Of a stretch of 41,195 nucleotides of DNA, positions 1 through 41,195 are shown piece by piece. Under the pieces are notes generated by a model. The model did not search any database, was not told the origin of the DNA, and worked only from the letters and a program-made list of their open reading frames with translations. Positions within the stretch are counted from its first letter, which is position 1. Every line of letters starts with the position of its first letter. The position numbers and the translations under genes were made by a program. Source of the DNA: Puniceicoccaceae bacterium K14 (GTDB taxonomy: Bacteria; Verrucomicrobiota; Verrucomicrobiia; Opitutales; Opitutaceae); contig JAKYXN010000046.1 in the NCBI GenBank assembly GCA_022538095.1, positions 1-41,195 of the forward strand. The letters are read 5' to 3'.

Positions 1-17
1 AATCGCTTCGCGACAAG

Positions 18-105
18 GCCCATTTTGGAAGGAACTGCGTTGCCCAAGTGGGACTGGGCTGTAGCCCAGCCGCCAATTGGCCGCCTTGTTCCTTCCAAAA
101 TGGGC
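18..105. repeat. Multi-hairpin palindromic repeat (REP/MITE-like)
   Basis: Two perfect 18-bp inverted arms lie at 18-35 and 88-105. Between them are three smaller palindromes: CCCAAGTGGG at 43-52, CTGGGCTGTAGCCCAG at 54-69 and GCCAATTGGC at 72-81. A single strand could therefore fold into a long stem carrying three short hairpins, like a cloverleaf. No ORF is inside. This architecture is typical of intergenic REP/BIME or miniature transposon repeats, but copy number cannot be seen here, and the element may extend left of the window. An RNA role is possible but unsupported. Confidence 0.65.
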
Positions 106-808
106 TCCTGCCAGCTTTGAGTTTATTCACGAACACGCCCTAGGTCCACGTTGTTGTATTATGCTCTAATTTGGGAAATGGTGCTATGTTCATTCATTGG
201 TTGAACGGCTCCACTGGAATAGGGAGGGTCGAACTGTATTATTTTTTGCAGTGGATGAAAGCAATGGAGGGTGTTCAAAAAGTAGATGTAGGATATTTTT
301 GTAAAGAGCAGATGGTATTTTGATAATAGTCAATTGGACGGCGATTAAAATGAGGTCTGGTTCTGCCAAGAGGTTTTGAAAGATCTGAATGTTGAACTCC
401 TGCTTCTCACAATTTTTGCCTTTAGGATCAAATAGTGAATTTTCGACTTGCTCAGATTCTTTTGTAAGACGCAGCGTTTACCTGAATTCGAAAATAAATA
501 GTAGTTGATTTTATTATACTAATCAATGCGTAGTAAACGGGCTATGGAAAAATACTTCTTAATAGGCATGCATAAAAAATATTGTATCAGTTTTTTGAAT
601 CTTGCGATCAGACGAGATGTTCCCTGCTAAGTATTTAGTTCGCGGTGTTCACCCCGAATACTCAGAGCTCGCTGCATTTAGAAGTGGACCTTCCTGTGAA
701 TTCTGATTTCGCTAAACAAGTAACATTCTGGTGCATAAAATGAATTAAGGGTATTTGTGTATTGTCTCGACATTGCCTTTATTGCTTCAACTATGGACTG
801 CCTACCGT
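106..808. other. Long intergenic stretch, no convincing gene
   Basis: This AT-rich stretch precedes the glycosyltransferase. No ORF with a normal start and recognisable content was found. On the minus strand a frame stays open from 477 to 190 (about 95 codons) but has no ATG or GTG and no family I recognise. It could be a decayed gene or chance. No convincing promoter was seen. Confidence 0.4.
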
Positions 809-2062
809 ATGAAACCACGGATTCTCCTCAGTTCTTGGGTTGCGCCTATTCCTTCTACTTCGGGTGGGGCTCAGCGAACTAACCTACTCTACAAAGCCTT
901 GGCAGAAATCGCAGATGTTGATTTTGTCTTACTTTCTCTTCCGGCTAAATACACGGCTCAAGATATGAAAGTTATGCGAGAAGAGTTTCGGGTCAAAGCC
1001 TGTAGGAGTATAAAACGACCTCAAGAGCTTGCCCCATGGAAGTATCTTCCGTTTCCGAGACGTATCCGCAATCAAATTGCCAATAATATCGATGGGAGTC
1101 GCTCTTTGCTACGAGAGCAGCCAAAGCTTCGAAGGTATGTCGGGTCGAAGATAGAATTCAACAGCTATGACCTGATCGTTGGGCGCTATGCAAAGTCGCT
1201 GACCTCATTAGGCCTTCATCATCAAGCGCCTATGCGGCTTGCTCTAGATGTTGATGACTGGGATTTAGATGTCTACGAATCAAGAAAGCGCGCCATGAAG
1301 AATATTTTGAAGAAGAAAGTCCTCGATTGGCACATCCACAATGTGAAGAATGCACTGCCGCCGCTTATCAATTCGCTTTCTACCATTTGGGTTTCTAATA
1401 AGGAAAATTTGGATGAGCCACTGCTGGCGCGAGCCCGGCTTTTGCCTAATATACCATTTCTCGAAGACTCCAATGAGTCGCAGCAAACTCCTTTTCCCGG
1501 CAAAGGAGAAATTATTACAACAATCGGGTGTTATGCTCACTATCCAAATGTAATGGGAATAGACTGGTTCTTGGGCAACGTATGGCCATCTGTCTTAAAT
1601 AATCGGCCGGGGGCCCGTTTCAAGATCCATGGCAGTGGTCTAGACTCGGTAAACTTGAAGGAGCGCTGGCAACGGCATCCACATGTTGAGGTCATTGGTT
1701 TTGTGGGCAAGGTCGAAGATGCTTACAAAGAGGCGATGATCTCGGTATGCACCGTATCGGAGGGGGCGGGCACTAATATCAAAGTATTAGAATCATTGAG
1801 ACTAGGACGCCCATGCGTTTCCACTTTGAAAGGTGCGAATGGATTCGATGAGCTTGTCGAGATCGGAGGTCTTGTGCCCTGTCAAAATGAGCAGGAAATG
1901 ATCGCTTCAATTGTCGACCTCCTCGAAAATCGTGAAAAAGCAAAACAGCTTGGGGCAAGGGCTTCGAAAAAAGTTAAAAACGAATTCAACTTCTCAGCCT
2001 TTTCTAAGGTCGTTTCAGAAGGGGTGGAAACGGCTCTCAGTGCACCGAAACCAAGCGTATAA
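809..2062 (+). CDS. Glycosyltransferase, GT4/GT1-like
   Basis: This is a predicted 417-residue cytoplasmic glycosyltransferase of the GT-B fold that would add a sugar from an activated donor, probably to a surface polysaccharide or lipid carrier. The N-terminal half opens with a strand and a Gly-rich loop (ILLSSW, then STSGGAQRTN), as in GT4-like N-terminal domains. The C-terminal half has the GT1-type donor-site segment with EGAGTNIKVLESLRLGRPCV near residues 330-350 and an E-x7-E-like spacing. I chose the ATG at 809. The frame is open to a TTG at 755, but those extra 18 residues look non-homologous, and the Gly-rich start of the fold begins right after the ATG. No other polysaccharide genes are adjacent, so it looks like an orphan. 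Donor and acceptor are unknown. Confidence 0.75.
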   Translation: MKPRILLSSWVAPIPSTSGGAQRTNLLYKALAEIADVDFVLLSLPAKYTAQDMKVMREEFRVKACRSIKRPQELAPWKYLPFPRRIRNQIANNIDGSRSLLREQPKLRRYVGSKIEFNSYDLIVGRYAKSLTSLGLHHQAPMRLALDVDDWDLDVYESRKRAMKNILKKKVLDWHIHNVKNALPPLINSLSTIWVSNKENLDEPLLARARLLPNIPFLEDSNESQQTPFPGKGEIITTIGCYAHYPNVMGIDWFLGNVWPSVLNNRPGARFKIHGSGLDSVNLKERWQRHPHVEVIGFVGKVEDAYKEAMISVCTVSEGAGTNIKVLESLRLGRPCVSTLKGANGFDELVEIGGLVPCQNEQEMIASIVDLLENREKAKQLGARASKKVKNEFNFSAFSKVVSEGVETALSAPKPSV

Positions 2063-2172
2063 AGCTATTCAGCTTATAAGGAGTTTCTCGAGTTTTTTTA
2101 AGTGATAATTACGATGTGACAACTGAATATTTAAAATTGTAGAAATTGGATACTGTTGGATATTAAGGGTGA

Positions 2173-2457
2173 TTTCTTAAGTTTTTTGTCTATACTAAAT
2201 TTCGTAGATTGGGAACTTGGGTAGTCGGGTTTTTGGACCGCAGAAAGGTTAACCTGTCTAACAATCAAGTTCTTGTTCAGCGGCTGCTGAGTAACTTGGA
2301 TCACAAATTAACAATGGAATGGGAACGTTCGCTAATTGACCGCATAGAAAGTCTCAGTTTGGAAGAGGTTAATGCAGTAGCAAAGAAATATATGCAGTCT
2401 GAAAACCTGACTATCGTAAGAGCAGGTGATTTTGTGGGACTGAGCGAGGATTCATAG
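2173..2457 (+). pseudogene. C-terminal remnant of M16 zinc peptidase
   Basis: The frame is open from 2173 to the stop at 2457, with a TTG at 2209 as the only plausible start. The encoded ~80-95 residues match the last part of insulinase/PqqL-type (M16) peptidases: a KVNLSNNQVL stretch, a segment like LSLEEVNAVAKKYM, and the ending LTIVRAGDF that typically closes these proteins. The catalytic HxxEH domain and the rest of the roughly 450-900 residue protein are absent upstream, where a stop and AT-rich DNA precede the fragment. It is most likely a gene remnant left by a deletion or rearrangement, not a functional protease. Confidence 0.7.
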
Positions 2458-2517
2458 AGATCGTCGTAACTCAGACAGACGATAAACGATAGCTGGTTGG
2501 GCTAATATCTTGACCGG

Positions 2518-3405
2518 CTACTCGCTATCTAACTCCCGATTGAAGACGCTCTTAAGCCCCTTGGTGATTGATGGGGCGAGGGAGGTAAAGTGGTCGAAAC
2601 CGGGGAGGAGGTTCATTTCGAAGCTTGTTGGCTCAGCCCAACTAGTTTCCAAAAAATTGAGGAGTGGGTTTAAATCATCGATAAACAGAGACGCCTCTTC
2701 CTCGTCTCCTGTTGATATGTATAGGCGTGTGGATCGCTTAGGGGAACCATCTGCTATGCTGGATAATAGATCAAGTTGGCCGGCGAGAAAGGGACTACCT
2801 GCGATGATCCCCGTGAACGCATCGGGATCTTTAACGTAAGTATACAAAGAAAATAGGCCGCCTAGAGAGTGACCAAACAGGTACCGTCGGGTTGAGTCAG
2901 CTGGATAGTTCTTTTCGATGTATGGCATCGCTTCTTTGTTTAGAAAGTTATGAAACTCGGGTGCACCTCCTGTTTGAGAATCATCTCCGTAGAGTTGTGG
3001 GCTGAGGTCACGGCTGCGGTGGTTGCCGTTGCTTAAATCGAGTGTGCCGTAGCCGATCCCAACAACGATAACCGGTGGTACCGATCCAGACCAACCAAGC
3101 TGAGTGACAGCAGAAGCCATCATGGGAAAAGTATGATCGCCGTCTAGTGTGTAGATAACAGGGAAGCGTCGATTTTTGTCAGAGCTTGCTTCCGGTGGAA
3201 CACGGACGTAGAGTACGAATTGATCGCCTACAGATTCTGAGTCGAGAGTGACTATTTCTGTTCCTGTTAATACTGGTAGTTTATCAGTTGATACTTCAGC
3301 GCTTACTTGGGTGCAAAGTCCAAGGCCAATAAAGCTTAAAGTGAAGAACAAATGGAAGGCATCGATTTTAAGTAAGGGAATTAATCGTGTAGTAATATTG
3401 AGCAT
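2518..3405 (-). CDS. Exported alpha/beta hydrolase, esterase D/BesA-like
   Basis: This is a 295-residue secreted serine esterase of the 'putative esterase' family, which includes siderophore esterases (BesA, IroE, Fes-like) and S-formylglutathione hydrolase relatives. The N-terminal ~36 residues form a signal peptide ending in a VSA-type cleavage site. The nucleophile elbow is GHSLGG with Ser180. Asp234 (TGDEEE) and His272 (GFDHF) sit where the acid and base of the triad are expected. The conserved VIYTLDGDH strand is at about 83-91. The substrate is unknown; with no siderophore genes nearby, a general carboxyl-ester role is as likely as iron release. It is transcribed in the same direction as the downstream-ending ArsR gene but separated by about 55 bases. 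Confidence 0.8.
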   Translation of the reverse strand: MLNITTRLIPLLKIDAFHLFFTLSFIGLGLCTQVSAEVSTDKLPVLTGTEIVTLDSESVGDQFVLYVRVPPEASSDKNRRFPVIYTLDGDHTFPMMASAVTQLGWSGSVPPVIVVGIGYGTLDLSNGNHRSRDLSPQLYGDDSQTGGAPEFHNFLNKEAMPYIEKNYPADSTRRYLFGHSLGGLFSLYTYVKDPDAFTGIIAGSPFLAGQLDLLSSIADGSPKRSTRLYISTGDEEEASLFIDDLNPLLNFLETSWAEPTSFEMNLLPGFDHFTSLAPSITKGLKSVFNRELDSE

Positions 3406-3459
3406 CTTCTGCTGCTATGCATGAATAATACCAGTTATACAACTTGTGGGGAAGTGGCA

Positions 3460-3702
3460 TTAATCACTGCAGTACTCTTCATGTAGAAATTGCAATAGAT
3501 GCGAAATATCTTCTCGGGAAATACTGTAATAAACTTTGAGGCCTTCTTTGCGTGTGGAAACGTAACCTTCGTTTCGCAATTTTGCTAAATGCTGTGATAA
3601 GGCAGACTGGCTAAGCTCGAGGTGTTGGTTGAGATCCCCAACACTTACTTCATCCACTTGACTCAAATAACATAGAATGAGCAGACGTTGGCGATTGGAC
3701 AA
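3460..3702 (-). CDS. ArsR-family regulator, YgaV/BigR/SqrR-like
   Basis: This is a winged-helix repressor that probably senses sulfide or sulfane sulfur and controls the divergent rhodanese gene. It carries the recognition helix region SQSALSQHLAKLRNEG and a beta wing (TRKEGLKVYYSI). Both cysteines used by BigR/YgaV/SqrR for persulfide or disulfide sensing are present: one in the LLILC helix near the start and one in the final EEYCSD. The only normal start in frame is TTG at 3702. However, in-frame codons upstream to about 3741 still encode the expected first helix (ENIERVVGVLGAL), and the frame is open to 3810 without ATG, GTG or TTG. The true start may be a rare ATT (3781-3783) or ATC, or the 5' end carries a frameshift. 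The span given uses the TTG. Confidence 0.8.
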   Translation of the reverse strand: MSNRQRLLILCYLSQVDEVSVGDLNQHLELSQSALSQHLAKLRNEGYVSTRKEGLKVYYSISREDISHLLQFLHEEYCSD

Positions 3703-3783
3703 TGCTCCAAGGACTCCTACTACGCGTTCTATATTTTCTGCGGTGGGGATTTCGATCGAGGGAAGCTTTGAATTTTTCTTAAT

Positions 3784-3799
3784 ATTAGTAATTGCTAAT
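3784..3799. promoter_or_regulatory. Palindromic operator candidate, ArsR/rhodanese
   Basis: ATTAG-TAATTG-CTAAT is a perfect 5-bp inverted repeat with a 6-base spacer. It lies in the AT-rich gap between the divergent ArsR regulator and the rhodanese gene, about 42 bases before the rhodanese ATG. ArsR dimers bind such AT-rich imperfect palindromes. Placement suggests autoregulation plus control of the rhodanese. Binding is inferred from position and symmetry only. Confidence 0.5.
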
Positions 3800-3840
3800 T
3801 TAGTTATTGATCATTTATTAGGATGATTTACCAATGAACC

Positions 3841-4383
3841 ATGCAAACTGAAAATACTGCAACTCAGATTGAATTTATTTCACCAGAAGAGGCTTTCGTG
3901 AAGATGAATAGAGGAGGAGTTTTGCTAGATGTGAGGACAGACGGTGAATTTCGAGCGGTTCATGCGACGGGCGCTGTCAATCTTCCCTTAGGTGGACTGC
4001 AGTCGAACCCTTCATTGCTATCGACGTATAACACATCGGAAGCGGAAGTCTTGTTTACTTGCAAATCTGGCAAGCGAGCTGAAGTGGCAGCTAGATTAGC
4101 GATTGGGCAAGGCTTGTCTGCAATCTCGGTGGTTGAAGGGGGAACAGATGCTTGGGTTCAAGCAGATCTGTCCCATGTCAAAGGCAAGGGGATTATTAGT
4201 ATTGAGCGTCAAGTAAGAATTGGAACTGGGGTGTTAGTGGCGAGCGGGAGCGTTTTGGGGCTTTTGGTTTCAGCTTGGTTTTTTGCGATCCCAATTTTAG
4301 TTGGCTGTGGCCTAATTTTCGCAGGCATTACTGATTGGTGTGGAATGGGCATGGGCCTAATGAAAATGCCTTGGAATCGATAA
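3841..4383 (+). CDS. Membrane rhodanese, YgaP-like (rhodanese + DUF2892)
   Basis: This 180-residue protein joins a rhodanese sulfurtransferase domain (about 10-110) to a DUF2892 membrane hairpin (about 118-178). The catalytic Cys74 lies in the loop TCKSGKRA, and the LLDVRTDGEF signature is near 28-37. The tail has the family pattern ISIERQVRIGTG, two membrane segments, then DWCGMGMGL and the ending MPWN. In the E. coli homologue the cytoplasmic rhodanese accepts sulfane sulfur at the inner membrane. Pairing with a cysteine-based ArsR regulator on the other strand matches ygaVP and points to sulfide/persulfide detoxification or signalling. The ATG at 3841 gives the family's normal length. An overlapping out-of-frame ATG at 3834 encodes only five codons. 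Confidence 0.88.
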   Translation: MQTENTATQIEFISPEEAFVKMNRGGVLLDVRTDGEFRAVHATGAVNLPLGGLQSNPSLLSTYNTSEAEVLFTCKSGKRAEVAARLAIGQGLSAISVVEGGTDAWVQADLSHVKGKGIISIERQVRIGTGVLVASGSVLGLLVSAWFFAIPILVGCGLIFAGITDWCGMGMGLMKMPWNR

Positions 4384-4466
4384 TGTATTGATATTTCGAG
4401 TAGGATTGGGCCGCCTCCTTCACTTTGCCCCTGAAGTTTTGAAAAACGGCGTATGGGCTTTTGTAA

Positions 4467-6245
4467 TCAATCGCTGCTATATTGTGGGTCCGCGAGTGTT
4501 TTGAGAAATGCGACGAGAGCTTGTTGATCGGTTTCGCTGAGTCTTAGGCCGGTTTGGGGATGCTTAGCGAGATTGGGATCGAGCGTATCGCTTGGGTGGA
4601 TATCTTCATTGTAGTGGCGGATGACATCTTCAAGTGTCTCCAGACTTCCGTCGTGCATGTAAGGCGCAGTGAGGCTTACGTTTCGTAGAGAGGGTGTGGA
4701 GAACTTGAAATCGTCGGCGGTTCGCAAAGTGAATTCGCTACGGCCTTTGTCTTCTCCTTGTGGAAGTCCGTTGTTGTGGAATTGGTGATCAGTAAAAAGG
4801 GCTCCTCCGTGACAGTGGAAACAATCCGCTCCATAGCGCCCGGAGCGTGGTTCGTATTCGGTAATGAACAACTCGAAACCACGCTTTTCTTGGTCGGTCA
4901 AAGTTGCTTTACCGGCAGCCGCATCGTCGAATTTAGATTTGTAGGAAACGAGTGTGAGCAGGTAGTTTTCTAGGGCGAGACCGATGGTCTCTTGAGTGAT
5001 TTCTCCGGAAGCGAATGCAGCTGAAAACAGTTCACTGTATTTAGAATCTCCTTCCAGTCGTGCCACGAGTTCTTCTTTGGTGAAGCCCATTTCGTTGGGG
5101 TCTTCTATGGGGTGGAAGACTTGCTCGCGTAGTGTTGGAACGCGGCCGTCCCAGAAAAAATCCTTTTTCCATGCAAGATTGAAAAGGGGCATAGAGTGGC
5201 GGCGAGTTAGATTGTCGCTGACTCCATGGCTCAGTATTCGACTGTCCGAAAAGGCTTGGTCGGACTGATGGCAACTAGCGCAAGATATCGTTTTATCTCG
5301 AGAAAGTTGAGGGTCAAAAAAGAGAGTTTCGCCGAGTGCGATTCTCTCTTCGATCAATGGGTTGTCAGTAGGAAATTCGGGGCGTGGAAACCGCCGACTC
5401 ATCTTAAATGGGTAGGGAGTGTATTTGATGGGAAGGTCGATGGGCTTAGCCATTGATTCCGCTACTTCAGTAACAGTTTGTTGGATGTTGTTGATCTGAA
5501 AAGCAGCAGGTAAGTTTTGTCTGAGCTTGGCTGCGATTGTATCGCCTTCGTGTGAATGGGTGGATTTTCCGTCTTCGTGAAAAGAAAGTGTATTTGGAAA
5601 ACCGAGGAGCTTCTCTATATCGAATTCGATTTCTATCAAAGAATTGACTTCATGCGTTAACTGTAGCGGGAGGTTGATTACAGTTTTATTTTCATCGTTG
5701 GCGAAGTGATAAACATAAGCGTTTAAGTTTTGCTCTTTGTCGTAAAATCGACCCTCGAGTGCTAAGAAAATATACCCAGTTGCCCAGGTCCAATGAAGTT
5801 GATTCCTATTTGGGTTTAAAGGATGCAATCCAGGGTATTGGCTGGGGTCTGAGTGATTTACCTTTTCGGAGAGACCAATCGAAAAACGAACAGCTCTATA
5901 GGAGCCAGGGACAAGGGCTGTGTCCATTTCAAAGATTCGCTTCCCTGCATCGATGTAAGCTGTGTCTGCTTCGACTGGAATCCAAGTGCCTTCGGATGTT
6001 TCAAATTTTAGCTCGCTGATCAGGTAGCTCAAACGAGAAATGGAGTAGCGTTCATTATCGTTTTTCTCATAACGGAGGGAATCGAGAGTAAGTGGCTTAC
6101 TGTCTACCAGGTGTTTGAACGAGATGCGTAACGAGGCAGTTTCTATGGCCTGTAGACATTGAGTGCCTAACAAGATGAGGCAGAAAAAAACTAGAGTTCG
6201 ATTAGAGTGCATATAGAGCCCGAGCGGTTTTAGAGTGCGATTCAC
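4467..6245 (-). CDS. MbnP-like domain fused to di-heme peroxidase (MbnH/MauG family)
   Basis: This is a 592-residue exported protein with two modules. After a signal sequence (the start may be the internal Met12, giving a cleaner signal peptide ending near LQA) comes an MbnP-like copper-binding domain, about 36-250. It has YSISRLSYLISEL, the ground-plan VRFSIGL...NHSDP, and a Trp-rich LHWTWATGY (Trp152/154). From about 290 follows a bacterial di-heme cytochrome c peroxidase domain with two heme-c sites, CASCH 322-326 and CFHCH 475-479, plus the family's ALGETLFFDP, FWDGR and APYMHDGS segments. In methanotrophs MbnH oxidises a Trp of its separate partner MbnP to kynurenine. Here both are in one chain, so an intramolecular oxidation or copper-related periplasmic function is plausible. 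It ends before the rhodanese gene, convergent with it. Confidence 0.85.
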   Translation of the reverse strand: MNRTLKPLGLYMHSNRTLVFFCLILLGTQCLQAIETASLRISFKHLVDSKPLTLDSLRYEKNDNERYSISRLSYLISELKFETSEGTWIPVEADTAYIDAGKRIFEMDTALVPGSYRAVRFSIGLSEKVNHSDPSQYPGLHPLNPNRNQLHWTWATGYIFLALEGRFYDKEQNLNAYVYHFANDENKTVINLPLQLTHEVNSLIEIEFDIEKLLGFPNTLSFHEDGKSTHSHEGDTIAAKLRQNLPAAFQINNIQQTVTEVAESMAKPIDLPIKYTPYPFKMSRRFPRPEFPTDNPLIEERIALGETLFFDPQLSRDKTISCASCHQSDQAFSDSRILSHGVSDNLTRRHSMPLFNLAWKKDFFWDGRVPTLREQVFHPIEDPNEMGFTKEELVARLEGDSKYSELFSAAFASGEITQETIGLALENYLLTLVSYKSKFDDAAAGKATLTDQEKRGFELFITEYEPRSGRYGADCFHCHGGALFTDHQFHNNGLPQGEDKGRSEFTLRTADDFKFSTPSLRNVSLTAPYMHDGSLETLEDVIRHYNEDIHPSDTLDPNLAKHPQTGLRLSETDQQALVAFLKTLADPQYSSD

Positions 6246-6299
6246 ATTTGAAAGGTCAATCGCGCTCTTTGACCACAGGGGCCCAGGAAAGGTTCATCG

Positions 6300-8120
6300 T
6301 TAGTGATGCGATGCCTCTGAGGCGCCATTTGGAATATGAATTTCTTCAACCATCGCTTGGATTTCCTTGGGAGGCGCAGGGGTGAAGGCTCTGACTGTGA
6401 AAGCGACTGCAAAGTTGATGAGCATCCCAACGAAGCCAATGCCCTCTGGTGTAATTCCAAACAAATATTGCTCTTTCGTTCCTCCAAGGAATTGAAAATA
6501 AATGATATAGCTAATAGTGAAGACAATACCGCAGAGCATACCTGAAATAGCGCCTTCCTTGTTCATGCGTCTTGAGAAGATACCGATAAGAAGTGTTGGG
6601 AAAAAGGAGGACGCTGCTAAACCGAACGCGAAGGCGACCGTTTTTGCGATGAATGCGGAGGGAGGATTTATTCCGAAGTAAGCAGCTACAGCGAGGGCGA
6701 CAAAGGAGGCTACCCGAGCGTAGTTGACTTCCTCTTTGTCTGAGAGGTCGGGCTTGACGATCTTTTTCATCAAATCGTGTGAAATCGAGGTTGAGAGTAC
6801 GAGAAGAAGTCCAGCCGCTGTTGATAGAGCAGCCGCAATACAACCTGCCATGAGAAACGCTATAACCCACTTCGGTAGGGCGGCCATATGTGGATTGGCC
6901 ATTACCATAATGTCGTTGCCAAACCAGAGTTCATTAGGGTTCGAAAGATCAGCTTTATTTGCCAAGAGTCTTTGTCCCTCTGGGCCTATGCGTTGTGCCT
7001 GAGGGGCGTCGTAGCTTGGATAGCTTGGACTCTTTCCTTGAAAAACGGTATTTTTTCCGATGTCAGATTTGCCTGGGCCATAGTATTGGATTTTACCATC
7101 GTTATTTTTGTCGATCCATGCCATCTGGCCAGTTTCTTCGAAGTCCTTAAACCAATACGGAGCATCTTGGTAGCTATTGTTGTGTAAGGTTTCGACTAGG
7201 TTCACGCGTGCAAAAGCTCCGATAGTTGGGGCAGTGAGGTAAATGACAGATATAAATAAGAGCGTCCAGCAGGCTGATTTGCGGACGGCCGCGACGTTTT
7301 TAACAGTAAAGAAGCGAACAATAACATGTGGCAGCCCTGCTGTGCCGCACATCAGGGCCGCGGTGATACAGAACATATTAATTGTATTCATTTTCCCTGC
7401 GGTGAATTCGCTGAAGCCAAGCTCTGTATTGATATTGTTGAGTTTTTGTAGGAAAGGAATTTGGGGCTCTTCGGCTGTGAAGTTTCCAATCAAGCCCAAT
7501 TGTGGGATGAAGTTATTGGTCAAAGCAATTGCGATGAAGATAGCTGGTATTGTGTAGGAAAGGGCCATGACGCAATATTGTGCAACTTGCGTGTAGGTAA
7601 TGCCTTTCATGCCGCCAAGTCCTGCATAAACGAAAACGATGCTAGAACCAATTAAGACACCTGAGGGGATACTAATATTGAATAGTTGAGAAAACACTAC
7701 GCCGACGCCGCGCATTTGGCCCATGATGTAGGTCATGCAAATGAATATTGCACAGAGGACTGCCACTCCTCGCGCTAGCTTCGAGTAATAACGGTCGCCA
7801 ATGAAGTCAGGAACCGTCGATTTGCCGAATTTTCTCAAGAAGGGTACCATGAGAATCGTCAAAAGAACGAATCCTCCAGTCCACCCCATAAGGAAGCGGG
7901 AGGCATCGTATCCACTGATGGCTACTGTCCCAGCCATGGAGATAAATGTGGCGGCCGACATCCAGTCGGCTGCGGTCGCCATGCCATTGGCAAATGGAGA
8001 CACTCCGCCGCCAGCAGTGTAATATTCTTTGGTAGAGGAAGCTCGAGAACGGACTGCGATAGCAATATAGATCGCGAAGGAGAGGCCGATGAAAATGAAG
8101 TTTAGCGTATCTTGCGTCAT
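6300..8120 (-). CDS. Sodium:solute symporter, VC_2705/ActP-like large subunit
   Basis: This is a 606-residue SSS-family permease that imports a small solute, probably a monocarboxylate such as acetate, with Na+. The start at 8120 (MTQDTLNF) is chosen because the preceding 75 in-frame residues overlap the DUF4212 gene and are not membrane-like. At least twelve hydrophobic segments follow. Family marks are the [12 protein letters not shown] segment, the [19 protein letters not shown] region and a late [21 protein letters not shown] helix. An extramembrane insertion holds an EF-hand-like [12 protein letters not shown], a common feature of the VC_2705 subfamily. It lies 11 bases after the DUF4212 gene, in the usual two-gene operon. 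Confidence 0.88.
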
Positions 8121-8131
8121 TCTGAATGGGG

Positions 8132-8398
8132 CTATTTGTTTTCGCTGTAGCCGTATTTTTCGTCTAGGCGATTCATAAGAAATGCGTAGACGACGAGCAG
8201 AATAACAAAGCAAATGATCGAGCCCTGTTGAGCCATCCAAAAGCCAAATGGGGCGTTCCCGATCTGTGGAGCGTTGGCATCGAGCCAATCGCGAAAGAGT
8301 ATTCCGCAGCCAAAGCTGGCGGTAAACCAGACTGCGAGGAGGCAATAGACAATGCGCAAGCAGGATTTTAGGTACGAACGATGATCAGTGCTTTTCAT
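8132..8398 (-). CDS. DUF4212 small subunit of the sodium/solute symporter
   Basis: This 88-residue protein has two predicted membrane segments (about 14-36 and 58-76) joined by the DUF4212 signature with [18 protein letters not shown] and a charged end NRLDEKYG. Such proteins are encoded directly upstream of VC_2705-type symporters and are thought to be their small subunit. I use Met at 8398; an in-frame upstream Met at 8494 would add 32 residues unlike the family. No promoter was recognised in the ~150 bases before it. Confidence 0.88.
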
Positions 8399-8545
8399 AG
8401 CGTATAGGGTAAGGGTGATGCGTAGGGAAGGGAGTTTAGAGGCGTATCCCTTTGGAAAGTCTGAAGTTAAAAGTGAATCCTTTGGATTCTGCAAATTCTA
8501 TTTTCCAATATCCCGTTTAATGAGACGCCTGAGTATTGGCAGGCA

Positions 8546-9568
8546 CTAGCGGTCCAAGGAATATCCCCACTCCAATAGATCGGATACGAATGCATTTCTT
8601 TCTTTGCTGCTAGGAAAACCGTTGGCCACCGCTATGAATCTGCGGCCATCTCGTTCGCAGGTTGCGGTGATGCAAAAGCCTGCTCGTTTTGTGTATCCAG
8701 TTTTTAGCCCATCAACCCCCGTCACCGTTCCAATCAATCCATTGTGGTTTGTCATCATGGTGGGAGTATCCGCGTTCGGGCGGAAAGTTCGCTGCCGAAT
8801 CGAAGACCACTCGATAGCTTTGGGGTGTTTCAAAAGTTCGTGGGCGAGGTAAACGAGGTCTTCGCATGAGGCTTGGTTGCTGTAAAGTCCTTCGGGCAAT
8901 CCGTTTGAATTGAGAAATTTGGTATTTGTCATCCCGAGCTCAGTAGCGCGCTCGTTCATTCGGGCGATAAAGGCATGGATATTTCCATTATAGAGATATT
9001 CGCCAACTAGGTAGGACGAATCGTTCGCACTCTTCACCATGATAGAGATCATCAATTCGCGCAGGCTAAAGCTCTCTCGTGGGTCGAGCCAAACTTGGCT
9101 TCCCCCGATTTTTGAGGCAGCAACGGTCACGGGGACTACGGTATCCATTGTTACGTCAGTCCGTTGCTCGATAGTTTCGAATGCTACTAACGCTGTCATC
9201 ATTTTAGTCATAGAAGCGATGGCTACGGGGACATCGCTCTTGCTTTTCCAATAAACCTTGCCACTTGGAACTTCTACCAGGATTCCGCTTTTTAGCCCGA
9301 GAGAGCGGACGTAACCAGGAAGTTTATAGTCTGTTGCAGCTTCGAGGTCTAAGGTGAACTTACCTGATGAATTCGTTTTCGCTTTTGCTTGTGAAACAGC
9401 TGCTTGAGCTTCTTCGAGCGGAACCACCGGCAGTTCCTGCAGTGGCATTAATTCTAAATCATCGTCTAACGAATCGAGATCATCGCCTGTATCCACTGAT
9501 TTGAGAATAAAATAGGCGAGCACGACAATGTGAGCAACTATAACGAGGCCGAATAACTTTTTATACAT
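8546..9568 (-). CDS. D-alanyl-D-alanine carboxypeptidase, peptidase S11
   Basis: This 340-residue membrane-anchored penicillin-binding protein trims the terminal D-Ala from peptidoglycan stem peptides in the periplasm. An N-terminal hydrophobic segment (about 7-22) is a signal anchor, followed by an acidic, Gln/Ala-rich linker to about 75. The three active-site motifs are intact: SMTK 119-122, SAN 180-182, KTG 289-291. The C-terminal PBP5 beta domain and amphipathic anchor found in E. coli DacA are missing, as in short S11 enzymes. The gene lies in a minus-strand group with a LysM-amidase, so a cell-wall context is likely. The gap to the MerC-like gene upstream is about 70 bases. Confidence 0.88.
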   Translation of the reverse strand: MYKKLFGLVIVAHIVVLAYFILKSVDTGDDLDSLDDDLELMPLQELPVVPLEEAQAAVSQAKAKTNSSGKFTLDLEAATDYKLPGYVRSLGLKSGILVEVPSGKVYWKSKSDVPVAIASMTKMMTALVAFETIEQRTDVTMDTVVPVTVAASKIGGSQVWLDPRESFSLRELMISIMVKSANDSSYLVGEYLYNGNIHAFIARMNERATELGMTNTKFLNSNGLPEGLYSNQASCEDLVYLAHELLKHPKAIEWSSIRQRTFRPNADTPTMMTNHNGLIGTVTGVDGLKTGYTKRAGFCITATCERDGRRFIAVANGFPSSKERNAFVSDLLEWGYSLDR

Positions 9569-9640
9569 GCTTCAAGTATTAGAACAAGATGAGCTGGAGT
9601 CTGCGGATCGACTTGATCCTGTCGACTCTCTTAATCGCAT

Positions 9641-10162
9641 TCAATGCTCGCAGTGGCAATCGCTATTTTGCGAACGGCAGTTGCGGAAATTTCTTATATG
9701 GGCGGAAGCCATCAAGATTCCACCGATAATGCTGATCCCATTTTCCAAACCAAAGGAAATTCCTTCTGTGTGATCATGGGAATGGCCATGGTGATGCCCA
9801 TGGTGCGAGAGTTCTATCAAGACTCCTAGAATAAGCAAAAGAAGCCCGGCAGATGAGAGGCCGACTACCCATTTGTCTTTGTGCTTGCGGCATCCTAAAA
9901 AGACTGCGATCGCGGTTGTTGGGATAACCGCGAATAACATCCAAAAGTGGAACTGAGGATCATTTACAACGCTTTTGCCAAGTAGTGGAAAGAATACTAC
10001 GAATAGAGGAAGTAGAAGACAGTGAAATGCGCACGTTCCTGCGAGTACGAGTGCGATGCTGTCCAATGCTTGCTGCCAAAACCCTGCAGATTTGGAATGA
10101 GAGTCGTTCATCGAGTTAGAAAAAACAATATTGGATTTCGAATCTGAAGAGGGAGTATTCAT
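9641..10162 (-). CDS. MerC-domain membrane protein with His-rich loop
   Basis: This 173-residue four-helix membrane protein of the MerC family has predicted segments near 34-58, 72-90, 98-117 and 139-156. The first helix carries TCAFHC (Cys44, His47, Cys48), matching the metal-thiol motif of MerC mercuric transporters. A loop at about 119-131 is packed with His (HHGHHHGHSHDH), and the tail has three Cys. No merA, merT, merP or merR is nearby, so mercury transport is not implied; a general metal role is possible. I chose the ATG at 10162 because it overlaps the upstream stop as ATGA, a typical translational coupling; the longer in-frame start at 10210 lies inside the previous gene. Confidence 0.8.
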   Translation of the reverse strand: MNTPSSDSKSNIVFSNSMNDSHSKSAGFWQQALDSIALVLAGTCAFHCLLLPLFVVFFPLLGKSVVNDPQFHFWMLFAVIPTTAIAVFLGCRKHKDKWVVGLSSAGLLLLILGVLIELSHHGHHHGHSHDHTEGISFGLENGISIIGGILMASAHIRNFRNCRSQNSDCHCEH

Positions 10163-10872
10163 GTGTACCGTGAAAGCATCGTCTTCGATGGGAAGTGGCG
10201 ACCTGGGCAAACAGTATGGCCAGGATCAATTTTGCGATGCTCTGTAAAAGCGAATTTCTTTTTGAATACGTCGCGCTTAAGAAAATCCACTAGTTGAGTG
10301 AGCGCTTGAATCTGCAAGTAGCTGGGAGCGTGGTTTTCGAGATTGCCGACAAGACAAATGCCGATTCCGCGATCGTTTACTGACTGGCTTCTTACGTGGC
10401 CACCTGCGAGTTGTTGCAACCAGCGGTCGCCAAATTCGATTTCGCCATCGCCTGAATCGATGCCATTGCCGATTACAAAGTGATAGGCTAGGCCGTGGAG
10501 CATACCACGGCGGCGGTGCTCTTGGTGATAAATTTGAGCGTTGCCGTATTCAATTGCACTGTGATGCGCAACGACGAGTTCCCAATTGCGTAGTGGGACC
10601 TTTAGGTTTTTGGTGGTCTCGATTGCGCGAGCGAGGGAGTCGTTCGCATTTTGGGGCAGGGCGAGAACCTGGTTTTCGATGATCAGATCGTCACTCAGGT
10701 TGTTGGCTTTTTTAAGTTGGCTAACGGAGACGCCGTGACGTTTGGCAATGTCGCTCAGCGTATCACCTTTTTTTATGGTGTAGCTGCCAGCGGATGCCTG
10801 AGCGATCGTTCCGATTCCGAGGCTGCCAGCAAGTAGTTTCGTTACAAATTGTCGACGACTTAGGGACATCAA
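10159..10872 (-). CDS. Tat-exported LysM + N-acetylmuramoyl-L-alanine amidase
   Basis: This 237-residue protein is predicted to bind and cleave peptidoglycan between MurNAc and L-Ala. A twin-arginine-like signal (SRRQFVTKLL, 5-14) is followed by one LysM domain (about 31-73, YTIKKGDTLSDIA to ENQVLAL). A PGRP/Amidase_2 domain follows (about 95-237) with VAHHSA (His103/104), YHFVIGNG, GGHVRSQ, and the C-terminal EHRKIDPGHTVCPG that supplies the other zinc ligands (His212 or His219, and Cys222). All expected catalytic parts are seen, so it should be active. Its stop overlaps the MerC-like start by ATGA. Confidence 0.88.
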   Translation of the reverse strand: MMSLSRRQFVTKLLAGSLGIGTIAQASAGSYTIKKGDTLSDIAKRHGVSVSQLKKANNLSDDLIIENQVLALPQNANDSLARAIETTKNLKVPLRNWELVVAHHSAIEYGNAQIYHQEHRRRGMLHGLAYHFVIGNGIDSGDGEIEFGDRWLQQLAGGHVRSQSVNDRGIGICLVGNLENHAPSYLQIQALTQLVDFLKRDVFKKKFAFTEHRKIDPGHTVCPGRHFPSKTMLSRYT

Positions 10873-11388
10873 AGTCCCAACATGCTGCGTTAAGGAATTA
10901 GGTAAAGATTTATTGCAAATAATTTGCTACAGCGACCGTACTGGAATGAGCCGGGAAAGATTAGCCGTAGCGGCCGTAGTTGGGGTTTAGATTAACCCGT
11001 TGAGCATGTCTTTTGCAAAATCCCAAATTGCGTTTGCTCCGCTAATTGTGGCGAAAATTGTAGCGATCATTGTAGTAGCGAGCGTGAATTCATTAAATTT
11101 CATGTTCTTTGTTTACGACATTTTTACATCGTAGCAAAGTAGATATTTACTTGGAATTTACATTTCGTGGAGTTTCGTATGCCTCGGTAATGGGACCCCG
11201 TGAGTCATTATCGCTATAGCTGAATTGGCTTGGCTAAGTATTGGGCTCTACTGCGAATTGAGCATTCGAACGATTCGAGGTAGGTATTCTTTTTAACCTG
11301 CTGATTAATAGTAGATTATGGAAGTCTTTTTCGCCGATTTAATATTTAATCTATACCGATCAAATTGGGCCGCAGCAGGCGGCTAAAT
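10873..11388. other. Intergenic stretch with only one possible small ORF
   Basis: About 500 bases lie between the LysM-amidase gene and the small two-helix membrane protein. Apart from the 38-codon frame listed separately, I see no gene, tRNA or strong terminator. The composition is mixed, and no clear promoter hexamers are evident. Confidence 0.4.
10987..11103 (-). CDS. Possible 38-aa hydrophobic peptide
   Basis: An ATG at 11103 opens a 38-codon frame ending at 10987. It starts with MKFNEFTLATT, continues as a hydrophobic stretch of about 20 residues rich in Ala, Ile and Thr, and ends with KDMLNGLI. This looks like a single-pass membrane peptide. An AAAGAA stretch lies just before the ATG and could be a weak ribosome site. 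No family is recognised, and a frame of this length can occur by chance. Confidence 0.28.
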   Translation of the reverse strand: MKFNEFTLATTMIATIFATISGANAIWDFAKDMLNGLI

Positions 11389-11646
11389 CTACTTTCGCGA
11401 ACGCTTTTTTAGAGTGTAGTAGACGATTACGATCAATGCCAGCCACCACAAGGAGAATAGCCGCCGAAGAATCACTGCGAATGGGGGGAAGGCGAGTGCC
11501 ACTACCAGGCCTAAGGACAAGCCAATCCAAAGTGCTGAATTTCGATAGAGGGGGGTCTTTTGAGATTTCTTGTCGACTCGCTTCTTTTTTTGCTCACTGG
11601 GCAAGCTGTCTACTACTTCCCATTCAACTTCGTCTTTTTTCTTCAT
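11389..11646 (-). CDS. Small two-helix membrane protein, unknown
   Basis: This 85-residue protein starts at Met 11646 (MKKKDEVEWEVVD), shorter than the maximal frame from 11688. It has a highly charged Lys-rich N-terminal third, then two predicted membrane segments (about 38-55 and 61-77) and a basic tail (KKRSRK). No family is recognised. It is divergent from the DUF2851 gene and separated from it by about 140 bases, so the two could share a promoter region. Confidence 0.6.
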   Translation of the reverse strand: MKKKDEVEWEVVDSLPSEQKKKRVDKKSQKTPLYRNSALWIGLSLGLVVALAFPPFAVILRRLFSLWWLALIVIVYYTLKKRSRK

Positions 11647-11785
11647 CGTCGCTTCGCAATTTAGCTTTCTTTGAAGTGATAGCGTCAAGCGTTAACCGAG
11701 GATCCGATTGGTGATGGAGAGCTGTTTTGGCGGATCGGGTGCAAATTAGGCTTGGTTTTAAGAACTCGATTTCTAGAGTAGCCCT

Positions 11786-12997
11786 ATGTCTGCTTCCGAT
11801 TACCCCTCGATTGTGGAAGAATTTCAAGGGATCTATGGCCCTTACCAAGTCAATGAACGCGTTTTGCAGAAGATTTGGCTCGAAGGCGCGTTTGATGACC
11901 GAAATCTGGTAGACAGTGATGGGAGGAAAATTGCTATTCATTTTCCAGGTCATTGGAATCGCCTCGCTGGGCCTGACTTTAAAGGCGCAGTTCTTTTTAT
12001 AGATGGTGTCTATACTGAGGGAGATGTTGAAATTCATTTCGGACTGAAAGATTGGTATGCGCATTCGCATCAACTAAATCCAAGTTTCGACAAGGTAATC
12101 TTACACGTTGTTTATCACCCGATTTTAGGTGTGGAGCTAGGTGTGATGAATTCGCAAAAGAAAAGTATCCCAGCGCTATCTTTGATGGAGCGCCTTTGGT
12201 ATGGTTTGGAAGAATATGCTACCTATGATTCATTGATGGAATCTACTGGGATGGACGCGCGTGACGCAGTCGAGGACTTGTTGATACTTTCAGTTGAAGA
12301 GAGACGCAGGTTGTTAATTGGAGAGGCTGAGGATCGTTGGCGAAGCAAGGTTGCCTTTGCAGCTATGCGGATTGACAAGCTGGGTTGGGACGACGCCTGC
12401 CATCAGACGGCGTTGGAAATATTGGGATTTCGTTTTAACAGAGCGGCGATGCTGCGAGTCGCGGGTGCATTCGATTTTCGAACGATTGTGTCGACGAGAG
12501 TAGATTTGGAGACGATGTGGGAGTCTGGCGGAGGGCGCTGGCGGCAAAGGGGAAGTCGTCCTGCTAACCAGCCAAAGGTCAGGCTTGGCCAATATCTTGA
12601 ATGGGTGCGTCAGGTGTCTGATTGGCCAAGTAGGCTTCGAGAGATCCCCATCAACTCGGAAAATATCTCAATTGAGGCAGTAGGGGCTCGCAAAGCTTTA
12701 GGGATCAAGGAGTTGAAGGAGTGGATAAGCAAGGAAGTGGTAGGTGATCAAGTGTCCGGGACGCGACTGGATACACTGGTGTGCGATGGGTTTCTGCCGT
12801 TGTTAGCGGCTAGTTTGGAGGTCGATCTGTTTTCGCTGTGGTTTCATTGGTACTTGGGGGATCTTCCAGATTTTTGTCTGGAAAGCATGAAGCGATTGCA
12901 GGTTGCCGAGGGCCGTAATTTCCCTAAAAGCAATGGATGGGGACAAGGCGTGTTGCAAAAAACGGGCTTGCAGCGCATCACTCCAGCTGCTTTGTAA
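11786..12997 (+). CDS. DUF2851 family protein
   Basis: This 403-residue cytoplasmic protein belongs to DUF2851. The N-terminal half has the family hallmarks in order: an LW/IWLEGAFDDRNL segment, PGHWNRLAGPDFKGA at about 56-70, GDVEIHFGLKDW at about 80-91, then HSHQLNPSFDKVILHVVYH. The conserved acidic residues in the GPDF and VEIH segments resemble a nuclease-like core with His in place of Lys, but that is my inference. No activity is established. The C-terminal part is helical with many Arg and Trp. It directly precedes nusA on the same strand, with a promoter-like sequence and terminator hairpin between. Confidence 0.8.
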   Translation: MSASDYPSIVEEFQGIYGPYQVNERVLQKIWLEGAFDDRNLVDSDGRKIAIHFPGHWNRLAGPDFKGAVLFIDGVYTEGDVEIHFGLKDWYAHSHQLNPSFDKVILHVVYHPILGVELGVMNSQKKSIPALSLMERLWYGLEEYATYDSLMESTGMDARDAVEDLLILSVEERRRLLIGEAEDRWRSKVAFAAMRIDKLGWDDACHQTALEILGFRFNRAAMLRVAGAFDFRTIVSTRVDLETMWESGGGRWRQRGSRPANQPKVRLGQYLEWVRQVSDWPSRLREIPINSENISIEAVGARKALGIKELKEWISKEVVGDQVSGTRLDTLVCDGFLPLLAASLEVDLFSLWFHWYLGDLPDFCLESMKRLQVAEGRNFPKSNGWGQGVLQKTGLQRITPAAL

Positions 12998-13015
12998 TTC
13001 GCTCGAAGGTGACGC

Positions 13016-13044
13016 TTGACAATGGGTGGGACCGAAAGCTTAAT
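13016..13044 (+). promoter_or_regulatory. Promoter candidate for the nusA operon
   Basis: A perfect -35 hexamer TTGACA (13016-13021) is followed after 17 bases by CTTAAT (13039-13044), a four-of-six match to the -10. It lies 20 bases past the DUF2851 stop and about 80 before nusA. A transcript from here would start near 13050 and include the hairpin at 13077-13104. This comes from the sequence only. Confidence 0.5.
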
Positions 13045-13076
13045 GCAGCGTTTACTAATTTGCACTTTCTAGGAAA

Positions 13077-13104
13077 GTGGGTCTTTGACCCGCTTTTTTT
13101 TTTT
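13077..13104 (+). terminator. Intrinsic terminator in the nusA leader
   Basis: A 7-bp stem GTGGGTC/GACCCGC (one G-T pair) with a three-base loop is followed at once by eleven T residues. It lies between DUF2851 and nusA, so it can end the upstream transcript. It also sits downstream of the candidate promoter, so it may act as an attenuator for nusA. Confidence 0.85.
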
Positions 13105-13125
13105 CTTACTTAAATTTAATCACCA

Positions 13126-14370
13126 ATGAGCAGCGAAATTCTATCAGTCCTTGAATACATGGAGAAAGAAAAAGGGATCGGTCGTGAAGACATGATCTCT
13201 GCCATTATAACAGCTATTAAAAATGCTGCGGCCAAGGGTGTAAATGCGGGACAAGAGTTGAAGATCGTTATCGATCCTAGAAACGGTAAGATGCAAGCTT
13301 GGTCTATGATGAACGTTGTAGACTCGGTGAGTGATCCGAAGACTGAGATCCACATCGAAAAGGCGCGTCAGCTAGATCCTAGTTTGGAAATTGGTTCTGA
13401 GTATTTGAAGGAAATGGACCCAGCGTATCTGGGACGAATTGCGGCTCAAACAGCCAGGCAGGCGATTATGCAACGCTTACGCCAATTCGAGAAAGAGCGT
13501 ATTTACGATGACTTCAAGGATCAAGTCGGTGACATAATCAGTGGTGTCGTGCGTCGCCGCGAACGCGGCGATTTGTTCGTCGACTTAGGCAAGGCCGAAG
13601 CCTTGATGCCATCAAGAGAGCAGGTCCAAGGAGAAGATTATTCTGCAGGTGAGCGTATCCGTTGTTTCCTTTTAAAGATCGAATCCGGCAATCGTGGACC
13701 GGAACTTATTTTAAGTCGTTCGACGCCAAAATTGGTGCTTCGCTTGTTCGAATTGGAAGTTACTGAAATCGCAGACGGCACAGTTAAAATTGAGTCCTTT
13801 GCTCGTGAACCAGGTTACCGCACTAAGATTGCTGTTAGTTCAACTGATTCGAAGGTTGACCCAGTAGGAGCCTGTGTGGGCGCCCGTGGAGCTCGAGTTA
13901 AGAGCATTGTACGCGAATTGGGTGGAGAGAAGATCGATATCATTCGTTACTTCGAAGATCCTAAGGAAATGGTTTTGGAAGCGCTGAAGCCAGCGGTTCC
14001 TCAGAATGTCTATATGAACGAGCGTGATCGCCGCATGACGGTTGAGGTTTCTGAAGATGACCTCGCGATTGCAATCGGACGTAAGGGACAAAATGCACGT
14101 CTGACTTCCAAGTTAGTTGGTTGGAGATTGGACATTGTTAAGAAAGAAGAAAAGGTTGTTAGCATCGAGTCCAAGCAGCAAGCAGCAGCGCAAGGTCTTA
14201 ACCAGATCGAAGGAATTGATGATGCAACAGCCGAAAAGCTTGTTGTTAATGGATTGATTAGCCCAGAGCTTTTCCAAGACGTGGATGTTGAAGATCTTGT
14301 CGATATGGGCTTCGATGAAGCGCAAGCGGCTGAAATTTTAGCGAAAGTAAATGCTCACCGAGCATCGTAA
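13126..14370 (+). CDS. nusA: Transcription termination/antitermination factor NusA
   Basis: This 414-residue RNA-polymerase-binding factor controls pausing, termination and antitermination. In order it shows the N-terminal polymerase-binding domain (1-125), an S1 domain starting at about 134 ([20 protein letters not shown]), and tandem KH domains (about 200-345) with [15 protein letters not shown] and [14 protein letters not shown] short helix-hairpin-helix tail follows ([12 protein letters not shown] to the end), where E. coli NusA has two acidic repeats. It heads a plus-strand translation and RNA-modification operon. The position behind a terminator hairpin suggests autoregulation. Confidence 0.95.
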
Positions 14371-14456
14371 ATAAGCGGGTATTTTAAAGTCGTTAGAGCA
14401 TAAAGGATTAGTAAATAAACGTAACCAATTTTTTATTACCTGTAATATAGTTTTTC

Positions 14457-16952
14457 ATGAGTGTCAGAATCTACCAGTTGTCTAAAAAAATCGGGATGGA
14501 GAACAGCGAGCTTATTAGTTTGCTCACTGAACGAGGCTTCCAAGTAAAGAGCGCGTCCAGCACGATCGACAACATCTCGGCAGATTCGATCATTGCAGAA
14601 TTTGCTAACAAGGCGAAAGAGTCTCCAGACAGTGTCGATGGAGAAGAGAAGGTCGCAGAGAAAAAAGCGCCTGCACCCGTAACGGCTCCTTCTGCTGCCG
14701 CGTTCGTGAGATCCGTTGAGCAGATCGCTCAGGAAAAAGAGGATGAGGCGCGTAAGGCTGAAGAGGAGAAAAAGGAAAAAATAGAGGCTGCTAAACCAGC
14801 GCCAGCGGCTCCACCTGCTCCAGTGTCTAAGCCAGCGCCTGTTTCAGCTCCACCGAGAATTCCAGCAGGACCTCCCGCTCCGAAACCGGCAGGGCCTCCA
14901 GCTCCAAAGCCTGCATCGCCTCCAGCGGCAAAAGCACAGCCCAACCCGGTAAAAATTCCATCTGTTAACCCTGCTCCAGCAGCTCCGCCAGTGAAAGCGC
15001 CAGTTCCTGCTCCAAAGGCTCAGCCAGCAGCGGCGCGACCACCTGTAGTTAATAGACCACCTTTGGCACCGCCACCTGCGGCCCCCGGGCCCGCATCGCC
15101 TCCAGCTCCACCATCACCGGGAGCTATGCGCCCTCCAGTGGCTGCAAAAGCGCCTGAAGCGGCAACGGATGGCGAACCACAAGAAATCCGCACGATTGTA
15201 GTAAAGCCACCGATCGTGGTGCGCGATTTTGCAATCGAGCTGGGGTTGAAACCATTTAAGCTTATCTCCGAGCTCATGGAGATGGGGATTTTCGCTTCCA
15301 TCAATCAAAGCTTGGAAGAAGACGTTGCGACTAAGTTGGCGGAAAAGCATGGAGTAATCCTTGAAATTCGCCACCGCGGTGAAAACGCAAACAAACCTAA
15401 GAAGAAGGTTGTTCAAGAAGACGAAAGCAAATTCATGGAGGAACGTCCTCCTGTAGTTTGTATTTTGGGTCACGTTGACCACGGAAAAACATCCCTTCTC
15501 GATTACATTCGCAAAGCGAACGTTACTGCGGGCGAAGCAGGCGGAATTACGCAGCACATTGGTGCCTATCAAGTTTCTCACAACGATAAGAAAATCACTT
15601 TCCTCGATACTCCGGGTCACGCAGCCTTTAATGCAATGCGTGCTCGTGGCGCTGACCTTACAGATATTTCTGTTCTCGTGGTCGCGGCTGATGACGGCTT
15701 TAAGCCGCAAACAGATGAGGCTCTGAAGTTTTTACAAAAAGCCGGCGCTCAGCCGATCGTTGCTATCAACAAAATTGATACCAAGGGTGCTAATGTTGAA
15801 CGTGTGAAGCAACAGATGCAGGAACGTGGGGTCATGCCGGAAGATTGGGGCGGGGAAGTTATCACTGTTCCTGTTTCAGCGATCAAGGGCGATGGCATCG
15901 ACGAGCTTTTGGAAATGGTTTTGCTGCAAGCGGAAGTTCTTGAACTTAAGGCGAACCCGAAAAAGGCAGCTGAAGGCATTATCATCGAAGCAGCGGTCGA
16001 AGTCGGGCGCGGGTCAACTGCGACAGTTCTTGTACAAGGGGGAACATTGAAAATTGGTGACGCCTTGGTATGTGGACCTCATTTCACGAAAGTGAAGGCG
16101 ATGTTGAATGAAAATGGAGAGAAGCTTAAGGTAGCGCCTCCATCAACAGCAGTACGAGTAATCGGTTGGTCTGGTACTCCAGAAAGTGGACAAACCTTTA
16201 AGACTGTTAAAAACGAGCGCACCGCGAAACGCGAAGCTGAGGATAACGAACTTGAGGGCAGGAAGTCTGCGATTGCTGAAGAATCAGACAATGGCATGAG
16301 CCCACAAGAAAAGCTTTTTGCTGCGATTGAGGCAACGCGCCGTAAATCGCTGCGCGTAATGATCAAGACGGACGTATCCGGTTCGGTAGAAGCGGTCGTG
16401 CATTCGTTACTTGCGATCAAGAGCGAGAAAATTCATCTTGATATCATCAGTGCCGAAGTTGGGGCAGTCAGCCCGAGCGATGTTAAGAAGGCCGCTGTTG
16501 GTGGCGCTCAAATCATCGGTTTCAACGTGAAGAACGAAAATGGAACTCAGGCATTGGCGAAGAGCCAGGGCGTGAAAATCGTTCACTACAAGATCATTTA
16601 TGAGCTTATCGATCAGGTTCGCGAGGAAATGATCTCGATGCTCGATCCTGAGTTCAAGGAAACAAAAATTGGAGCGGCGGAAGTACGAGCAGTCTTCCCG
16701 ATCGCAAAAGGATTTGTTGCGGGTTGTTTGGTCACCGAAGGCCGCGTAGAAGCCAATGCGGTTGCACGTATTGTTCGTCGAGGGCGTGTGGTTGTGGAGA
16801 GCAAAATCGATACACTACGTCGGGAAAAAGCGGATGCCAAGGAAGTGCGTGCAGGTACGGAGTGTGGTATTCACTTGGAGAAGTTCAACGACTACAGAGA
16901 AGGCGATGTTATCGAGGTGTACGAGATTTCAGAAGTCCGACCTGCGTTGTAA
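14457..16952 (+). CDS. infB: Translation initiation factor IF-2
   Basis: This 831-residue GTPase recruits fMet-tRNA to the 30S subunit and promotes subunit joining. It has an IF2_N domain (about 1-55), a charged helical stretch, and a very Pro/Ala-rich linker (about 105-235, with repeated PPAPKPA units). A second IF2_N-like domain follows (about 250-305). The GTPase domain begins at GHVDHGKT (338-345), with the DTPGHAAFNAMRARGA switch II region and the NKID motif. C-terminal domains II to IV end near EVYEISEVRPAL. Eighty-six bases separate it from nusA. A short AT-rich palindrome (TATTAC-CT-GTAATA) precedes the start; its role is unknown. Confidence 0.96.
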   Translation: MSVRIYQLSKKIGMENSELISLLTERGFQVKSASSTIDNISADSIIAEFANKAKESPDSVDGEEKVAEKKAPAPVTAPSAAAFVRSVEQIAQEKEDEARKAEEEKKEKIEAAKPAPAAPPAPVSKPAPVSAPPRIPAGPPAPKPAGPPAPKPASPPAAKAQPNPVKIPSVNPAPAAPPVKAPVPAPKAQPAAARPPVVNRPPLAPPPAAPGPASPPAPPSPGAMRPPVAAKAPEAATDGEPQEIRTIVVKPPIVVRDFAIELGLKPFKLISELMEMGIFASINQSLEEDVATKLAEKHGVILEIRHRGENANKPKKKVVQEDESKFMEERPPVVCILGHVDHGKTSLLDYIRKANVTAGEAGGITQHIGAYQVSHNDKKITFLDTPGHAAFNAMRARGADLTDISVLVVAADDGFKPQTDEALKFLQKAGAQPIVAINKIDTKGANVERVKQQMQERGVMPEDWGGEVITVPVSAIKGDGIDELLEMVLLQAEVLELKANPKKAAEGIIIEAAVEVGRGSTATVLVQGGTLKIGDALVCGPHFTKVKAMLNENGEKLKVAPPSTAVRVIGWSGTPESGQTFKTVKNERTAKREAEDNELEGRKSAIAEESDNGMSPQEKLFAAIEATRRKSLRVMIKTDVSGSVEAVVHSLLAIKSEKIHLDIISAEVGAVSPSDVKKAAVGGAQIIGFNVKNENGTQALAKSQGVKIVHYKIIYELIDQVREEMISMLDPEFKETKIGAAEVRAVFPIAKGFVAGCLVTEGRVEANAVARIVRRGRVVVESKIDTLRREKADAKEVRAGTECGIHLEKFNDYREGDVIEVYEISEVRPAL

Positions 16953-17045
16953 GGAGCTTAAGGATACGATTTGAGGTCAAACTATTTGAATTCTTCTTTG
17001 AATTAACTAACTAGTGATATCTGCGGATCGAACGAGACGGATTTT

Positions 17046-17405
17046 ATGAGCAATCGAAATGTAAGGGTAAGCGAGCTTCTCAAGCGCGAGGTGAGCGATA
17101 TCTTGCATACGCGCTACCAGAAGGAGGCAGTCGGCACAACGATCACTAAGATCGATGTGGCGCCTGACCATAAGAGTGCGAAGGTATATTTTTCTGTGTT
17201 GTCAAAGGATGAGGATATGCGTCAGGCAAATCGTTTTCTAAACTCGCAGGCAGGGCGCATCCGAGCTGAGCTTTGTAAGCGGGTGGTCTTGAAGAATATG
17301 CCGGCCCTTACCTTTGTTTACGACGACTCGATTGAATACGGCGTATATATGAATGATCTAATTGACTCCTTGGAATATTCCGAGGGGGAAGAGGAGGAAT
17401 CGTGA
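17046..17405 (+). CDS. rbfA: Ribosome-binding factor A
   Basis: This 119-residue KH-type protein binds the immature 30S subunit and is needed for 16S 5'-end maturation and cold growth. Family features are the basic start (RNVRVSELLKREVSDIL), the TKIDVAPDHKSAKVYFSVL strand pair and the RIRAELCKRVVLKNMPALTFVYD segment followed by an acidic tail. Its stop overlaps the next gene's GTG start (GTGA), indicating translational coupling. Confidence 0.94.
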   Translation: MSNRNVRVSELLKREVSDILHTRYQKEAVGTTITKIDVAPDHKSAKVYFSVLSKDEDMRQANRFLNSQAGRIRAELCKRVVLKNMPALTFVYDDSIEYGVYMNDLIDSLEYSEGEEEES

Positions 17406-18421
17406 GTGATTATTTTCCAGACTTTTCGCCGCGATTTCGTAAATCAATCGAAGCGCTGAGTGGAAAGACGGTTGTTGTCATTGGTCACGCTCGACCGGAT
17501 GGAGATTGTATTGGTTCCCAAGTGGCATTGACTCGTCTGTTGAGAAACCAAGGAGTGGAAGTCGTTTGCGTTAACGCAGACCCTTGTCCACAGAGCCTTT
17601 TATTTATTGCCGAAGAATCGCCTTTTGATGTTCTTAATTTTGAGCGGATTGAAGCACTGCCTTTAATATTTGTCGATTGCGCGGATGAGCTTAGGATCGG
17701 GCCAGAAACGTCCAAGCGTTTAGCGGGAAATGAGTTTTTGCTAAATATCGATCACCATATTTCAAATACGAATTATGCTAGTACGAATTTTGTTTCCAGC
17801 AGCAGTAGTGCAACTTGCGAATTATTGGCAGGGATGGCATTGGACTTGGGCTGGGAAATAGATGCGCTAACAGCCGAGGCTTTGTATACCGGAATTATGA
17901 CCGATACGGGTCGTTTTGGGTATGTTGCAACCAGTAGCCAAGTATTCGACATTTGTAGCACCTTGGTTAAGTGCGGAGCGGAGCCAGCGAAGATATCAAA
18001 TAATTTGTATGAGAATAATCCATTTTCTCGATTGAAGCTTTTGGAACGCTACTTGAATTCCTTGAAGGTTTGCTTCGATGGAAAGGTGTGTTACGGCGTT
18101 TTGACTCAGAAAGATTTTGCGGAAACTCAATCTGTTTACGAGCAGACTGAAGGGTTTGTAGATTACGCTCGATCAGTAGTAGGAGTTGAGATTGGAATTA
18201 TAATGGAAGAGAGAAAAACGACTGTAAAAGGGAGTTTGAGAGCTGAGAATGCTCAAATGCGTGTAGACCAGATCGCTGCTAAATTAGGTGGTGGTGGGCA
18301 CGCGTGTGCCGCAGGGTTGAGCTCGAATTTATCGTTGAGTGAATTGGAGACTTCTTTATTAGAAGAAGTCGGAAAGCGTTTTGATATAAGAAAAGGAGAA
18401 ATTATTTCCGATGTTAAATAA
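17402..18421 (+). CDS. nrnA: DHH-family phosphoesterase, NrnA-like
   Basis: This 339-residue enzyme is expected to degrade nano-RNA (2-5 mers) and dephosphorylate pAp, as NrnA does in bacteria without Orn. The DHH domain carries [13 protein letters not shown] (28-40), a VDCAD motif, the signature NIDHHISN near 115-122 and TDTGRFGY. The DHHA1 substrate domain ends with [10 protein letters not shown]. The GTG start at 17402 overlaps the rbfA stop and follows a GAGGAA ribosome site. The last 11 bases overlap truB. Some DHH relatives are c-di-nucleotide phosphodiesterases, but this operon position favours nano-RNA/pAp. Confidence 0.9.
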
Positions 18422-19133
18422 TCAGAAAGAATTGGAAGGTGTGCTTTTCATAGACAAGCCAACTGGTATGACGTCACATGATGTTGTGGATAAAGTGCGC
18501 CGTAAATTAAAAATGAAGCGTATTGGTCATGCGGGTACGCTTGACCCAGCAGCTACCGGATTGTTGGTGATTTTGGTTGGTAAAGCGACAAAGCTTTCTC
18601 AGTCTTTAATGAGCTTGGACAAAGTGTATTCAGGCACGATCAAATTGGGTGAAACTACAAATACTCAAGATGCGGAAGGCGAAGTTACAGTTACTAAGCC
18701 GGTTCCCGAGTTGAGCGAGGCGGAGATTCTGAAACACATGGAATCTTTCATCGGCGACCAGTACCAAACGCCGCCTATGTTTTCCGCCATCAAGATCAAT
18801 GGCCAGCCCCTCTACAAAATGGCTCGAAAGGGCAAGGAAGTGGAGCGCGAGCCGCGCTTTATTAGAGTTTCGAAATTTGAGCTCCTTAAATTTGAGAGCC
18901 CAACGATTACGTTCTCCTTAGATTGTACAAAAGGGACGTATGTCCGCACCATCGCAAATGACCTGGGGGAGCGTATTGGCTGTGGAGCTCACTTAAGCAG
19001 CTTACGCCGTGATGCGTCGGATCGTTTCAGCGTTAAGCAAGCTGTTCGTTTGGATGATTTCTTAGAAATGGAACTATCGAATATTTCCAAGGTTCTTGTC
19101 CCCGGACGCGAAGCAGTACCAACATCTCTATAG
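18411..19133 (+). CDS. truB: tRNA pseudouridine-55 synthase
   Basis: This 240-residue enzyme isomerises U55 of the tRNA T-loop. The catalytic Asp45 is in [14 protein letters not shown], preceded by the family's [11 protein letters not shown]. Other marks are [19 protein letters not shown] and the C-terminal [15 protein letters not shown]. The start lies inside the nrnA end (11-base overlap) with AAAGGAG upstream as a ribosome site. Confidence 0.95.
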
Positions 19134-19145
19134 ATTTTAAAGCCA

Positions 19146-20087
19146 ATGACTTTTAGACAATACCGAAGTTTGAATAGTTTTCGCCAAGAGCATGCGGAGG
19201 GAATTCATTTAGCTGTTGGTATGTTTGATGGAATTCACATTGGTCATCGGACGGTTGTTCAATCGGCATTAGAACATGGTGCGGAAAAAGGCGGCGAAGT
19301 AGGGATTCTTACCTTTTGGCCACACCCGAGTCGACTTTTCACTCCTACAGAACCGACTCGAATGATTCTAACGCCTGAATACAAGCGTCAGGAGTTTTCT
19401 AAATTCGATTTGAGCTTCTTGATTGAGGAGCCCTTTACTCGTGAATTTTCAGCAGTTGAAGCGGACGATTTTCTCAACCATCTGATAACGCGAATCCCAG
19501 GGTTGTGTTCCATTCATGCCGGCGAAAATTGGCGCTTTGGCAAGGGGAGAGTGGGAGACATGGAGCAACTCATAAAGTCGTCTGAAGGGACGGACGTATC
19601 CGTGTTCAGTGTGAAGTGCCATCACCAAGGCGGAGACCGTGTGAGCAGTACGCGCATACGCGACTTATTAGTCGATGGAGAGTTGGATCAGGTGAATGAG
19701 TTGCTTGGATACGACTATTATTCAATTGGAACAGTAACTCAAGGGAAGCGTCTTGGGAGACAAATTGGAGTACCTACTTTGAATCTACCATTTGAAGGGG
19801 ACTTGAGGCCTCGTTATGGCGTTTATACGGTGCTCGTTTCCGACATTGACCAAGATCATTGGTACCCAGGAGTCGCTAATTTTGGAGTGAAGCCAACGGT
19901 TCAGGACGATTCAACTCCACTATTGGAAGTAAATCTTTTGGAGGGGTGTTCGTTTGATTATGGGCATCGACTCAAAGTTCGTTGGCAGTCATTTTTGCGC
20001 TCTGAACAAAAATTTTCAGGTTTGGATGCACTGAAACAGCAAATTGCGGTCGACATCGAGCGTGCTCGGAAATTTTTCGACCTTTAG
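19146..20087 (+). CDS. ribF: Bifunctional riboflavin kinase/FAD synthetase
   Basis: This 313-residue enzyme makes FMN from riboflavin and then FAD. The N-terminal nucleotidyltransferase domain has GMFDGIHIGHRTV (HIGH at 31-34) and the VSSTRIRDLL motif. The C-terminal flavokinase domain starts near 185 and has GRQIGVPTLNL and the YPGVANFGVKPTV strand. The gene begins 12 bases after truB and ends 5 bases before tlyA, so it is in the same operon. Confidence 0.94.
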   Translation: MTFRQYRSLNSFRQEHAEGIHLAVGMFDGIHIGHRTVVQSALEHGAEKGGEVGILTFWPHPSRLFTPTEPTRMILTPEYKRQEFSKFDLSFLIEEPFTREFSAVEADDFLNHLITRIPGLCSIHAGENWRFGKGRVGDMEQLIKSSEGTDVSVFSVKCHHQGGDRVSSTRIRDLLVDGELDQVNELLGYDYYSIGTVTQGKRLGRQIGVPTLNLPFEGDLRPRYGVYTVLVSDIDQDHWYPGVANFGVKPTVQDDSTPLLEVNLLEGCSFDYGHRLKVRWQSFLRSEQKFSGLDALKQQIAVDIERARKFFDL

Positions 20088-20092
20088 GAGTT

Positions 20093-20857
20093 ATGGGAAA
20101 GAAAATTCGCTTGGATGAACTGGTTTTAGCTCGTGGATTTGCGAGTAGTCGAAGCGAAGCAAAGGCTCTCGTAATGACCGGAAAAGTACGCTTGGGTACC
20201 GAGCGTTTGGATAAGGCCGGTATGAAGATCGATGAAGACACTGCGATTGAAGTTGAGGCAGGCCGCAGGTTTGTAGGTCGTGGTGGAGAAAAGCTTCTAG
20301 GGTACATCGAGAAGTACGACCTGTCCTTCCAGGAGTGCAACATATTGGATGTAGGCGCGTCTACAGGTGGATTTACTGATTGTTCTCTACAACATGGAGC
20401 GGCCAGTGCAACGTGTATTGATGTCGGGAAGGGGCAACTACATGCGAAGCTCAGAGATTTACCTGAGGTAACGAATTTGGAGAAGACGAATGCCCGCTAT
20501 TTGCAAGCGGGCGATTTGCCGTTTGAAGCATACGATCGAATCGTAATGGATTTATCATTCATTTCCCTAAAATCTGTCTTGCCGGCAATTTGGCCATTTC
20601 TTGACGAGCACGGGGTATTGATAGCTTTGGTTAAACCGCAATTCGAGGTCGGGAAAGCGATTGCTGATAAATTTCGCGGAGTCATAAAGGATGATAAAGA
20701 GCGAGAAAAGGCATTGGAAGGTGTGCGCGAGTTTGCTCTATCAAATCTCGAAGGAGCTAAGATCCATGGATTAATGGATTCACCAATTAAGGGTGCTGAT
20801 GGAAATGTAGAATACCTTCTCGGCTTGGTTCGAGCTAAGAGTGATTTGGCTGATTGA
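20093..20857 (+). CDS. tlyA: TlyA-family rRNA 2'-O-methyltransferase
   Basis: This 254-residue protein has an S4 RNA-binding domain (about 5-65, LDELVLARGFASSRSEAKAL) and an FtsJ-like methyltransferase domain with the SAM loop DVGASTGGFTDC (86-97) and the MDLSFISLKSVLP and VKPQFEVGK segments. TlyA proteins 2'-O-methylate cytidines of 16S and, in some species, 23S rRNA. Family members are often annotated as hemolysins, which is misleading. GGAG lies 5 bases before the ATG. Confidence 0.92.
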   Translation: MGKKIRLDELVLARGFASSRSEAKALVMTGKVRLGTERLDKAGMKIDEDTAIEVEAGRRFVGRGGEKLLGYIEKYDLSFQECNILDVGASTGGFTDCSLQHGAASATCIDVGKGQLHAKLRDLPEVTNLEKTNARYLQAGDLPFEAYDRIVMDLSFISLKSVLPAIWPFLDEHGVLIALVKPQFEVGKAIADKFRGVIKDDKEREKALEGVREFALSNLEGAKIHGLMDSPIKGADGNVEYLLGLVRAKSDLAD

Positions 20858-20895
20858 GATTTCGAGAAAAAGGACTATCAATTAAAGGGCAATAA

Positions 20896-21744
20896 ATGAA
20901 GGCGATAGATAAACTAGCATTTGTAGTTAACGAATCGAAAGAGGGCGCACGCGACCTGGCGGATCGATTGGAGACTATCGCTCAAGCAAACGGTGTTAAA
21001 ATTTCTCATACAAGTGACTTTCCTGTGCCTCATGGAGCCTTGGATGATGTCGATGCGTGTTGCGTCATCGGAGGAGATGGAACTTTTCTTAGTGTTGCGA
21101 GTGAGGCGACTCGTTGTCAAATTCCGTTGATTGGTGTGAATCGCGGAACGCTTGGATTTTTAACCACATTTAGCGCAGAAAATATTTTTGAGCGCTTTAG
21201 CGACGTTCTTGCGGGTAAGTATTCGCTTAATTTCAGGTCATTACTGGAATGCGAAACAAGTGAAGCTCCGGTTAGCCTCGCATTGAACGATGTCGTTGTG
21301 AAATCCTCGGAGAACGCTCGTATTTTACACGTTAACGTTTTCGCAGATGATGAGTTTGTTACGACGTATGTGTGCGATGGGTTGATCTTCAGCACGCCAA
21401 CTGGTTCGACGGCTTATACGTTGTCTGCAGGGGGGCCACTTATTCATCCGCAGGCTGAGGTTGTGTCGCTCACGCCAATTTGCCCGCATACATTGAGCAA
21501 TCGTTCTATTATATTTCCGAGCAACGTAAAATTGAGAGTTGAGAACGCTCGTCCAAAGGAACCGATGTTAATCGCAGTGGACGGATACACTAGTTTACAT
21601 GTGTCTGAAGGATGCCCGCTTACTATTCGTCAAGCAGAGAAACAGCTGCCAATTGCCCAAAAGGTGGATTACTCCCATTTCGATGTTGTGAGGACAAAAC
21701 TGAAATGGAATGGTGGATACGCTGGAGATTCCAAAGATGTCTGA
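20896..21744 (+). CDS. nadK: NAD kinase
   Basis: This 282-residue enzyme phosphorylates NAD to NADP. The GGDGTFL motif is at 59-65 with Asp61 as the catalytic residue, and the second signature STPTGSTAYTLSAGGP lies at about 170-185. The C-terminal part has the family's beta-sandwich core (SNVKLRVEN, MLIAVDG). It begins 38 bases after tlyA. Its last 8 bases overlap the start chosen for the next gene. Confidence 0.94.
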   Translation: MKAIDKLAFVVNESKEGARDLADRLETIAQANGVKISHTSDFPVPHGALDDVDACCVIGGDGTFLSVASEATRCQIPLIGVNRGTLGFLTTFSAENIFERFSDVLAGKYSLNFRSLLECETSEAPVSLALNDVVVKSSENARILHVNVFADDEFVTTYVCDGLIFSTPTGSTAYTLSAGGPLIHPQAEVVSLTPICPHTLSNRSIIFPSNVKLRVENARPKEPMLIAVDGYTSLHVSEGCPLTIRQAEKQLPIAQKVDYSHFDVVRTKLKWNGGYAGDSKDV

Positions 21745-22252
21745 GGAGTTTGTAACTGCACGGGCGGAAATGATTCAACTATTGAGTTCAGTGAAGAGTG
21801 TCATGCTTGGGACTGCTACTTCAAATGGATCTCCGAGTGTGAGTTATGCTCCGGTTTACGTAGACGACAGTTCGAGAATGTACGTTTTTCTAAGCTCAAT
21901 GGCAAAGCACTATGGTTTGCTAAAACGTAGCAAACGGGCAAGTGTGATGGCGATTGAAGATGAAGCAACTGCTGAAAATCTTTTTGCCCGTAAGCGTGCA
22001 ACCTTCGATTGCTCTTCTGTGTTAATTGAGCGTTCTGACCCAAATTGGGCGAAGACCATGAATTTGATGGAGGAACGCCTGGGAAGCACCTTAGGTTACC
22101 TTAAAGATATGCAGGACTTCGATTTGTTTCAGCTCGCGCCTAAATCTGGTAGGCTGGTGTTGGGCTTTGGAAAAGCGTATCAGCTATCTGGAGAAGAACT
22201 TGGTAATATTGGTTTCGTAAATGCCAGTGGGCATATTTCGAAACCGAGCTGA
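21737..22252 (+). CDS. PPOX-fold protein, HugZ-like
   Basis: This 171-residue protein is related to pyridoxamine-5'-phosphate oxidase-fold proteins, particularly the heme-associated HugZ group. Recognisable parts are the MLGTATSNGSPSVSYAPVYV strand pair, SSMAKHYGLLKRS, the DEATAENLFARKRATFDC segment (FARKR is typical of HugZ relatives) and the LVLGFGKAYQL end. FMN or heme binding is plausible. The C-terminal heme-binding extension of HugZ is not evident. I chose the ATG at 21737, with GGAG 9 bases upstream and an 8-base overlap with nadK; the in-frame ATG at 21710 lacks a ribosome site. It is the last gene of the nusA-nadK cluster. Confidence 0.75.
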   Translation: MSEEFVTARAEMIQLLSSVKSVMLGTATSNGSPSVSYAPVYVDDSSRMYVFLSSMAKHYGLLKRSKRASVMAIEDEATAENLFARKRATFDCSSVLIERSDPNWAKTMNLMEERLGSTLGYLKDMQDFDLFQLAPKSGRLVLGFGKAYQLSGEELGNIGFVNASGHISKPS

Positions 22253-22254
22253 AT

Positions 22255-24837
22255 TTAAAACAATTCTACGGACTGATCATCTTTTTTGACTGGTGCAAAA
22301 GGATTGTCGACGCGGTTGACGTTGGTTGAAAAGTCATCTGCTTTACTCGTGAATGGATCGCTGGGTTTGGGTGTGCGTGATCTCTTCTCTTTTTTGCCTC
22401 CGTTGATTGAGGATACGAGATTTGTAACTACGTCTGCTAGTTCTTTTGATTGTTGATGCAGCATCGTAGTAGCGGCGGCAGTTTCTTCTGAGGTCGCAGC
22501 ATTCTCTTGAGTAATTTGATCGATTTGCTTAATCGCTTGGGTGATCTGAATTATTCCATGGTGTTGAGAAGTCGCTGAGTTTTCGATCTCGTCTACATAC
22601 TTATCTACTTCTTGGGTTCGATCCAAAATCTCTTCGAGAGTAGATTTAACTTTTTCACTAATCTCAACTCCTTGAGAACTGTTCTTAATCGCATGTTCAA
22701 TTTTTGAAGAAGAGTTGCTCGCAGCATCGGAAGAGCGTTGAGCGAGGGAGCGTACTTCATCTGCAACGACCGCAAAACCGGCGCCAGATTCTCCGGCTCT
22801 AGCCGCTTCCACGGCTGCATTTAGCGCCAGAATATTTGTTTGGAATGCGATTTCTTCAATGGTGTGAATGATTTCGGAAATCTCATTGCTAGATTCACTT
22901 ATCAACGCCATCGCAGTTTCCATTTCTTTGAGATGATTAGAGCCTTTTTCAGCTGCTTGTCTTGCGAGGTGAGCAGCTTCTTTAGTCTTCTTGGCACCTT
23001 CCGCATTGTCTTTAGAAATTGATTCGAACTCATGAAGGGATGCTGAGGTTTCTTCGAGTACAGCTGCTTGCATGGATGCACCATCTGCTAGGTTTTTGCT
23101 CGATGAATCAATCTGTAAGCTGGCTTCTTTGACAGTGGTGGAGATCGAATGAAGCTTGTTTGATTGGCCTAGCAGCTTTGCATTAATTGAATTTGGCAAT
23201 ATAAGGGAGAGCAAGATGGATACGACGATTGCGACGAGGCAACCGATGAGGAGAATCTGTTTGGTTTGTTGAACACGAGTGACGTTGTTTTCCAAGGTAG
23301 CGCTTATTTGCTCACTTAGGATATCTGATTTCGCTTTTTCCGAGTCATTTAGTGACCCGACTGCATTTGCCAATTTTTCGCTTAAGCGGGCTGATTCAGA
23401 TAGAGCGACGATAGCGTTATTCAATTGATTGATGTAACCGCTATCTTCGCCAAAGTTAATTACGATTTCTTGGACTTTATCAAGGAAGACGCGTTCTGTT
23501 TCCTCAAGTTCTCTAACACTTGAAATGTGCTTTTGGAAGGCTTCAACCTCATTGAATATGGTCGACGAATGCTCATCGAAAATAGAATGAAGTGTTTCAA
23601 TATTTTCGGAAGTGAGTACTAAGAGTGAGAGGTTCGCCTGATCGAAAAGGGTGTTCAATTGGGTAATGATATGACTTACATTGTCCTTCGCATCTTCGAT
23701 TTCTATATAATTGTTAGGGAGAGTTTTGTTTTCCGTTTCTCCAGCTTTTACTAGAGAAGAGTGTAAGACTTTTACTGTTTCGAGAATCGCTTTTTTCCTG
23801 ATTTCCAACTGATCACTCGTTTGCTTTGTGATTGCTTCATTAATACGATCAAGGTGACTTGCTACAAGTATTGGGTTGTAGTGCGTTTGAGGATCGAATT
23901 CAGGTATTGAGACTTCCTTAAGTTCTGTGGTTGGTGTTGGTGTAAATGTATCAGTTAATGATTCGTTTTCTTCTTCCACTGAGGTATCGCTTTCACTCAG
24001 GTCAATCTGCTCTGCATACTTGAGATCTTGGAAATTGGCAGATCCGAATAGAGGTTTATCCAATTCTTGTTTGATGACATCTAGGCTGGATTTGATCTCG
24101 TTGTGTAAAGTTATGTTAGATTTTTCAACAATCAGAGAGAATTGATCCAAGTGATCTTGAGAGCTAGATGATCGGGTGCTTACGTCGTTTTTTGAAGTTA
24201 CTAGCTCGGCATTTAAACTATTCAGAGAGAATTCAACTGTATCCCAATTTTGGTGTAGGTCTATTGATTCCGGAAAATCTTCGATTTGGTTTTGCGCCTT
24301 TTGGGCGGATTTTGCGAGCTGACGAGTGTTTTGTTTGATGTCGCTTATGGACGCATCGCTAGCGCTCGCTTGCATCGTTTTTCCTTCTTGGAGGAGAGCA
24401 TCGTAGATTTCTGTAGCCAGTTGATCGATTTCTGTTTTTTGAGTAGAGAGTGCAGTCGGCATCGATTCTGCGATGGTTAGGTAATTGATTTTGGCAGCTT
24501 TGAGTTGAGAAATATTTTCTGGAGCGTAGTCTAAATCGACTCCGATTTGATGCAGGTCTTGAAAAACCCCTTCGCCGTTTAAATTGCTCAGCTCTCTAAC
24601 GTTATTTTTAGAATTGATCTCTTGGATGAAATTGTAGGCGTTTTGGGCTGCTGTATTTACACTCGCTTGTCCTTGAATGTAGCTTTCAATCTCATTTTGC
24701 TTGTCTAGCGAATTTTTTGAGACTGCGTTAAGCTGAATGTATGAAAGGATTCCGAGGCAGGTGACTATTAGGCTGCACGATATAAATCCGACGAGCATTT
24801 TGCTCTTAATATTGAGCTGAGTGTTGGAATTCTTCAT
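22255..24837 (-). CDS. Methyl-accepting chemotaxis protein
   Basis: This 860-residue transmembrane chemoreceptor has TM1 at about 14-34, then a long (about 490 residue) extracytoplasmic region rich in helical and acidic stretches, and TM2 at about 526-550. The cytoplasmic signalling coiled coil carries the hairpin tip [20 protein letters not shown] and [20 protein letters not shown] at about 659-700. I do not see a clear HAMP domain after TM2. The C-terminus is Lys/Pro-rich and ends in VELF, without a clear CheR-binding pentapeptide. The start is Met 24837 (MKNSNTQ), because the extra 19 residues upstream are polar and precede a better membrane-proximal start. No che genes are nearby. It ends 2 bases from the PPOX stop, convergent. 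Confidence 0.9.
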
Positions 24838-25163
24838 TAGGTGTATCTGTCCTGATCGGTAATGCGTATATGTTCTTAATCGGTTACCCTGCATTAAATT
24901 GAGCTAGATTGCGGCTTTTACTTTGTTTTGCCGATCTCCCTGCTACAAAGTCGGTCTGCGATGCGGAAAGTTAATTTCTATAATAGGATTGCGCAGTTGT
25001 GTTCAAAATTGTGGATCGCGTAGATGTAAGCCGTTTTCCCTGTGCCTAGGTCTTTTTTCGTGAGAGGAGATATTGAGAAATCGTTAGTTTTACTCGTGAG
25101 TCCGAAGCAGATTTGTTGAGCTAAAGTCTCGTCTTTCTAGCTTGTTTAGGTATTCCCGATAGT
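24838..25163. other. Divergent intergenic region, chemoreceptor/unknown gene
   Basis: About 325 bases without a gene. A perfect -10 hexamer TATAAT occurs at 24979-24984 on the plus strand, but the -35 position (CTGCGA) is poor. No sigma-28-type promoter for the chemoreceptor was identified. No RNA gene or repeat was seen. Confidence 0.35.
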
Positions 25164-25712
25164 ATGCGCCGACCCACCATCAAGACCCTAGAGGATGCTT
25201 ACGAATTCGTTTCACGTGAGGGGATTTGTACGCTTTTTAGTAGTAAGTTGTCCGAGGTTAAGTCACTCTGGGATAACATCGATTTACCAGAAGAAGGGGG
25301 TGGTCGTACAAAGTGGGGAGCACGAGTAGAGGCTGTTTGGTTATGGAAAAACGAATTGCCTGAGGTTTACCCAGATGATATGTTTTATGGGAAAATTAAG
25401 GGTGGCCTGGCAGTCCTAATGTCAATGGACTACTTGCGGACTATCCACTATCCCAAGGAAAAGAAAGCGATTGAAGCCTGTAGTCAGTTAGCCCAAAACG
25501 TCTACGAAGTTCTTCGCTTAGATGCTTGGGAAACGGGGCCACTTCGAAAGGAAGTCATTGCTCTCCATGGATGTAGTAAGAGCCAATTCGACTCCGCTTT
25601 GAAGCAATTACAGATCAGTTTGAATATTGCTCGCTCCAATGAGCCTGGTCTGAAAAACGATGTTTGGTTGCCGTTTAGCGAGTTGTATTTGGGGTTTGAG
25701 GAAGACGAGTAG
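25164..25712 (+). CDS. Hypothetical protein, possible winged-helix C-terminus
   Basis: This 182-residue soluble protein is of a family I do not firmly recognise. It starts with RRPTIKTLEDAYEFVSREGICTLF, then a Trp-rich acidic part (KWGARVEAVWLWKNELPEVYPDDMFYGKIKGGLAVLMSM). It ends with a region (about 115-180) whose pattern GPLRKEVIALHGCSKSQFDSALKQLQISL looks like a winged-helix turn-and-recognition-helix arrangement. The first part resembles proteins labelled AlkZ-related in some annotations, but I cannot confirm this. It stands alone, with an intrinsic terminator about 70 bases after the stop. Confidence 0.65.
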   Translation: MRRPTIKTLEDAYEFVSREGICTLFSSKLSEVKSLWDNIDLPEEGGGRTKWGARVEAVWLWKNELPEVYPDDMFYGKIKGGLAVLMSMDYLRTIHYPKEKKAIEACSQLAQNVYEVLRLDAWETGPLRKEVIALHGCSKSQFDSALKQLQISLNIARSNEPGLKNDVWLPFSELYLGFEEDE

Positions 25713-25780
25713 TTGGGTGGGCCCAATTTTTCTGCACTTCTGATTTGTGGGCCGGATAGGAGGTTTGACTCTTTGCTTTG

Positions 25781-25814
25781 AGGCATTCAGCTAGCTGAAG
25801 GCCTACGATTTTTT
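25781..25814 (+). terminator. Intrinsic terminator after the unknown gene
   Basis: The palindrome TTCAGCTAGCTGAA, extended by AGGC/GCCT outer pairs across one mismatch, is followed after four bases by six T residues (25809-25814). It lies between the convergent unknown gene and RNase R. A T-run is seen only for the plus strand. Confidence 0.6.
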
Positions 25815-25822
25815 GGTTGGGG

Positions 25823-28102
25823 TTATCTCTTTAACTTGAAATCAACTTGTCGCTTAAATCGATCGACCTTGTCGACATACACATCGATTATTTGCCCGAC
25901 TGCGTAGTTTGTCTTTGATCTACGACCGATCATCGCAGTACCAGAAGGATTCGGTTTGTAGCGATCGCCTGGCATGTTCGACACGTGGACCATGCCAAAT
26001 GCGTTCGATTCAACGAGTTCTATGAACATTCCATGAGTTCGAACCTCAGTAATGGCGGCTGCGAACTTGGTCGGTTTTGATTTTGCCAGCTCGCGTTCGA
26101 AAAATTCTAGGATTTTAACTTTAACAGAATCGCGCTCTGCTTCGCTGCTATTAACCTCGGTTGTACTAAGATGCTCGGCGATTACGGCGACATCGGCCGC
26201 ACTGTAGTTTACTGTTTTCCCTTTCAAAGGTGGCTTCCCTTTAATTCGCGTTAGGTAAGTATTGAATACACGATGAGCAATTAGGTCTGAATAGCGACGT
26301 ATAGGAGATGTGAAGTGGCAGTAGTTTTCTTTGCTAAGGCCGTAGTGGCCATCTGGCGACGATGAATATTTCGCTTTTTTGAGCGAACGCAAAAGCTGGC
26401 TCTTTAGGATATGCCCTTGCGGGTGCTTCTCGATTGAGGTGATAGCGTTCTTAAGTTCCTTTTTGAGTGTGAGATCGGCTGTTTCTATGCCGTAAGTTCC
26501 GAGGTATTGGCGGAGTTCTCCCAGCTTTTCCTCATCCGGATCTTCGTGTACTCGGTACACATTTGGGATCATGGATCTTCGCGTTTCGCGGGCCACCATT
26601 TCATTGGCCAAAAGCATGAACTCCTCTATGAGTTGATGGCTTTCATCGTTTTCTATTTTTTCCAGTCTATCGGCAAAACCGTCCTCGTCTACGAAGATTT
26701 TCGTTTCAGAGATATCGAGATCTAGGCTGCCTTTTTTCATGCGCTCTTTTCGCAGTTTTGAAGCGATGCTCCACAGCTGTCGAACGCCACTTTGCAAATT
26801 AGATAATTCTTCATCGCTAAGTTCTTTGAGGGAACGCCCGGTTGACCCTGTCTGGTGAGCAGGTGGCAGGGGGAGGTCCCGAGCTGCTTGGAGGTCATTT
26901 TCTTTTAGCATACAATAGGCTTGCTTGTAAGTAAGTCTTTTGTTGCTGCGGATAACTGTATTAGCGAATTCGACGTCCTCTATTTTCGCTTTCTTGTCGA
27001 ATGTTATGAATACACTTTTTGTGAGACGATCTACATTTTCTTTAAGGCTACAAATGCCATTGGAAAGTTCATAGGGAAGCATCGGTACGACTTTGCCTAC
27101 GAGGTAGGTTGAGTTACCGCGTTCCTTCGCTTCTTTGTCCAGTGCAGTTCCCGGAAATACGTAGGCACAGACATCCGCAATATGAATACCGATACGGGTT
27201 AAACCGTCGCTAAAGTTTTCGATGGAAAGAGCGTCATCAAAATCCTTTGCATCGTCGGGGTCGATGGTGAAGGTAAAGCGTAACCGAAGGTCTTCCCGGT
27301 TCTCGAGGTGTTCCTCTTGGACTGTTTCTGGGATTGCTTTGGCTTCTTCGACTACTTCTTTGGGGAAGGCTGGGTTTAGGTTGTATTTATGAAAAATCGC
27401 CATGAGCTCAGCATGTGGCTCATGGGTGCGTCCTAAGTTGAGAATGATTTTCCCTTGTGGCTTTTTTCCAGGGTGCTCCCATTTTTCGAGTTTTACCACG
27501 ACTTTACTGCCTTCTTGGGGAATTGGCTGTATGTCACACGTCTTCGGGTCTGGTACTATGATGTCTTGTACAATTCGTGGGTCGTCTGGAGTAACGTGGT
27601 AGGAGAACCTTGATTTGGCTAAATGACCGACAATGGTTTCTCGCGCTCGTTTCACGATGGCAGAGACGTGCGCTTGCGGGCGGGCGTTAGAGGAGTTCTT
27701 CCGCATCGCTTTTTCCCATGGTGTATTCGCCTTTTGGGTGCGTTCTTCGACCTCTATTTCAACGATATCGCCGTGCATTGCGACTCCAGTGTTGGGCGCG
27801 TCGACCTCAATCGCTTCGACTGCTTTCCCATCGTCCGCTCTTACCGGAATGACGATGGCTTTACCATTTTGGCGAAAATTGATTTTGCCTTGAATCTTGC
27901 TGTCCGACGCTTTTTTGCCTGGTCCGTAGCGATTGCCTGGAAGTCGGACGATCTCCCCTTGGCTTGCTAGCAATCGTAGTTCGTAGTCCAGTTTGCGTCG
28001 TTCTTTTTTTGTGAGCTCCAATAGCTCAAATAAGCCTTGTTTGTCTAGTGGAGTGTATGATTTCTCGTTAATTGCTTTAACGAGCGTGTCGCGAATTTTC
28101 AT
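25823..28102 (-). CDS. rnr: Ribonuclease R (RNB family 3'-5' exoribonuclease)
   Basis: This 759-residue processive exoribonuclease degrades structured RNA. It has an N-terminal winged-helix region (1-55) and OB/cold-shock-like domains (about 60-230). The RNB catalytic core has IDPDDAKDFDDALSIE near 280-296, the source of the metal-binding Asp residues, and later HYGLSKENYCHFTSPIRRYSD. A C-terminal S1 domain at about 675-759 ends in VDRFKRQVDFKLKR, without the long Lys-rich tail of E. coli RNase R. The start at 28102 gives the expected length. It is divergent from glycogen synthase. Confidence 0.93.
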   Translation of the reverse strand: MKIRDTLVKAINEKSYTPLDKQGLFELLELTKKERRKLDYELRLLASQGEIVRLPGNRYGPGKKASDSKIQGKINFRQNGKAIVIPVRADDGKAVEAIEVDAPNTGVAMHGDIVEIEVEERTQKANTPWEKAMRKNSSNARPQAHVSAIVKRARETIVGHLAKSRFSYHVTPDDPRIVQDIIVPDPKTCDIQPIPQEGSKVVVKLEKWEHPGKKPQGKIILNLGRTHEPHAELMAIFHKYNLNPAFPKEVVEEAKAIPETVQEEHLENREDLRLRFTFTIDPDDAKDFDDALSIENFSDGLTRIGIHIADVCAYVFPGTALDKEAKERGNSTYLVGKVVPMLPYELSNGICSLKENVDRLTKSVFITFDKKAKIEDVEFANTVIRSNKRLTYKQAYCMLKENDLQAARDLPLPPAHQTGSTGRSLKELSDEELSNLQSGVRQLWSIASKLRKERMKKGSLDLDISETKIFVDEDGFADRLEKIENDESHQLIEEFMLLANEMVARETRRSMIPNVYRVHEDPDEEKLGELRQYLGTYGIETADLTLKKELKNAITSIEKHPQGHILKSQLLRSLKKAKYSSSPDGHYGLSKENYCHFTSPIRRYSDLIAHRVFNTYLTRIKGKPPLKGKTVNYSAADVAVIAEHLSTTEVNSSEAERDSVKVKILEFFERELAKSKPTKFAAAITEVRTHGMFIELVESNAFGMVHVSNMPGDRYKPNPSGTAMIGRRSKTNYAVGQIIDVYVDKVDRFKRQVDFKLKR

Positions 28103-28279
28103 GTTTGCGATTTTGTAGCTGATTGGGCCTTTGAATGAATTCGCCCTAAAATTAAGTATTCCTTAGTAGGTAGATGCATATTCTGTATTCGCTATACATA
28201 GCGAATCATTATTTGCATTTATCCAGATTAGTTGCAAATTGTCTGCTTTATACCACTCTAACTCCCAAGAAATTCACCT

Positions 28280-29722
28280 ATGAAAATTGTCCAAGCGGCG
28301 AGCGAATTTTACCCTTTCATCAAAACCGGAGGACTGGCGGATGTCACATCTGCTTTGTCGAAGTCATTAGCTAGCTACGGACATGAAATATCTGTTTTCT
28401 TGCCGGGCTATCGCACTGTTTTGGAGTCTCCTGAACTGGCCAAGGCGAAGAGTGTGGCAACAATCCAGGTGGAAGTGGGTCAGGAGTTTTTGAGGGGAGA
28501 CGTGCTTGAAGTTAAGCTTGCGAAGGGGTTGACCCTCTTTGTTATTCGCCGCGACGAGTTCTTTGATCGACGTTTTGCATACAGTGTTTCTGGCCGTGAT
28601 TATGATGACAATGAGAGGCGTTTCACCTTTTTCTCCAAGGCGATTGTCGAATCGATTCACGTTTTGGATTTGAAGGCGGATATCCTTCACTGTCACGATT
28701 GGCAAACTGGCTTGGCTCCGCTACTTCTGCGATTAGAGGAGCAAAAGACAGGGAATTCCTATGCCCTGAAGACTTTTTTCACCATCCACAACATGTCTTT
28801 TCAGGGGCTCTTCCCAAAAGGCGCTTTCCGTTTTACGAACTTGCCGGCTGAGTTTATGTCTTTGGAAGGCTTGGAGTTCTTCGGGCAAATCAGTTTTATG
28901 AAGGCGGGCATCTTATTTGCTGATAAGATTATCACGGTGAGTCCTAGCTATGCGAAAGAGATTCTGACTCCTGATTTTGGCTATGGAATGGACGGAACTT
29001 TGAAGTCACGTGAGGAAGATTTGATCGGGATCGTAAACGGGATAGATGTGGACGAATGGAATCCAGGATCAGACCCAGCCTTGCCGGCAAAGTATAGTCG
29101 TTCTAAGATGGTTGGCAAAGCCGAGTGCCGCAAAAAAATGCTGGAAACCGTTGGGCTAAGCGATTCTGAAGAAAACCCCGTTTATGGAATTGTCTGTCGG
29201 TTGACTCCGCAAAAAGGGATCGACCTTTTGCTCGAGCAAATTAAGTTCTTTGTCAAAAACGATTGCCGATTGGTGGTACTTGGTCGAGGGGAAGAACCCT
29301 TGCAAAAGGCGCTTCGAAAAGCAGCAAAAGACTATCCGAAGCATGTGGCGGTTCGAATTGAAATGAATGAAGAGCTCGCTCATCTTATCGAAGCAGGCTC
29401 GGACTTTTTCTTACTACCGTCTGTATTCGAACCCTGTGGTCTGAATCAGATGTATAGTCAACGGTACGGTACCATTCCATTGGCGTCGAACATAGGTGGA
29501 TTAAAAGACACAGTACTTTGCCACCGTGACGATCCGGAGGAGTCAACAGGGATAAGTTTCGAGCCAAACAAGAAAGCGTTTTCGGAAGCGCTGTCTTGTT
29601 CAATGGAATTATACTCGAATCCCAAAACCTTTAAGCAAATGCAGCACCGTGCTATGTCTAAGGACTTTTCTTGGAAGACCGCTGCTAAAAAATACGAACA
29701 GATTTACTTAGATTCCGTTTGA
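28280..29722 (+). CDS. glgA: Glycogen synthase (ADP-glucose type, GT5)
   Basis: This 480-residue enzyme transfers glucose from ADP-glucose to growing alpha-1,4-glucan. It opens with the ADP-glucose-binding KTGGLADV (15-22). Further marks are LHCHDWQTGL, FTIHNMSFQGLF, GIVNGIDVDEWNP and the C-terminal SVFEPCGLNQMYSQRYGT region, with the acidic residue that aligns with the catalytic E-x7-E motif of GT-B enzymes. No glgB, glgC or glgP is adjacent, so the gene is dispersed from the rest of the glycogen pathway. Confidence 0.94.
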   Translation: MKIVQAASEFYPFIKTGGLADVTSALSKSLASYGHEISVFLPGYRTVLESPELAKAKSVATIQVEVGQEFLRGDVLEVKLAKGLTLFVIRRDEFFDRRFAYSVSGRDYDDNERRFTFFSKAIVESIHVLDLKADILHCHDWQTGLAPLLLRLEEQKTGNSYALKTFFTIHNMSFQGLFPKGAFRFTNLPAEFMSLEGLEFFGQISFMKAGILFADKIITVSPSYAKEILTPDFGYGMDGTLKSREEDLIGIVNGIDVDEWNPGSDPALPAKYSRSKMVGKAECRKKMLETVGLSDSEENPVYGIVCRLTPQKGIDLLLEQIKFFVKNDCRLVVLGRGEEPLQKALRKAAKDYPKHVAVRIEMNEELAHLIEAGSDFFLLPSVFEPCGLNQMYSQRYGTIPLASNIGGLKDTVLCHRDDPEESTGISFEPNKKAFSEALSCSMELYSNPKTFKQMQHRAMSKDFSWKTAAKKYEQIYLDSV

Positions 29723-30020
29723 TTGGGTAAAGTGGTGTTAGCTTGAAGAAGCTTATAACTATCTTCGTTACCTTTCGGGTGAGATCTCCAGTTCGCGGTT
29801 ATTTAAGATTAGGAATTAGAAAATGACAGGCATCCTTTCTCTACGAATTGGCTGGTTCTCGAACCCAAAAAAATTAATGCGTTCTCTACAAATTGAATAC
29901 TAATTCGGAACGTTCTCGCTTTCGATTCATTATCATTGAAGGTTTGTTTGTTAGAGAGTCTCTGAATTACTTGCGAAATAGTGTGGCAGGCGTAGCTTTG
30001 ATCTCCGATACCAGAGGGGA

Positions 30021-31382
30021 ATGAAGATTGAGCAAAAGTCATTGATAGAAGCGAGTGCGGAAGACTTATACCGTTGGCATGCTCGGAAGTTGACATTTCA
30101 GCGTTTGTTGCCGCCTTGGGAAAAGGTAGAGGTGTTAGAAATGGGCGAGGGGCTCGATACCGGTCGTCGGGTTGTATTGAAAGTTTCAACGCCTTTGGGG
30201 AGTAAGGAGTGGGTAGGCGAGCACACAGCCCACTCGGAGAACGAGTTCTTCGAGGATACTCAGACAGCGGGCCCCTTTAAAAAATGGAATCACCGCCACA
30301 CATTTGAAGCAGGCGGTGAGGAACAAAGTCGACTTATTGATTCGATCGAATTCGAGTTACCCCTCGGGATTTTGGGGCGAGTTTTTGGAGAGCGCTTTGT
30401 GCGGAAAAAATTGGAACGAGGCTTCGCCTATCGCCATAAGATTGCTCGTAATGATCTAAAACTGTATCTAAAATTTAAGGATGAACCCCGTCTGCATATC
30501 CTGATTGCGGGTGGTTCTGGCTTCATCGGTAGGGCTTTGCATTGCTTGCTCGAGACGCAGGGGCACACAGTTTCGATTCTAACTCGGAGACCGACGCTGG
30601 ATACGGATATTGGTTGGGATCCAGAAAACGGAAGCATCGGACTTAAAAAGGAATCGCGATTTGACGTCGTTATCAATTTGGCAGGCGAAAACCTATTTTC
30701 CAAGCGTTGGACGGAAAGGAATAAAAAAGCGTTTTGGAGTAGTCGAGTGGATACCACTCGATTCCTCGTCGATTCTCTGAAGTCTTTGAATACACCTCCG
30801 AACGTTTTTATTGCGGGCTCTGCGATAGGAATTTACGGAAACAGGGGTGACGAACGTTTAACAGAAGACTCTGGAATAGGGAAAGGCTTTTTAGCTGACC
30901 TGTGTTCTGCTTGGGAGAATGAAGCTTGCCGAGCAGAAGAATTCATAGAGAGAGTGGCGTTACTGCGTACGGGGATAGTGTTAGATCCTCGAGGGGGTGC
31001 TTTGGCCTTGATGCATCGACCCTTTCGCTTGGGTGTGGGTGGCCCACTAGGCGACGGTCAGCAATGGTTCCCGTGGATTGCATTGGACGATTGGCTGTAC
31101 GCGACCTATAAGATCATTATGACGCGCTCGGCCCGAGGACCTTTTAATTTGGTGTCGAACGGTTGTTCACGCAACGGCAGTTTTTCCAAGGATTTAGCCA
31201 AAAGCTTGAAACGTCCTTGTTTGTTTCGCGTACCAGAGTTCGCCCTGAGATCGCTCTTTGGAGAGATGGCTGAGGAAACATTGCTGTCGAGCTCACGAGC
31301 CGTGCCGCATCGACTGGAAGCTGAGTTGGGTTTTCAGTTTCGCTATTCTCGGGCTAGAGATGCCTTTTCGTCCTTATTGTAG
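30021..31382 (+). CDS. SRPBCC + TIGR01777 NAD-epimerase fusion
   Basis: This 453-residue protein has two parts. An N-terminal SRPBCC/START-like ligand-binding domain (about 1-150) includes LPPWEKVEVLEMG, WVGEHTAH and GPFKKWNHRHTFE. A Rossmann-fold epimerase-like domain of TIGR01777 (YfcH, SulA-like) begins with ILIAGGSGFIGRAL near 161-174. It contains NLAGENLFSKRWTERNKKAFWSSR, GSAIGIYGNRGDE, and GGPLGDGQQWFPWIALDDW. The fused form is known in several phyla. The substrate is unknown; the fold suggests NAD(P)-dependent sugar or lipid-head chemistry. Confidence 0.88.
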   Translation: MKIEQKSLIEASAEDLYRWHARKLTFQRLLPPWEKVEVLEMGEGLDTGRRVVLKVSTPLGSKEWVGEHTAHSENEFFEDTQTAGPFKKWNHRHTFEAGGEEQSRLIDSIEFELPLGILGRVFGERFVRKKLERGFAYRHKIARNDLKLYLKFKDEPRLHILIAGGSGFIGRALHCLLETQGHTVSILTRRPTLDTDIGWDPENGSIGLKKESRFDVVINLAGENLFSKRWTERNKKAFWSSRVDTTRFLVDSLKSLNTPPNVFIAGSAIGIYGNRGDERLTEDSGIGKGFLADLCSAWENEACRAEEFIERVALLRTGIVLDPRGGALALMHRPFRLGVGGPLGDGQQWFPWIALDDWLYATYKIIMTRSARGPFNLVSNGCSRNGSFSKDLAKSLKRPCLFRVPEFALRSLFGEMAEETLLSSSRAVPHRLEAELGFQFRYSRARDAFSSLL

Positions 31383-31541
31383 AAGGCGTTTAAGCTGTAG
31401 GGCAGTTTGCGGGACAGCTAATTTTGTTTCTAGCAAACCTGCTCTTATGTCTCAAGCTTTCGCGTAAGCGATATAAATGGGTTGCGAATCCCTAAGAATC
31501 TTCGATTATCAGCAATCTCTTTTAATTATATCTCGTTACCC

Positions 31542-31579
31542 GGGTAGGCTGGTTGACAGTAATGTTGACTAACCTGCCC
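31542..31579 (+). promoter_or_regulatory. Imperfect palindrome upstream of cysK
   Basis: GGGTAGG (31542-31548) pairs with CCTGCCC (31573-31579) with one G-T pair, and a nested GGTT/AACC overlaps it. It sits 25 bases before the cysK ATG and could be an operator or leader hairpin. No known regulator's site is recognised, and no T-run follows, so it is not a terminator. Confidence 0.3.
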
Positions 31580-31603
31580 AAGAAACTCAATTAAAGAATC
31601 ACC

Positions 31604-32560
31604 ATGGCAAAAGCATTCTCAAGTATACTAGACACCATCGGAAACACTCCCTTGGTTAGATTGAATAAATTAACTGAAGGCCTCGAGGCTGAGGTCTTTT
31701 TAAAGTGCGAGTTTTTCAACCCACTTAATAGCGTTAAGGACCGTATTGGCCGAGCAATGATTGAAGCGGCTGAAGCAGCGGGCAAGTTGAAGCCTGACAG
31801 CATCGTGATTGAACCAACGTCAGGTAATACGGGCATTGCGCTTGCATTTGTTTGTGCAGCGAAAGGCTACCGTTTGATCCTTACAATGCCCGAAACAATG
31901 TCGGTTGAGCGTCGCGTTCTTCTCAATATGTTGGGAGCAGAGCTCGTGTTGACTCCAGGACCAAAGGGAATGCCAGGGGCGATTGCCCGAGCTCAAGAAC
32001 TAGCGGAAGAGTATGGCGAAAAGGCTTTCATCCCGCAACAATTTGAAAATCCAGCCAACCCAGAGGTTCACCGCCGTACAACGGCAGAAGAAATCTGGGA
32101 AGCTACCGAAGGAACAATCGATGCATTTGTTGCAGGTGTGGGTACAGGCGGAACCATTACAGGCGTTTCAGAAGTAATCAAAAGTCGTAAGGAACTCCTA
32201 ACAGTAGCGGTTGAGCCAACGAACAGTCCGGTGATTTCCGGTGGTCAACCAGGTCCTCACAAGATTCAAGGCATTGGTGCCGGTTTCATCCCAGGGAATT
32301 GTAACAAGGACATCATCGATGATGTGATCACTATTGAGAATGAGGTAGCTTTTAGCACTGCTCAAGACTGTGCAACCCGGGAAGGAATCAGCGTTGGAAT
32401 TTCTTCAGGAGCGAACATCGCAGCTGCGATCGAGCTCGCAAAGCGCCCAGAGATGGCAGGTAAGAAGATCGTAACTATTGCGGCAAGTTGCGGTGAGCGC
32501 TACATCTCGACTCCACTCGGCGAACGAGCTCGTCAAGAAGTTGCTGGCGCCACGGCGTAA
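31604..32560 (+). CDS. cysK: Cysteine synthase (O-acetylserine sulfhydrylase)
   Basis: This 318-residue PLP enzyme makes cysteine from O-acetylserine and sulfide. Lys45 in NSVKDRIG binds PLP. The substrate loop [11 protein letters not shown] is at about 71-81, the PLP-phosphate Gly-rich loop is [10 protein letters not shown], and the C-terminal [11 protein letters not shown] holds the pyridine-nitrogen Ser. The length is typical of CysK. It is monocistronic: a terminator follows directly, and the next genes are on the other strand. Confidence 0.95.
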
Positions 32561-32587
32561 ATTTTTCTTCCAACAAGTACTTTGCGA

Positions 32588-32620
32588 AACGGTCAAGCCT
32601 GAGGGTTTGGCCGTTTTTTT
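32588..32620 (+). terminator. Intrinsic terminator after cysK
   Basis: A 9-bp stem AACGGTCAA/TTGGCCGTT (one G-T pair) encloses a 10-base loop and runs into seven T residues (32614-32620). It lies 28 bases after the cysK stop. Confidence 0.88.
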
Positions 32621-32674
32621 ATACCCAGTTTTTATCTAATATGAAAAATAATCACATTTCCCCAATCGGGCAGG

Positions 32675-33226
32675 TTAAGTTGTCTTGGAACGCTGAATAC
32701 TGTGAGAAAATAGCAGTTCGTTGTATGAATTGACGCCTCGTTTTTTGTAAATACGTTCTACGTGCTTTTCTACAGTGCGTTGACTAATACCAAGGTCTTT
32801 GGCGATAGCAGGGACGGCTTGCCCAGAAAGAAGGTGTTCGTAAATCTCGCGCTCTCGTTTTGTAAATGGAGCAGATTGCGAAGTGATTTTTTGTATTTCT
32901 CTCCAAATGACGAGGTTTGGGGTTTGGTGAAGAAACGCTTTATCTTCAAGAGCTTCAAGGTAGTCTTCGAGCTCCTTTCTAGAAATAGAAGATTTGCCAA
33001 TCCGTTTTTGGGTTCTATCTCTCAGGATAAATGTATTTGAAGCATTCGGATCTTCAGATGCAATAAGCCAGCCAAGTTGATCTAGGAGGCCGTAGAGATG
33101 AATCAATTTTTGTGTAAGTCGATTGTGTTTTTGGGGTATATTTTCGCTAACGGAGTTGGTTTCCACGAAATTGTGTGAGGGGGCTTTAGCTTGTTCCGGA
33201 GGATTGCTTGAGGGATCGGAAGTCAT
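32675..33226 (-). CDS. LuxR/FixJ-type HTH regulator, small
   Basis: This 183-residue protein ends in a GerE/LuxR helix-turn-helix (about 121-178: FTKREREIYEHLLSG, then DLGISQRTVEKHVERIYKKRGV). The N-terminal ~110 residues are charged and hydrophilic, with a short possible sensor segment (LDQLGWLIASEDPNASNTFIL). No receiver phosphorylation site is seen, so it is not a response regulator. It probably pairs functionally with the adjacent LuxR-type gene, which has the same orientation about 70 bases upstream. Targets are unknown. Confidence 0.82.
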   Translation of the reverse strand: MTSDPSSNPPEQAKAPSHNFVETNSVSENIPQKHNRLTQKLIHLYGLLDQLGWLIASEDPNASNTFILRDRTQKRIGKSSISRKELEDYLEALEDKAFLHQTPNLVIWREIQKITSQSAPFTKREREIYEHLLSGQAVPAIAKDLGISQRTVEKHVERIYKKRGVNSYNELLFSHSIQRSKTT

Positions 33227-33296
33227 TCGCTTAATTAAGTTTTGAATTCGAAAATTTGAATTTAGTCTTTTTGCATTTTTGAGTCTCTCTTGGGAA

Positions 33297-34103
33297 TTAA
33301 TCTATGTATTCCACAGTATTGTTACGGAAGGCGCTAACGAGCTCCTTGTTGCTAGTAAGGCCGAGCTTTTCGCGAGCGATGGAGAGCTGTCGACTGACAG
33401 TATCGCGTCGTACGTTTTTGGTTTTGGCGATGTTACTTACGCTGGATCCCGAACTTAGTTTTTGCAGGAGAATAATTTCTCCGGTACTGAGTTTCGTGAT
33501 GTTGGCCAAACCATACGTCTCTTCGAAGAGTGTCGCAATTGCATTGGCTTTCTTTAGAGCGTCTTCCCGTTGATGGATGGATTTTGCGACGAGGGCAATT
33601 GCATCGCCCGTCAGTTTTAGAAGTTGGCATTCGTGTTTGCTGAAATCGCATAGACGGCGATTGAGTGAGAGTATAAGCTCTGCAGATGAGGTCGTCGCGA
33701 AATGATACACGGCTTGGTAACAGGCATCCAGATGTGAATAGACTTCTTTAAAAAGCGGGTTTTGTTTGAAGTTAGCTTGGGTTTGGTAATTGGAAAGAAC
33801 GTGTACTTCCTTGCCAAGCCCCTGCCAGTCAAGTCGGCGAATTACTGGATGGAAGTCTATCGTTTCACCAAGAATTGGTAGAAGCGAGGCCATGGCTTCA
33901 GTGTAAGGCGAATTCGTTTCTATCCGCTTCGGGTATTCGAAGCCTGGGCTCCATTCGTTCCAACAAAGGCAGTCGCTTGGAATCAACTGCAATAGATGTT
34001 GCAAACTACACTCAATAAGCTCTTCCCAATGTATGATTGACGAAATGTCGGTGTAGAAAGAGCGTGAAATAATGAAATCACGCTCCCTAATCTGGTGTTG
34101 CAT
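33297..34103 (-). CDS. LuxR-type HTH regulator with GAF-like N-terminus
   Basis: This 268-residue protein has an N-terminal ~180-residue sensor-like region, probably GAF-like from its alternating strands and helices (SIIHWEELIECSLQHLLQLIP to VAKSIHQRED). A C-terminal LuxR HTH (about 206-262) has GEIILLQKLSSGSSVSNIAKTKNVRRDTVSRQLSIAREKLGL. The HTH order matches LuxR proteins, although the first helix lacks the usual LTxRE motif. No ligand is known. It is the upstream gene of a same-strand LuxR pair, with AT-rich decayed DNA before it. Confidence 0.8.
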   Translation of the reverse strand: MQHQIRERDFIISRSFYTDISSIIHWEELIECSLQHLLQLIPSDCLCWNEWSPGFEYPKRIETNSPYTEAMASLLPILGETIDFHPVIRRLDWQGLGKEVHVLSNYQTQANFKQNPLFKEVYSHLDACYQAVYHFATTSSAELILSLNRRLCDFSKHECQLLKLTGDAIALVAKSIHQREDALKKANAIATLFEETYGLANITKLSTGEIILLQKLSSGSSVSNIAKTKNVRRDTVSRQLSIAREKLGLTSNKELVSAFRNNTVEYID

Positions 34104-34576
34104 CGATTTTTTTAGAGTAGAATTTTTGACAAATCAAAAGAAATTCCCTGAATATTTCAAACTAAAAATTGGCATAATTACCTAAGAGTGCAACATGTTT
34201 TTACGTAGTGCGGATTTATTGTTAGGACTTTCGAATATGTTGATTTTACCTGTGGTTTTGCTGAGACCCGTTAAGTGGAAACTTAGACCGCTTAACGCCT
34301 CTTATCCTGCTACAATTGGTCTACTTGGCGGGCTCGTAAATCAGCGTAATTCTTCGCTGGGGAGTCGAACTCTATTGGTGAAGTAGGCAGGGGCCTTTTG
34401 CAAAACCTACCATAAGTAGATATCGCCGAGATATCCATAACGAACTATCTCGGAGATAAAGCCCGGTGTCGCAGCTTTCATTGCTGAGACCAAAGACAAT
34501 ACTTGGCTTAGTAAAGACTTCCATGACGTAATAGCGAAAGAGGACAGCGCTTTGAGAATGTACGCAGAGAAAATAG
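34104..34576. other. Non-coding/decayed stretch with two palindromes
   Basis: No convincing gene. A 63-codon frame at 34195-34386 has no family resemblance. Two inverted repeats stand out: a 10-bp stem with one mismatch or G-T pair (34269-34278 with 34288-34297, around CGTTAAG/CTTAACG), and CCGAGATA/TATCTCGG (34426-34433 with 34446-34453). Upstream of the LuxR gene, TTGACA at about 34126 could be a -35, but a good -10 was not found. Confidence 0.35.
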
Positions 34577-34831
34577 GGTGCGATTAAAAGTGTGTCCTGC
34601 AAAAAATCGCTTTCTTCGCATTTTGTTAGCGCTTTCGTCTGAAAAGTGTGTATATGGGGTAGTCGATGAAAACCATACGCCTGAAGATCCCCGGAGCTTG
34701 GAGCCTAGAAAACGCAAGCAACTTAGCGCGTTCTCAAATCGCGATGAAAAACGACGAGCTGGAGGATTATTGGAAAAGCCAAGGTCATGCTAAAGTGGCA
34801 TAAACATCCAGGACACACTTTTAATCGCACC
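34577..34831. mobile_element. 255-bp element with perfect 23-bp terminal inverted repeats
   Basis: The first 23 bases (34577-34599, starting GGTGCGATTAAAAG) are the exact reverse complement of the last 23 (34809-34831). The 209-base interior carries a 45-codon ORF. No transposase is present, so this is most like a miniature inverted-repeat element or the remnant of one. Clear target-site duplications are not seen: the left flank ends in AAATAG and the right begins TGGTAA. Alternatively it is a large RNA hairpin. The family is not recognised. Confidence 0.65.
34666..34803 (+). CDS. 45-aa ORF inside the inverted-repeat element
   Basis: An ATG at 34666, with GGGG about 6 bases upstream as a ribosome-site candidate, opens a 45-codon frame ending five bases before the right repeat. 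The peptide begins MKTIRLKIPGAWSLEN and ends with EDYWKSQGHAKVA. It is hydrophilic, predicted helical, mixed in charge and without membrane segments. A second, longer out-of-frame ORF (34578-34793) overlaps it. No family is recognised; coding is uncertain. Confidence 0.35.
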   Translation: MKTIRLKIPGAWSLENASNLARSQIAMKNDELEDYWKSQGHAKVA

Positions 34832-34919
34832 TGGTAATGGGGCATATAAATTTGGCTTCAGACTAGCATTTAGAATTGTGGAACAGCCTATTAAGGGAGG
34901 CCGTTGCTAAGATGGGAAT

Positions 34920-35121
34920 TTAGATCTTTACAGGTGGAATATCCTTTTTCGGCATATCGATTGATTGGTCCTGTTTAATTTGGTTGCTTGGAGTGCTTAG
35001 TTTCTGCCCAATGCGAAGTCGACGAAGATCAATGCCAGGTATTTGGTTTTATAAGCCCAACAACGGAAATGTTGTGTCATTGAGTGATCTTTGAGAGCGT
35101 ATCGCTAGCCAAGTTATGGCA
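34920..35121 (-). pseudogene. Decayed LysM-domain gene, C-terminal end
   Basis: Reading leftwards from about 35121, the codons give a LysM domain: SDTLSKITQ, then an in-frame TGA at 35077-35079, then HNISVVGLIKPN. A one-base excess at about 35040 is followed by PGIDLRRLRIGQKLSTP and a short tail to the stop at 34920-34922. The GDTLSxI...HNxSVxxLxxxNPGxxxxxLRIGQKLxxP pattern of LysM is unmistakable across the two frames. The gene is broken by a stop and a frameshift. A minus-strand frame at 35126-35371 with a signal-like start may be its 5' part. Confidence 0.72.
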
Positions 35122-35906
35122 TCTTTCAATAAAATATCTGTTTCTTGAAGCCAGTCGAAATAGAACTGCTCTTCTTTTCCTTCCCCTTTCCGTAGGCGGG
35201 TCCGTCGCTTGTACGAGTGCTCAATCCACAGCAGGTCACCGTGGTAAAAGAGCTATCATTCATATTGTATTCATTATCTAAGGGCGACGTTTTTACGATA
35301 TAGGAAATTGAAGTGCCACCAAAAGTTGAAAAGAAAAGGTTGAAGGCATAGCTAAGAAAACCTCTCTCCATTTTTATCGAATTATTTATGTGACTTGTGA
35401 TTTGGTGGATAATTTCAGAGGCTCCGGGCTACGATTGTGAGTTTCTGCACTAGGATACAAGGGAAGAATGACTGGTTCTTTAGAAGTGTTATCCCAGCTT
35501 AGCCTGTTTGCCGGGCGAGTGTTGGGCTTTTGAAACTAGCTAGGAGTCGTGTCGATTTATTCGGAGTAGGTGGATAGGATTGGAGGTATTTGTGAGTTGT
35601 TGAGAGAAGTGTGTGTATTCATTATGTGGGTGCTGACGAGATGAGGGACCATGTTTCTCGTTGATCTATGTTTTTTGACAATTTTTTGGATCCGACATTC
35701 TTTGTATTTTCAGCATTTTAGATTGGGTCGGGTGGAAATTAGTGATTTAATGAAAAATGTGACTGTATCTTTTTAAGTATGGCCAGGCAATTTGATTGAT
35801 CAAGGTACTGAATTGTTGGACGACTTATCTATACGAATTTGATGATTGATTTTTTCCTTGGCTATGAGGGGGACGTCCTACTTAGTCGGTATAGTCTCTT
35901 TTTACA
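35122..35906. other. Non-coding or decayed stretch before the ankyrin gene
   Basis: About 785 bases without a supported gene. Small frames at 35084-35281 (+) and 35126-35371 (-) lack family content; the latter begins MERGFLSYAFNLFF and could be the start of the decayed LysM gene. TTGACA occurs at about 35676 on the plus strand, about 230 bases before the ankyrin gene, without a good -10. No RNA gene was seen. Confidence 0.35.
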
Positions 35907-38198
35907 ATGAAGGTTTACCCCGTTTTTTTGTTACTTTTCGTTTCTTTGACTCAATTTGCTGCAAGTGAGGTTGATCTTATTTACAGTGTCTCTGGTAAAG
36001 AGTATTTGATTAGCTCGTTCGAAGAAGGGTTGCCCAAGTTGGATGATAATTCTTTGGATACAGGAAAATCATTGAATGGAACTGCAGGTTTTGGTTGGAA
36101 TTGGAGAGGGGCATTGCCCGTTGACTTAAACTATGCTTGGCCGATTCCATTTTATGAAATCCATGAAGCTTCTAAGAAGTACGGAGAATCTGAAAAAACG
36201 AAGACGGCTCGTTTGAATATCCCAGGTAATTTGGATTTCTTACCATGGAGCCAGGAATATTTAGACAATGGGTTACTTGTTTTTGGGTGGGTAGTAGGCG
36301 AAGAAGTGGTTGATATTGTTGTGTCGAGTGTTAACGCGGCCGGGCGGTATGAAGCTGGCTTGAAATTGAATTTGGAGCGTGATATTGAAGAAGGGTACTT
36401 TTTGTTGTGGTTAGTTCGGGATGCTAATTTAGTGAAAAAAACAGAAACACTCCCTTACGAGTGGGCTGCAATTGATGGGAATGAGTCGATTTCCAAAATT
36501 AGTGATGCTTTGAGGTCGAAGGATGTATTTGGAAATACAGCACTTCATTTCGCTGCGTTGAATGGTCATGTTAATATTGTTACGGAATTGCTAGATAGAA
36601 AGGCGAAAAGAAACAGGGAAAACAATTGGGGAGAGATTCCGTTAGCCCTGGCAGCTAGAAATGGAAGATCGGATGTAGCTCAACTGTTGTATTCCGAAAA
36701 AGCAGCAATCGGAAGCCTGGCCAAAAATAATTCATCTTGTTTGTCAAAGGCCGTGGGGAACGGCCATTTCGAAGTCGTTAAAATACTCGCTCCAAAACCT
36801 CCAAAGTCCGGAATCGCGAAAGGAGAGTATTCGCATTCGGCTGTACTAGCGATTAGGCAAGGAAGAGAAAATATCGCTATTTATCTATTAAATCATAAGG
36901 CTAAAGTTGAGCTAACGAACAAGGACAAAAAGGAATCTACCATTTTCAGTTTGTTTTTAAGTGGGTACCCGAGCCTCGCTGAAGTCTTAATAGAAAGATT
37001 TGATGGAGAGTCTATATACGACCGTAAGGGGCATACAATAATGCATGCCATTGCACCCTACTCGGATATAGAGCTTTTGAACAAATATAAAGACATCGGC
37101 TTAGGGGTGAGCGTTACGAATGAGAAAGGACTAACACCATTGGATATAGCCATCGCATACAGTAATTTGCAGGCGATGTGCTGGTTTATTGAAAACAAAG
37201 AAGATAACGATCTTGGTGCGAATTTAGTAGATCCGGTACACAGGGCAGTTGGGCTTGGAAAAGAAGACTCTTTGCACTGCCTCATTGATTATGGATACAA
37301 TGTAAATGTAGTAAATGATAAGGGACGCAATCCATTGATGGAAGCGGTCTATATTGGAAATGGCAAAATAGTAAACTCGTTGATAGACGCGGGAGCTTAT
37401 TGGGAAGTCGATCACGCTGATTTCGATGAATGTGCAGCGTTGGCGATCCAGATGAATGAGGCAGCCATCTTGGAATCTATGATTTCGCAAGGTCTTTCCA
37501 AGGATGCTCGCTTGTTTAATTATTGGACTTTGAGTTATGTAGCGAAATTCTACCAAGCGGAGGATGTCCTGTCATGGACTCAGGATCAAGGCATCCCACT
37601 GGAATCTGAAGACACTTTAAAATCGGGAGATTTGGATACACCTATGAAGGTGAAATCGATTGGTAAAGTTGGCTTTAGCGAGGAGATGCAACGGAAATTT
37701 GGGAGCACCGAGGCGGATGTTACGATTCTAGTAAACAAACTAGGGGAAATCTGTATGAGCCGATATGCTGTAAACACTCCGAAAAGTATTCGATCAGCAG
37801 TTGATAGAGCGTTGTTTGAAGGACAATATTCACCAGGCATCAAAAATGGTGAGCCGGTTAATACTGTAACGCGGTTTAAAATACCTCTCAAGGTTGAATT
37901 AAAGGAAGACGTAGTGTTTGAATTAGATGAGTTGGATGAAAAGCCAAAATCAGTTTTCCAAAGAGCACCGAGATTCCCTTATGCTCTTAAACAAAACAAT
38001 GTGAAAGGTTGGGTGGATCTAGAATGGATAATTGAAACGGATGGTTCTGTTAGAAGAGTCACTGTACTGAGGTCTTCTCATTCGGGATTTAATCAACCAA
38101 GTGTTGAATCAATCAAAGCCTCACGGTGGAAACCAGGGAAGTTGAAAGGTAAGGCAGTAGCTTCTAGAGTAAGGCAGCGAATTACGTTCAATCGCTAA
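35907..38198 (+). CDS. Exported ankyrin-repeat protein with TonB-like C-terminus
   Basis: This 763-residue protein has a signal peptide (about 1-20, cleaved near AAS). An uncharacterised 180-residue region follows, then roughly ten ankyrin-like units (about 204-560, e.g. FGNTALHFAALNGHVNIVTELL, IPLALAARNGRSDVAQLL, GRNPLMEAVYIGNGKIVNSLI, some degenerate), then a linker. A TonB C-terminal-like domain (about 686-763) has RAPRFPYALKQNNVKGWVDLEWIIETDGSVR and the closing SRWKPGKLKGKAV and RVRQRITF. Free TonB-like domains without an N-terminal membrane anchor also act in other envelope proteins. Role is unknown: perhaps an envelope scaffold, or binding of periplasmic partners. Codon use resembles the neighbours. 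Confidence 0.82.
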   Translation: MKVYPVFLLLFVSLTQFAASEVDLIYSVSGKEYLISSFEEGLPKLDDNSLDTGKSLNGTAGFGWNWRGALPVDLNYAWPIPFYEIHEASKKYGESEKTKTARLNIPGNLDFLPWSQEYLDNGLLVFGWVVGEEVVDIVVSSVNAAGRYEAGLKLNLERDIEEGYFLLWLVRDANLVKKTETLPYEWAAIDGNESISKISDALRSKDVFGNTALHFAALNGHVNIVTELLDRKAKRNRENNWGEIPLALAARNGRSDVAQLLYSEKAAIGSLAKNNSSCLSKAVGNGHFEVVKILAPKPPKSGIAKGEYSHSAVLAIRQGRENIAIYLLNHKAKVELTNKDKKESTIFSLFLSGYPSLAEVLIERFDGESIYDRKGHTIMHAIAPYSDIELLNKYKDIGLGVSVTNEKGLTPLDIAIAYSNLQAMCWFIENKEDNDLGANLVDPVHRAVGLGKEDSLHCLIDYGYNVNVVNDKGRNPLMEAVYIGNGKIVNSLIDAGAYWEVDHADFDECAALAIQMNEAAILESMISQGLSKDARLFNYWTLSYVAKFYQAEDVLSWTQDQGIPLESEDTLKSGDLDTPMKVKSIGKVGFSEEMQRKFGSTEADVTILVNKLGEICMSRYAVNTPKSIRSAVDRALFEGQYSPGIKNGEPVNTVTRFKIPLKVELKEDVVFELDELDEKPKSVFQRAPRFPYALKQNNVKGWVDLEWIIETDGSVRRVTVLRSSHSGFNQPSVESIKASRWKPGKLKGKAVASRVRQRITFNR

Positions 38199-38328
38199 TT
38201 TGCGGCCTATTATGTTCAGTTACAATATTCGGTCTAACTATTTTAATGGTTAATGCTATTAAAGATTCTTAAGTAACAGTATTCATTAAATGGTCCTTGT
38301 GGTCATTCGTGGCATAGATTTCGAAGCG

Positions 38329-38724
38329 ATGAAGATTGAACATATTGCAGTGTGGACATGTGATGCGAAAAGGCTGACAGCCTTTTATGAATCTTTTCTA
38401 GGCGGTAGGCTTAGTGAAGAGCATAAAGATGTGGAAATGGGCTTTTACTCTTGTTTTATTGAGTTTTCAGAAGGAGCTCGTTTGGAAATCATGCAAGCGA
38501 TAGGCGTAGAGGAGCGCCCGGATCCTTTAGCTGAGCGAAGTGTTGGCTTTACGCACATGGCGTTTCGCGTAGATGCGGCAGAAGATATCGATGCGATTGC
38601 CAAACGCTTTGTGGAGTGCGGTTATACAATGGAGAAGGAGCCGGTTACAATGGACGATGGCTACTATGAATGCTCCGTATTCGATCCGGATGGCAATATC
38701 GTAGAAATCACCTGGAAAGGGTGA
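38329..38724 (+). CDS. VOC-superfamily protein (glyoxalase-like)
   Basis: This 131-residue protein has the vicinal-oxygen-chelate fold: paired beta-alpha-beta-beta-beta units starting with MKIEHIAVWTCDAKRLTAFYESFLGG and ending ECSVFDPDGNIVEITWKG. Metal-ligand positions appear occupied (His5 in the first strand, Glu near 52-58, His in FTHMAF, Glu in IVEIT), as in glyoxalase I or lactoylglutathione lyase relatives. Such proteins also give resistance to bleomycin or fosfomycin; the substrate cannot be assigned. I chose the ATG at 38329 because the strand begins there; an in-frame ATG at 38290 adds 13 unlikely residues. Confidence 0.82.
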   Translation: MKIEHIAVWTCDAKRLTAFYESFLGGRLSEEHKDVEMGFYSCFIEFSEGARLEIMQAIGVEERPDPLAERSVGFTHMAFRVDAAEDIDAIAKRFVECGYTMEKEPVTMDDGYYECSVFDPDGNIVEITWKG

Positions 38725-38739
38725 AATCGATTTGGTTAT

Positions 38740-39387
38740 TTAGCTAAAGCAGCTTGCCCATTTTCGAGCGAGGGAGGTGTTACCAGAGATTTTGAGACTG
38801 TTTTGTGAAATGAGCTGATTGAGGCTACTTTTTCCTTTGAATAATTTTTCAAAGCTATCGCGGTTTCCTTCTATCGTGGCATCGTGTGTGTGCGTTGTGG
38901 ATATGTCTAATTGAAGCCCATCTTTGGCGATGATGGCATAGATTGAACTTTCTACGGATTTGATTAGAACGGTCCCTTCTAGCTTTGGGGCTTTTTCTCG
39001 TTTATAGAGTAGCTTGATAGCGACGAGATCCCATTCAGGTTGGTAAAGAGAGTCTGGGCTTGGCGGTGATTGAGGTAATTGAATACCCCAACGTATGAGT
39101 TCTCTTAGGACATTTTCTAGGCCTTCTCCAAGCGGGGTTAGCTTGTATTGCATGCGCCTGGAATTGGGTGAGCAGGGTTGTTTTTCTATGACAGCATGGG
39201 TTTCGAGCTCTTTGAGTCGGGTGGTAAGAAGGTTGGTTCCCATTCCTTGGAGGTGGGGTAATAGATCCCCAAAGCGTTTAGGGCCTAAGATCAACTCGCG
39301 AATAATCAACAGGGTCCAACGCTCTCCTATAAGGTCAAGGGCAAGGGCGATATTGCACGCTTGCTTGTAGCTTCTAGCTTTGCTCAT
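38740..39387 (-). CDS. HxlR-family regulator with C-terminal SCP2-like domain
   Basis: This 215-residue protein has an HxlR winged-helix DNA-binding domain (about 8-105): CNIALALDLIGERWTLLIIREL, GPKRFGDLLPHLQGMGTNLLTTRLKELE, and YKLTPLGEGLENVLREL. A C-terminal region of about 100 residues (VESSIYAIIAKDGLQLDIS to GNTSLARKWASCF) resembles the SCP2-like sterol-transfer fold found fused to HxlR proteins. Cys in SYKQACNIAL is the position used by redox-sensing members of the family. It is divergent from a small membrane protein gene with a shared 78-base gap, so it may control it. Confidence 0.86.
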   Translation of the reverse strand: MSKARSYKQACNIALALDLIGERWTLLIIRELILGPKRFGDLLPHLQGMGTNLLTTRLKELETHAVIEKQPCSPNSRRMQYKLTPLGEGLENVLRELIRWGIQLPQSPPSPDSLYQPEWDLVAIKLLYKREKAPKLEGTVLIKSVESSIYAIIAKDGLQLDISTTHTHDATIEGNRDSFEKLFKGKSSLNQLISQNSLKISGNTSLARKWASCFS

Positions 39388-39465
39388 ACATGGATGATGA
39401 TAAAAACTATACCTTTTTAAAGTTTTTAATTGCTATATGAAATTAAAGTAAATTAGAAATGGTGT

Positions 39466-39864
39466 ATGAAAGCGAAAACAGTTGTGAGTGGAAAGCTTAG
39501 GAGGGCGATTCGGGCGAATGCAGTTTTTTCGAGTGTGAGTGGAATTGTTTTTATTGGATTTGCGGGTTGGTTGGCTTCGTTTACTGGAATTATTAGCGAG
39601 TTGATAATCAGAGTAGTTGGGATCGGCCTGGTTGGGTTTGCTGCGTATTTGTTTCTTCTGACGAAAGTGAAAGAAGGAATATTTGAGCCTGCTAAAGTGT
39701 GGAGTGTCGTTGTTGGCGACTATTTGTGGGTATTGGGGTCTCTCGTTGGTCTAGCTCTTTGGCATGGGGCGTTGACGAGTGAGGGACTATACCTGGTCTC
39801 AGCTATTGCCTATCTTCGTTGGCGTGATTGCCAGTCTCCAAGCGTATTTTCTAATAAATGCTGA
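39466..39864 (+). CDS. Small four-helix membrane protein, possibly frameshifted
   Basis: This 132-residue protein has predicted membrane segments near 22-40, 43-64, 77-95 and 99-115, preceded by the basic KLRRAIRANAVFS. It resembles a widespread unnamed family of DoxX-size membrane proteins found divergent from HxlR/MarR regulators. The last ~18 residues in this frame (YLRWRDCQSPSVFSNKC) are unlike a membrane helix. The +1 frame reads PIFVGVIASLQAYFLINAEKTP and stops at 39877, which is a plausible final helix, so a one-base frameshift near 39808-39822 is suspected. Function is unknown. Confidence 0.62.
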   Translation: MKAKTVVSGKLRRAIRANAVFSSVSGIVFIGFAGWLASFTGIISELIIRVVGIGLVGFAAYLFLLTKVKEGIFEPAKVWSVVVGDYLWVLGSLVGLALWHGALTSEGLYLVSAIAYLRWRDCQSPSVFSNKC

Positions 39865-39885
39865 GAAGACCCCTTAAAAGGCGCA

Positions 39886-41195
39886 TCATTCGACTAGCCA
39901 TGAGTGGATGGCGAGTAGTGAGACGACGACTGCGAGTGATACACCTAGGAGCGTTAAAAGGTAGCTTTGTTTTGGAGCTCGTACTTCATTGGTAGCAATC
40001 GGCTTTTTTTGGGAGAAAGCAAATAGAAAAATTGCTGATATGAGAAAACCGAATACGTTCCACCAGAGCCAGATCATTTGAGGAACTGCGAGCCAAATAA
40101 TGACGTTGACAGCTACTCCTGCGATGAAACTGGAGATCGCGGAGGTGGGCGACTTGAGGGTTCGCTGGGTTAATAAGAAGACGAAGCAGGCTAGAATGGG
40201 GCCGTTGAAGGCGGAGCTGATTGCGTTTACCAAAACGAGGACAGTGGCTTGGAACCCGCTAAAGAGAAACGCTAGTCCGCAGCAGGCGACGCCGAAGATG
40301 ACGGTTAGACTGCGGGCACGTTGAAGGGGGTTCCGAAAAAAGGGGAACGGTAGCTTCTTCCCATCGAGAAAATCTTTTTCGAGGGCAGCGCTTAGAGAGT
40401 TGATGTTTGAATCCAGGCTGGACATGGCAGCGGCGAGAATTTCGGATACAATGATGCCTTTGAGACTTACAGGGACGTACTCAATAATGAAATACTGAGC
40501 AATGAAGTCTGGGTTTTGCCCCATCATTTTGCCTTGCAGCCATTCGGATTGTTGAAAGAAGAGCCCGAGGAGAACGCCGAAACTGCAGTAGGTAAGTACG
40601 AGTGGGAAGCGTAGGCTACCATTGAGCAAGATGGCTTTGCGGGCGGTGGCGACATTTTTTGCAGCTAGTAAGCGCTGTGCCTGGCTTTGATCGCAGCCAT
40701 AGTAGGCGAGGTAGAGGAAAAAGCCGCCGATTAGCATGGGGCAGAAGCTGTAAGACTGACCGTCGTTAAGACCGTTTCCAGAAAATTGATAGATGGAGAG
40801 TCGATTGGAGTCGAAATTGCTCAATGCCTCCCAGGGCGAATCAATCAATGTCAAGAGGACGATACTACAAATAAGGGCGCTGAGCCAGAGGACCACGAGT
40901 TGAATGATGTCGGAATATATATCAGCTTCGATCCCGCCGATGGTCGTGTAAACCAGAGAGAGCCCGCCGACGAGGAGAATGCTCATAGGCAAGGATAATC
41001 CCAAGCATACGGATACGACTACGGACATGGCGTAGAGAGCGACGCCGGTGGTCAGTCCGCGTCCGGCGATGAGGAGGGCACTCAATGCTAAGCGCGTAGA
41101 GCGTCCCATTCGCTCTTCGACTGCCGAGAAGATTGTTGTGGCTCCTTCCTTCTTGTAGCCGATTACAAGATACAAAGTACCGATTGCGGCGAGCG
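39886..41195 (-). CDS. Sodium:solute symporter (SSS), N-terminus cut by window end
   Basis: This SSS-family permease has at least ten membrane segments in the visible part. Visible conserved segments include GLSLVYTTIGGIEADIYSDIIQ, YYGCDQSQAQRLLAAKN, and AAAMSSLDSNINSLSAALEKDF with the Ser-rich Na+-site helix. The frame remains open through the last base (the codons before the TTG at 41173-41175 are also coding-like, LAAIGTLYLVIG), so the real start and first ~50-70 residues are outside the window. Sequence style suggests a sialic-acid, sugar or myo-inositol type symporter, but the substrate cannot be set. Confidence 0.87.
   Translation of the reverse strand, partial: LAAIGTLYLVIGYKKEGATTIFSAVEERMGRSTRLALSALLIAGRGLTTGVALYAMSVVVSVCLGLSLPMSILLVGGLSLVYTTIGGIEADIYSDIIQLVVLWLSALICSIVLLTLIDSPWEALSNFDSNRLSIYQFSGNGLNDGQSYSFCPMLIGGFFLYLAYYGCDQSQAQRLLAAKNVATARKAILLNGSLRFPLVLTYCSFGVLLGLFFQQSEWLQGKMMGQNPDFIAQYFIIEYVPVSLKGIIVSEILAAAMSSLDSNINSLSAALEKDFLDGKKLPFPFFRNPLQRARSLTVIFGVACCGLAFLFSGFQATVLVLVNAISSAFNGPILACFVFLLTQRTLKSPTSAISSFIAGVAVNVIIWLAVPQMIWLWWNVFGFLISAIFLFAFSQKKPIATNEVRAPKQSYLLTLLGVSLAVVVSLLAIHSWLVE

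Follow-up and report, generated by a model that had tools for sequence, protein, structure and literature searches.

A 255-bp inverted-repeat unit in a Puniceicoccaceae genome is very probably an internally deleted remnant of an ISKra4-family insertion sequence

Introduction

A short unit with perfect inverted ends and a single small open reading frame (ORF) lies in a contig of Puniceicoccaceae bacterium K14, within the 41,195-nucleotide stretch of DNA that was analysed as a whole (hereafter, the window). This architecture raises the question of whether the unit is a mobile element, a gene for a small protein, or what is left of something larger. A preliminary description of the window had proposed a self-contained unit, either a candidate MITE with its own small protein or a hairpin-protected small-protein gene. 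That it is a self-contained unit of the mobile type proved correct, and its family is here identified as ISKra4, also called p-MULT 4.

Results

The unit and its surroundings

The two 23-nucleotide arms (34577-34599 and 34809-34831) are 100% complementary and are separated by 209 nucleotides, and they enclose a 45-codon ORF, as had been described. When the whole window was scanned for inverted repeats that are perfect over 12 nucleotides or more and spaced by less than 400 nucleotides, only two emerged. The other is an 18-bp repeat at 18-105, near the left edge, which is the second longest in the scan. By simple arithmetic, approximately 2e-7 perfect 23-bp repeats at such spacing would be expected by chance in 41 kb.

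As read from its arms the unit measures 255 bp (34577-34831). It is better bounded at 34576-34832 (257 bp), because the tips of related elements read GGGTG. The tip position just outside the arms carries an extra G at the left, and an A takes its place at the right when read on its own strand. The ORF is open throughout and stops 5 bp before the right arm, rather than exactly before it as was first thought. An in-frame TAG, noted by eye, occupies positions 34660-34662, two codons upstream of the ATG. The features are collected in Table 1.

Table 1. Coordinates of the unit's features and of the left-flanking frame, in window positions.
Feature	Position	Strand	Remarks
IRL, left terminal inverted repeat of the predicted IS remnant	34576..34599	+	GGGTGCGATTAAAAGTGTGTCCTG; first G outside the 23-bp arm
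Probable 5' leader of the former transposase gene	34600..34665	+	Assigned by position; 94 other genomes gave no DNA match
45-codon ORF: Met-Lys-Thr plus, by homology, the last ~42 codons of a transposase of the ISKra4 family	34666..34803	+	
IRR, right terminal inverted repeat	34809..34832	-	23/23 to IRL; outermost base A, not G
Left-flank short frame	34453..34587	+	No family found; last residues and stop TAA (34585-34587) inside IRL

No clear gene is present in the 1.8 kb around the unit (34104-35906). To its left is an ORF on the minus strand (33297-34103) with a weak LuxR-type match (GerE, 18.3 bits, below the cut-off of 23.5), and to its right is a plus-strand gene (35907-38198) that encodes ankyrin repeats and a TonB C-terminal domain. 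The short frames that flank the unit (the left one in Table 1 and another at 34833-34910) look like gene remnants. The left frame is possibly the remnant of a gene that was cut by the element, and its one match outside its own genome is weak (G062, E 0.008; 2 of 57 genomes). On reading, this match does not lie in a convincing gene frame. The right frame may resemble the last part of formylglycine-generating-enzyme-like proteins, but a search of 38 genomes returned nothing except the frame itself, and Pfam gave no match. Insertion upstream of a promoter is reported for part of the ISKra4 group in the consulted part of the survey of these elements (PMC3942029). This idea found no support here, as only 2 promoter-like sites are present in 34100-35910 and 3.3 are expected.

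The small ORF carries the tail of a transposase

By itself, the 45-amino acid peptide matches no NCBIfam family (including NF033572) and no Pfam family at E up to 1. When 141 related genomes were searched with it, matches at E up to 1 were found in 11 genomes, its own among them. The top three non-self matches (G062, E 2.2e-4; G068, 8.3e-4; G277, 0.0023) prove on reading of the loci to be the C-termini of one kind of transposase, and the weaker matches have E values of 0.02-0.8. The 165-amino acid C-terminal piece from G062 matches the NCBIfam model for the ISKra4 family transposase (NF033572) at positions 257-422 of the profile with an E value of 6.6e-40. Its 137.5 bits are below the 205-bit cut-off for the whole protein, as this piece is a fragment.

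Six aligned tails share the invariant pattern R.K..G..W...NA, and a YW is common to the window peptide, L012 and L031 among the alignment rows that reach so far. A profile was built from 39 non-redundant tails with the window left out; these came from 67 tails extracted by script from the best 80 of 115 relatives (genome_contigs, five-piece alignment A2). Against this profile the window frame scores 29.1 bits (E 4e-8), whereas the next best of the 1239 window frames reaches only E 0.38. In a shuffling control, the best of 2000 shuffled peptides scored 10.3 bits and the peptide itself 29.2.

Homology extends from about residue 4 or 5 (RLKIPGAW) to residue 42 of the ORF. In the transposase this point comes right behind a conserved IESxH motif, whose Glu is presumably the last catalytic residue, and the catalytic core is thus absent. 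Judged by this homology, the ORF from approximately residue 4 onwards is the C-terminal tail of a transposase of the ISKra4 family (p-MULT 4). The frame had been put forward as the unit's own small protein, or as a small-protein gene protected by a hairpin, and is instead a lost transposase's tail behind a start codon.

The ends and layout match those of complete elements

The best 80 of 115 relatives in genome_contigs come from Opitutales, other Verrucomicrobia, proteobacteria and cyanobacteria, among others, and the ends of 69 of these 80 were examined. Complete relatives typically end in GGGTG[C/T][G/A]ATT.AAAGTG, with deviations. The window arm reads GGGTGCGATTAAAAGTGTG and the ends of L053 and L087 read GGGTGTGATTAAAAGTGTG, such that the right ends of these two elements are identical to the window arm at 17 of 18 positions. 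In a genome of the same order as the window's organism (G068), two elements have left ends that read GGTGCAAATAAAAGTGCGGGG, and on a third contig a matching tail is followed by the same right end. We looked between -15 and +60 nucleotides of the stop codon for an end that agrees with the window arm at no fewer than 13 of 18 positions. Such an end is present for 25 of the 39 non-redundant tails; at a control distance the count is 3 of 35. The other 14 tails have no end that matches at 13/18. The stop codon is 10 nucleotides from the end in the window and -10 to 33 nucleotides from it in the 25 matching tails. The preliminary description had suggested looking for a larger copy with a transposase; in other genomes there are complete elements with matching ends, and a transposase with a matching tail.

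The start of the ORF is placed in a similar way. Its ATG is 91 nucleotides from the left tip, and by our reading the first ATG of the upstream ORF lies at 60-102 nucleotides in 13 of 17 relatives (the remaining four have it at 119, 140, 202 and 513). Because of this agreement, the ATG is likely to be the start codon of the parental transposase, and the peptide probably joins this original start, in frame, directly to the tail and lacks the catalytic core. The junction left by the deletion is probably located at the 3' end of the leader or immediately beyond it.

For the analysis of size and target-site duplication, 18 elements whose two ends formed a plausible pair were picked by eye, with L055 and L057 among those dropped. 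These complete relatives measure 1270-1577 bp (n=18). In 15 of 17 relatives the transposase is encoded in two overlapping ORFs, by our reading with a -1 offset in 10 and the other offset in 5, and the remaining 2 are single or unclear. The two-ORF elements with a -1 offset are L053, L057, L065, L071, L074, L076, L082, L085, L086 and L026. The last of these, from an Opitutales genome, has a run of A at the ORF overlap, which suggests programmed frameshifting there also. The element L078, from an Accumulibacter MAG, is 1270 bp long, has one long ORF and is flanked by a 9-bp duplication without mismatches, and it possibly arose through an internal deletion that joined both ORFs; L076, also from Accumulibacter, measures 1503 bp.

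The unit is a single copy without a detectable parent

The organism's own assembly comprises 5.72 Mb in 358 contigs and is 97.4% complete. It contains no second DNA copy of the whole unit, and the arm, with 3 mismatches allowed, matches nowhere else in it; the multiple copies that would have supported a mobile family in the preliminary description were thus not found. Three one-mismatch matches to the arm core are present in this genome, and a reversed-pattern control gave 0. No DNA match to the unit was found in 94 other genomes, which include no other member of the same genus, or in plasmid or phage collections. With at most one mismatch, the arm core occurs in 2 of 384 genomes, namely the organism's own and G348 (one mismatch), and an arm pattern has no match in genome_contigs or viral_contigs.

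Matches to NF033572 are present in 21 of the 141 related genomes, two of them above the cut-off. No ISKra4 transposase was detected in the organism's own genome, either by the NF033572 search or by a scan with the C-terminal alignment; the scan returned one match (E 0.126) with an internal stop, which we took as a chance hit. Neither the 94 genomes nor genome_contigs yielded a complete copy of exactly this IS. In viral_contigs, 24 stretches fit the transposase peptide pattern and tblastn confirmed 0 of them. The assembly being fragmented and 97.4% complete, there may be a parent or a further copy that was not assembled.

A likeness of the ORF's first residues had suggested a remnant of a RAYT (REP-associated tyrosine transposase). 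This candidate was rejected, as the organism's own PF01797 loci lack the arm core GTGTGTCC and the peptide search leads to ISKra4. There are four PF01797 (Y1/RAYT) matches in this genome, at three places (L004, L005 and L006/L007; G000 C349, C36 and C314). One match has an in-frame stop, and the loci are unrelated to the 255-bp unit.

No target-site duplication is present

Duplications of 8 or 9 bp are made by p-MULT elements, according to the consulted part of PMC3942029. No 8-9 bp duplication is found at the unit, where 3 of 9 letters are alike. Among the 14 relatives for which both flanks are available, 10 have a 9-bp duplication (9 perfect, one 8/9) and the other 4 lack one. In G012, both copies of an ISKra4-type element that is less closely related have 8-bp duplications, as judged by eye. 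Because the unit lacks such a duplication, we describe it as a remnant of the ISKra4 family and not as an intact member. In principle, a transposase supplied in trans could still recognise the ends of the unit, but none is detectable in the genome, and the unit is most likely immobile at present.

Discussion

We are highly confident that the unit is what an internal deletion has left of an insertion sequence of the ISKra4 family (p-MULT 4), and that it is non-autonomous. The parent would have belonged to a subgroup whose complete members found here are 1.3-1.6 kb long and mostly encode the transposase in two overlapping ORFs. An internal deletion would then have removed some 1.0-1.3 kb between the region of the start codon and the last ~42 codons, while both ends, the leader, the ATG and the tail with its stop codon were kept. 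The simplest account is one internal deletion with a chance in-frame join of start and tail. Assignment as a derivative of this family draws on transposase homology, found in the tail alone, and on terminal inverted repeats that fall within 18-39 bp and match the ends of relatives. A complete DDE transposase, which an intact member would carry, is lacking, and the sole remaining part is that which follows IESxH.

The preliminary suggestion of a MITE holds for the origin of the unit, as type I MITEs are internal deletions of IS elements in the consulted part of PMC6382973, and here such a deletion has left the ends in place; it does not hold for copy number, or for the flanks with their missing duplication. 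A MITE family in the strict sense, present in many copies and moved in trans by a resident transposase, would account for arms that are identical at 23 of 23 positions and for the type I structure. However, we consider it improbable, given the single copy and the lack of any detected ISKra4 transposase in the organism's own assembly, the empty DNA search of the 94 other genomes and the absence of a target-site duplication. From the single copy, the undetected transposase and the missing duplication, it follows that the unit is most likely a stranded one-off relic and not part of a multicopy MITE family.

Perhaps the frame is nevertheless a small-protein gene with a long hairpin that protects or regulates it, and the peptide has a function such as that of a transposase-derived regulator. 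The frame is unbroken from ATG to stop, and the unit folded as RNA has a z score of -4.2 relative to shuffles, a signal most likely owed to the 23-bp stem. However, the peptide is by homology the tail of a transposase, its start and stop are placed about as they are in the relatives, the stem consists of IS ends, and a scan by consensus found no promoter-like site on the plus strand from 34100 to the ORF. We therefore regard this as very improbable. Even harder to credit is the idea that the 45-residue start-plus-tail peptide still has an activity for which it was kept, for example that of a dimerisation decoy or trans regulator that counters incoming ISKra4 elements. A known RNA family or tRNA-linked element was also dismissed, as the window contains no Rfam match at the gathering threshold and no tRNA.

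An origin other than a single internal deletion within a single element is unlikely; in that case the unit would have been assembled from separate decayed copies, or a deletion would also have taken one flank. Such events could explain the missing target-site duplication and a right tip base that is unlike the left one. However, the arms are identical over 23 bp although the inner parts vary between relatives, and the order IRL-ATG-tail-IRR and its spacing are as in complete elements. A loss of one flank after the internal deletion would leave the reading as a deleted ISKra4-family element unaffected.

The ISKra4 family corresponds to p-MULT 4 and comprises the groups ISAzba1, ISMich2 and ISKra4, and p-MULT terminal inverted repeats measure 18-39 bp (consulted part of PMC3942029). 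The unit resembles this family in its transposase tail, its 23-bp inverted repeats and a tip that is a G/C pair, as in relatives; the two overlapping ORFs described there for the ISMich2 group are likewise seen in many relatives here. In the unit itself, the deletion has removed the region in which the -1 frameshift of the ISMich2 group would lie. It differs in the loss of the ~1.0-1.3 kb that held the catalytic core, and in being a single copy without a target-site duplication. Verrucomicrobiota is absent from the phyla listed for p-MULT 4 in the consulted part of that survey, and a full-text literature search that paired 'ISKra4 family' with 'Verrucomicrobia' returned no paper. The present analysis records this lineage in Opitutales and related Verrucomicrobiota genomes. 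Among the literature that pairs 'ISKra4' with 'MITE', no title reports an ISKra4-derived MITE.

Because no Pfam or NCBIfam model reaches the 45-amino acid frame, routine annotation would probably call it a hypothetical protein, or nothing at all. Type I MITEs such as MITEAba12 (consulted part of PMC6382973) are likewise small and non-autonomous; they come from an IS that lost its interior and retained the parental repeats. In contrast to these, the unit is a single copy, has no detected parent in its genome and retains a transposase remnant that runs from start to stop. The enterobacterial elements RU-1 to RU-3 are also short, of the mobile type and equipped with an open frame, but they occur in many places (consulted part of PMC2759123), whereas the unit occurs once and its frame is of known transposase origin. 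Thus, what is otherwise an ordinary internally deleted IS remnant can resemble a self-contained small-protein gene.
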